Made by a program: the position numbers and the translations under genes | Assembly (NCBI GenBank): GCA_030041335.1 | Contig: JASHOB010000239.1 | Span: 1 to 46,945, forward strand | Source: Alphaproteobacteria bacterium | GTDB taxonomy: Bacteria; Pseudomonadota; Alphaproteobacteria; ATCC43930; CGMCC-115725 | Length of the DNA: 46,945 nucleotides | Direction: 5' to 3' | Part shown: positions 1 to 46,945 of the stretch, one piece after another | Layout of the letters: every line of letters starts with the position of its first letter | How positions within the stretch are numbered: position 1 is the first letter of the stretch | Notes under the pieces: generated by a model | What the model saw: only the letters and a program-made list of their open reading frames with translations | Databases searched by the model: none | What the model was told of the DNA's origin: nothing

Positions 1-1662
1 CCGCCTCCGTACCGGTCCGATGAGCTTGTGTTCCTGGCGCTGGGGGGCGTCGGCGAGATCGGTATGAACTTGTCGCTATACGGTTATGGCGGCAAATGGC
101 TGATGATTGACTGCGGCATCACCTTCGCGGACGACACCATGCCGGGCGTCGACGTGGTGATGCCCGATCCCCGGTTCATCGCCGAGCGCGCCGACGACCT
201 CGTCGGCTTGATTGCGACCCATGCTCACGAAGATCATATCGGCGCCATTCCTTACCTGTGGAACCGGCTGCGATGCCCCGTCTATGCCACGCCATTCACC
301 GCTGCCGTATTGCGGCTGAAACTGATCGAGGCGGGTCTCGAGCATGAGGTCGAGATCATCGAAATACCGATGTCCGGCCGATTTAAGGTCGGTCCATTCG
401 ATCTCGAGCTCATCACCTTGACCCATTCCATCCCGGAGCCGAACGCGGTGGTGCTGCGCACGCCCTTGGGCGCGGTACTGCATACCGGCGATTGGAAATT
501 CGATCCCGACCCGTTGATTGGCGAAGTCAGCGACATGGCGGCGCTGCGGCGTCTGGGCGACGATGGCGTGCTCGCAATGATATGCGATTCGACGAATGCC
601 TTGAGACCGGGCGAATCGGGATCGGAGGCAAGCGTCCGGCACGCGCTGATCGACCTGGTCGGGCGCTGCGAGCAGCGTGTGGTGGTGGCGTGCTTTGCTT
701 CCAACGTCGCGCGGCTCTCCTCGGCGGCGGCGGCCGCTGCCGTCCACGATCGCCACGTGGCGCTCGTCGGCCGTTCCCTTTGGCGCATCGAACACGCCGC
801 GCGCGCGACCGGCTATCTCGAGGGGGTGGCGCCATTTCTCACCGACGAGGAGGCCGCCTTTTTGCCGCGCGACAAAGTGCTGTTGATTTGCACCGGCAGC
901 CAAGGGGAACCGCGCTCCGCGCTCGCCCGCATTGCCGACGACGATCATCCCGAGATCGTGTTGGAGGAGGGCGACACGGTGATCTTCTCGTCGCGCATCA
1001 TTCCGGGAAACGAGCGCGCGATCGGTCGTCTGCAGAACAAGCTCGCGGGGCTGGGCGTCGCGATCATCACGGAACAGGACGCGCCGGTCCATGTCTCAGG
1101 CCATCCGGCACAAGATGAATTGTTGCGCATGTATCAGACCGTCCGGCCCCGCATCGCCGTGCCGGTGCATGGTGAGACCCGGCACCTCCTTGCCCAAGCG
1201 CGGCTGGCCGAGCATTGCCAGGTGCCGCAGACGGTGGTGACCCGCAATGGCGAGATGATCAAGCTCGCGCCTGGCCCGGCGCAGGCGGTCGGCGACGTGT
1301 CGGTCGGGCGCCTGGTCGTCGACGGGACGCAGCTGATCGCCGCCTCGAGCGAAGCGATCAAGAGCCGCCAGCGGCTCGTCTTCAACGGCGCGGTGCTGGC
1401 GTCCTTGGTGCTGGACCGGAACGGCGCGCTCAAGGTGGCACCGCAAGTCACCGTGCACGGGCTGGGCGATGACGAGGCCGACGATATCGGCATTCGGCTC
1501 GGCGCGCGCGTCGCCGAGGCGCTGGCGGAGCTGTCGCTTCGCGACCGTCGGGACGACGAGGCGGTGCGCGAGGCGGCGCGCCTCGCTCTGCGCCGTTCGC
1601 TCAAGGCCTGGCACGGCAAGCGTCCAGTGACCGAAATCCATTTGGCGCGGATCGAGGATTGA
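1..1662 (+). CDS. rnj: Ribonuclease J (5' end outside the window)
   Basis: RNase J is a cytoplasmic metallo-beta-lactamase/beta-CASP enzyme that degrades and matures RNA. The reading frame is open from base 1 and the N-terminal DELVFLxLGGxGEIGMN block typical of the family begins before the first possible start in the window (GTG at 28), so the true start lies to the left and the gene is 5'-partial. The zinc-binding HAHEDH motif is at 220-237 and the beta-CASP HVSGH motif follows near 1090-1105. The visible length, about 553 codons, is close to a whole RNase J of about 555 residues, so only a few codons are missing. The region following, before the DUF1467 gene (1663-1844), has no convincing gene. 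Identification is secure; the exact start is not visible. Confidence 0.96.
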   Translation, partial: PPPYRSDELVFLALGGVGEIGMNLSLYGYGGKWLMIDCGITFADDTMPGVDVVMPDPRFIAERADDLVGLIATHAHEDHIGAIPYLWNRLRCPVYATPFTAAVLRLKLIEAGLEHEVEIIEIPMSGRFKVGPFDLELITLTHSIPEPNAVVLRTPLGAVLHTGDWKFDPDPLIGEVSDMAALRRLGDDGVLAMICDSTNALRPGESGSEASVRHALIDLVGRCEQRVVVACFASNVARLSSAAAAAAVHDRHVALVGRSLWRIEHAARATGYLEGVAPFLTDEEAAFLPRDKVLLICTGSQGEPRSALARIADDDHPEIVLEEGDTVIFSSRIIPGNERAIGRLQNKLAGLGVAIITEQDAPVHVSGHPAQDELLRMYQTVRPRIAVPVHGETRHLLAQARLAEHCQVPQTVVTRNGEMIKLAPGPAQAVGDVSVGRLVVDGTQLIAASSEAIKSRQRLVFNGAVLASLVLDRNGALKVAPQVTVHGLGDDEADDIGIRLGARVAEALAELSLRDRRDDEAVREAARLALRRSLKAWHGKRPVTEIHLARIED

Positions 1663-1844
1663 TCACGAAGGTCTGGGCCCGATTGCGCTCGATGCCGCTC
1701 GGGACGATGCTGCGCCGGGGAGGTGGCGCACTTGCCACAGGCCGTGCAACTCTCAGGCGACGCTGGGTCGCCAACATTGGCCTGGCCGGTTTGGCAAAAT
1801 AGCGCCTCGGCGTGTCCCAACACCCGATCAGGACCAACATTGCG

Positions 1845-2087
1845 ATGAGCTGGGTTGAGGGTGTCGTCGTCTATCTGCTGGTCTGGTGGGTGGTGATCTT
1901 CGCCATCCTGCCCTGGGGCGCGCGGCCGCCCGCCGAAGGGCAACTGGTGCCCGGGCAAGCGCGTGGCGCACCGGCGCGGCCGCGCCTCTGGCTCAAGGCC
2001 GGCGTCACGACCTTGGTCGCGGCGGTGATCTGGCTTATCATCTGGATGATCGTTCATTCCGATCTCATCAGCTTTCGTGGGGCTTGA
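1845..2087 (+). CDS. DUF1467 family small membrane protein
   Basis: This is an 80-residue protein of unknown function with two predicted membrane segments (about residues 4-22 and 55-75) separated by a short basic, Pro/Ala-rich loop. The conserved SWVxGxVVYLLxWWVVxFAxLPWG start and the APARPRLWxKA loop are what I recognise as DUF1467, which in alphaproteobacteria commonly sits between rnj and proS, as here. I chose ATG 1845 because an AGGA lies 11 bases upstream and it begins at the conserved MSWV; a GTG at 1812 is in frame but lacks a ribosome site. The next gene (tag) starts five bases after its stop, so the two are probably co-transcribed. No function is known. Confidence 0.88.
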   Translation: MSWVEGVVVYLLVWWVVIFAILPWGARPPAEGQLVPGQARGAPARPRLWLKAGVTTLVAAVIWLIIWMIVHSDLISFRGA

Positions 2088-2091
2088 GAGC

Positions 2092-2640
2092 ATGGCTTCG
2101 GGCTATTGTGCGGCGGCGCCGGGACATCCGCTCCATGGACCGTACCACGATACCGAATATGGGTTTCCCGCGCGCGACGACGCCGTGCTGTTCGAGCGGC
2201 TGGCGCTCGAGATCAATCAAGCCGGCCTTTCCTGGCTGACTATTCTCAAAAAGCGCGCGGCTTTCCTCGAGGCCTTCGACGGCTTCGAGATCGACCGGGT
2301 TGCCGACTACAAGGCGCGCGATGTCAAACGCCTCTTGGGTAATGCCGGCATCGTTCGCAATCGGCTTAAGATCGAAGCGGTCATTGAAAACGCCAAGCGC
2401 ATCCAAAAGATTCGCGAGGAGAATGGCGGCTTTGCGGCATGGTTAGACCACCATCATCCTTTATCTAAAGAGGGTTGGGTAAAGCTCTTCAAACAGAACT
2501 TCCGCTTCACGGGTGGCGAGATCGTGAGAGAATTTCTCGTAAGCCTGGGGTATTTGCCTGGCGCGCATGAACCCGATTGTCCGGTTTATGCCAAAATCGT
2601 GCGGCTCCACCCGCCTTGGGCCCAAAAGCAAAAGAAATAA
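2092..2640 (+). CDS. tag: DNA-3-methyladenine glycosylase I
   Basis: Tag excises 3-methyladenine from alkylated DNA, starting base excision repair. The 182-residue protein has the family blocks in order: the N-terminal Cys followed by PLHGPYHDTEYGFP, then EINQAGLSWLTILKKR (containing the conserved Glu and the helix-hairpin region), and the C-terminal GxHEPDCP segment. Cys near the N-terminus, His of YHD, and His/Cys of HEPDC fit the Zn snap that joins the termini in Tag. ATG 2092 is chosen over GTG 2077 because the protein then begins at the usual MxxxYC and does not overlap the DUF1467 gene. It is an insertion into the usual rnj/DUF1467/proS order. A hairpin at 2675-2703 follows. Confidence 0.93.
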   Translation: MASGYCAAAPGHPLHGPYHDTEYGFPARDDAVLFERLALEINQAGLSWLTILKKRAAFLEAFDGFEIDRVADYKARDVKRLLGNAGIVRNRLKIEAVIENAKRIQKIREENGGFAAWLDHHHPLSKEGWVKLFKQNFRFTGGEIVREFLVSLGYLPGAHEPDCPVYAKIVRLHPPWAQKQKK

Positions 2641-2980
2641 TAATTTCAGCGTGTTAAGGTAGGACCCTAAAGCAAAGAGGCAAGACACGCGGTCTCGCCT
2701 CTTGCTAGATCTCGATCCTCTCGTCGAGCGGACCCCCGGACCTCCGCTCGATTCCTCCCCAAACTTGGGCCCTGGTAGCTCTAAACACCGCAAGCGTCCA
2801 GCGGTGGGCAATATACCCGGATCAACACTTGCCGTCACGAAGATTATGAGCGCCTGCCTCGTTTTTTGCCGAATATTTCGTTGGGATTATTAAAATCCTG
2901 AGAGAAGTTTGCGCGGTTCTGGCAATAGACAGGCAGGTGAGGCTTTTCTACATTCCCTGCTGCCATTCTGGCGAGGTCTC
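2641..2980. other. Intergenic region tag-proS
   Basis: A 340-base stretch without a convincing gene. It contains the hairpin at 2675-2703 and a possible proS promoter: TTGCCG at 2866-2871 and TATTAA at 2888-2893, 16 bases apart. The stretch from about 2830 to 2900 is more AT-rich than its neighbours, as expected of a promoter. Short open frames here have no recognisable content. Confidence 0.4.
2675..2703 (+). terminator. Hairpin after tag
   Basis: A 12-bp stem with one A/C mismatch (arms 2675-2686 and 2692-2703) closes a 5-base loop, 35 bases after the tag stop codon. There is no strong T-run after it, so it may act as a weak or Rho-assisted terminator or as an RNA-stabilising 3' hairpin. 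It separates the rnj-tag group from proS. Confidence 0.45.
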
Positions 2981-4300
2981 ATGCGGCTTTCGACCTATTT
3001 TTTGCCGCTTCTGCGAGAAAATCCGACGGAAGCGCAGATTGTTTCGCACCGGCTGATGTTGCGTTCCGGGATGATTCGTCAATCGAGTGCCGGCATCTAT
3101 TCCTGGCTGCCCTTCGGTCTTCGGGTATTGCGCAAGATCGAGAACATCGTTCGGGACGAGCAGAACAGGGCGGGCGCACAGGAGCTGCTGATGCCGACGA
3201 TACAGCCGGCCGAATTATGGCGGGAAAGCGGCCGCTACGACGATTACGGCGATGAAATGCTCCGGATTCGGGACCGGCACGAGCGCGACATGCTTTATGG
3301 TCCGACCAACGAGGAACTGATCACGGATATATTCCGCCAGAACATCAAAAGCTATCGTGACCTGCCGAAGAATCTCTATCACATTCAGTGGAAGTTTCGC
3401 GACGAGGTGCGCCCGCGCTTCGGCGTCATGCGCGGGCGCGAGTTTCTGATGAAGGACGCCTATTCCTTTGACCTCGACCTTGCCGGCGCCCGGCGCTCCT
3501 ACAACAAGATGTTTCTCGCCTATCTCCGCACCTTCGCCCGCCTGGGATTGAAGGCGATCCCGATGCGCGCCGACACCGGACCGATCGGCGGCGATCTCAG
3601 CCACGAATTCATAATTTTGGCCGATACCGGCGAATCCCAGGTCTATTGCGATAAGGCATGGCTTAATACCGACATTCTTTCCAGCAATGTCGAGTATGAC
3701 GGCGATCTTCAGCCTTTCTTCCAGCGGTGGACCGCGCTCTATGCGGCGACCGAGGAGAAGCATGATGTCGCCAATAGTCCGATTCCGGCCGCCGACCTGC
3801 TGGCCGCACGGGGCATCGAGGTCGGACAGATCTTCTACCTCGGAACCAAATATTCGAGACCCATGAATGCGGTCGTGGCCGGTCCCGATGGCGAGCAAAT
3901 CGTCGCGGAGATGGGGTGTTATGGCATCGGCGTGTCCCGGCTGACCGGCGCCATCATCGAAGCGAGCCATGATGATTCCGGGATCATCTGGCCAGAGAGC
4001 GTCGCGCCGTTTCATGCCGGTCTGATCAATCTGCGCGCCGGCGACAGCGCCTCAACCGCTGCGGCAGACGGCCTTTACGCGGCGTTACTCAAAGCAGGCA
4101 TCGACGCGCTATACGACGACCGCGCCGAATCGCCGGGCGTTAAGTTCGCCGCGATGGATTTGATCGGGTTACCGTGGCAGCTCGTCGTGGGACCGCGCAG
4201 CCTGCAAAGGGGCGTGGTCGAAGTGAAGAATCGCCGCAGCGGTCAGCGCGAGGACATGACCGCCGAAGCGGCGATCAATCGTCTCCGGGCCGGTCTGTGA
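2981..4300 (+). CDS. proS: Prolyl-tRNA synthetase (short alphaproteobacterial form)
   Basis: ProRS charges tRNA-Pro. The 439-residue protein shows class II synthetase motifs: motif 1 around residues 35-75 ([20 protein letters not shown]), motif 2 around residues 145-160 ([21 protein letters not shown]), and motif 3 near residue 320 ([10 protein letters not shown]). The C-terminal anticodon-binding domain follows ([10 protein letters not shown]). At about 440 residues it lacks the roughly 180-residue INS editing domain of the E. coli enzyme, as is normal in alphaproteobacteria, so mischarged Ala-tRNA-Pro must be cleared otherwise. ATG 2981 is chosen because it starts the conserved MRLSxYFLP; an upstream in-frame start at 2909 adds only unconserved sequence. 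Its stop overlaps the lolC start in a GTGA tetranucleotide, indicating coupled translation. Confidence 0.97.
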
Positions 4301-5541
4301 TCTTCGGCAGCTTTGAACGCATGGTCGCGTTCCGCTATTTGCGGGCGCGGCGGGCGGAAGGCTTCGTCTCCGTCATCGCGATCTTTTCACTCTTGGGCAT
4401 CATGCTCGGTGTCGCGACGCTGATCATCGTAATGTCGGTAATGAACGGGTTCCGGGTCGAGTTCGTGAACCACATCCTGGGCATCGAAGGCCACTTAGCG
4501 GTGATGTCGGCAACCGGCCCGCTCGCGAATTTCGAAGGGCTTGAACAGCAGATTCGCGCCGTACCGGGCATCGTCGCGGCCCGCCCCCAGGTGGAAGGGC
4601 AGGTGCTTGCCAGCACCGGACACGCCTCGACCGGCGTCCTGGTCCGGGGCATGCGCGCGGCCGACATCGAGCGGCAGCCCCTCCTCGCCAACGCCATCGA
4701 TCCGACGGCGCTGGCGCAGTTCAAGGACGACGGGGTTATTGTCGGCGTTCGGCTCGCCCAGCGGCTTGGCGTTGCGCCGGGGGCCCAGGTCACCATCGTC
4801 TCGCCCAACGGCAATGCCACGGCCTTCGGCACCATGCCCCGCATCAAGAGCTATCGCATCGTCGGCCTGTTCGACCTCGGCATGTTCCAATACGACAACA
4901 ACATGATCCTGATGCCGTTGGCGCAGGCGCAGCTCTTTTTCAACACCGGAAACGGGGTTGATAGTATCGAAGTCTTCGCACAAGACCCCGATCATCTCGA
5001 CGCGCAACGTGCCGCTCTCGACCAGATCATCGGCCCCGCGGCGCGCATCGTCGATTGGCGCCAGACGCAGGCGAGCTATATCAACGCAATCGAGATTGAG
5101 CGCAACGTCATGTTCCTCATCTTGAGCCTGATCATTCTGGTGGCGGCCTTCAACATTATCTCGGGCATGATCATGATGGTGAAAGACAAGGGGCGCGATA
5201 TCGCCATCCTGCGCACCATGGGCGCCACTCGTGGCATGATCTTGCGCATCTTCATCCTCAGTGGTGCATCAATCGGCGTGGTCGGCACCTTCCTTGGCTT
5301 CGTCATCGGCACCGAGTTCGCGCTCCACATCGAGGCCATCCGCCAATTCGTGCAGGACATTGTCGGCGTCAATCTGTTTTCGGCTGAGATGTATTTCTTC
5401 ACGCGGATTCCGGCGCGCGTCTATGCCGCGGACGTGGTGACCGTGGTCGCCATGGCGTTCGCGTTGTCGTTCCTGGCGACCCTTTACCCCTCATGGCGCG
5501 CGGCGCGGCTCGATCCAGTGGAAGCGCTCCGCTATGAGTGA
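4297..5541 (+). CDS. lolC: Lipoprotein-releasing ABC transporter permease (LolC/LolE type)
   Basis: This inner-membrane permease works with LolD to extract outer-membrane lipoproteins and hand them to LolA. The 414-residue protein has one N-terminal membrane segment (about 25-50), a large periplasmic MacB-type domain (about 55-265) and three C-terminal segments (about 270-300, 320-350, 375-405), the FtsX/LolC topology. Only one permease gene is present, so the transporter is probably a homodimer (the combined LolF type described in alphaproteobacteria) rather than a LolC-LolE pair. The start is taken as GTG 4297, overlapping the proS stop, since translation then begins with the conserved [22 protein letters not shown] 4321 is an alternative. 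The stop overlaps lolD, again by four bases. Confidence 0.94.
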
Positions 5542-6239
5542 ACGATATGGCTGAGGCGATACCGGCGCTGGAGCTGCGCCAGGTCATACGGACCTATCGC
5601 CAAGGCGGCAACGCGCTCGAAGTGCTGCGCGGCGCGAGCCTCGCCATCAGGCCCGGCGAGATCGTCGCGCTGGTTGGTCCGTCTGGGGCCGGCAAGTCGA
5701 CGCTGCTGCACACCGCCGGCCTCCTGGAGCGGCCTGACGGCGGCGAAGTACTGATCGATGGCCTGGCGTGCGGCGATCTGGGCGACACCGAGCGCACGGC
5801 GCTGCGGCGCGCCCATCTCGGTTTCGTCTATCAGTTCCACCACCTGCTGCCGGAATTTTCGGCGCTCGAAAATATCATGCTGCCGCAGATGATTGCCGGA
5901 CTTGCCCGATCCGAGGCACGGCAGCGGGCGACGGCATTGCTGCGCATGGTCGGGCTGGAGGCACGGGCGATGCACCGCCCCGCGCGTCTCTCCGGTGGCG
6001 AGCAGCAACGCGTCGCCATCGTCCGCGCGCTCGCCAATGCGCCACGTGTCATGCTGGGCGATGAGCCGACCGGCAATCTCGATCAGCATACCGCCGCAGA
6101 AGTAACAAACGCGCTCTTGGAGATCGTTCGCGGCACCGGGCTGGCGGCCCTGATTGCGACCCACAACCTTGACCTGGCGCGGCGCCTCGACCGTGTGCTT
6201 GCGCTCGAGGATGGACTCGTCGTAGAGCGCAGACTCTGA
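5538..6239 (+). CDS. lolD: Lipoprotein-releasing ABC transporter ATPase
   Basis: LolD is the cytoplasmic ATPase that drives lipoprotein release. The 233-residue protein contains Walker [10 protein letters not shown] (about 50-58), the Q-loop in [10 protein letters not shown] (about 97-106), signature LSGGEQQR (about 152-159), Walker B with catalytic Glu in [12 protein letters not shown] (about 172-183) and the H-loop His in IATHNLDLA (about 208). The [13 protein letters not shown] block is characteristic of LolD/MacB ATPases. GTG 5538 overlaps the lolC stop (GTGA); ATG 5547 is the alternative start. The proS-lolC-lolD genes thus form a tightly coupled operon that probably continues into dnaE 182 bases later. 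Confidence 0.95.
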
Positions 6240-6421
6240 TCCAATCTCCTTAATGTCGATTCGTGTTGTGGTCAGGAACAGGGGTATGGGCGCGAAATCC
6301 AGTCAAAGATGGTTGCCGACCCGTCCGCGGCCTTGGTTAATTGCCGAGCCGGTCGACCGAGTGCAGATGTGCGGAAGGCCGACGTCTCGCACCACCCCCT
6401 GGTTTTGAGGCCTGATCCCCC

Positions 6422-9400
6422 ATGCCCATCGCCGACTTCATCCATCTCCACACCCATTCCGCCTATTCGCTTTCCACCGGGTCGATCAGGGTGAAGGAAC
6501 TGACCGCGCTCTGCAAACTGCATCGCATGCCGGCAGTGGCCATGACCGACACCGGCAACCTCTTCGGGGCACTCGAATTTGCCATGGCGGCGCGCGATGA
6601 CGGAGTGCAACCAATCATTGGCTGCGAGCTCGCCATCCGCCGTGCCGATCACGCTGCGCGCGGGCGTCTTGGCAAGCCGGCCCTCCCGGAGCCGGTGATA
6701 CTCCTGGTGCAGGATGAAGTGGGCTATCGCAATCTCCTTGCCTTGGTCAGCGCCTCCTATCTTGAAGGCGACGGTACCGAGACGGCACAAGTCGACCTCG
6801 ACAGGCTGGCGCGGCACGGCGAGGGACTGATTCTCCTGACGGGTGACGCAAGCGGACCGATCGGGCGGCCGCTCAACGAAGGACAGAACGAGGCGGCCGC
6901 GGCCATGCTGGCGCGGCTCGCGGAATTGTTCCCCGATCGGCTCTATGTCGAACTCATGCGCCACGGCGAGACCAACGAAGACCGCATCGAGGAGGCGTTG
7001 GTCGATCTTGCCTACGCACAGAACCTGCCGCTGGTGGCCACCAACAATGTCTACTTTGCGTCTCAGGATCTCTACGAAGCGCATGACGTGCTGATGTGCA
7101 TCGCCGACGGCACGACCATCAGCAACGGCGCGCGGCGAAAGTTGACGCCGCAGCATTACTTTAAATCGCCCGCGGAGATGCGGGTGCTGTTCGCCGATCT
7201 GCCGGAGGCTTGCGACAACACGCTGGTCATCGCCCAGCGATGCGCCTTCATGCCGGAGCCGCGCGCGCCGATCCTGCCACCTTTTCCGACCGCGGTCGGC
7301 GACGAAAGAAAGGCGTTGCGCGCCGAGGCGGTGACAGGCCTCGAGCGCCGTCTTGCCGCCGAGGTCTATGCCCCCCAAATGACCGATGCCGAGCGGAAGG
7401 CCGCCGCCAAACCTTATCGCGCGCGGCTCGATTACGAGCTTGGCGTCATCGAAAGCATGGGCTTCGCCGGTTATTTCCTAATTGTTGCGGAGTTCATTCA
7501 GTGGGCGAAGGCACAGGGCATCCCCGTCGGACCGGGACGGGGTTCCGGCGCCGGCTCGGTCGTGGCGTGGTCGCTGACGATCACCGACCTCGACCCGCTG
7601 CGCTTCGGCCTGCTGTTCGAGCGCTTCCTCAACCCGGAACGCGTGTCCATGCCGGATTTCGACATCGATTTCTGCCAGGACCGGCGCGATGAAGTGATTC
7701 GTCACGTGCAGGAGAAATACGGTGCCGACAAGGTGGCGCAGATCATCACTTTTGGCACCCTGCAGGCGCGCGCGGTGTTACGCGATGTCGGCCGCGTGCT
7801 CGAAATGCCTTACGGTCAAGTCGATCGCATCTGCAAGCTAGTGCCCAACAATCCGGCCGCGCCCGTCAAGCTCCATGCGGCCGTCGCGGGTGAACCGTTG
7901 TTGCAGCAAATGCGCGACAGCGACGAAACGGTCGCACGGCTCATCGAAATCGCCGGCAAACTTGAAGGGCTCTATCGCCATGCATCGACGCACGCCGCCG
8001 GCGTGGTGATTGGCGACCGGCCGCTTCAGGAGCTCGTGCCCCTCTATCGCGACCCTCGCTCGCCGCTGCCGGCAACACAATTCAACCTCAAATACGTCGA
8101 GACCGCGGGGCTGGTTAAGTTCGATTTCCTCGGCCTTACGACGTTGACCATTTTGGTGCGCGCTGTCGAACTGCTGAAACGGCGTGGCATCGAGCTTGAC
8201 CTCGCCAAGCTTCCGCTCGACGACAAGGACTCTTACGAATTGATGATGCGGGGCGACACGGTCGGCGTGTTCCAGCTCGAAGGTGCAGGGATGCGCGACA
8301 TGCTGCGAAAACTGCGGCCCGATCGCTTCGAGGACATCATCGCCGTGGTGGCGCTCTATCGGCCGGGCCCGATGGAGAACATTCCGCGCTACATCGCGGT
8401 GAAACACGGGGAAGAGAAGCCCGACTTCCTGCATGCGTCGCTCGAACCGATTCTCGCCGAGACCCATGGCATCATGGTTTATCAGGAACAGGTGATGCAG
8501 ATCGCGCAGGTTTTGTCGGGCTATTCGCTCGGCGGCGCGGACCTGCTGCGCCGGGCGATGGGCAAAAAAATCAAGGCGGAAATGGACGCGCAGCGAGCCG
8601 CCTTCATCGACGGCGCCACCAAAAACGGTGTGTCGGTGCAGCTCGCCGAGCACATATTCGGCCAGGTCGAGAAATTTGCGGGTTACGGTTTCAACAAATC
8701 ACACGCCGCGGCCTACGCCTTGATCGCCTACCAGACCGCATATTTTAAAGCCAATTATCCGGTCGAGTATCTCGCCGCATTCATGACCTACTGCATCGGC
8801 AATACCGACAAGCTCAACGTCTTCCGCCAGGAATGTGACCGGCTCGGGATCAAATTATTGCCTCCCGACATCAACCGTTCGGGCGTCGGGTTCATCGTGG
8901 AGAACACGCGCGACGGCGCGGCGATCCGTTACGCGCTTGCGGCAATAAAAGGCGTCGGCGCGCAATCGACCGCCCAGTTGGTCGCCGAACGCGAGGCCAA
9001 CGGCCCGTTCAAGGATCTGTTCGATTTTGCGCAGCGCCTCGATGTCAAGTTTCTGAGCAAACGCCAGCTCGAAAGCCTGGCAACGGCCGGAGCGTTCGAT
9101 GCGCTGACCCCAAATCGTGCGCAGGCTTTCGCTGCCGCGGAACTGCTGCTTCGCCATGCCGCTGCCGCGACGGAAGAACGGGTGACAAAACAAGTGAATC
9201 TCTTCGGCGAAAATGGGGCCGCGTTGTCCACCGTCCGGGCCTTGCCCGCGACGACCCAATGGCTGCCCGTCGAAAAATTGCAGCACGAGTTCGACGCCAT
9301 CGGATTTTACCTCTCCGCGCATCCGCTCGAAGCCTATGGCAAAAGCCTTGAACGGCTAGGCGTCGTCAAGGCTGCCGAACTTGCCCAGCGCATCGCCAGC

Positions 9401-9889
9401 GGCTCGACCCGGTGCAAGGTCGCGGGCATTGTGGTGGGCAAAAAGGAACGCAATTCCGCGCGCGGCAACCGCTTCGCCTTCGTGCAGCTCTCCGACCAAA
9501 GCGGCATGTTTGAAGTCACGGTGTTTTCGGACGTGCTGGGCCCGGCGCGGCCATATCTCGATTCGGGCTCCCCGCTGTTGCTTACCATCGACGGGCGAGA
9601 AGATGGCGACACGCTGCGGCTCACGGCACAGGAGATCGAGCCACTTGATCAGGCAGTGGCGCACGCCGCGGCCGGTCTGCGCATCCGCCTCGACAGCGCC
9701 GCGGCGGTACCGATGCTGGCGGCGCTCATGAGCAAGCAAACCGGCGGCAAAGGCCGCGTGTCGTTGGTCGTGCCAGTGTCAGACGCCCGCGAAGTGGAGA
9801 TCGTGCTGCCTCACGGCTTCAAAATCGGTCCCGGCATTCGCGGTGAAGTCCAGGCGGTCAACGGTGTGCTGGAGGTGTACGACATTTGA
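6422..9889 (+). CDS. dnaE: DNA polymerase III alpha subunit
   Basis: This is the replicative polymerase subunit. The 1155-residue protein starts with the PHP domain (HLHTHSAYS, residues 8-16, with the metal-binding HxH). The palm carries catalytic acidic residues in PDFDIDF (D412, D414) and KFDFLGL (D568). The fingers include SGYSLGGADLLRRAMGKK, a helix-hairpin region sits around GYGFNKSHAAAYALIAYQTA (residues about 755-775), and an OB fold follows around 980-1070. This is the DnaE1 type, not the ImuC/DnaE2 error-prone type, judged from its length and its conserved operon neighbours. ATG 6422 begins directly at the conserved FIHLHTHS. The 182-base leader has no clear promoter. The gene converges on the luciferase-like gene on the other strand. 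Confidence 0.97.
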   Translation: MPIADFIHLHTHSAYSLSTGSIRVKELTALCKLHRMPAVAMTDTGNLFGALEFAMAARDDGVQPIIGCELAIRRADHAARGRLGKPALPEPVILLVQDEVGYRNLLALVSASYLEGDGTETAQVDLDRLARHGEGLILLTGDASGPIGRPLNEGQNEAAAAMLARLAELFPDRLYVELMRHGETNEDRIEEALVDLAYAQNLPLVATNNVYFASQDLYEAHDVLMCIADGTTISNGARRKLTPQHYFKSPAEMRVLFADLPEACDNTLVIAQRCAFMPEPRAPILPPFPTAVGDERKALRAEAVTGLERRLAAEVYAPQMTDAERKAAAKPYRARLDYELGVIESMGFAGYFLIVAEFIQWAKAQGIPVGPGRGSGAGSVVAWSLTITDLDPLRFGLLFERFLNPERVSMPDFDIDFCQDRRDEVIRHVQEKYGADKVAQIITFGTLQARAVLRDVGRVLEMPYGQVDRICKLVPNNPAAPVKLHAAVAGEPLLQQMRDSDETVARLIEIAGKLEGLYRHASTHAAGVVIGDRPLQELVPLYRDPRSPLPATQFNLKYVETAGLVKFDFLGLTTLTILVRAVELLKRRGIELDLAKLPLDDKDSYELMMRGDTVGVFQLEGAGMRDMLRKLRPDRFEDIIAVVALYRPGPMENIPRYIAVKHGEEKPDFLHASLEPILAETHGIMVYQEQVMQIAQVLSGYSLGGADLLRRAMGKKIKAEMDAQRAAFIDGATKNGVSVQLAEHIFGQVEKFAGYGFNKSHAAAYALIAYQTAYFKANYPVEYLAAFMTYCIGNTDKLNVFRQECDRLGIKLLPPDINRSGVGFIVENTRDGAAIRYALAAIKGVGAQSTAQLVAEREANGPFKDLFDFAQRLDVKFLSKRQLESLATAGAFDALTPNRAQAFAAAELLLRHAAAATEERVTKQVNLFGENGAALSTVRALPATTQWLPVEKLQHEFDAIGFYLSAHPLEAYGKSLERLGVVKAAELAQRIASGSTRCKVAGIVVGKKERNSARGNRFAFVQLSDQSGMFEVTVFSDVLGPARPYLDSGSPLLLTIDGREDGDTLRLTAQEIEPLDQAVAHAAAGLRIRLDSAAAVPMLAALMSKQTGGKGRVSLVVPVSDAREVEIVLPHGFKIGPGIRGEVQAVNGVLEVYDI

Positions 9890-9894
9890 TTTGT

Positions 9895-9916
9895 GGCGGC
9901 AGAACGGCCCGCCGCC
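9895..9916. terminator. Possible hairpin between convergent genes
   Basis: GGCGGC (9895-9900) and GCCGCC (9911-9916) form a 6-bp GC stem with a 10-base loop just after the dnaE stop codon and before the stop of the facing gene. No T-run is present on either side, so it is a weak candidate for a shared terminator. Confidence 0.25.
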
Positions 9917-9941
9917 GCGGCGTGGCGATCGAGACCAGACG

Positions 9942-10982
9942 TTAGACCGTGGCCTTCCGCAGAACCGGATTTATGTCGGTGCCGAAATCGTGGTACCAGC
10001 CCTTCAGACCTTCCGGCGATTGGCCACGATCGAAAATCGCGGCGAAATGGCCGGCGCCGGCGCTTCTGCATTGCGCGACGATCTGCTCAGCGACGGCAGC
10101 GGGGGTGCCGGCGATGAACTCCTCCTCACCGATCGAGAAAGCATGCGCAGTCGGCGTGTCGAGTACCGCCGGCCTTCCCGGCAGATCGACCCGCGGGTCG
10201 ATCGCAATAAAGGCGCGAAACGCGTCGCGGCGCTTCCTCAATGCCTCGGCGACGTCACGATCGCTCTCGAGCAGCGTCACTTGACGCCGGATGCAGAGAT
10301 CATCCGGTCCAACATCGCGACCGGCCTTGTCGGCCTCGTCGCGGTAGGCATCGAAAATCTCGATGACCTTCTTGTGCGGATGGAAGCCGGTGCAGATTTT
10401 GGCGCCGCGTCGCGCCGCCTTCCGCGCCGAGGACACGCTGACCACTGTCACCCATTTTGGCGGCGATGGCTGCTGCACGGTCCGCGGGGTCAGCCGAAGA
10501 TTAGTGAAATTCCAGAACCTGCCACTGTGCGAAATCACCGGTGACGCAAGCGCCTTGTCGAGAATCTCGATCGCCTCGTCATTGCGGGCGCGGGCCTCGT
10601 CGACGCCGAGGCCGACCTGCGCCATCTCTTGCGGAATGCCGGCCGCGGTGCCGATTTCCAGCCTGCCGCCGGTCAGGTGATCGAGCATGCCGATCTCTTC
10701 GGCAAGCTGCCACGGCGAATGGTAGGGCGGCACCATCCCCATCACGCCGAGACGCATTCTCCTGGTGCGCAGCGCGACGTTGGCGATCAGAAGGTTGGGA
10801 GCGGGCGAATAGGCGACCCCGAAATGATGCTCGCTAAAGAAGATGCCGTCGAACCCGGCCGGCTCGGCACTGGCCCAGAGATCGAGATAGGCATTGAAAT
10901 AGCGCAGCGACAAAGTCGGATCGAACTTCTCATAGAGCTCGTGCGGCGCCGCAAAAAATTCGAAGATCCAGGATTTTATCAC
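9942..10982 (-). CDS. LLM class flavin-dependent oxidoreductase (luciferase-like)
   Basis: This 346-residue protein belongs to the bacterial-luciferase-like TIM-barrel superfamily, which uses reduced FMN or F420 for mono-oxygenation or redox reactions. Visible blocks are GFDGIFFSEHHFG (about residues 43-55), RMRLGVMGMVPPYHSPWQLAEE (about 75-95), DHLTGGRLEIGTAAG (about 101-115) and a C-terminal GTPAAVAEQI (about 290-300), where the last is the usual substrate/flavin-gating helix. The start is GTG 10982, giving MIKSWIFEFF, because a GGGAGAGAG ribosome site lies just upstream; the longer frame to 11051 adds unconserved residues. It is divergent from the oxygenase gene at 11089. The substrate cannot be told from sequence. 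Confidence 0.85.
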   Translation of the reverse strand: MIKSWIFEFFAAPHELYEKFDPTLSLRYFNAYLDLWASAEPAGFDGIFFSEHHFGVAYSPAPNLLIANVALRTRRMRLGVMGMVPPYHSPWQLAEEIGMLDHLTGGRLEIGTAAGIPQEMAQVGLGVDEARARNDEAIEILDKALASPVISHSGRFWNFTNLRLTPRTVQQPSPPKWVTVVSVSSARKAARRGAKICTGFHPHKKVIEIFDAYRDEADKAGRDVGPDDLCIRRQVTLLESDRDVAEALRKRRDAFRAFIAIDPRVDLPGRPAVLDTPTAHAFSIGEEEFIAGTPAAVAEQIVAQCRSAGAGHFAAIFDRGQSPEGLKGWYHDFGTDINPVLRKATV

Positions 10983-11088
10983 GTCTCTCTCCCGCTTCAG
11001 AACGAGGTGCTGAACGTCGGTGAGGATGCACATTCCGTCGGGCCGAGACAAGCTTGAGGCGGGGGTGACTGGGTCCTATTGTCCCGCC

Positions 11089-11730
11089 ATGCAATTCCTT
11101 GATCTCGATCGGGCGCGGCACGCCAAACTCGAAACCGACCCCTTCCCCTATTTTGTCGTGCCTGGCTTCATTCCTGCGGCCGCGCGCCCGGCGCTGTCGC
11201 GCGATTTTCCGCGCATCGACAAGGTCGGCAGCTTCCCTACGACCATGTTCGAAATGAGCCCGGCCTTTTCCGACTTCATCCGCGAACTGGAAGGGCCGGC
11301 ATTCCGGGATGTCGTCGCGGCGAAGCTCCAGATCGACTTAGCCGGGCGCCCGACCATGGTCACCGTGCGCGGACAATCCGGCGCCCGTGACGGCAACATT
11401 CATGCCGATAGCAGTACCAAGTTGGTGACGGTGCTGATCTATCTGAATGAGAGTTGGGAAGCGCCGGGCGGAAGGCTGCGCTTGTTGCGGTCGTCCGACA
11501 GTCTCGATGACATGGTCGCTGAAGTGCCGCCCGATGCCGGCACGCTGCTGGCGTTCCGGGTGACGCCGCATTCATGGCACGGCCACGCGCCGGCGTTCGG
11601 TCCGCGTCGCGTGGTGCAGCTTAACTGGGTGACCGATCAAAGCGTGGTCCGTCGGGAGCGGGCGCGCCATATCTTGTCGGCCCGCGTTAAGCGGCTCCTG
11701 GCCTTTGCCAAATCGCCTGCCGCCGGGTAA
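11089..11730 (+). CDS. 2OG-Fe(II) oxygenase family protein
   Basis: This 213-residue protein fits the small non-haem Fe(II)/2-oxoglutarate dioxygenases related to prolyl 4-hydroxylase. The iron ligands are visible as H105-x-D107 in GNIHADSSTK and a distal His in HSWHGH (H164 likely), with an Arg pair (173-174) positioned to bind 2-oxoglutarate. The double-stranded beta-helix strand LVTVLIYLNESWEAPGGRLRLL follows the first ligands, as in the family. ATG 11089 begins the conserved-looking MQFLDLDRAR; the frame opens earlier at 11020 but without a ribosome site and overlapping the divergent gene's leader. The substrate is unknown; related proteins hydroxylate peptides or small molecules. It lies 38 bases before the TrpB-like gene on the same strand. 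Confidence 0.8.
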   Translation: MQFLDLDRARHAKLETDPFPYFVVPGFIPAAARPALSRDFPRIDKVGSFPTTMFEMSPAFSDFIRELEGPAFRDVVAAKLQIDLAGRPTMVTVRGQSGARDGNIHADSSTKLVTVLIYLNESWEAPGGRLRLLRSSDSLDDMVAEVPPDAGTLLAFRVTPHSWHGHAPAFGPRRVVQLNWVTDQSVVRRERARHILSARVKRLLAFAKSPAAG

Positions 11731-11768
11731 AGGATAGCAGCGGCGTTTGCTGACGAGGGGAGGGTCGC

Positions 11769-13136
11769 GTGGCGGACACGGTCAAATATGTGCTCGACGA
11801 ATCCAGGATTCCGAAATCTTGGTACAATATTGTCGCCGACTTGCCGCAGGGCCCGCCCCCGGTACTGCACCCCGGTACGTTGCAGCCGATCGGACCGGGA
11901 GACCTCGCGCCCTTGTTTCCAATGGCGCTCATCATGCAAGAGGTCTCGACCGAGCGGCAGGTCGAGATCCCCGAGCCCGTGCGCGAGGTCTATCGGCAGT
12001 GGCGACCCTCGCCCCTCTACCGGGCGCGCCGCTTGGAGCGGGCGCTCGATACGCCCGCCCGCATCTATTACAAGTATGAAGGCGTTTCGCCGGCGGGGAG
12101 CCACAAGCCCAACACCGCGGTGCCGCAGGCTTTCTACAACAAAGAGGAAGGCGTGAAGCGCCTTGCGACCGAGACCGGTGCCGGCCAATGGGGTTCCGCG
12201 CTCGCCTTTGCCGGGGCGTTGTTCGGTCTTGAAGTCAAGGTCTACATGGTCAGGGTAAGCTTCGAGCAAAAGCCGTACCGTAAGGCGCTGATGGAAGCAT
12301 GGGGCGCGCAATGCGTCGCCTCACCCTCGACCGAGACCAACGCCGGACGCCAAATCCTCAAGGATCATCCCAACTCGACGGGTAGCCTCGGCATTGCCAT
12401 AAGCGAGGCGGTCGAAATTGCCGCCACCCACGACGACACGAAATATGCACTTGGCTCGGTATTGAACCATGTGCTGATGCATCAGACCGTGATCGGCCAG
12501 GAAGCGATCGCACAATTCGAGATGGCGGACGACTATCCCGACATCGTGATCGGTTGCACGGGCGGCGGCAGCAATTTCTCCGGCGTCGCCTTTCCGTTTA
12601 TCGGTGAGCAACTCCGCGGCGGCAAAAAGGTTCGGGTAATTGCCTGCGAGCCTTCGGCTTGTCCGAGCCTTACGCGTGGCAAATATACCTACGATTTCGG
12701 CGATACCGGCCATCTCACGCCGCTGGTCAAGATGCACACGCTCGGCTCGACCTTCGTGCCGCCCGGGTTTCACGCCGGTGGGCTGCGTTATCACGGCATG
12801 GCGCCGCTGGTGAGCCTGGTGCAGGAGTTGGGGCTGATCGAGAGTCGCGCCTATACGCAAACCAAGTGCTTCGAGGCCGGCATTCAGTTCGCCCGTGCCG
12901 AGGGCATCCTGCCGGCGCCGGAAGCCAATCACGCGGTGCGCGGCGCGATCGATGAAGCGTTGCGTTGCCGGCGCGAAGGCAAGGCCCAAACCATCCTGTT
13001 CAATCTCTGCGGCCACGGCCACTTCGATATGCAGGCCTACATCGATTATTTGGCTGGCAAGCTCGAAGACAGCGCCTACGACGAAAACGCGCTGCGAGCG
13101 GCAATGGCCGATCTTCCAAAAGTCGCCGCGGAATAG
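11769..13136 (+). CDS. TrpB2-type PLP-dependent enzyme (tryptophan synthase beta-like)
   Basis: TrpB2 proteins resemble the tryptophan synthase beta chain but usually stand apart from trpA. The 455-residue protein shows the PLP lysine in [11 protein letters not shown] (K113), the [12 protein letters not shown] segment (about 138-149) and the phosphate-binding glycine loop [11 protein letters not shown] (about 262-272). The extended N-terminus and the region around [12 protein letters not shown] separate it from TrpB1. No trpA or other trp gene is nearby, consistent with a salvage role (serine plus indole) or another beta-replacement reaction. The start is GTG 11769 behind a GGGGAGGG ribosome site. 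The C-terminal coding region overlaps no proven gene, and the PfkB kinase follows within 14 bases. Confidence 0.9.
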
Positions 13137-13149
13137 TGCGGGGCGAACT

Positions 13150-14061
13150 CTGAGCAGGGTTGTCGTCGTCGGCAGTATTGGCGTCGATCTCGTCGCGTAC
13201 GCGTCACGGCTGCCGGTGCGGGGCGAGACCGTGCTGGGCGATTCGTGCGAGCGCTTTCCCGGCGGCAAGGGGCTCAATCAGGCCGTCGCGGCCGCTCTGG
13301 CTGGCTCCCCGACGCTGATGGTTGGCGCCGTCGGTGACGACGCCAATGGCGAATTCATCCGAACCGTGTTGACAAAATACGGTATCGATCAAGCGGGCGT
13401 CGAGACCGTGCCGGCGGCGACACATCTTGCCGTCATCATGGTCGGCAGCGATGGCAATCAGATCGTCGTCATACCCGGTGCCGACCGCCGTATCGACGCG
13501 GGGCGGGTCGCTTCGCTTCGCTTTGACAAGGGTGACGTCTGCGTCGCGCAGGGCGAGACCACGGCGGAGGTGGTCCGCAATTGCTTCCGCGCGGCGCGGG
13601 CGCAAGGCGCGGTCACGCTATTCAATCCGGCACCCGCCACCGACGACGCGCGTGAGCTCATGCCGCTTGCAGACGTGGTTGTCGTCAACGAGGTGGAATG
13701 CGCCTTCTTCGCCGGCGTGCCATTCGATCCTGGAAGCGCGGAAGGATTGCTGGACGCGGCCAAACGCGCCCTTGAGCTTGGTCCGGCACAAACCTTAATC
13801 ATGACGCTCGGAGCGCGCGGGGTCATGGCGCTGCTGGGTGATAAATCGGTTCATTATGCGGGTCACGCGGTTGACGTTATTGATAGCACCGGGGCCGGCG
13901 ACTGCTTTGTCGGCACTCTGGCGGCGGCGGTGGCGCGAGGCTCGGCAGTGGCCGACGGGATTGGCGAGGCCAATGCCGCGGCCGCCCTGTCGGTCGGCAG
14001 GAAGGGAGCGTTGGTGAGCTTTCCCGAGCGGCGCCAGGTATTGGAATTCCTGCGTCGGTAA
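13150..14061 (+). CDS. PfkB-family carbohydrate kinase (ribokinase-like)
   Basis: This protein of about 303 residues belongs to the PfkB/ribokinase family, which phosphorylates ribose, other sugars or nucleosides with ATP. It has the N-terminal VVVVGSIGVDLVAYASRLPVRGET block, GGKGLNQA (residues 38-45) for substrate binding, and DSTGAGDCF (residues 245-253) with the catalytic Asp (D251) and anion hole. The start is a problem: there is no ATG, GTG or TTG in frame between 12895, deep in the preceding gene, and the conserved N-terminal strand. CTG 13150 is the only sensible candidate and I list it, with low certainty on this point. Starting at 12895 would add about 85 residues of out-of-frame trpB-like sequence. 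Translation may be coupled to the upstream gene. Confidence 0.82.
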   Translation: MSRVVVVGSIGVDLVAYASRLPVRGETVLGDSCERFPGGKGLNQAVAAALAGSPTLMVGAVGDDANGEFIRTVLTKYGIDQAGVETVPAATHLAVIMVGSDGNQIVVIPGADRRIDAGRVASLRFDKGDVCVAQGETTAEVVRNCFRAARAQGAVTLFNPAPATDDARELMPLADVVVVNEVECAFFAGVPFDPGSAEGLLDAAKRALELGPAQTLIMTLGARGVMALLGDKSVHYAGHAVDVIDSTGAGDCFVGTLAAAVARGSAVADGIGEANAAAALSVGRKGALVSFPERRQVLEFLRR

Positions 14062-14098
14062 TGCCGTGCCGCCAGATCACTCGCTGCGCTAGACCGCC

Positions 14099-15946
14099 AT
14101 GTTGACGATTGCCGATCTAACCTATCGCATCGCCGGCCGCACCTTGTTCGAGGGCGCATCGGCACGGATCCCAGACGGCTGGAAGGTCGGGTTGATTGGC
14201 CGCAACGGCACCGGCAAATCGACCTTGTTGGCGCTGATTCTCGGGACCTTGCAAGCCGACGCCGGGGGCGTCGAAATAAGCGGCGGCGACCGTATCGGTA
14301 TTGTGACGCAAGAGGCCCCGGGCGGGGACCAGACGCCGATCGAGCATGTGCTCGGGGCCGATACTGAACGCGCGGCGTTGCTGGCAGAAAGCGAGGCTTC
14401 CCCCACTGCGGGGCGTCTCGCTCACATCCACGATCGCCTCAACGCCATCGGTGCCCATGCCGCACCAGCCCGCGCTGCGGCGATCCTTGCGGGGCTCGGG
14501 TTTGATGAGCCAATGCAGCATCGGCCGCTTTCGAGCTTTTCCGGCGGTTGGCGGATGCGGGTTGCGCTCTCGGCCGTCCTATTCGCGGAGCCTCAATTGC
14601 TTCTCCTCGACGAGCCGACCAATCATCTCGACCTCGAAGCGGTGGCCTGGCTCGAAAATTTTCTGCGCGATTATCCGCACACACTGCTGATTGTCAGCCA
14701 TGATCGCAGCCTCTTGAACGCCGTGCCCGACCATATTCTGCATCTCGACCATGCCAAGCTGACGCTCTACGCAGGAGGCTACGACGCCTTCGAAGAGCAG
14801 CGAGCGCTGCGCGCCGCGCATAGCAAAGCGCAAGCGGCGAAGCAGGAGGCGCGGCGCGCGCATCTGCAGGCCTTCGTTGATCGTTTCCGTGCCAAGGCGA
14901 GCAAGGCGCGCCAAGCACAGAGCCGGCTGAAAATGATCGCGAAGATGTCGCCGGTCGCCGTCGTCGACGACGACCCGACCATGGCCTTCGATTTTCCGGC
15001 GCCGCCGGAATTGCATCCGCCGCTCATCACCATTGAAAAGGGCACAGTTGGCTATGCGCCGGGCCGACCGGTCCTGAGGCAACTCAACCTGCGCATCGAT
15101 CCGGATGATCGCATCGCGCTCCTGGGTGCAAACGGCAACGGCAAATCGACCCTGGCAAAGCTGCTGGCCGGGCGCATGGAACTCCAAACCGGCAGCCAAC
15201 ATCGCTCGCGCCGGCTCCGTACCGGCTATTTTGCCCAGCATCAGATAGAGGATCTGATCCCGGAACAGACCCCTTATGACCATCTTGCGCGGCTGATGCC
15301 GAATGCGACGCCGAGCGAGCTGCGATCGCGGCTCGGCCACTTTGGTTTCAGCCAGGACAAGGCATTCGTCCCGGTCGCTGCGCTGTCCGGCGGCGAGCGG
15401 GCACGACTTAATTTCGCGCTGGTCACCCGTGACGTGCCGTCCTTGCTGATTCTTGACGAGCCAACCAATCATCTCGACGTCGACAGCCGTGCGGCACTAG
15501 CCACTGCGATCAACGAATTTACCGGTGCGGTGATACTCATCAGTCACGATTGGTATTTGCTCGAATTGACGGCGGATCGGCTGTGGCTGGTCGCCGGGGG
15601 TCGCGTCACACCCTATGAGGGTGATCTCGACGCCTATCGCCGGTCGATGCGCGAGACCGACCGGCCGGCGCCCAAGGACGCCAAGCCGTCGCCGCGGGCA
15701 TCGTCGCCGGCTGGCCGAAAGAGTTTGGAACCGAAGCGCCGCGCCGCCCGTGACGCCGAGGCGCGGCTACGCGAATGTCTGGCGGAAAAATCCGAGATCG
15801 AGCATCAACTCACGAGCGCCGATCTCTCAGCCAGCGAGCGCCGCCAATTGATGCGCCACCATCAGGCCCTGACGGAGCGCGTCGCCGCCGCCGAGCAAGC
15901 CTGGATCGATGCGGAAGAGGCCCTCGAGGCGGCCATCCTTTATTGA
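14099..15946 (+). CDS. ABC-F family ATPase (Uup/YheS-like)
   Basis: ABC-F proteins are soluble twin ATPases that act on the ribosome, mostly to relieve stalling. The 615-residue protein has two ABC domains. The first has Walker A GRNGTGKST (about 34-42), signature FSGGW (about 147) and Walker B LLLLDEPTNHLD (about 164-175). The second has GANGNGKST (about 343-351), LSGGERAR (about 431) and LLILDEPTNHLD (about 451-462). The linker between them is Arg/Lys/Ala-rich (about 235-275), as in the P-site tRNA-interaction motif. The C-terminal 70 residues are predicted coiled coil, as in Uup/YheS. No membrane segments are present. ATG 14099 is close to the end of the kinase gene (38 bases), so they may be co-transcribed. 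Confidence 0.93.
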   Translation: MLTIADLTYRIAGRTLFEGASARIPDGWKVGLIGRNGTGKSTLLALILGTLQADAGGVEISGGDRIGIVTQEAPGGDQTPIEHVLGADTERAALLAESEASPTAGRLAHIHDRLNAIGAHAAPARAAAILAGLGFDEPMQHRPLSSFSGGWRMRVALSAVLFAEPQLLLLDEPTNHLDLEAVAWLENFLRDYPHTLLIVSHDRSLLNAVPDHILHLDHAKLTLYAGGYDAFEEQRALRAAHSKAQAAKQEARRAHLQAFVDRFRAKASKARQAQSRLKMIAKMSPVAVVDDDPTMAFDFPAPPELHPPLITIEKGTVGYAPGRPVLRQLNLRIDPDDRIALLGANGNGKSTLAKLLAGRMELQTGSQHRSRRLRTGYFAQHQIEDLIPEQTPYDHLARLMPNATPSELRSRLGHFGFSQDKAFVPVAALSGGERARLNFALVTRDVPSLLILDEPTNHLDVDSRAALATAINEFTGAVILISHDWYLLELTADRLWLVAGGRVTPYEGDLDAYRRSMRETDRPAPKDAKPSPRASSPAGRKSLEPKRRAARDAEARLRECLAEKSEIEHQLTSADLSASERRQLMRHHQALTERVAAAEQAWIDAEEALEAAILY

Positions 15947-15990
15947 CTTGATAATGCGCGACGCATAGCCTCGGTTGTGGGGAGAAGCAA

Positions 15991-16028
15991 CAAATACGCA
16001 AAGCGACAAATACCAAATACGACAATAC
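15991..16028 (+). repeat. A-rich leader with CAAATAC direct repeats
   Basis: The leader of the PQQ dehydrogenase gene has three copies of CAAATAC at 15991-15997, 16007-16013 and 16014-16020, and a shorter CAATAC at 16023. They end about 36 bases before the start codon. They may be a regulator-binding array or simply an unstructured, A-rich translation leader; a TTGACT at 15943-15948 could be the -35 element. Confidence 0.4.
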
Positions 16029-16064
16029 GCAATAAAAGCAACGCATCAGCGAACGGAGGAACGC

Positions 16065-17786
16065 ATGCTTATGCCTGACATGCCGGTGTTAAGACGACTC
16101 GCGGTGATGGCAAGCGTTGCAGCCGCTGGCCTTTTCAATATCGGTTCCGCGCTCGCGGACGAAACCAAACCTGCGACGCTCTATGGGGATATGAGCTCGG
16201 TAACGCAGGATATGCTCGATAGGGCCGGCCAAAACGGAAATGATTTTCTGTTGACCAACGGGAATTATTCGCAGCAGCGGTTTTATCCGAACGCCCAGAT
16301 CAATCGCGGCAACGTCGCAAGATTAAGGCCGGCTTGGATTTTTCAGACCGATCTCATGGAGTCAATGGAGACGTCGCCCATCATAGTGAATGGCATCATG
16401 TATGTGACGACGTCGTTCGACCATGTTTATGCCCTTGATGCGCGAACCGGGGAGGAGCTTTGGCATTACCAGCAAAAGCTCGGGCCCATTACAACCTATT
16501 GTTGCGGACCCAATAATCGCGGCGTTGCCGTCTATGGCGACGCGGTTTATCTCGCCACTCTCGATTCCAAACTCGTGGCGCTCGACGCCAAGACTGGCAA
16601 GGTGAAGTGGTCGTCCGACATTGCCGATCCCGAAGCAGGCTACAGCGAAACCATGGCGCCGACGGCTGTCGACGGCAAAATCCTGGTCGGCACGAATGGT
16701 GGCGAATACGGTATTCGTGGCTTTGTCAAGGCGTTCGACGCCAAGGACGGCCATGTGATCTGGACCTTTTACACCATTCCCGAAAAGAATCTCGGCGTTT
16801 GGGCAGAAAAGGATGCCACCGGACGCGATTTGCACCGCGATATCGCAACCGAAAAGGCCAATGCCCCGCAGGCCACCGAACTCTATAAGCGGCTCGGTGG
16901 CGGCGTATGGCAGAATCCATCGGTGGATCTCGCCACCCGGCGTGTCTATTTCAGTGTCGGCAACCCGTCCCCCGACCTCGACGGCGCGGCGCGGCCCGGC
17001 GACAATCTCTATACCGATTCGCTCGTCTCCGTCGATCTCGACACCGGCAAATATATCTGCCACTTCCAGTACGTCCCGCACGATGTCTGGGACTTGGATG
17101 CGGTGAGCCCCACCGTGCTGGTCGACGCCATGGACAATGACGGCAAAGTCGTTCCCGCCGTGATGGAAGGCGGCAAGACTGGCCATGTCTACGTCAACAG
17201 ACGCAGCGATTGCGGCTTGATACGGTTCTCCGAGGCGATGGTGCCGCAGGAGAATATGTGGACTTTGCCCACCGCGGCCGGTGCCAGGATGTTGCCGGGG
17301 GCCAATGGCGGCGTCGAATGGTCGCCGATGGCGACGGATCCCTCCCTGGGGCTCGTCTATGCCATCAATCTCCACCAGCCGATGACCTATACCGTCACCA
17401 GCGCGCCCTATCCCAACGGCAAACTGTGGCTCGGCGGTGCCTTCGCGGTGATCCCGACCGAGGCGCAGTGGGGCAATATCACTGCGGTCGACTACAACAC
17501 CGGCAAGATCCGCTGGCAGGTAAAGACGCCGGAACCGATGATCGGTGGCATCCTCGCCACCGCGGGCGGATTGGTGTTTACCGGTGAAGGGAATGGCCGG
17601 TTCGCGGCATATGATTCCGCCAATGGCTCACGGCTGTGGCAGTTCCAGGCCGGCGCCGGCGTCAACGCGCCACCCTCGTCCTACAACGTTGACGGCAAGC
17701 AGTACATCGCGGTCGCCGCTGGTGGCAACGTTCAGCTTAATTACAAACGCGGCAACGCCATCATAGCGTTTACGTTGCCCGAATAA
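16065..17786 (+). CDS. Periplasmic PQQ-dependent alcohol dehydrogenase
   Basis: This quinoprotein oxidises alcohols or aldehydes in the periplasm using pyrroloquinoline quinone and passes electrons to a cytochrome c. The 573-residue protein has a signal peptide (about 1-31, cut near SALA-DE) and a propeller with repeated W-docking blocks such as [15 protein letters not shown]. It has the vicinal disulphide pair C146-C147. Metal and catalytic residues align as E214 (GGEYG), N300 (GNPSPD) and D343 (PHDVWDLDA). D345, two residues on, sits at the position of the extra lanthanide-binding Asp of XoxF, so a lanthanide rather than calcium site is possible; but membrane glucose dehydrogenases also have Asp there. 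No haem motif is present, so it is not a quinohaemoprotein. A GGAGGA ribosome site precedes ATG 16065. The dihaem cytochrome at 17861 is its likely electron acceptor. Confidence 0.93.
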
Positions 17787-17812
17787 TCGCGCTAGAAGGA
17801 TACGCAGAAGAG

Positions 17813-17832
17813 CGGGACCGCTTGCGGTCCCG
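17813..17832 (+). terminator. Hairpin between PQQ dehydrogenase and cytochrome c
   Basis: A perfect 8-bp GC-rich stem (CGGGACCG at 17813-17820 and its complement at 17825-17832) closes a CTTG loop and is followed by TTCCTTTGTC. It lies in the 74-base gap between the dehydrogenase and cytochrome genes, so it could act as a partial terminator that lowers cytochrome expression or as a 3' stabiliser. Confidence 0.65.
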
Positions 17833-17860
17833 TTCCTTTGTCAGCGGCTAGAAACAAAAG

Positions 17861-18436
17861 ATGCGGCGCAAATGTTCGATTCTGAGCGGCACGCTGCTCT
17901 GCCTCGCCGCCGTTGCCGCATCAGCACAACCACAAACCGTCGAGCAGAAGGCAGAGGTTTGTGCGGCGTGCCATGGCGCCAAGGGGATTCCGGTCGACAA
18001 GACCTATCCCGTGATCTGGGGACAACACCAGGGCTATCTCTACCTCGAGCTCCGCGATTTCAAGTCGGGCGCCCGCAAGAACGATCTCATGACGGCCGTC
18101 GTCGCCGACTTAAGCCGCGACGACATGATGGCGCTGGCCGCGTATTTCGCGAAGAAGACGTGGCCGGATCTGCGCCAAAAATCGGCCCCTGATGCCGAAG
18201 CCGCCGTCGCGAATCGCGTCAATGTCTCGATCGGTTGCACCGGGTGCCATCTCGGCCAATATCAAGGGGATGCGACCGTACCCCGTCTCGCCGGGCAGCA
18301 ACACGACTATTTGTTGAAGTCGATGCGCGATTTTCGCAGCCGCGCCCGCGCCAACAATCCCGGCATGACCGACCTGATGAAGGCGACTGCCGAGGCGGAT
18401 CTTGCGCCCGAGGCGGATTTTCTCGCTGGCCATTAA
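17861..18436 (+). CDS. Dihaem cytochrome c (c4-like)
   Basis: This 191-residue periplasmic protein has a signal peptide (about 1-22, cut near ASA-QP) and two haem-binding motifs, C34AACH38 and C126TGCH130, each followed by the pattern of c4/c553-type domains ([17 protein letters not shown] and [17 protein letters not shown]). The two-domain layout matches cytochrome c4, which carries electrons to oxidases. It directly follows the PQQ dehydrogenase, which needs such an acceptor. Methionines near 77 and 169-173 may be axial ligands. The C-terminus (ADFLAGH) is at the usual place for the family, so it is complete. ATG 17861 has only a weak ribosome site. The start of alaS lies 43 bases downstream. 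Confidence 0.9.
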
Positions 18437-18479
18437 GGCGGCACCCCTCAACTTTACAGCGCCTAGAGGCTCAGGCTTA

Positions 18480-21155
18480 ATGCCGGCCATGCAGACGACC
18501 AACGACATTCGCGCCGCTTTTCTCGAATTTTTCGCGCGCCACGGACACGAGGTCGTGCCGTCCTCGCCGTTGGTGCCGCGCAACGATCCGACCTTGCTGT
18601 TCACGAATGCCGGAATGGTGCAGTTCAAGAATGTTTTCACCGGCGCCGAGAAGCGCCCGTATTCCCGTGCCGCGACGTCGCAGAAATGCGTGCGCGCGGG
18701 CGGAAAGCATAATGATCTTGAAAATGTCGGCTATACCGCGAGACATCACACGTTTTTTGAAATGCTCGGCAATTTCTCTTTTGGCGATTACTTCAAAGAG
18801 CTGGCGATTGAACTTGCGTGGAATCTGATCACCAAGGAATTCGGTCTGTCAAAGGAGCGGCTTACGGCAACGGTCTACGCGGAGGATGACGATGCTGCGC
18901 TCTTATGGCGCAAGATCTCGGGCCTGCCCGAGAGCCGCATCATTCGCATCGGCACGTCCGACAATTTCTGGGCGATGGGCGAGACCGGTCCGTGCGGTCC
19001 GTGTTCCGAGATTTTCTACGACCACGGCGACCATCTCGCCGGCGGACCGCCGGGCAGTCCCGAGGCCGATGGCGATCGATTTGTCGAGATCTGGAACTTG
19101 GTGTTTATGCAGTATGAGCAGGTGACGCGCGAACAGCGCCAAGACTTGCCGCGGCCCTCGATCGACACGGGAATGGGTCTGGAACGGATCGCTGCGGTCC
19201 TGCAAGGCAAGCATGACAATTACGACACGGACATTCTGCGGGCGCTGATCCTGGCCTCGGCGGACGCCTCGAATGTCGCGGCCGACGGGCCCCATGCGGT
19301 GTCCCATCGCGTTATCGCCGATCATCTGCGCGCCTCGTCCTTCCTGATAGCCGACGGTGTGCTGCCGTCGAAGGAGGGCAGGGGCTACGTGCTCCGCCGG
19401 ATCATGCGCCGCGCCATGCGTCATGCCCACATGCTGGGCTGCCGTGAGCCACTGATGTGGCGGCTGGTGCCGGCGTTGGTACGCCAAATGGGCGGACACT
19501 TCGCCGAGCTAATCCGTGCCGAGGCGCTGATTACCGAGACACTGAAGCTTGAAGAAACGAGCTTCAAGCAGACGCTCGAACGCGGCCTTAAATTGCTTGA
19601 CGAGGAAGAGACCAGGCTCGGCGCGGGTGAGCCATTCCCGGGCGATGTCGCGTTCAAGCTCTATGACACCTACGGTTTTCCGCTGGATCTCACGCAAGAC
19701 GTGCTGCGTGGCCGCAACCGCGGCGTTGCGGTCGACTCGTTCGACGCCGCGATGGCGCGGCAAAAGGAGGAGGCGCGGAAGAGCTGGGTCGGGTCGGGCG
19801 AGGCCGCGACCGGCGAGCTCTGGTTAGCCTTGCGGCAACAATTCGGTCCAACGGAGTTCCTCGGTTATGACACGAACAGTGCCGAGGGCATCGTGCAGGC
19901 GATCCTCGCCGACGGCAGGCAAGTCGGCGAGATTGCGGCTGGAGACGAGGCTGGCGTCATCGTCAACCAGACGCCGTTCTACGGCGAAGCGGGTGGCCAG
20001 CTCGGCGACACCGGGGCGATGTTCACCGCCGACGGCGCGGAGTTTGCGGTCAGCGACACGCAGCGAGAGGCCGGCGACCTGTTCGTGCATTTTGGCAAGC
20101 TCAACCGCGGCAAGTTGAAAGTCGGCGACGCGGTTTCGCTGCGCGTTGACGGGGTTCGGCGCCGCCAGTTGCGCGCCAATCATTCGGTGACGCATTTGCT
20201 GCATCAGGCACTCCGGCGCCGCTTGGGGGACCATGTCACGCAAAAGGGCTCGCTGGTTGCACCGGACCGGTTGCGATTCGACTTTTCTCACGCGCGGCCG
20301 CTGTCGCACGACGACGTTGTCGCGATCGAAAACGCCGTCAACGACCGGATCCGCGAGAACGCCGAGGTCTCGACGCTGCTGATGACCCCTGCGAAGGCAG
20401 TCGAGGCCGGCGCGCTCGCCTTGTTCGGCGAGAAATACGGCGATGAGGTGCGCGTCGTCGCCATGGGCGACGACCCGGATGAAGATGACCGAGCCCGTCA
20501 TTTCTCGGTCGAATTGTGCGGCGGCACCCATGTCGCGCGGACCGGCGACATTGGTTTTTTCAAGATTGTGTCGGAAAGTTCACTCGCGTCGGGCGTCCGC
20601 CGCATCGAGGCGCTGACCGGGGCTGCCGCCGAGGCCTATGTCGACCGGGAAGAAATGCTGCTGCGCGAGATGGCGGGGGCGCTCAAGACCGGTCCGACCG
20701 AGCTGCCAACGCGGCTTGCCGCGCTTTTGGAGGAACGCCGCCGCCTCGAGCGCGAGCTGGCGGAAGCACGCCGCGCCCTGGCGTCGGGTAGCGGCGGCAA
20801 AGCGACGCCGCTCGCCAAGGAAGTGAACGGCATTAAGTTCGCCGGGCGGACGATCACCGATCTGCCGGCAAAGGAACTGAAAAGCCTTGCCGACGAGATC
20901 AAGCGGGAAATTGGTTCGGGCGTGGTCGCGCTCGTGACGACCGCCGAGGGCAAGGCCTCATTGGTGGTCGGCGTCACCGAAGATTTGACCCGACGCTTCA
21001 ATGCGGTCGAACTCGTCAAACTCGGCGCTGCGGCACTCGGCGGCAAAGGCGGCGGCGGCCGCCCGGACATGGCGCAAGCCGGTGGTCCCGATGCGGCGCA
21101 TGCGGCCGCCGCGCTTGCCGCCGTGGAGCGCGGCGTCGCCGAGAAATCAGCCTAG
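18480..21155 (+). CDS. alaS: Alanyl-tRNA synthetase
   Basis: AlaRS charges tRNA-Ala and edits Ser/Gly mischarging. The 891-residue protein contains the class II core from the start ([33 protein letters not shown]), the [19 protein letters not shown] block (about 84-105), the editing domain with the zinc-binding [12 protein letters not shown] (about 571-582) and [15 protein letters not shown] (about 680-694), and a C-terminal oligomerisation domain ending in a [13 protein letters not shown] block. ATG 18480 is chosen because a CAGG lies 7 bases upstream; ATG 18489 gives the more usual MQTTNDIR start and is nearly as likely. recA, often the upstream neighbour in alphaproteobacteria, is not here. 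The stop codon TAG directly abuts the stop codon of the facing gene. Confidence 0.97.
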
Positions 21156-22187
21156 CTATCTCGTCTCGGGGAGGCGGCCCTGGCTCTGGCGTTCGAACAT
21201 CCAGATCGGATACTCGGGCTTGAGCTTGCTGACTTCGTCGAGCGTCGCGAGTTCGTCGTCGCCTAAACGCAGTTCCGGGGCGGCAAGATTGTCGCGCAAT
21301 TGCTCTTCCGTCTTGGCGCCGACGATGACCGACATCACGTTCTTGCGACTGAGCAGCCACGCCAGCGCGACGCGCGCGACCGATACGTCGTGCCGTTCGG
21401 CGATCGGCTGCATCGCCTCGATCACATTGAAGGTGTGGTTCTTGTCGATGGGCGGGAAGTTAAAACCAGAAGAGCGCCGCGCGTTGTTGGGGCCGGCCTG
21501 ATCGCGTCTGAACTTGCCACTCAAAAGGCCGCCGGCGAGCGGGCTCCAGACCATCAAGCCCAATTGCTCCGCTTCCATCATCGGCAGGATCTCGCGCTCG
21601 AGATCGCGCGATGCAATGGTGTAATAGGCTTGGACGGTTTCGAACCGCGCCCAACCATGAAGCGCCGATAAGCCGAGCGCCTTCTCGATCTGCCAGGCGG
21701 CGAGGTTGGAGCAGCCGATATAGCGCACCATCCCGCGTCTCACGAGATTATCGAGAGCGCTCAGCGTCTCGTCGAGCGGTGTCACTGCGTCGAAGCCATG
21801 GATCTGATAGAGGTCGATGTGATCGGTGCCAAGCCGTTCGAGACTGGCTGCGATCGCGTCCATGATATGACCGCGTGTCAGGCCGACATCGTTCGGCCCA
21901 GACCCCATTCGACCGCGCACTTTGGTGGCGACAAAGACGTCGCTGCGCTTAACGCCGAGCGTTTTCAGCGCGTTGCCAAGATAGCGTTCGGATTGGCCCT
22001 GCGAATAGACGTCGGCCGTATCGAAGAAGTTGACGCCGGCATCGAGCGCCAGTTTGACCAGCGTCGTCGCACCGTCCTGATCGACCTGTCCGACATTCTT
22101 GAACAGACCGGTGCCGGCGAAGGTCATGGTGCCAAAGCAAATCTCGGAAACGTAAAACCCGGTTCGACCCAACATGCGGTATTTCAT
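21156..22187 (-). CDS. Aldo/keto reductase
   Basis: This 343-residue (alpha/beta)8-barrel enzyme reduces aldehydes or ketones with NADPH. The catalytic tetrad is visible: D56 and Y61 in FFDTADVYSQG, K89 in VATKV and H130 in DLYQIHGFD. The C-terminal NADPH-binding stretch includes SVIVGAKTEEQLRDNL. The MKYRMLGRTGFYVSEICFGTMTF start and QGQSERYLGNAL block place it in the AKR12/13-like YghZ/Tas group. ATG 22187 follows a GGAGG site; the frame extends to TTG 22199 but that codon lies in the ribosome site. Probably co-directional with, but transcriptionally separated from, the aldehyde dehydrogenase by the terminator at 22228-22254. Confidence 0.93.
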   Translation of the reverse strand: MKYRMLGRTGFYVSEICFGTMTFAGTGLFKNVGQVDQDGATTLVKLALDAGVNFFDTADVYSQGQSERYLGNALKTLGVKRSDVFVATKVRGRMGSGPNDVGLTRGHIMDAIAASLERLGTDHIDLYQIHGFDAVTPLDETLSALDNLVRRGMVRYIGCSNLAAWQIEKALGLSALHGWARFETVQAYYTIASRDLEREILPMMEAEQLGLMVWSPLAGGLLSGKFRRDQAGPNNARRSSGFNFPPIDKNHTFNVIEAMQPIAERHDVSVARVALAWLLSRKNVMSVIVGAKTEEQLRDNLAAPELRLGDDELATLDEVSKLKPEYPIWMFERQSQGRLPETR

Positions 22188-22227
22188 GGACGCCTCCAAA
22201 AAAATCGATCACGCCGATCGTGAGACG

Positions 22228-22254
22228 AAAAAGGGCGGCGCGAAAGCGCCGCCC
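22228..22254 (-). terminator. Rho-independent terminator of the aldehyde dehydrogenase gene
   Basis: A perfect 9-bp GC stem (22233-22241 with 22246-22254) with a GAAA loop (TTTC on the minus strand). On the minus strand it is followed by TTTTTCG. It sits 20 bases beyond the aldehyde dehydrogenase stop codon, so it should end that transcript before the aldo/keto reductase gene. Confidence 0.85.
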
Positions 22255-22273
22255 AGTTTAACGCCGCTCGACG

Positions 22274-23773
22274 CTAGAGCGACGCAAAAACCGACTTGGT
22301 TTCCGTGTAAAGCTCGATCGCCTGGTAGCCCATCTCGCGCCCCCAACCGGATTGCTTGTAGCCACCGAATGGCACCGCGGGATCGACCATATTGTGGGCG
22401 TTGATCCACACCGAACCGGCCTTGATCCGCTTCGCCATCTTGTGAGCGATGCTTAAATTGCTGGTCCAAATGCTCGCCGCCAGTCCATACGATGTTGCGT
22501 TGGCCTCGCGAGCGATACGGTCGAGATCGTTATCGTCAAACGGCATGGCGCAGATCACCGGACCAAAGATTTCTTCGCGCACCACAGACATGTTGGGGTT
22601 GGTGTTGGTCAGAATAGTGGGCTCGACGAAATAGCCGTCATCGCCGATTCGGTTGCCGCCCACTGCCACTTTCGCGCCATCCTTCCGACCGGCGGCGATG
22701 TAGCCAGTGACGCGGTCGAGCTGTTCCGATGAAACCAGAGGCCCGATTTGGGTCGCAGGGTCGAGGCCGACACCAACCTTGATATTTTTTGCTACCCCCG
22801 CGACACCCTCGACCAACTGGTCGAACACCTTCTTGTGCGCGTAAAGCCGTGAGCCGGCCGTGCAGACCTGACCGGTATTGAAGAAAATGGCGTTGGCGGC
22901 GCCGGGAATTGCGGCTTGAATGTCGACGTCAGGGAACACCACGACCGGCGACTTGCCGCCAAGCTCGAGCGACACTTTCTTGAGATTGCTCGCGGCGGCC
23001 TGCACGATCAGTTTGCCGACTTCAGTCGAGCCGGTGAACGCTACCTTGTCGATCCCCGGATGCGCGGCAATTGCTGCGCCGGCGGTCTCGCCAAAGCCGC
23101 TGAGAATATTAATGACGCCGGGCGGGAAATCCGCCTCCGCAATGAGCTGGGCCAGGCGGATCGCTGACAGCGGCGTCTGTTCCGCGGGCTTCAACAAAAT
23201 GGTACAGCCGGCCGCAAGCGCCGGGCCAATTTTCCATGACGCCATCGCGAGCGGAAAGTTCCACGGCACGATCTGGCCGACCACGCCGATCGGCTCGCGC
23301 AACGTATAGACATGCCAATCGCCGGGGAGAGACGGCGTAATGGTCTCACCGTTGATGCGCTGGCACCAGCCGGCCATGTAGCGCAGCATGTCGACCGTGC
23401 CGCCAATGTCGATCATGCGCGCGAAGGTCACGGGCTTGCCATTGTCGAGGCTTTCGATTTGAGCTAACTCCTCGGCATTGTCCGCGACGAGATCGGCCAA
23501 CTTGTTGATCAGCTTAGCGCGCTGCGACGGGATCATCTTCGGCCAGGGGCCGTCCTCGAACGCACGGCGCGCCGCGTTCACCGCCAAGTCGACATCCGCC
23601 GCCTCGGCGGCCGCGACCTTGGCGACCATCTGACCCGAGGCGGGCTCGAATACATCGAACGTCTTGCCCGATTTGGCATCGACGAACTTGCCGTCGATGA
23701 ACAATTGATGCTTGCCGTTGAGGAAACTCGAAGCCGCATTGCCAAGCCGCGCCAACGTCGTCGAAACGTCCAT
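22274..23773 (-). CDS. NAD(P)-dependent aldehyde dehydrogenase
   Basis: This 499-residue cytoplasmic enzyme oxidises aldehydes to acids. Family residues are clear: oxyanion N172 (VPWNFP), cofactor-binding K195 in LLKPAEQTP, FTGSTEVG (247-253), general base E270 (LELGGKSP) and nucleophile C304 (GQVCTAGSR). Length and the N-terminal LFIDGKFVDAKSGKTFDVFEPASG match the ALDH1/2-like (betaine/phenylacetaldehyde-type) group. ATG 23773 follows an AAGGAGG site with good spacing. It may remove aldehydes, including ones made by the PQQ dehydrogenase encoded at 16065, but the two are in different compartments and this is speculation. Its own terminator follows. Confidence 0.95.
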   Translation of the reverse strand: MDVSTTLARLGNAASSFLNGKHQLFIDGKFVDAKSGKTFDVFEPASGQMVAKVAAAEAADVDLAVNAARRAFEDGPWPKMIPSQRAKLINKLADLVADNAEELAQIESLDNGKPVTFARMIDIGGTVDMLRYMAGWCQRINGETITPSLPGDWHVYTLREPIGVVGQIVPWNFPLAMASWKIGPALAAGCTILLKPAEQTPLSAIRLAQLIAEADFPPGVINILSGFGETAGAAIAAHPGIDKVAFTGSTEVGKLIVQAAASNLKKVSLELGGKSPVVVFPDVDIQAAIPGAANAIFFNTGQVCTAGSRLYAHKKVFDQLVEGVAGVAKNIKVGVGLDPATQIGPLVSSEQLDRVTGYIAAGRKDGAKVAVGGNRIGDDGYFVEPTILTNTNPNMSVVREEIFGPVICAMPFDDNDLDRIAREANATSYGLAASIWTSNLSIAHKMAKRIKAGSVWINAHNMVDPAVPFGGYKQSGWGREMGYQAIELYTETKSVFASL

Positions 23774-24004
23774 CCGTGCCTCCTTCGAGCGCTATATCTG
23801 TTTGTATATTACGACGATCATAGCAGCCCGTTCCGCGCCTCGCCAGGGTCCATCCTAACGTTAAAGGTTGGCCGCCTTACCGGAGGTGGGCATCATCCTG
23901 CGCACCGGGCCAAAGCCGGCGATTGGCGGTATTCCAGGTTTCCTGTTACGGCCGGAACGATCAGCGAGAGGGTTTGCGTTCGCCGACCCGGGCGCACTCG
24001 CGTC

Positions 24005-24826
24005 TCAACCGAACTGATACCCGGAGAGCGCCTTGCCGACGACTTTGCCGCTGAAGGCGTGATGCCCGACGTCCGTGCCGCCGGCGCCTGCAGCGACATG
24101 TAGCGGTAGCAGATGTTCCTCGCGGGGGTGGCAGAAGCGCGCCCAGGGCGCGTTCTCCCATGCCGCGAGCGTGGCGTTGCGCCGCTCGGGGTCTGGGTCC
24201 GTGGCGGCACCGGTCAGCCAGGCGTCGAATTCCGCCACCGCTGCGTCGACGTCCTCGCGTTGCACATACATGGCACGCAAATTGTGATAGCTCATGCCCG
24301 AACCGACGATCAACACGCCCTCGTCGCGCAACGGTTCGAGTGCTTGGCCGAGCTTGATATGCGCCGCGGCGTCAAGGCTCGCGAGCAGCGACAGCTGAAT
24401 AATCGGCATGTCGGCCTCGGGATAGATCAGCTTGAACGGCACGAACACGCCATGATCGAGGCCGCGCCTGGAGTCCTCGCCGGCACGATAGCCAGCGCGC
24501 GAGAGAAGCGCCTCGATGCGCTCGGCGGTCTCGGGTGAATTATGTGCCGGATAGGTCAGGCGATAGGTGTGCTCGGGGAAGCCGTAATAATCGAACAGCA
24601 GCGTATGGTCGTGCGCAGTGTTGACGGTCGGGAGCGGCATTTCCCAATGGCCGGAGATCACTAGCACCGCTTTCGGCCGCTCCGGCAGCGACGCGTCGAT
24701 GCCCTTGAGGTAGGCAGCGAGCCGGTCCCACATATCGCGCGGCAAGGGCGGCGACGGTTCCATGAAAAAACACGGGCCACCGCCATGCGGGATATAAATG
24801 GTCGGCTGGCGCGAAAATGCGGTCAT
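24005..24826 (-). CDS. LigB/DODA-type extradiol ring-cleavage dioxygenase family protein
   Basis: This 273-residue protein is of the class III extradiol dioxygenase fold, in the DODA/YgiD group that acts on 4,5-DOPA and related catechols. Metal ligands appear as H14 in YIPHGGGP and H60 in VLVISGHWE, with a further conserved His in LDHGVFVPF (H125) and one in GSGMSYHNLR. The length is typical. ATG 24826 follows GGAG with an 8-base spacer; the frame reaches TTG 24856 without a ribosome site. Family members in bacteria are often annotated as DOPA dioxygenases but their true substrates are mostly unknown. The 231-base gap to the aldehyde dehydrogenase on the same strand contains the latter's leader. 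Confidence 0.88.
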   Translation of the reverse strand: MTAFSRQPTIYIPHGGGPCFFMEPSPPLPRDMWDRLAAYLKGIDASLPERPKAVLVISGHWEMPLPTVNTAHDHTLLFDYYGFPEHTYRLTYPAHNSPETAERIEALLSRAGYRAGEDSRRGLDHGVFVPFKLIYPEADMPIIQLSLLASLDAAAHIKLGQALEPLRDEGVLIVGSGMSYHNLRAMYVQREDVDAAVAEFDAWLTGAATDPDPERRNATLAAWENAPWARFCHPREEHLLPLHVAAGAGGTDVGHHAFSGKVVGKALSGYQFG

Positions 24827-25214
24827 CGATTGGGCTCCGGGTTGGTCGGGTCGCAAAATACATCAGATTTTATCGTCACGTTCATTTATTTGGTTTTTTC
24901 GCAAGTCGCCCGATTGTGTAAAGAGCGGCGAACGGTTGCCTCGCGGTGGGTCGTGGCGAGGAGCGTCTCTCGGCGGTAACCGGGCGCGTGACGAACGTCA
25001 TGACGGATCGCCGGCTTGCCTCGTGCCAATTGTGGTTGCTCCCGCTTGCGGTCGGGATGCTGGTTTGGGTCCTCGTTCCCTGCAGTCGGCGGATTCATCT
25101 TTGCGGTTTCACAGCGCGCCACGAGCCATTGCGATCGCTCTAGAAAGTGCATATACACTTTTTGGCTGGATCGGCCGCAACGGGTCGGTTTCGGTTGGCA
25201 GAGGGGGTTCCTCG
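24827..25214. other. Divergent intergenic region (dioxygenase / MFS)
   Basis: A 388-base region between the dioxygenase (-) and MFS (+) genes. An AT-rich patch near 24853-24925 could hold the dioxygenase promoter. The inverted repeat at 25144-25161 lies 53 bases before the MFS start. An open frame running across most of the region has no recognisable content and no ribosome site. Confidence 0.4.
25144..25161. promoter_or_regulatory. Operator-like inverted repeat upstream of an MFS gene
   Basis: AAAGTG (25144-25149) and CACTTT (25156-25161) are perfect complements around an almost symmetric CATATA centre: 16 of 18 positions are symmetric. It sits 53 bases before the MFS start codon, where a repressor such as a GntR- or MarR-type protein could bind; no regulator gene is adjacent. 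Confidence 0.45.
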
Positions 25215-26504
25215 ATGTTGGCAAAGGCCGCAGCGCGTGGCTTGGCCGCGCGCAATATCCATTACGGCTGGTTCATGGTCCTGCTGACCTTTCTCTATGG
25301 CGTGTGCTCGGCTGGCGCGATGTCGATCCCGGGCGTGCTGTTGACGCCGATGTCGCATGATCTCGGCTGGACGATCGGCGATTTGTCGGGGCCGCTCGGT
25401 TTGCGGGTGACCCTGTTCGGCCTGGCGGCGCCGTTTGCCGGCGGCCTCATCCTACTCTACGGCGTGCGCCGGGTGCTGGCGGCTTCCGCCATCCTGCTGG
25501 TAGCAGGGCTGCTCATCTCCACTACCATGACAACGAAGTGGCAACTCTGGATCGGGCTCGGCGTCGCCATGGGTGTTGCGCCGGGCCTCGCGGCTCTGGT
25601 TTTGTCGGCAACGGTGTCGACGCGATGGTTCACGGCGCGGCGCGGACTCGTGCTCGGCATTCTCGGTTCCGGCAACGCCACCGGGCAGATGATTTTCCTC
25701 ATGCCGACAGCATGGATCGCCGAGCATTATGGTTGGCGCATGGCGCTGGTGCCGCCCACGATCGTAATTACGCTCTTGGGCATGCTATTCGTGCTGTTTT
25801 CGGTCGAACGCCCTGCGGATATCGACCTCGCGCCCTATGGCGAGGACAAGATCGTACCGTCGCCGCCGCGCCCGACCGGCAACGCATTTGCGCTCAGCCT
25901 CAACGCGCTAGGTCAGGGCACGGGATCGCTGGTCTTCTGGGTACTCGCTTTCACCTTCGGAATATGCGGTGTGTCGAGCCTCGGTTTGATGCCGCATTTC
26001 GTGACGCTGTGCGGCGATTATGGGATCAGCCCGATCACCTCGACTGGCCTGCTTGCGGCGATCGGTGTATGCGATATGTTCGGCACGATCGGGTCGGGCT
26101 GGCTGTCGGACCGGTTTGACAATCGCTGGCTATTGGCCGGGTATTACGCGTTCCGCGGCGTCGCATTGATCTGGTTGCCCTACAGCGGCTTCACGCTCGT
26201 CGGACTGTCATTCTTCGCGGTGCTTTACGGGCTCGATTTCATCGCCACCGTTCCGCCATCGGTGAAGCTCACGGCGCAGGCCTTTGGTCGTGAACAAGCG
26301 CCGCTGGTATTCGGCTGGATCTTCGCCGCGCATCAGCTCGGTGCCGGGCTCATGGCCTTCGCCGCCGGCATGTCGCGCGACATGCTGCACAGCTATCTTC
26401 CGGCGTACTTCACAGCGGGAGTGCTCTGCCTCGCCGCCACCCTGTCGCTATTGCTGCTCCGTGGCCGGTCGAAACCGCCGGTCCTGACCCTGCAGGCGGC
26501 ATAG
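25215..26504 (+). CDS. MFS transporter
   Basis: This 429-residue inner-membrane protein has about 12 hydrophobic segments in two six-helix halves. Motif-A-like sequences are visible at the cytoplasmic loops (STRWFTARRGLVLGILGSGNATGQ, and GSGWLSDRFDNRW in the second half). It resembles the oxalate/formate antiporter and monocarboxylate-type MFS groups, so an organic anion is a plausible but unproven substrate. ATG 25215 follows GAGGGGG; the frame upstream, open from 24798, has no ribosome site and no hydrophobic content. A GC-rich hairpin at 26616-26635 lies past its stop. Confidence 0.88.
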   Translation: MLAKAAARGLAARNIHYGWFMVLLTFLYGVCSAGAMSIPGVLLTPMSHDLGWTIGDLSGPLGLRVTLFGLAAPFAGGLILLYGVRRVLAASAILLVAGLLISTTMTTKWQLWIGLGVAMGVAPGLAALVLSATVSTRWFTARRGLVLGILGSGNATGQMIFLMPTAWIAEHYGWRMALVPPTIVITLLGMLFVLFSVERPADIDLAPYGEDKIVPSPPRPTGNAFALSLNALGQGTGSLVFWVLAFTFGICGVSSLGLMPHFVTLCGDYGISPITSTGLLAAIGVCDMFGTIGSGWLSDRFDNRWLLAGYYAFRGVALIWLPYSGFTLVGLSFFAVLYGLDFIATVPPSVKLTAQAFGREQAPLVFGWIFAAHQLGAGLMAFAAGMSRDMLHSYLPAYFTAGVLCLAATLSLLLLRGRSKPPVLTLQAA

Positions 26505-26615
26505 CGAGACGGACCCGGTCCTCGTCGAACTGATCGCGAGCCTGCGTCTCAGGGCCACGGGCAAGGCTGATCCTGGTTCTTCGAGGGGCACGCGAGCGCC
26601 ACGCGCCCGGAGGGA

Positions 26616-26635
26616 CGGCGGCGCTTCGGCCGCCG
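26616..26635 (+). terminator. Hairpin between convergent MFS and uvrA
   Basis: A perfect 7-bp CGGCGGC stem with a GCTTCG loop lies 112 bases past the MFS stop and 44 bases before the uvrA stop. It is followed by ACAAGTTATTTATC, only weakly T-rich. It probably serves the MFS transcript. Confidence 0.5.
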
Positions 26636-26678
26636 ACAAGTTATTTATCGGTCATTTCGCTCGTCCGCCCCGCGCTCG

Positions 26679-29561
26679 CTATGCCCGGCGCTTCTGCTTC
26701 TCGGCGGTGCGGACATTCTTGAGATAGGTGCGGAGATATTGGCCGGTATAGCTCTCGGGTATCTCGACGATATGCTCCGGCGTGCCGGCAGCGACGATGC
26801 GGCCGCCTTTGTCGCCGCCTTCGGGACCGAGATCGACGATCCAGTCCGCGGTCTTGATGACTTCGAGATTGTGCTCGATCACAATCACGGTATTGCCCTG
26901 ATCGACCAACGTGTGCAGCACTTCGAGCAGTTTCTTCACATCCTCGAAGTGCAGGCCCGTAGTCGGCTCGTCCAGGATATAGAGCGTTTTACCGGTGGCG
27001 CGACGCGATAGTTCCTTCGCGAGCTTGACGCGCTGCGCTTCGCCGCCCGACAGGGTCGTCGCCGGCTGGCCGATATGGATATAACCGAGCCCGACGCGCT
27101 GCAGCGTCACCAGTTTGTCGCGCACCGAGGGTACCGCCTTGAAGAACTCGGCACCCTCGTCGACCGTCATATCGAGCAAATCGGCGATGGATTTTTCTTT
27201 GAACTGAACCTCAAGCGTTTCGCGGTTGTAGCGCTTGCCATGGCAAACGTCGCACTGGACATAGACGTCGGGCAGGAAGTGCATCTCGATCTTGATGACC
27301 CCGTCGCCTTGGCATGCCTCGCAGCGCCCACCCTTGACATTGAATGAAAACCGACCCGGCCCGTAGCCACGCGCCTTCGCCTCCGGCAGGCCCGCAAACC
27401 AATCGCGGATTGGGGTAAAGGCGCCGGTATATGTTGCGGGATTAGAGCGCGGCGTGCGCCCGATCGGCGACTGGTCGATGTCGACGATCTTGTCAAGATG
27501 TTCCATCCCTGTGATTGCGTCGTGGGGCCCCGGATGTTCGCGGGCGCCGTTGAGGAGACGCGCCAGTGCCTTGTAAAGCGTGTCGACGATCAGGCTCGAT
27601 TTGCCGCCCCCCGACACGCCGGTAACACAGATCAGGGTGCCGAGCGGAAAATCGACGGTGATATTCTTGAGATTGTTGGCGCGCGCGCCACGGACTTCGA
27701 GACGCTGGGCAAGATGGCCGGGACGCCGTGTTGCCGGTACCTCAATGCGCCGCCGTCCGGTGAGATATTGCCCGGTGAGGCTTGCCGGATTGTTCAGCAC
27801 TGTGTCAGGCGCGCCCGCGGCGATGACATGGCCGCCATGAACGCCGGCGGCCGGTCCCATGTCGATGAGATAGTCGGCGGCGCGGATCGCCTCTTCGTCA
27901 TGCTCCACCACCAGCACCGAGTTGCCGAGGTCGCGTAGCCGTTTCAGCGTCGCCAGCAACCGGTCATTGTCGCGCTGATGCAGCCCGATCGACGGCTCGT
28001 CCAACACGTAGAGCACCCCTGTGAGTCCGGAGCCGATTTGCGAGGCGAGACGGATGCGCTGGCTTTCGCCGCCGCTGAGCGTTCCGGAATTGCGCGATAG
28101 CGTCAGATATTCGAGCCCGACATTCTGCAAAAAGCCGAGCCGTTCGTTGATCTCCTTCAGGATGCGGCGCGCGATGTCGCGCTGCTTGTCCGTCAGCTTG
28201 TCGTTGAGCGCGCCGAACCAGCGCGATGCCTCGGTGATCGAGAATTCGGTGACCTCGCTGATATCGCGGTTGTCGATCTTAACCGCCAGCGCCTCTGGTT
28301 TAAGCCGCTTGCCGTGGCAGCTCTCGCATTCCGCGGTGTTATGATAGCGCCCTAACTCCTCGCGCACCCAGGCGCTGTCGGTTTCGCGATAGCGACGCTC
28401 CATGTTGGGGATCACGCCCTCGAACGGTCGCGTCGTGGTGTAGGCGCGGCGACCGTCATCGTATGTCATCGCGATCGCGCTCTCGCCGGAACCGAACAGA
28501 ATCGAATCGCGCATTTTCGCCGGCAGTTCGCGCCATGGCGTGGACATGCTGTGCTTGAAATGCCGTGCGATGCTGTCAAGCGTCTGGAGATAATATTGCG
28601 ACGTTGAATTGGCCCAGGGTGCGATCGCACCTTCGCGCAGGCTCAGCCGCTCGTCCGGCACGACGAGTTCGGGGTCGAAGAATAGCTTGGTGCCGAGCCC
28701 GTCGCACACCGGGCAGGCGCCATAGGGATTGTTGAATGAAAAGAGGCGTGGCTCAATCTCGGGGATCGTAAAGCCGGAAACCGGGCAGGCAAACTTTGCC
28801 GAGAAGATAATCTGCTCGTCACGGTCGGCATTCTCAGCGATCGCAATGCCGTCGGCCAGGCGGAGCGCGGTCTCGAACGAGTCGGCAAGTCGCTGCTTGA
28901 TATTGGCACGGACCACCAGGCGATCGACGACGACGGCGATATCGTGTTTTAGCTTTTTGTCGAGCGCGGGCGCGGCATCGATCTCGTGAAGCTTGCCGTC
29001 GATCTTTACACGTTGGAAACCCCGCTTTTGCAAGTCGGCCAGCTCTTTGCGGTATTCTCCCTTGCGGCCGCGCACAATCGGCGCCAGCAGATAGAGCCGG
29101 GTGCCCTCGGGGAGCGTCAACACCCGGTCGACCATTTGCGACACGGTCTGGCTTTCGATCGGCAAGCCGGTCGCAGGCGAATAGGGAATGCCAACCCGCG
29201 CGAACAGAAGCCGCATATAGTCGTAGATCTCGGTTACGGTACCGACGGTGGAACGCGGGTTGCGCGAGGTGGTCTTCTGTTCGATGGAAATCGCGGGCGA
29301 CAGGCCCTCGATCGCGTCGACATCGGGCTTCTGCATCAGCTCGAGAAACTGGCGGGCGTAAGCCGAGAGGCTTTCCACATAACGACGCTGACCTTCGGCA
29401 TAGATGGTATCGAAGGCGAGCGAGGATTTGCCGGAGCCGCTGAGGCCGGTGATCACCACCAGTGCATCGCGCGGCATCTCGACATCGATGTTCTTCAGAT
29501 TGTGTTCGCGCGCGCCGCGAACCTTGATCTCCGGCATGCTCTGATGGCTCTCGAGAGGCAT
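26679..29561 (-). CDS. uvrA: Excinuclease ABC subunit A
   Basis: UvrA recognises DNA damage and loads UvrB in nucleotide excision repair. The 960-residue protein has two ABC ATPase modules: Walker [10 protein letters not shown] (39-47) and GVSGGGKSS near 655, signatures LSGGESQR and LSGGEAQR, and Walker [13 protein letters not shown] and [12 protein letters not shown]. The C-terminal zinc finger is complete (CEAC and CDVC around residues 755-785). The first finger reads CPVSG...CPVC, with Ser in place of the second Cys of the E. coli protein, a change I believe common in alphaproteobacteria. ATG 29561 is used; ATG 29537 ([17 protein letters not shown]) is the alternative. I find no LexA box in its leader, in contrast to ssb. 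Confidence 0.97.
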
Positions 29562-30024
29562 ATTATATGGTCAGGAGCCTGTGGATAGGCTAGGGCGATT
29601 CTTGAGGTGGATGGCGGTCGGCTGATCCGCCCCGGCGTTAGCCGGATCCGACACCGCAAATTTGTGGTTGTGCCGGGAAGGGGCCGGCGGATTCGGCGGT
29701 CGATCGCCTGAAGCCGGCGGATGTCGGCCTGGCCCGGCTGTTGCCACGGAAGCCGGGGTCCATCACTCCGTCGGACGCGGATGCCAGTCTTCACGCTTCC
29801 CAATCATGGTGCGGTGCTCGTCCGCCGGGCTTGGCGTCGCCGACGGGATCCCAGGATTGGCGTTCATTCCAGGACGTTTTCCGAGGGGCGGCGGGCGGGG
29901 TCATCACCAGGGCCCGCGACCGGAACCCGGGATGACCTCCAAGGAATCACCAACGATTGTGATGATGACAGGAGCGCGAGCGGATCGCTATTTTCGCTCA
30001 AGAAAAAACATTGGGGGGGAACCC
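29562..30024. other. Intergenic region uvrA-MFS
   Basis: A 463-base divergent gap without a supported gene. The MFS ribosome site GGGGGGGA (30013-30020) is at its right end. A degenerate palindromic element with arms GGTCATC (29899-29905) and GATGACC (29931-29937) lies inside. Open frames crossing the region are rich in Arg and Gly with no family signature, typical of non-coding high-GC DNA. Confidence 0.4.
29899..29937. repeat. Possible degenerate palindromic repeat element
   Basis: Complementary 7-base arms (GGTCATC and GATGACC) flank a GC-rich 25-base centre that includes GGGCCCG and CCCGGG. Small palindromic intergenic repeats with such ends are common in alphaproteobacteria; only one copy is in this window, so the assignment is tentative. 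Confidence 0.25.
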
Positions 30025-31410
30025 ATGCCTGCCTCCTTGGATGCAACCATCGCAGCAAGGCTCGACCGACTGCCCAATTCGCGGGTCATGCGCCGGCTGG
30101 TTACACTGATATCACTCGGCGGTTGTTTCGAGTTCTACGACATTTTTTTTACCGCCTATGTCGGCCCCGGACTGATGAAGGCGGGTATTTTCTCGACCGC
30201 CGGCACGGCGTTGTTCGGCCTTGCCGGCCTCGCGAGCTTTGTCGCCGCGCTGTTCGCGGGCATGTTCGTCGGTACCATCGCCTTTACGCCGCTCTCGGAC
30301 CGGTTCGGGCGGCGTTCGATCTTTACCTTCGCCCTGCTGTGGTACTCTTTCGCCACCGTACTTCTTGCCTTTCAGCATACGGCGACGGGCGTGGTGCTCT
30401 GGCGCTTCATCGCTTCCGTCGGCATCGGCGTCGAATTCGTCAACAGTGACGCCTACATCTCTGAACTCGTGCCGAAGGATAGGCGCGGCCGCGCCTTCGG
30501 CTACAACCAGTTCGTGATGTTCATCGCGGTGCCGGTGGTGGCCTTCCTGTCCTGGATTTTGGTGCCGCGCACCGTCGCCGGCTTCGACGGCTGGCGCATT
30601 GTGGTACTGATCGGCGCCACCGGCGCGATCTTCATCTGGTGGATCAGGTTGGGGTTGCCGGAATCACCGCGCTGGTTGGCCAACCGCGGCCGGATCAAGG
30701 AAGCCGCCTCCATTATGGCGATGCTCGAAACCGAGATCGAGCAGGAGACCAGACGAAAATTACCGCCGCCGCAACCTTTCGAAGGCGAGGCCGACACTGC
30801 CACAGGTTCCTGGTGGGAGATCTGGCAGAGACCTTATCTCGGCCGGACGGTCATCCTCGTGATCTTCAACCTGTTCCAGACTGTGGGGTATTATGGCTTC
30901 GCGAGTTGGGTGCCGGTATTCCTGATCTCACACGGCATCGATATCACACGCTCACTGCTTTATACCTTCATCATCGCGATCGCCAACCCGATTGGGCCGC
31001 TGATTTTCATGGGCATCTCGGATCGGTTCGAGCGCAAGACGCAGATCGCAATCGCAGCGCTGTGTGTCGCGGTCTTTGGCTTGATGTTCTCACAGCAGAC
31101 GGGTGCAGCCGGAATCCTGATCTCCGGCATCCTGGTGACGTTGTCAAACAATTGGATGTCCTTTTCCTTTCATGCCTATCAGGCCGAACTCTATCCGACG
31201 CGGATCCGTGCCCAGGCGGTCGGGTTTGTCTATTCATGGAGCCGGTTCAGCACCATTTTCACCGCCTTTATCATCGCCTTCTTCCTCGGGCGCTTCGGCA
31301 CCACGGGCGTATTTGCGCTAATCGCCGCCTGCATGGTCGTGGTCGCGGTCACCATCGGGGGCTTCGGGCCGCGCGTCACCCGTCTGCGACTGGAGGAGGT
31401 GAGTCGCTGA
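30025..31410 (+). CDS. MFS transporter (metabolite:H+ symporter type)
   Basis: This 461-residue protein has 12 predicted membrane segments and sugar/aromatic-acid-porter-like motifs: SDRFGRRS (about residues 91-98), a second-half SDRFERKT, and PESPRWLANRGRIKEA (about 211-226) before the central loop. The FEFYDIFFTAYVGPGL segment in helix 1 and AFGYNQFVMFIAVPVVAF resemble AAHS and metabolite:H+ symporter members. The substrate is unknown. ATG 30025 follows GGGGGGGA; the upstream open frame from 29662 is non-coding in character. It separates uvrA from ssb, which often sit divergently next to each other in bacteria. Its 3' end is 16 bases from the ssb LexA box. Confidence 0.9.
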   Translation: MPASLDATIAARLDRLPNSRVMRRLVTLISLGGCFEFYDIFFTAYVGPGLMKAGIFSTAGTALFGLAGLASFVAALFAGMFVGTIAFTPLSDRFGRRSIFTFALLWYSFATVLLAFQHTATGVVLWRFIASVGIGVEFVNSDAYISELVPKDRRGRAFGYNQFVMFIAVPVVAFLSWILVPRTVAGFDGWRIVVLIGATGAIFIWWIRLGLPESPRWLANRGRIKEAASIMAMLETEIEQETRRKLPPPQPFEGEADTATGSWWEIWQRPYLGRTVILVIFNLFQTVGYYGFASWVPVFLISHGIDITRSLLYTFIIAIANPIGPLIFMGISDRFERKTQIAIAALCVAVFGLMFSQQTGAAGILISGILVTLSNNWMSFSFHAYQAELYPTRIRAQAVGFVYSWSRFSTIFTAFIIAFFLGRFGTTGVFALIAACMVVVAVTIGGFGPRVTRLRLEEVSR

Positions 31411-31426
31411 AATTGTGCTTGCCAAA

Positions 31427-31441
31427 GTTCTAGATTTGTTC
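31427..31441 (+). promoter_or_regulatory. LexA (SOS) box upstream of ssb
   Basis: GTTC (31427-31430), seven bases, GTTC (31438-31441): an exact match to the direct-repeat GTTC-N7-GTTC operator bound by LexA in alphaproteobacteria. It ends 35 bases before the ssb start codon, so it would overlap or lie close to the promoter. This predicts SOS induction of ssb. Confidence 0.8.
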
Positions 31442-31476
31442 TCTTGTTAACCCGCGACCAAGAAGGGAGTAGCGGC

Positions 31477-32013
31477 ATGGCCGGAAGCGTCAACAAAGTC
31501 ATCCTGATCGGAAATGTCGGCCGCGATCCGGAGATTCGTTCGACCAACGATGGCACGCGTATCGCCAATTTCACCCTCGCGACGTCGGATAATTGGCGGG
31601 ACAAAGCCTCGGGCGAGCGGCGCGAGCGCACCGAATGGCATCGCATCGTGATATTCAACGACCGGTTGACCGATGTGGTCGAGAAATACGTCAAAAAAGG
31701 TGCCAAACTCTACATCGAAGGCTCCCTTCAGACCCGCAAATGGACCGACAAGGAAGGCCAGGAGCGGTACACCACAGAGGTGGTCTTGCAGCGCTTTCGC
31801 GGTGAACTCACCATGCTTGATAGCCGTGGCGGTGGCGGCAGCGACCTCGCCGAAGAGGAACCGGTCGCCGCTGGCGGCGGATATGGCGGGGCCGGGGGCG
31901 GCCGCTTGGCTGACGGCTCGCGCGGCGGCAACGACGAGCTCGACGACGAAATTCCCTTTGTGCGAGCCGATGAGTTGTACATCGGCTCGAAGATGAACAA
32001 ACCCGTCTTCTAG
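31477..32013 (+). CDS. ssb: Single-stranded DNA-binding protein
   Basis: SSB coats single-stranded DNA during replication and repair and recruits partners through its acidic C-terminal tip. The 178-residue protein has the OB fold at residues 1-110 (MAGSVNKVILIGNVGRDPE, then WHRIVIFNDRL, YVKKGAKLYIEG, TTEVVLQRF) and a Gly-rich linker. The DDEIPF tip is at residues 156-161, but it is not terminal: 17 more residues follow, ending KMNKPVF. Normally the Phe is the last residue and its carboxylate contacts partners. ATG 31477 follows AAGGGAG. A LexA box lies upstream. The next gene is gyrA, 353 bases away. Confidence 0.95.
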   Translation: MAGSVNKVILIGNVGRDPEIRSTNDGTRIANFTLATSDNWRDKASGERRERTEWHRIVIFNDRLTDVVEKYVKKGAKLYIEGSLQTRKWTDKEGQERYTTEVVLQRFRGELTMLDSRGGGGSDLAEEEPVAAGGGYGGAGGGRLADGSRGGNDELDDEIPFVRADELYIGSKMNKPVF

Positions 32014-32057
32014 CGAGAACGACTCAGAACCAATTCCCGTGTTTGGTAGAATTCCGA

Positions 32058-32076
32058 CGCCCCCGCTTTGGGGGCG
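32058..32076. terminator. Hairpin after ssb
   Basis: CGCCCCC (32058-32064) and GGGGGCG (32070-32076) form a perfect 7-bp stem with a 5-base loop, 45 bases after the ssb stop. There is no T-run, so termination efficiency is uncertain. Confidence 0.4.
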
Positions 32077-32301
32077 AAGGCGTGACTGCCAGGCGAGGCC
32101 CGCAACCGGCCCGACACAGAGCTAAAGTATGATATGAGAGAGGGGGCGTAAGGGGTTATTTAAGAAAGAGATAAATTTGCAATTCTAGGGTCGATTTGAG
32201 CGACGACGCGATGCCTCTTTCGTTGTGTGCAGACGCGAAATCGACTAGATTTATGGTGGCGAGGTGCCGGTGCCACAAACCGGCATTTTTCGCCGTTCTG
32301 G

Positions 32302-32343
32302 GCGACCCTCGGTGGGGCGGGTTCCCGCCATAGCCAGGGTCGC
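32302..32343 (+). promoter_or_regulatory. Structured gyrA leader (nested hairpin)
   Basis: GCGACCCT (32302-32309) pairs perfectly with AGGGTCGC (32336-32343), and inside it GGCGGG (32316-32321) pairs with CCCGCC (32324-32329). The structure ends 23 bases before the TTG start of gyrA. It could mask or regulate the leader, act as a cruciform sensitive to supercoiling, or be incidental. Confidence 0.5.
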
Positions 32344-32366
32344 GACAAAGTCATCAGGCATCCAAC

Positions 32367-35123
32367 TTGGTCACAAATCCACCGCCGTCCGACATCACGC
32401 CGGTCGCCATCGAAGAGGAGATGCGCCGCTCCTACCTCGATTACGCGATGAGCGTGATCGTGGCGCGGGCCTTGCCCGATGTCCGCGACGGGTTGAAGCC
32501 GGTTCATCGCCGCATCCTCTATTCGATGAAAGAGACCGGCAACGATTGGAATCGCGGCTACCGCAAATGCGCCACCGTCGTCGGCGATGTCATCGGCCAC
32601 TATCACCCCCATGGCGACCTCGCAATCTATGATGCGCTGGTTCGGATGGCGCAGGACTTCGCCATGGGGCTGCCACTGATCGACGGTCAGGGCAATTTCG
32701 GTTCAATGGACGGCGACGCACCGGCGGCTTACCGCTATACCGAAGCGCGACTGGCGCGCGCTGCTGAAGCGCTCCTCGACGATATCGATAAGAACACGGT
32801 CGATTTTCAGCCCAATTATGACGGCAGCCGGCAAGAACCGAAGGTCCTGCCGGCGCGCTTCCCCAATATTTTGGTCAATGGCGGGCAGGGCATCGCCGTC
32901 GGCATGGCCACCAACATCCCGACGCATAATCTAGGCGAGGTAATCGATGCCTGCTGCGCCCTCCTCGATGATCCCAGCATTTCCGACGATGAATTGCTGA
33001 ACCGGCTGCCGGGGCCGGATTTCCCCACGGGCGGCATCATCCTTGGCCGCGCCGCCATCCAGGCGGCGTATCGGCTCGGTCGCGGGTCGATTGTGATCCG
33101 CGGGCGTCACCACATCGAGGAAATCCGCAAGGATCGCGAGGCCATCGTGTTCACCGAGATTCCCTATCAGGTGAACAAATCCCGCCTTGTCGAGCGCATC
33201 GCCGAAACCATGCGCGAGAAGCTGATCGAAGGGATCGCCGATCTGCGCGACGAGAGCGACCGCGACGGCGTCCGCGTGGTGATCGAGTTAAAACGCGACG
33301 CCGTAGCCGATGTGGTACTGGCGCAGCTGTTTCGTTTTACCCCGCTGCAATCGAGTTTCGCTGTCAATTCGGTGGTACTAAACCACGGCAGGCCGGAAAC
33401 GTTGTCGCTGCGCGAGATGATCGCGGCATTCCTTGCCTTTCGTGAAGAAGTCGTCACGCGCCGCACCGTCTATTTGCTGGAAAAGGCGCGGGAGCGTGCG
33501 CGCATTCTGGTCGGCCTGTTGATCGCAGTTGCCAATATCGACGCCATCATCGCGCTGATCCGCGCGGCACCCGATCCCAGCGCTGCGCGGCTGAGCTTGC
33601 TGGCACGGTCATGGCGGGCGCACACCGTCGCGCCGCTGATCGCGCGGGTCGAGGAGCGCGAGGGCGGCAGCAAGGTCGCCCCCGATGGCACCTATCGCCT
33701 CACCGACGAACAGGCACGCGCAATTCTCGATCTGCGCTTGCAAAGGCTTACCGGGCTCGAACGCGACAAGATCAGCGAAGAGCTCGACGGGCTGATCAAG
33801 GAGATCGAGGGGCATCTCGAAATCCTGGGCTCACGCTCGATGCTGTTGGCGCTGATCCGCAAGGAGTTTGTCGCGTGCAAGGAACAGTTTGCGACGCCGC
33901 GACATACGGAAATCCAAGAGGTCGAATTCGAGACCGATATCGAGGACTTAATCCAGCGCGAGGACATGGTCGTTACCGTCAGTCACGCCGGCTACATCAA
34001 GCGTGTGCCGCTTTCGACTTATCGCGCACAGCGGCGCGGCGGGCGCGGGCGCGCCGGCATGGCAACCCACGAGGAGGATTTCGTCACCCAGGTGTTCGTG
34101 GCATCGACCCATGCGCCGATGCTGTTCTTTACCGCGAGCGGCCGCGTCTACAAGCTTAAGGTCTACCGTCTGCCGGTCGGCACCCCGCAGGCGCGCGGCA
34201 AGGCAATGATAAATCTCCTGCCCAATCTCGGCCCCGGCGAAGGCATCTCCACCGTCATGGTCTTGCCCGAAGACGAATCCAGCTGGAACAAGTTCAACGT
34301 CGTTTTCGCGACCGCCAAGGGTTCGGTGCGGCGCAACCAGCTCACCGATTTCGGCAACGTGCGCCAGAGTGGCATGATTGCGATGAAGTTCGAAGGTGGC
34401 GATGCCGACGATCGCATGATCGCGGCCGCCGTCTGTACGCCGCAAGACGATATCCTGCTGGCGACCCGGAGCGGCAAGTGCATTCGTTTCGCGGTCGACG
34501 ATGTGCGCGTCTTCGCCGGCCGCAATTCGGTGGGCGTACGCGGCATCAGGCTTGGCGACGATGACAGCGTCATCTCCTTGTCGATCCTCAAACACGCGGA
34601 CGCGCCGCCCGAGATACGGAACGCTTATTTGATGGAATCGGCCAGGCGGCGCAGCGCGCCGGGCGAAGAGCTCGAAACCGTCGAGGATGACGAGGGAACC
34701 GCGACCGGGTCCGTCTCCGAGGAACAATTCGTGGAGATGGCGGCGCGCGAGGAGTTTCTGTTGAGTGTCACGGCCAAGGGCTACGGCGTGCGTAGCTCGG
34801 CCTACGATTACCGCATTACCGGCCGCGGCGGGCAGGGCATCGTCAACATGAACCTCGAGCGGCGCCAAGATGCCATGGTCGCCGTATTTCCGGTCGAGCC
34901 CAACGACCAGATTATACTCGTTACCGACGGCGGCATGATGATCCGCGTACCGGTCGGGGATATCCGGATCGCGCGACGCCGCACCCAAGGCGTCGTCGTC
35001 TTCAAGGTTGGCGATGACGAGCGCGTCGTCTCGGTCGCTCATCTCCGTGAAAGCGAAGAAACCGGAAACGGACATGATCCGGAAGGAAATGCCGAACCAT
35101 CGGCGTCAGGAGAAAATTCATGA
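32367..35123 (+). CDS. gyrA: DNA gyrase subunit A
   Basis: GyrA cuts and rejoins DNA in the supercoiling reaction. The 918-residue protein has the breakage-reunion domain with the catalytic Tyr in [10 protein letters not shown] (about residue 125), and a C-terminal beta-pinwheel opening with the GyrA box QRRGGRG (about residues 552-558), which marks gyrase rather than topoisomerase IV. The quinolone-determining segment reads [12 protein letters not shown]: residue 85, matching Ser83 of E. coli, is Leu (codon CTC, 32619-32621). An acidic linker insertion ([15 protein letters not shown], about 770-785) is present in the pinwheel. The start is taken as TTG 32367, the only suitable codon before the conserved [17 protein letters not shown]; an AGG lies about 10 bases upstream. 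The stop overlaps coaD (ATGA). Confidence 0.96.
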
Positions 35124-35620
35124 GTCTACGTGTGGGGGTGTATCCCGGTACCTTTGATCCGATCACCAACGGACACACCGATATCATTTTGCGGGCGACA
35201 AAGATCGTCGACCGCCTGGTGATCGGTGTCGCCAAAAACATCGGCAAGGGACCGCTGTTCACGAGCGACGAACGCGTCGCCATCGTGAAGGAGGAGATTG
35301 CCCATATCGACGGCAAGGACGTGCAGAAGAGGATCGAAGTCAAGGCGTTTGACAACCTGCTGATGCACTTCGCCGTCGAGCAGGGCGCCAGCGTCATCGT
35401 GCGCGGCCTACGCGCCGTTTCGGATTTCGAATACGAGTTTCAGATGGCCGGAATGAACGGGCGCCTCAACGCCACCGTAGAGACCGTGTTCCTGATGTCT
35501 GCCGACCGTTATCAGTTCATATCATCGCGTTTCGTCAAGGAGATCGGCCAGCTCGGCGGTGACGTCACACCCTTCGTTTCGGCGCGCGTTGCGGAACGAA
35601 TCAGGAAGAAGTTCACGTAA
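35120..35620 (+). CDS. coaD: Phosphopantetheine adenylyltransferase
   Basis: CoaD makes dephospho-CoA from 4'-phosphopantetheine and ATP. The 166-residue protein begins [16 protein letters not shown], with the T/HxGH nucleotidyl-transferase motif as TNGH (residues 16-19), has [19 protein letters not shown] (about 92-110), and ends with the ISSRFVKEI signature (about 133-141). ATG 35120 overlaps the gyrA stop, so the two are co-translated; this gyrA-coaD pairing is frequent in alphaproteobacteria. The length is normal. Confidence 0.97.
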
Positions 35621-35733
35621 CAGAGGGACCGCAGCTCTGGCGATAACGAGAACCAGGGGACGGTAACACCGGCTGCGGTTGCGCGATACTCATAGCCGTG
35701 GCTAAATCTCACCAATAAACGGGGGAGGCTCGC

Positions 35734-37017
35734 ATGCGTCATCTGCTCGGTGCCACGACGTGCGCGATGTTGGTGCTATGGCTGGTTGCGCCGGTCCTCG
35801 CCCAGGAGCTTGGCAATGCCAAGCCGGAAGAGGTCGGCTTCTCCCAGGAACGACTGGATCGCATTACCGACACCCTTAAAGCGGATGTCAAACACCAAGT
35901 CATTCCCGGGGCGACATTGTTGATCGCGCGGCACGACAAGATTGCCTATTTCGAGAAGCTTGGCTCTCTCGACCCCGATAAGAACCTGCCGATGCGCGAC
36001 GACGCAATTTTTCGCATCTTCTCGATGAGCAAGCCGATCACATCGGTCGCAGCCATGATTCTGTTTGAACAGGGCAAGCTGTTCCTTGGCAACCCGATCG
36101 CCAAATACCTGCCGCAATTTACCGACGTGAAAGTGCTGATGCCGAACAAAGATCCGAACGACAGGGGTGACGGCAGTCCCTACCATCTGGTCGCGCCAAA
36201 TCGGGCGCCGACCGTTCAGGATTTGCTCCGGCACACAGCCGGTCTCACCTATGGTTTCTGGAGTGATCCAGTCGCCAAGATGTACGTCGCGGCTGGATTG
36301 TTTGGCGGCAACTATAACAACGCCGAGTTCGTTGACCGAATCGCCAAGCTTCCACTGGCGTTTCAGCCAGGCACCGTATGGAACTACAGTAATGGGGTTG
36401 ACGTACTTGGTCGTGTCATCGAAGTGGTGTCGGGCAAGTCCCTCTATCAATTCGAGAAGGAGAACATCCTCGACCCCCTCGGCATGAACGACACGAGCTT
36501 CTATCTGACCGACCCAGCGAAAAAGGGTCGTATCGCCGAAGGGCTCTCATCGGACAACAAAGTATTTGGCTTTCCGCTGTTCGATCCGACCATTCAAGGC
36601 AAATGGGAGGCGGGCGGTCAGGGCATGGTGTCGACCACGCTCGACTATGCGCGGTTCCTCCAGATGCTATTGAATGGCGGCGTATTCAATGGTCACCGGA
36701 TCCTGTCGCCGGCGACCGTCGCCCTGATGACGCACGATCATCTCGGGAGGATCGGGCCAAGTACCAACCTCTATATACCGGGCCCGGGTACCGGTTTCGG
36801 TCTCGGGTTCGCCGTGCGCCGAAGCGAGGGTCAAGCGACTATCGCGGGCTCGGTGGGCAATTATTTTTGGGGCGGTGCGGCCGGCACTGCGTTCTGGAAC
36901 GATCCAAAGCTGCAGATGCTTGTCGTCTTCATGATCCAGGCCCCGAAACAAGGCTTCCACTACCAGACGCTGTTGCCCAACATGGTCTATGCCGCGCTGA
37001 CCGATCCCAGCAAGTAG
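35734..37017 (+). CDS. Exported serine hydrolase, beta-lactamase/class C fold
   Basis: This 427-residue protein belongs to the beta-lactamase-related (EstB/class C-like) serine hydrolases. A signal peptide occupies about residues 1-24 (LLGATTCAMLVLWLVAPVLA). The catalytic SxxK is S97-M-S-K100 and the second motif is Y218-S-N220, with a C-terminal AGSVGNYFWGG block where class C enzymes have KTG. It could be an esterase, peptidase or lactamase; resistance function is not implied. ATG 35734 follows GGGGGAGG. The next gene, 13 bases on, encodes a close paralogue without a signal peptide, so this is a tandem duplication with likely co-transcription. Confidence 0.9.
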   Translation: MRHLLGATTCAMLVLWLVAPVLAQELGNAKPEEVGFSQERLDRITDTLKADVKHQVIPGATLLIARHDKIAYFEKLGSLDPDKNLPMRDDAIFRIFSMSKPITSVAAMILFEQGKLFLGNPIAKYLPQFTDVKVLMPNKDPNDRGDGSPYHLVAPNRAPTVQDLLRHTAGLTYGFWSDPVAKMYVAAGLFGGNYNNAEFVDRIAKLPLAFQPGTVWNYSNGVDVLGRVIEVVSGKSLYQFEKENILDPLGMNDTSFYLTDPAKKGRIAEGLSSDNKVFGFPLFDPTIQGKWEAGGQGMVSTTLDYARFLQMLLNGGVFNGHRILSPATVALMTHDHLGRIGPSTNLYIPGPGTGFGLGFAVRRSEGQATIAGSVGNYFWGGAAGTAFWNDPKLQMLVVFMIQAPKQGFHYQTLLPNMVYAALTDPSK

Positions 37018-37030
37018 AAGAGGAAACGCT

Positions 37031-38257
37031 ATGTCTCACGCTAATCGTGGTCTCGAGGAAGGCAACCCCGAAGAGGTCGGTTTTTCGCGCGAGCGCCTGC
37101 AGCGCCTCACCGATCACCTCCGTGGTGAGGTCGACGCCGCGCTCATCCCGGGCGCCACCATGTTGATTGCACGTCACGGCAAGATCATCTATTTCGAGGC
37201 AATCGGCTTCCGTGACAAGTCAGTCCAGGCGCCGATGACCAAGGATGCAATCTTCCGCATCTTCTCGATGAGCAAGCCGGTCACTTCCGTCGCCGCCATG
37301 ACATTGGTAGAGCAGGGCAGGCTCTACCTCGAGAATCCCATAGCAGCCTATATCCCGGCCTTTGCCAATGTGAAGGTAGCGGTGCCGCGCAACGATCCAA
37401 TATTTTTTGCGCCGCAAGGCATCGATCTGGTGGCCCCGGTGCGTCCGCCGACCGTGCAGGATCTCCTGCGGCATACTTCCGGCCTCACCTATGGTTTCTT
37501 CGAGACGATCGTGGCCAAGCACTATCGCGAAGCCAACCTGTTTGCCGGCGATTTTACTAACGCTGAATTCGCGGAACGGCTTGCGGCATTGCCGCTCGCC
37601 TTTCAGCCGGGCGCCGGCTGGAACTATAGCCATTCGACGGACTTGCTCGGCCGTGTGGTCGAGGTGGCCTCCGGCAAAGCGCTTTACGAGTGGGAACAGG
37701 AGCAGATCCTGGGTCCGCTCGGCATGTCAGATACGTCCTTTTCGATCGCGGACAAATCAAAACATGGTCGCGTCGCTGAAGCGGCGGCGCCCGATAATCT
37801 TGCCGGCGGCGCCCCGCTCTATGATCCCCGACAACCCGCAAAATCGCAGATGGGTGGGCAGGGGATGCAATCGACTGCGCTCGATTATGCACGTTTTCTG
37901 CAAATGCTGTTGAATGGCGGCTCCTTTGCGGGCAATCGCGTCTTGAGTCCCGAAACCGTTTCATTCATGACGTCGGATCATCTGGGTTTGATCCCACCGG
38001 GCCCGAGCTTCTATTTTCCGGGTGACGGCTATGGCTTCGGGCTGGGCTTTGCCGTGCGCCGGGCGCCCGGACTGGCGAAGCATACAGGCTCGGTAGGCAA
38101 TTTCGATTGGTCCGGCGCCGCTGGCACATTGTTCTGGTGCGACCCTAGGCGGGATTTCTTTGCGCTGTGGATGACACAGGCGCCAATGCAGCTCTTCCGG
38201 CTGCACTCGCTGCTGCCCAATATGGTTTACGCGGCACTGACTGAACCCGAGAAATGA
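37031..38257 (+). CDS. Cytoplasmic paralogue of the upstream serine hydrolase
   Basis: This 408-residue protein has the same fold and near-identical blocks as its neighbour: EEVGFSxERLxRxTD near the N-terminus, S79-M-S-K82 in RIFSMSKP, VQDLLRHTSGLTYGF, Y199-S-H201 in WNYSHSTDLLGR, and HTGSVGNFDWSGAAGT in place of KTG. The start lacks any signal peptide (MSHANRGLEEGNPEEVG), so it should stay in the cytoplasm while its partner is exported. His in the YSH motif, instead of Asn, and HTG instead of AGS, distinguish the catalytic surroundings. A GAGGAAA site precedes ATG 37031. Confidence 0.9.
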   Translation: MSHANRGLEEGNPEEVGFSRERLQRLTDHLRGEVDAALIPGATMLIARHGKIIYFEAIGFRDKSVQAPMTKDAIFRIFSMSKPVTSVAAMTLVEQGRLYLENPIAAYIPAFANVKVAVPRNDPIFFAPQGIDLVAPVRPPTVQDLLRHTSGLTYGFFETIVAKHYREANLFAGDFTNAEFAERLAALPLAFQPGAGWNYSHSTDLLGRVVEVASGKALYEWEQEQILGPLGMSDTSFSIADKSKHGRVAEAAAPDNLAGGAPLYDPRQPAKSQMGGQGMQSTALDYARFLQMLLNGGSFAGNRVLSPETVSFMTSDHLGLIPPGPSFYFPGDGYGFGLGFAVRRAPGLAKHTGSVGNFDWSGAAGTLFWCDPRRDFFALWMTQAPMQLFRLHSLLPNMVYAALTEPEK

Positions 38258-38276
38258 GGACGGTCGACTAATCGGT

Positions 38277-38294
38277 AGCGGGGGACCCCCTGCT
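38277..38294 (+). terminator. Hairpin after the serine hydrolase pair
   Basis: A 7-bp stem (38277-38283 with 38288-38294, one G-T pair) with a 4-base loop lies 20 bases past the stop codon. A second perfect inverted repeat, TTTTCGT (38309-38315) with ACGAAAA (38328-38334), follows. Together they probably end transcription between the convergent hydrolase and mazG genes. Confidence 0.45.
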
Positions 38295-38416
38295 CATTCG
38301 TAGTTGCCTTTTCGTCTTGAGGCTGAAACGAAAATCGAGTCCAGGCTTCGGTCCTCTCCATTGCTGGCCGGCACGGTTCTCCCGGTCTCCCGGCAGGTAA
38401 GCGCTTTCGCCTGAAG

Positions 38417-39205
38417 CTATTTCGTGCCTTCACCGGCCTTTACCCGTTGCCATTCGGTCTCAAGTTCACCGAGTGACAGCCCGTCCAGCGGCGCATTTTG
38501 GGTTTCCATCGCCCGAAAACGGCGCTCGAATTTGCGCGATGCCCCCCGCAAGGCCTGCTCAGGATCGATCTTCAAGTGGCGCGCTAGATTGGTGACGGCG
38601 AACAGCACGTCGCCGATCTCGTCCGCAAGCCTTGCCGGGTCGGCACCGGTCTCGATTTCATCCCGCAGTTCCTGGAGCTCCTCGTCGATCTTGGCAAAGA
38701 CGGGTTCGGCCTTCGGCCAGTCAAACCCAACCTGGGCCGCGCGCTTCTGCAATTTCTCGGCACGGGTCAGGGCGGGCAGAGCAACACCGATGCCATCGAG
38801 CATGCTTGCCGCGCCGCCGGCCGCGCGTTCCCGCGCCTTGGTTGCCTCCCAAGCCACGGTCTGCGCTTCCGCTCCTGCGATGCTGGCGTCCCCGAAGACG
38901 TGTGGATGGCGCCGGATCATCTTGTTGCAGATCGCTTCGGCGACGTCGGCAAAACCGAACAGGCCCGCTTCCTCGGCCATGCGGGCGTGAAATACAGTCT
39001 GGAACAGGAGGTCGCCGAGTTCGTCCTTGAGCGCCACCAGGTCGCCGCGTTCGCAAGCCTCGGCGACCTCATAGGCTTCCTCGATCGTATAAGGCGCAAT
39101 CGTTCGGAAATTCTGTTCCTTGTCCCAGGGACAGCCGGTGACCGGATCACGCAACCGAGCCATGATCTCGAGGAGACGCTTCATTTGGTCGACGCCATCC
39201 ATCAT
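38417..39205 (-). CDS. mazG: Nucleoside triphosphate pyrophosphohydrolase
   Basis: MazG hydrolyses NTPs to NMP and pyrophosphate and lowers (p)ppGpp or non-canonical nucleotides. The 262-residue protein shows two MazG domains: the N-terminal one starts DPVTGCPWDKEQNFRTI and carries the metal-binding acidic residues E42-E43-x2-E46 (TIEEAYEVAEA) and E62/D65 (KDELGDLLFQT); the second has the matching DEELQELRDEI and ADEIGDVLFAVTNLARHL. The length is typical of the two-domain enzyme. The start is ATG 39205 behind GAGGAAA; ATG 39202 is equivalent. Confidence 0.94.
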   Translation of the reverse strand: MMDGVDQMKRLLEIMARLRDPVTGCPWDKEQNFRTIAPYTIEEAYEVAEACERGDLVALKDELGDLLFQTVFHARMAEEAGLFGFADVAEAICNKMIRRHPHVFGDASIAGAEAQTVAWEATKARERAAGGAASMLDGIGVALPALTRAEKLQKRAAQVGFDWPKAEPVFAKIDEELQELRDEIETGADPARLADEIGDVLFAVTNLARHLKIDPEQALRGASRKFERRFRAMETQNAPLDGLSLGELETEWQRVKAGEGTK

Positions 39206-39368
39206 GGTTTCCTCATACCGGGATTGAGCGCCCTGAAAGCGGCTTCCCTGCCAGGTCTTGGCCTAACGCCTGATGATCGCCGCCTACGACACCAGCGGAA
39301 ACCGTCAGGGAACATGACCGATTATGCCTCTGCCGCGGCACTCGATTGCTGCGAGATCAATTGGCGCA

Positions 39369-39749
39369 TCAGTTCTGGTAGCCCGGCACGGTCGCCTCGA
39401 ACAAAGTCTGGCGAAGGTTGGTGACGCAATAGGAGTAGCGAGCGGTTGTTGGGTCGATGCCGACCGCTCGGCAGGCATATTCTGAACGATGGCCAACTCG
39501 TGTCTCACCGCTGCCGACCGCAACGTCGGCTCCGCTCTTTGATTCAGCGAGTGCCGAATCCGGCAGCGAAAGCGACCGCTGCAAACTTTGAAGGCACCGG
39601 GTGAAAGGCGCTTGGCCGGGAACAAGGCCGATCGCGGCACAAGCGTTTTGTATGGTCGTAATGTCGGCGGCGTGCGCTGCGGAAACAACCGCACCAGACA
39701 AGGCACAGATGCCGATCATCAAGATCGGATAAAGACGCATCGTCATCAT
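39369..39749 (-). CDS. Small secreted protein with a duplicated two-Cys motif
   Basis: I do not recognise a family. The protein, about 126 residues, has a signal peptide (about 1-28, cut near AHA-AD). The mature part contains two copies of a motif with pattern AC(A/R)A(I/V)G(L/I)xP, ten residues, C: one in QNACAAIGLVP...RC and one in SEYACRAVGIDP...YC, each followed by a Leu-rich LxxLxxxL helix. Two Cys per repeat suggest two disulphides in the periplasm. The start is one of four Met codons at 39752-39740; a GGAGG site fits 39749 or 39746 best. It stands alone between mazG and a long intergenic region. Confidence 0.7.
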   Translation of the reverse strand: MMTMRLYPILMIGICALSGAVVSAAHAADITTIQNACAAIGLVPGQAPFTRCLQSLQRSLSLPDSALAESKSGADVAVGSGETRVGHRSEYACRAVGIDPTTARYSYCVTNLRQTLFEATVPGYQN

Positions 39750-40300
39750 CATGTCCTCCAGTGCCGGACGCGTCCTTATCGCCAGGACACGACCGGGCCA
39801 TCCCCTTGGTTGAATTGCCAAACTTCAGTGCAAAAGCCATGCTCATCGTCGATGTTCTCCCCACGGCGGGGGCGTACACAGGCCGTATCGTATCATTTGG
39901 CCGCTTGCGCCCAATTGCTAATTCGAAAGGCGCGGTAACGTGCTTCGTCTTTTTGCGTTATGTCTATGCCGCGAACAAAATCGCCGCTTCCGTCGCACCG
40001 CAACTTAGTTTGTTTCTTGCGGTTCGTGTCCCGGTGCCCTGATAGGCGCGGCCGCGGCACTGAGGATTACCCTAATCTTTCGCCATAAACGGGTTCCAAC
40101 AACGGCCGAACCGAGCCTCGGCTTCACCCGGGCAAGTTCAAACCCCGGATGAAATCACTCTGTCACGCCTATTTTCTGCTCCCGGGACGATACCCGTCTC
40201 TGCCGCCGCAGGTCCCATCGGTTTGCATTTAGCGCGCCGGACACGCCTTGCCTGGCACTGATACCGACGGCGATATGCCGGCGGCGGTCATGAACTGCAA
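39750..40300. other. Intergenic region before the MocR/Nit1C block
   Basis: A stretch of about 550 bases without a supported gene, on the boundary between housekeeping genes and the nitrilase cluster. One hairpin-like site at 40264-40284 may end the regulator gene. No tRNA, integrase or direct repeat that would mark an island boundary is visible. A + strand open frame (39761-40042) lacks a ribosome site and any recognisable content. Confidence 0.4.
40264..40284 (-). terminator. Possible hairpin after the MocR gene
   Basis: CCGACGGC (40264-40271) and GCCGGCGG (40277-40284) are complementary with one mismatch, loop GATAT, 17 bases beyond the regulator's stop codon. No T-run follows. Confidence 0.3.
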
Positions 40301-41692
40301 TTACAAAACCGCCGAGGCCATGGCGGGCGATTCCGTGAGTGCGTGCGATATGTATTCGAGCGCGTGACGCACGCCTGCGCGCGTGATCGGTCCGCCAAGG
40401 CAGACCCGGACGGCTTCGGGCGGGGTGCCCTCGACGGTAAACGCGTCGCTCGCGACAACGCCAATGCCGGTCGATCGCAGATGTCCGATGAAGGCGGAGC
40501 GCGTCCAACGGGCGGGGAGAGGGAGCCAGATATTGAAGCTCACCCGTCCCCCCTTGAAGCTGTCGGGAGGCAATATTTCAACGGCAAGCGCCTGACGGGC
40601 CGCCGCCTCGGCCCGGATGAAGCGGAGGATCGCGTCGGCGGTACCGTCTTCGATCCAGCGCGTCGCCAGCGCGACGGTTACCGGCGAGGCCATCACCGTC
40701 GCGGCTCGCACGGCGGCCGCGAACGGCCACCCGGCGCGCACGTCGGGCGCCACGACGTAAGCGCACCGCACGCCGGCGCCGATGCACTTGGCGAGGCCGG
40801 CCACGTGCCAGGTGATGTCTGGCGCGATGGCGGCGATGGGTGCTGGACCGTGGACCGGGATGAATCCATACGCATCGTCCTCGATGATCGGCACGCCGTA
40901 CCGCCGGGCGACCTCGGCGATTTCGCCGCGCCGGCGTTGCGAGACGGTCAGCGTCGTCGGGTTCTGCAGCGTCGGATTGAGATAAATGCCCTTGGGCGCC
41001 AGATTCACGCATGCCCGCGCGAACGCGTCCGGATCGATACCTTCATCGTCCAACGGGAGGCCGACGAGATTGAGGCCAAGCTGGGCCGCGAGCGCGCGCG
41101 CACCCGGGTAGGTGATGGCCTCGCACAGGAACACGTCGGTCGGTTTGGCAAGAACCCCCATGATGCCAAGCAAGGCTGGGTGGGCGCCGGGGGTGATGAA
41201 GATCCGCTCCTGCGCCGGGACCAGGCCGCGCCGCCCCAACCACATCGACGCGGCTTCTTTGTCTGCCGGCGATCCGCCGAAGCCCTGGTAGCGCAAGAGT
41301 GCGACGACATCCCGTCCAACCTCCGCCAAGCCGGCCTGCATGCGCTTGATGAGCGCCGGGTCGTCGGGCTCCGGCGGCAAATTCATCGACAGGTCGACCG
41401 CATCGATGCGGCGGTAATCGGGAGACCGCACCGCGGCCTCCCGCTTCGGCCGCGAGCACACGTACGTCCCCTGGCCGACGCGTGATTCAACGAGGCCGCG
41501 CTTCTGTGCCTCGCCGTAGCCTCGTGCGACGGTCGTGAAATCGATCCGCAGGCGGCGCGCCAGTTTGCGCTGGGGCGGCAGACGATCGCCGACCGCGAGC
41601 CGCCCGTTTTTGATGTCAACCGCGATCACATCGGCAATTGCCAGATAGCGCGGCTTGTCGATGCTGGAGAGGTCGGGCGTCCAATCAGTCAT
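40301..41692 (-). CDS. MocR-family PLP-binding transcriptional regulator (GntR type)
   Basis: MocR regulators join a GntR-type winged helix to an aminotransferase fold that binds PLP and senses amines, amino acids or PLP itself. The 463-residue protein has the DNA-binding domain at about 12-75 (LPPQRKLARRLRIDFTTVARGY, GLVESRVGQGTYV) and then the fold-type I domain with NPTLQNPTTLTVSQ (239-252), the acidic EDDAYGF (271-277) that binds the PLP nitrogen, and the PLP lysine K302 in GLAKCIGAGVR. ATG 41692 is the start giving the usual short N-terminus; the frame reaches 41833 but that part lacks conservation. It is divergent from the Nit1C operon with a 305-base shared control region, so it is the prime candidate for controlling it. 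Confidence 0.92.
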   Translation of the reverse strand: MTDWTPDLSSIDKPRYLAIADVIAVDIKNGRLAVGDRLPPQRKLARRLRIDFTTVARGYGEAQKRGLVESRVGQGTYVCSRPKREAAVRSPDYRRIDAVDLSMNLPPEPDDPALIKRMQAGLAEVGRDVVALLRYQGFGGSPADKEAASMWLGRRGLVPAQERIFITPGAHPALLGIMGVLAKPTDVFLCEAITYPGARALAAQLGLNLVGLPLDDEGIDPDAFARACVNLAPKGIYLNPTLQNPTTLTVSQRRRGEIAEVARRYGVPIIEDDAYGFIPVHGPAPIAAIAPDITWHVAGLAKCIGAGVRCAYVVAPDVRAGWPFAAAVRAATVMASPVTVALATRWIEDGTADAILRFIRAEAAARQALAVEILPPDSFKGGRVSFNIWLPLPARWTRSAFIGHLRSTGIGVVASDAFTVEGTPPEAVRVCLGGPITRAGVRHALEYISHALTESPAMASAVL

Positions 41693-41863
41693 GCATTGAA
41701 GCGCGCACCCCGCGCGGCGAATTGATGATAAATGACTGTATAGTGATTGGAGCATTGTGTCACGCGCTGCGTGCTTGAGATCAATCAGGCTCCCGACCGG
41801 CCACGTCCGTTTTGAACTCGGATTGAGCATCACAGTGACGTGTTTTTAGCCAGGCTCTTGATG

Positions 41864-41885
41864 ATTGAATGTATTATTGAATGTA
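41864..41885 (+). repeat. Tandem ATTGAATGTA repeat (operator candidate)
   Basis: Two identical 10-base copies, 41864-41873 and 41876-41885, start 12 bases apart. MocR proteins generally bind direct repeats, so this is the best candidate for the neighbouring regulator's site. It ends 39 bases before the sigma-54 promoter. Confidence 0.55.
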
Positions 41886-41918
41886 CACTATGGGTTTTGA
41901 CGCTTAATTTGACAGGCC

Positions 41919-41938
41919 ATTGATTGGCACATTGATTG
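41919..41938 (+). repeat. Tandem ATTGATTG repeat overlapping the sigma-54 promoter
   Basis: Two copies of ATTGATTG (41919-41926 and 41931-41938), again 12 bases apart, echo the ATTGAATG repeat upstream. They overlap both promoter elements, so a protein bound here would block RNA polymerase. Part of the similarity may simply reflect the promoter sequence. Confidence 0.45.
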
Positions 41939-41940
41939 CA
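41925..41940 (+). promoter_or_regulatory. Sigma-54 (RpoN) promoter of the Nit1C operon
   Basis: TGGCAC at 41925-41930, five bases, TTGCA at 41936-41940: the invariant GG (41926-41927) and GC (41938-41939) are separated by exactly 10 bases, as required for -24/-12 promoters. Transcription would start near 41951, giving a leader of about 47 bases before ATG 41998. Activation requires an AAA+ enhancer-binding protein, which is not encoded in this window. Confidence 0.85.
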
Positions 41941-41997
41941 GATTCCCCTCCGCATCGCGGCACTGCCGCCGATACCCAGAGCAAAACAGGAGGGTTC

Positions 41998-42480
41998 ATG
42001 CCAGCAGTACAGACCGCCGCTCATAAGAAGGGCGATTACTTCGTCGATTACGAGCAGAAGGTGTTCGAGGATGTGAAGGCCAAGCCGGGCGAGAAGGCGT
42101 TGGTCACCTTCCACACGGTTGCGTTCGAAGGCTCGATCGGCTTCGTCAATCTGCTTCAGGCGACACGTCTCAAGCGCAAAGGCTTCGAGACGTCGGTACT
42201 GCTATACGGTCCCGGCGTGACATTGGGGGTGCAGCGCGGCTTTCCCAAGCTCGGCGACGACGCCTTTCCCGGCCATCAGAACTTCAACAACCAGCTGACG
42301 AAGTTCATGGAGGAGGGCGGCAAGGTCTATGCCTGCCGGTTCGCGCTCCAGGCGCTCTATGGCCATGGCGAGCCCTCTCTGATTCCGGGGATCACGCCAA
42401 TCAGCCCGCTCGATGTGCTCGATCTCATCCTGCTACACCGCCGCGACAACGCTTTCATCCTCGACACCTGGACGGTCTGA
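41998..42480 (+). CDS. MSMEG_0572/Sll0783 family protein (Nit1C cluster, first gene)
   Basis: This 160-residue cytoplasmic protein is the conserved first gene of Nit1C clusters; the Synechocystis member (sll0783) is described as a nitrogen-starvation response gene. It looks like a DsrE-type small alpha/beta protein: a strand [20 protein letters not shown] (about 33-52) followed by [21 protein letters not shown], a Cys in [14 protein letters not shown] (about 109) that would sit near the DsrE active-site position, and [12 protein letters not shown] near the end. Its exact function is unknown. ATG 41998 follows AGGAGGG and lies 57 bases after the sigma-54 promoter. The nitrilase starts 34 bases after its stop. 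Confidence 0.92.
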
Positions 42481-42514
42481 ACTGGCGGGCACGGCCTCGG
42501 GAAAGGAAGGCATC

Positions 42515-43567
42515 ATGAGTGCAGGCAAGACGGTCCGCGTTGCGGCGGTGCAGATCGCGCCCGACCTCGACACACCGACGGGCACCGTCGATCGCGTCCT
42601 CGCCGCCGTGGCGGAAGCGGCAGCCAAGGGCGCGAAGCTCGTCGTCTTCCCCGAGACGTTCGTGCCCTGGTACCCGTATTTCGCGTTCGTGCACCCGCCG
42701 GTCATGACCGGCGCGGAGCACGTTCGGCTCTACGAGAACGCGGTCGCTGTACCCGGGCCGGTGACCGCCGCCGTCGCCGGCGCCGCTCGGACCCACGGGA
42801 TCGTGGTGGTGCTGGGCGTCAACGAGCGCGATCACGGCTCGCTCTACAACACGCAGCTCGTCTTCGACGCGACCGGCGAGCTCCTTCTTCGGCGGCGCAA
42901 GATCACGCCGACCTTCCACGAGCGCATGATCTGGGGCCAGGGCGACGGCGCTGGCTTGAAGGTCGTCGACACCGCCGTCGGGCGCATCGGCGCGCTGGCG
43001 TGCTGGGAGCATTACAACCCGCTCGCCCGGTACGCCCTGATGGCGCAGCACGAGGAGATCCATATTGCGCAGTTTCCCGGCTCGCTCGTGGGCCCGATCT
43101 TCGCCGAGCAGATCGAGGTGACGATCCGTCACCACTCGCTCGAGAGCGGCTGTTTCGTAATCAACGCCACGGGATGGCTGCGCGAGGAACAGATCGCAAA
43201 AATCTCGCCCGACGAAAAGCTGCGTCAGGCGATCTCCGGCGGCTGCATGACCGCGATCATCTCGCCGGAGGGCAAGCACCTTGTGCCGCCGCTGACACAG
43301 GGCGAAGGCCTGCTCGTCGCCGACCTCGATATCGGCCTGATCGTCAAACGCAAACGGATGATGGACTCGGTCGGCCATTACGCGCGGCCGGAACTCCTCA
43401 GCCTCACTCTCGACAACCGACCGGCTGCCGCGATGCACGCAACGGCGCCGTGGCCACTCGCCTCCGGGAGCTCCAGCGATGAACACCATGATGCGGACGA
43501 CGCAGACGGCTATGCCGACCGAGGAGCTGATCAACGAGTTGCAGTCCTTCGGAGCGCGCCTCGCTGA
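42515..43567 (+). CDS. Nit1-type nitrilase
   Basis: Nitrilases hydrolyse nitriles to carboxylic acids and ammonia. The 350-residue protein has the Glu-Lys-Cys triad: E47 in [13 protein letters not shown]129 in [12 protein letters not shown], and C163 in [13 protein letters not shown], plus the conserved second Glu E136. The sequence and neighbours match Nit6803 (sll0784) of Synechocystis, a 346-residue enzyme acting on aliphatic and aromatic nitriles. Cluster members are linked to growth on cyanide as a nitrogen source in pseudomonads, where the actual substrate may be a cyanide adduct. ATG 42515 follows GGAAGG. The last 30 codons overlap the radical SAM gene by 89 bases and are rich in Asp/His/Arg, probably not structured. 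Confidence 0.95.
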
Positions 43568-44627
43568 TCCCAAAGCCGGCGCCGCCAGCCGGCGCGGCGG
43601 TGCCGGCCCGTCCGATCACAAGCCGATGACGATCGACGGCATGACCGTCATGATACCGGTGCACACGGCGCCGGCGTTCGAAAGCCCCTATTTGGTCGAC
43701 GACGCGGACGCAGACGGCCGGAGCCGCATCACCCGCAACGGCGTCGCCATCGCCGAGGTGACGTTTCCCCGGCGGCCGCGCTTCTACGATCTCGTCACCG
43801 CCGACGGCATCCCTTATTCCAAGATCGCTGTCCTCCACGGGCGCGACGTGCTCGCGACCACGGTCCTGCAAACGTGCATCCGCTACCAGAGCCGGGCCAA
43901 GACGTGCCGTTTCTGCGCTATCGGCCAATCGCTCAGCGCCGGCCGCACGATCGCGCGGAAAACGCCAGCGCAACTCGCCGAGGTCGCCGAGGCCGCGGTC
44001 CGTCTCGACGGCGTGACGCACATGGTGATGACCACCGGCACGCCACCGGGCGCGGACCGCGGTGCGGCGCTGCTCGCTGAGAGCGCCGCGGCGGTGAAGG
44101 GGGCGGTCGATCTTCCAATCCAGGTGCAGTGCGAGCCGCCGGATGACGATGTGTGGTTCGGCCGGCTGCGCGAGGCCGGCGCCGACGCTCTCGGCATGCA
44201 CATCGAGGTGGTAACCGAACCCGTGCGCGCCCGCATCATGCCGGGCAAGGCGCAGGTGCCGATCGAGCGATATTTCTCGGCCTTCGCGGCGGCGGTGCCG
44301 GTCTTCGGGCGCGGGCAGGTCTCGACCTACATTCTCGCCGGCCTCGGCGATACCGCGGATGACATCCTGGCCGTCTGCGCCCGTCTGGTCGCGATCGGCG
44401 TCTACCCGTTTGTGGTGCCGTTCGTGCCCATCTCCGGTACGCCGCTCGAAAGCCATCCGCCGCCGCCGCCTGCCTTTATGGAATCGATCTTGCGGCCGCT
44501 CGCGCGTCTGCTGGCCGACGGCCGCCTCGGCGCTGCCGAGGTCAAGGCCGGTTGCGCCCGCTGCGGTGCCTGCTCGGCGCTCTCCACCTATGAGCGTGCC
44601 CACGCTCATGGCCAATGGTGTGCCTGA
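43479..44627 (+). CDS. Radical SAM protein, MSMEG_0568 family (Nit1C)
   Basis: This 382-residue protein is the Nit1C radical SAM enzyme (sll0785 counterpart). Its likely cluster-binding motif is unusual: C133-x9-C143-x2-C146 ([15 protein letters not shown]) instead of CxxxCxxC. A SAM-binding-like VMTTGTPPG (about 183-191), a QVQCEPPDD segment (about 216-224) and barrel strands such as [11 protein letters not shown] follow. Three more cysteines, C359-A-R-C362-G-A-C365, near the C-terminus could bind a second cluster. Its reaction is unknown; in the cluster it may act on the acid or amide made by the nitrilase. Starts possible at 43479 (MNTMM), 43488 or 43512 ([10 protein letters not shown]); all overlap the nitrilase. 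The stop overlaps the next start in TGATG. Confidence 0.92.
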
Positions 44628-45163
44628 TGTTCGAGCCCTTCGCGCCCTTCGTTCCGAGCGGCTTCCAGGTCAAGTTCGCGGTCGAACCGTGGGAGCGAAA
44701 GGCTGCCACGGCGCTTCGCCGCGAGGTGTTTTGCCGGGAGCAAGCGGTGTTCGTCGGTGACGACCGCGATGCGATCGACGACATTGCGATCCCGCTGGTG
44801 GCGGTTTCGCTGCTCGGCGTCGCTGCCGACGAGGTCGTGGGCACCGTCCGCATCCACGAGGCCGAGCCCGGGCTATGGTGGGGCTCGCGGCTTGCCGTCG
44901 CGGCCCGCTATCGCAAAGTCGGCGCCCTCGGCGAGGCTTTGATCCGGCTGGCGGTGTCGTCAGCGCACGCGCGCGGATGCAAGCGGTTCCTCGCCAACGT
45001 CCAGAGCCAGAACGCACTCCTGTTCCTTCGGCTGCACTGGCGCACGATCGAAGAGATCGAGCTGTACGGACGGCCGCATCATCACATGGAGGCCGATCTC
45101 GCGTACTACCCACCGTTCGCAGCCCCGGAAGTTGGGTTTCTCGCTTTGCGGAAGGCGGCATGA
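44627..45163 (+). CDS. GNAT-family N-acetyltransferase, MSMEG_0567 family (Nit1C)
   Basis: This 178-residue protein is the Nit1C acetyltransferase (sll0786 counterpart). The GNAT fold is visible in the N-terminal LRREVFCREQAVFVGDDRD block, typical of autoinducer-synthase-like GNATs, then VVGTVRIHEAEPGLWWGSRLAV and the acetyl-CoA-binding YRKVGALGEALIRLAVSSAHARG (about 96-117), followed by RFLANVQSQNALLFLRLHW. The QxxGxG/A motif appears as the basic RKVGALG. The substrate is not known but is presumably an amine made by the cluster. ATG 44627 shares its A with the TGA of the previous gene, and the next gene overlaps its own stop, so translation is coupled across the operon. Confidence 0.9.
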   Translation: MFEPFAPFVPSGFQVKFAVEPWERKAATALRREVFCREQAVFVGDDRDAIDDIAIPLVAVSLLGVAADEVVGTVRIHEAEPGLWWGSRLAVAARYRKVGALGEALIRLAVSSAHARGCKRFLANVQSQNALLFLRLHWRTIEEIELYGRPHHHMEADLAYYPPFAAPEVGFLALRKAA

Positions 45164-46143
45164 CCGCGAACGAGCTCGATCTGCGGTCGCTTGCCGCCGG
45201 GATCCGCGCCGGACCTGGGCTGACGGCCAAGGCAGATATCGGCCTGGTCGCCAGCCGGCTCGGCCTCTCCGGCCGGTCCGTCGTACCGGTCGGCGACGAC
45301 TGCGCCGCCATTCCGGACGGCGAGGGCTATCTGCTGTTCGCGATCGAGGGCTTCATGAACGAGTTTGTCGCGGACGATCCGTGGTTCGCCGGCTGGTGCG
45401 GCGTCATGGTCAATCTCTCTGACATAGCGGCCATGGGTGGACGGCCGCTGGCGGTCGTTGATGCGCTCTGGGCCGAAGACGAAGGCGCGGCGACGCCTGT
45501 TCTCGACGGCCTGCGATCGGCGGCGGAACGCTTCGGCGTGCCGATCGTCGGCGGCCACAGCAATCTCCGCTGCGACCGCGGCCAGCTTTCGGTGGCCGTC
45601 CTCGGTCGCGCCGCCTGCCTGCTTACCAGCTTCGATGCCCAGCCCGGCGACCGGCTCGTCATGGCCGTCGACCTGCGTGGGCGCTACCGCGAACCGTTTT
45701 CGAATTGGGAGGCGGCGACCGACGCTACGGCGGAGCGGTTGCGCCGCGACCTCGATCTGCTGCCGCAGATCGCCGAGGCCGGGCTCTGCCGCGCCGCCAA
45801 GGACATCAGCCAGGGCGGAATCGTTGGCACTGCGGCCATGCTGGCCGAATGCTCAGGCGTGGCGATACAGATCGATGTCAGTGCTGTGCCGAGACCGCCG
45901 CGCGTCGCGCTCGACCGCTGGCTGACCAGCTTTCCGAGCTTCGGCTACTTGCTCGCGGTTGCGCCAGGGCAGGTGCCCGCCGTGTTGCGGCTCTTTTCCG
46001 CGCGCGACATCGCCGTGGCCGAGGTCGGCGCGGTTGCTGAGGGACATGCTATCTCGATCACTAACGGCGGCGAGGCCGAAACCGTCTGGGACTTTGCCGC
46101 GCGACGGCTGCTCGGCTGTGCGTCGGCGGCGATCACGACATGA
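45160..46143 (+). CDS. AIR synthase-like protein, Sll0787 family (Nit1C)
   Basis: This 327-residue protein belongs to the PurM/AIR synthase-like ATP-dependent ligase/kinase superfamily and is the fifth gene of Nit1C clusters. The N-terminal half has the VGDDCAAIPDGEGYLLFAIEGF stretch (about 44-65, with metal/phosphate-binding Asp residues), CGVMVNLSDIAAMGGRPLAVVDAL (about 80-103) and VPIVGGHSNLR (about 127-137). The C-terminal half has AKDISQGGIVGTAAMLAECSG (about 210-230). These correspond to the two PurM domains; related proteins include thiamine-monophosphate kinase, SelD and HypE. The activated substrate is unknown. ATG 45160 overlaps the GNAT stop by 4 bases (ATGA) and the next gene overlaps likewise. 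Confidence 0.92.
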   Translation: MTANELDLRSLAAGIRAGPGLTAKADIGLVASRLGLSGRSVVPVGDDCAAIPDGEGYLLFAIEGFMNEFVADDPWFAGWCGVMVNLSDIAAMGGRPLAVVDALWAEDEGAATPVLDGLRSAAERFGVPIVGGHSNLRCDRGQLSVAVLGRAACLLTSFDAQPGDRLVMAVDLRGRYREPFSNWEAATDATAERLRRDLDLLPQIAEAGLCRAAKDISQGGIVGTAAMLAECSGVAIQIDVSAVPRPPRVALDRWLTSFPSFGYLLAVAPGQVPAVLRLFSARDIAVAEVGAVAEGHAISITNGGEAETVWDFAARRLLGCASAAITT

Positions 46144-46945
46144 ACCGCGGGCTGCGCATCGCGATCCTTGTGCACTCGACCAATCCGCGCGGCGGGGTCG
46201 CGCACGCGCTGGAGCTCGGCGACGCGCTGGCGCGTCTTGGCCACGATGTCGTGGTGCATGCGCCGGACGCGAGGGGAGGTGGGTTCTTCCGCGAGACGGT
46301 GTGCGCCACCGTCTGCATTCCGGCGTCTTTGTGTGGCACCGACATCACCGAGATGGTCGAGGCTCGCGTCGCTGATTACGTACGCTACTTCGAGGATCCG
46401 GGGCATCGCGGGTTCGACGTTTTCCATGCGCAGGACGGCATCTCGGGCAACGCGCTCGCCACGCTGACGGAGCGCAGGCTCATCCCGGGATTTGCACGCA
46501 CCGTCCATCATGTCGATGCGTTCCTTGACCCGAGACTCATGGCCCTGCAGACGCGATCGATTGAAACCGCGGTGGAGCTGTTCGTCGTCAGCCGCCACTG
46601 GCAGCAATACCTCAACGAAAGGTTCGGGCGGGCTTCGGTCGTCGTCGGCAACGGCGTGGACTGCGGGCGCTATTCGCCCGAGCCCGATGGCCGCGAGGAC
46701 GCATTGCGACGACGGCTTGGCCTCGCCACCGGTCCGGTCTTCCTCGCCGTCGGCGGCATCGAGGAGCGCAAGAATGCGATCCGCATCCTCGAGGCCTTCT
46801 GCGCAATCCGGCAACGCCACCCGTCCGCGCGGCTGGTGATCGTCGGCGGCGCCTCCGTCCTCGATCATCACGACTATCAAGCGCGCTTCGCCGCGACGCT
46901 GGCGCAAAGCGCGCTGCCGTCCGGCGCGGTGACGATCATGGGTCC
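46140..46945 (+). CDS. Glycosyltransferase family 4, MSMEG_0565 family (Nit1C), 3' end missing
   Basis: This gene runs off the right edge; 268 codons are visible. It starts at ATG 46140 within the ATGA overlap with the previous gene. The GT-B N-terminal domain opens with RIAILVHSTNPRGGVAHALELGDALARLG (about 5-33), a typical GGxxxH sugar-transferase glycine loop, and includes VFHAQDGISGNAL (about 94-106) and VVVGNGVDCGRYSPEPD (about 174-190). The C-terminal domain starts with FLAVGGIEERKNAIRILEAF (about 204-223), where ERKN is the family phosphate-binding lysine region. MSMEG_0565-family GT4 enzymes are a regular member of Nit1C clusters. A FAD-dependent oxidoreductase (MSMEG_0569 type) normally follows and would be expected just past the window. 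Confidence 0.92.
   Translation, partial: MNRGLRIAILVHSTNPRGGVAHALELGDALARLGHDVVVHAPDARGGGFFRETVCATVCIPASLCGTDITEMVEARVADYVRYFEDPGHRGFDVFHAQDGISGNALATLTERRLIPGFARTVHHVDAFLDPRLMALQTRSIETAVELFVVSRHWQQYLNERFGRASVVVGNGVDCGRYSPEPDGREDALRRRLGLATGPVFLAVGGIEERKNAIRILEAFCAIRQRHPSARLVIVGGASVLDHHDYQARFAATLAQSALPSGAVTIMG

Follow-up and report, generated by a model that had tools for sequence, protein, structure and literature searches.

Nit1C gene clusters are widespread; in Pseudomonas they have been tied to the use of cyanide, in a mycobacterium to resistance against peroxide. The Nit1C cluster of P. pseudoalcaligenes CECT5344 has structural genes homologous to those described here, and the sources describe next to it the gene for NitA, a sigma54-dependent regulator (PMC11049912, PMC8567248). 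The gpr operon of M. smegmatis (MSMEG_0565-0572), also a homologous cluster, is induced by nitrogen limitation via GlnR, ~100-fold according to the introduction of the report and >500-fold according to its results (PMC6039565). In the accessible part of the same report, nitrogen control comes from GlnR, SoxR has a modest negative effect, and no sigma54 is mentioned (PMC6039565). Since induction of the mycobacterial cluster is driven by GlnR, nitrogen control of Nit1C is known in principle.

We analyzed a contig of 46,945 nucleotides from an alphaproteobacterial genome (the window, by which we mean this whole stretch of DNA) that ends in a Nit1C operon. Whereas the AAA+ regulator of the Pseudomonas cluster is encoded locally, none was found near the operon in the window; a MocR-type gene lies there instead, and the part of the activator would fall to NtrC. 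We propose that the operon probably has a two-input promoter, with sigma54 and NtrC conveying nitrogen limitation and a MocR gate conveying a substrate signal.

A conserved sigma54 element upstream of the Nit1C operon

The window contains the following Nit1C genes:

41998-42480, plus strand: first Nit1C gene, MSMEG_0572/Sll0783 family, NitB (TIGR04044, 286 bits; AGGAGG at 41988-41993)
42515-43567, plus strand: Nit6803-family nitrilase, NitC (TIGR04048, 566 bits)
43479-44627, plus strand: MSMEG_0568-family radical SAM protein, NitD (TIGR04043)
44627-45163, plus strand: MSMEG_0567-family GNAT acetyltransferase, NitE (TIGR04045; the start could be 44615)
45160-46143, plus strand: sll0787-family AIR-synthase-like protein, NitF (TIGR04049)
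46140-46945, plus strand: MSMEG_0565-family glycosyltransferase, cut by the contig end (TIGR04047)

All six score over their NCBIfam cut-offs, and they stand in the Nit1C gene order, TIGR04044-04048-04043-04045-04049 followed by TIGR04047. Any further Nit1C genes beyond 46945 would be on another contig. The first gene of the cluster also occurs in 515 plasmid records, of which 374 carry the name Klebsiella. Elsewhere in the window, two adjacent paralogues with an SMSK motif (35734-37017 and 37031-38257) resemble, by reading, class C beta-lactamase-type serine hydrolases.

Upstream of the first gene lie two predicted features:

41925-41940, plus strand: putative -24/-12 sigma54 promoter, TGGCACATTGATTGCA (exact match; 66 of 77 non-cyanobacterial sequences, this one among them, have an element like it)
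41951, plus strand: predicted transcription start, placed by the established sigma54 spacing 12 bases past the -12 GC

TGGCACATTGATTGCA is the sole exact match to TGGCAC-N5-TTGCA in the window (shuffled sequences gave a mean of 0.02 matches, with at least one match in 2 of 100). Its GG (41926-41927) and GC (41938-41939) are ten bases apart, it fits TGGCAC-N5-TTGCW, and 57 bases separate its end from the ATG at 41998. Allowing up to two mismatches yielded 18 matches to TGGCAC-N5-TTGCA in the window against 20.7 expected; as this is the chance level, only the exact match is meaningful. Across the whole genome, TGGCAC-N5-TTGCW matched 10 times and its reversed control 4 times. Other sigma54-type elements in this genome are TGGCACGGCTCATGCT before glnB (L121, C108) and TGGCACACACTTTGCA (L012, C157), which starts 63 bases ahead of a gene whose product, by reading, resembles a binding protein of an ABC transporter. 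A single site is not settled by chance statistics alone, and we accept the sigma54 promoter because it is conserved in relatives.

To assess this conservation, we started from 408 loci that contain a close relative of the first Nit1C gene, kept the best 80, and scored up to 300 bp upstream with one sigma54 weight matrix (written from recall and approximate) at a threshold of at least 12 bits. Among the 77 non-cyanobacterial sequences of this best-80-of-408 sample, window included, 66 have an element on the coding strand, compared with 4 of 77 when the other strand is scored, 1 of 77 for the reversed control, and 2.8% of dinucleotide shuffles; here and below, the counts overstate independence because closely related Bradyrhizobium account for many rows and because repeat pairs overlap in some cases. 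In 63 of these 66 sequences, the first base of TGGCAC is 53-115 bases from the start codon; the best matches of the other three start at -146, -147, and -240. With the same matrix and threshold, the element was found in none of the four cyanobacterial Nit1C loci. A separate phylum-wide draw (L100-L116, with L102, L106, L107, and L114 left out for their opposite orientation) had the element in 10 of 11 readable rows, two of the 11 already counted above, and L110 was without it; in this draw, L115 and L116 score under the family cut-off, and L100 and L109 duplicate parts of L087 and L050. MocR homologues accompany an element of 15.8-18.4 bits on a Klebsiella plasmid, in Paraburkholderia sp. FT54, and in Methylorubrum extorquens CM4; L110 and Sagittula keep MocR with the element absent.

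The genome of the window has one rpoN gene (PF04552, E-value 9.8e-66). We surveyed rpoN in the genomes of 50 of the 80 loci, namely the 15 that have no element and 35 that have one, and found rpoN in 34 of the 35 with the element and in none of the four cyanobacterial genomes. The exception among the 35 is L075, a Ketobacter metagenome bin with an element at 16.7 bits; either the bin is incomplete or mixed, or the element is a relic. The 11 of 77 sequences without an element at the 12-bit threshold all come from genomes in which rpoN was found, which rules out rpoN loss as the cause of the missing element in these 11. Searching the cyanobacterial loci with what we take to be the NtcA consensus gave GTA-N8-TAC in two of the four, one with TA-N3-T behind it, at 0.13 expected per locus; we discarded these boxes as too few.

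An earlier note on this DNA had described the exact TGGCAC-N5-TTGCA with GG-N10-GC spacing at 41925-41940, its distance of 57 bases from the first gene, and inverted repeats at 41761-41773 (CACGCGCTGCGTG) and 41830-41838 (TCACAGTGA). All of these are present in the sequence, and the -24/-12 observation is confirmed. The note had also assigned the element to the nitrilase operon as a sigma54 promoter dependent on RpoN. This reading is well supported by the similar element before the same operon in 66 of 77 sequences, and the distribution of rpoN agrees with it. The same conservation rules out a chance match.

A divergent MocR-type gene and phased direct repeats

The neighbor of the operon on its upstream side is transcribed away from it:

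40301-41692, minus strand: MocR-like regulator, GntR HTH plus aminotransferase-like PLP domain (PF00392, PF00155)

The predicted protein has the GntR HTH, the aminotransferase-like domain, and the PLP lysine by which the MocR subfamily is recognized. EhuR was its best NCBIfam model, at 432.5 bits and under the curated cut-off of 480. MocR homologues with 35-78% identity were found in 73 of the 80 loci (best 80 of 408): divergent and immediately upstream in 63, upstream on the same strand in six, 2.5 kb upstream in one, and ~8 kb downstream in three. No MocR was found at L033, where the search covered only 483 bases upstream. Of 74 extracted proteins, the 72 with more than 380 residues entered an alignment and tree, and the PLP lysine (Lys302 in the numbering of the window protein) is invariant in all 72.

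Upstream of the cluster, the commonest 9-mer is TTGATTGCA, and the forms ATTGATCGC, AATTGACTG, and AATTGAATG are frequent too. These suggest as candidate operator a direct repeat of TTGAnYG with a spacing of 11-13 bases. Such repeats occur in 53 of 74 MocR-bearing loci (sampled from the best 80 of 408), compared with 15 of 74 on the other strand and 0 of 74 reversed, and in none of seven loci that have no such MocR. Of the 66 loci with an element, 48 have a repeat 20-90 bp upstream of it, and 49 of 54 such repeats, some of them overlapping, are 35-37, 46-47, or 59-60 bp from TGGCAC, in steps of ~12 bases. The period-12 direct repeats are likely the MocR operator; two or three direct repeats have been described for 27% of MocR regulons (PMC5320631). 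The window contains three candidates:

41732-41751, plus strand: candidate operator O1, TGACTG...TGATTG, spacing 11 (by the mocR start; overlaps TATACA on the minus strand, a putative promoter element)
41865-41886, plus strand: candidate operator O2, TTGAATGTATTATTGAATGTAC, direct repeat with period 12 (59 bp upstream of TGGCAC)
41920-41940, plus strand: candidate operator O3, TTGATTGGCACATTGATTGCA, direct repeat with period 12 (on the -24/-12 element)

O2 is the only match in the 5.17-Mb genome to a repeat pattern built from the window locus and its relatives. At L034, the nearest same-family relative, the element is at -146 and no phased repeat was found. In three Methyloversatilis loci (L085, L088, and L091), mocR lies ~8 kb downstream of the first gene and the repeats are still upstream of the promoter. 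Five Acetobacteraceae loci (L056, L066, L067, L074, and L078) have mocR upstream in the same orientation as the first gene, and in these we found neither the element nor a strict repeat pair. The divergent MocR gene and the direct repeats form a layer that the earlier note had missed, and they are the more interesting content of the locus.

We infer that the MocR-type PLP regulator (40301-41692) binds the phased repeat at 41865-41886 and, in the window, also the repeat at 41920-41940 over the core promoter, which would make it a second, dedicated input to the operon. As to the direction of its effect, the likeliest role would be to repress or gate RNAP-sigma54 as long as no ligand is bound; this ligand may be cyanide, a nitrile, or their PLP adduct. 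It would probably repress its own gene as well, via 41732-41751.

Strict phasing is compatible with a repressor but also with an activator that works by contact. MocR could instead act as a co-activator, bound in phase and either contacting RNAP-sigma54 or bending the DNA for the NtrC loop; the fixed steps at which 49 of 54 repeats stand from the promoter would be expected of a regulator that makes such a contact, and MpaR, a relative of MocR, is described as driving cyanide-dependent expression (PMC10790758). However, the position of the window's repeat on the -24/-12 element itself suits occlusion, and a P. pseudoalcaligenes mocR mutant is said to make the products of the cio/nit4 cluster, Nit4 included, constitutively, on data that the source calls unpublished (PMC8567248). 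We regard co-activation as possible but rather unlikely, and in what follows we take MocR as a gate.

NtrC as the likely activator

A Sigma54_activat search of the window genome returned two strong and three weak matches; the strong ones are both on contig C180. The two C180 proteins are NtrC (706.3 bits, cut-off 558.6) and NtrX (698.3 bits, cut-off 600). A GAFTGA-type loop is present in NtrC, as GSFTGA; we looked for the GAFTGA stretch in NtrX and did not find it. An NtrX without GAFTGA is unlikely to open RNAP-sigma54, and we ruled it out as the activator on this ground, so that NtrC, encoded on another contig, is the likely activator of the window promoter.

Beside the operon in the window, where the divergent neighbor is MocR-like, we found no AAA+ activator gene and hence no local counterpart of NitA. 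Across the 80 loci (best 80 of 408; 22 of them have <5 kb on at least one side), an NtrC/NtrX search matched at one, weakly and with 28% identity, in a cyanobacterium. Some other AAA+ protein, either a NitA-like activator that we missed or NtrX after all, could drive the promoter, given that the window assembly is a draft of 262 contigs and that NitA, a Fis-family sigma54-dependent protein, adjoins Nit1C in Pseudomonas (PMC11049912). We consider this improbable: the genome is listed as 100% complete, no proteins other than NtrC and NtrX score strongly, and NtrX is the one without GAFTGA.

If NtrC is the activator, a binding site would be expected upstream, and the window has one candidate:

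41760-41774, no strand assigned: NtrC-like palindrome TCAC-N7-GTGC, TCACGCGCTGCGTGC (one mismatch to GCAC-N7-GTGC; 165 bp upstream of TGGCAC)

We take GCAC-N7-GTGC to be the NtrC consensus. In the zone 120-220 bp upstream of TGGCAC, 27 of 66 loci have it with up to one mismatch, 8 of them exactly, and the other 39 have none; GCAC/GTGC with other spacings (2 to 12) was found in the same zone in 2-16 loci with up to one mismatch and in 0-2 exactly. Over 74 rows the count for GCAC-N7-GTGC was 30, whereas base shuffles averaged 3.5 and reached at most 9. The 74-row palindrome count takes in eight extra loci of the phylum-wide draw, one of them a duplicate, while the 66-locus palindrome and repeat counts drop these eight, L082 (short flank), and the four cyanobacteria, keeping 66 of 76. 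An enrichment of GCAC-N5-GTGC (62 of 87 rows with up to one mismatch, the rows being the window, 76 of the 80 loci, and ten loci of the phylum-wide draw) was discarded, as TGGCAC-N5-TTGC itself produces the match. For the other sigma54-type elements of the window genome, a scan of some one-mismatch forms found no NtrC-like site before glnB, and a similarly partial scan found a one-mismatch site only ~370 bp upstream of the transporter-gene element. The case for NtrC sites appears good for the group and moderate for the window candidate.

The earlier note had placed the gene for the activator elsewhere in the genome, which fits the location of both strong matches on C180. It had also seen no NtrC consensus and suggested another protein, a suggestion that we do not follow, as NtrC is the only GAFTGA-type activator found and an NtrC-like palindrome stands in the zone where such palindromes are enriched in relatives. 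Of the two inverted repeats that it offered as activator sites, the one at 41761-41773 is enclosed by TCACGCGCTGCGTGC as the core of the palindrome, and the one at 41830-41838 fits neither motif found, the NtrC-like palindrome or the MocR repeat.

We infer NtrC binding as follows. The Nit1C operon would be transcribed from the sigma54 promoter at 41925-41940; nitrogen limitation would activate NtrC, which would loop from upstream to RNAP-sigma54; and the enhancer probably includes the palindrome at 41760-41774, so that the operon would need nitrogen limitation.

Separability of the element and the MocR layer

The sigma54 element and the MocR layer appear to be separable. L113 has an adjacent PAS-AAA+ activator with GAFTGA and keeps the element as TGGCACAGCCTTCGCT (TGGCAC-N5-TCGCT), with neither a MocR match nor repeat units in its 1.5-kb flank. 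Conversely, L080 and L093 have MocR and single repeat units, no strict pair, and no element that we could find.

Loci of the latter kind raise the question of whether MocR alone might control the operon from a sigma70 promoter, the sigma54 element being a relic. L071, L080, and L093 keep MocR without the element in genomes that have rpoN, as this reading would allow, but they are the exceptions in the supported MocR clade that holds the window, where 27 of 30 rows have the element, and we think the reading very unlikely. That the window's -24/-12 element is a by-product of the MocR repeat (TTGATTGG...TTGATTGC, period 12 giving GG-N10-GC) and another promoter drives the operon is most improbable: the element does lie inside a period-12 repeat, and 14 of 66 loci have exactly the ATTGA spacer, namely the window and loci of Methylocapsa, Bradyrhizobium, and some further Hyphomicrobiales, but Rhizobium and the beta- and gammaproteobacteria keep the element with unrelated spacers, on which we rejected the idea, L113 keeps it without MocR or repeat units, and the four cyanobacteria, without rpoN, are also without the element.

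For the two-input promoter, what the sequences supply is the motif and its conservation, rpoN, NtrC, the lack of another strong activator match, the co-occurrence of MocR and the repeats, and the phasing of these repeats.

Origin of the locus

Of 61 genomes searched, many of them incomplete, two have the first Nit1C gene, one of the two being the genome of the window. In the MocR tree, the window protein pairs with that of Methylocapsa (support 100/98) in a mostly Hyphomicrobiales group, far from the MocR of L034, the sole same-family relative. The locus at 40301-46945, regulator included, was likely gained horizontally. The tree also contains two odd placements. The MocR of L063, titled Frankia sp. 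RB7, is nested in Bradyrhizobium and probably comes from a mislabelled or mixed assembly; that of L023, titled Rhodospirillales, falls beside the Burkholderiales locus L026 and was either misbinned or transferred.

Comparison with known systems

The layout of L113, with its adjacent PAS-AAA+ activator, resembles that described for NitA in Pseudomonas (PMC11049912). For the MocR layer, a parallel is the cio/nit4 region of P. pseudoalcaligenes, in which mocR is divergent from nitrilase and cyanide genes, as in the window (PMC8567248). This is, however, a different nitrilase cluster from that of the window, and the accessible part of the source mentions no sigma54 element (PMC8567248). P. aeruginosa MpaR is described as a PLP-domain GntR regulator that responds to cyanide, with a PLP-cyanide adduct hypothesized as the signal; unlike the window MocR, it controls ccoN4 rather than Nit1C, has a palindromic motif, and drives expression (PMC10790758). 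EhuR and EnuR are MocR-type regulators of ectoine genes, and although EhuR is the best model for the window protein, the score is under the cut-off and the neighbor genes differ.

To our knowledge, a MocR-type regulator on a sigma54 promoter is unusual, and in the open-access literature that we searched we found no description of MocR or NtrC control of Nit1C. We offer a broader reading tentatively and with some doubt: MocR might act directly on a sigma54 promoter by way of repeats in helical phase and sense cyanide or a nitrile in the form of a PLP adduct, and Nit1C might be an AND gate across Proteobacteria whose regulators have been swapped between lineages (NitA, NtrC with MocR, GlnR) while nitrogen control was kept. 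If the two-input design is true, it recurs in many genera, names two regulators (NtrC and MocR), and predicts that Nit1C is on when cells are both nitrogen-poor and exposed to cyanide or nitriles. Compared with the Pseudomonas and mycobacterial systems, the locus would be a regulatory variant of a known cluster, and what is new is the proposed means of nitrogen control.
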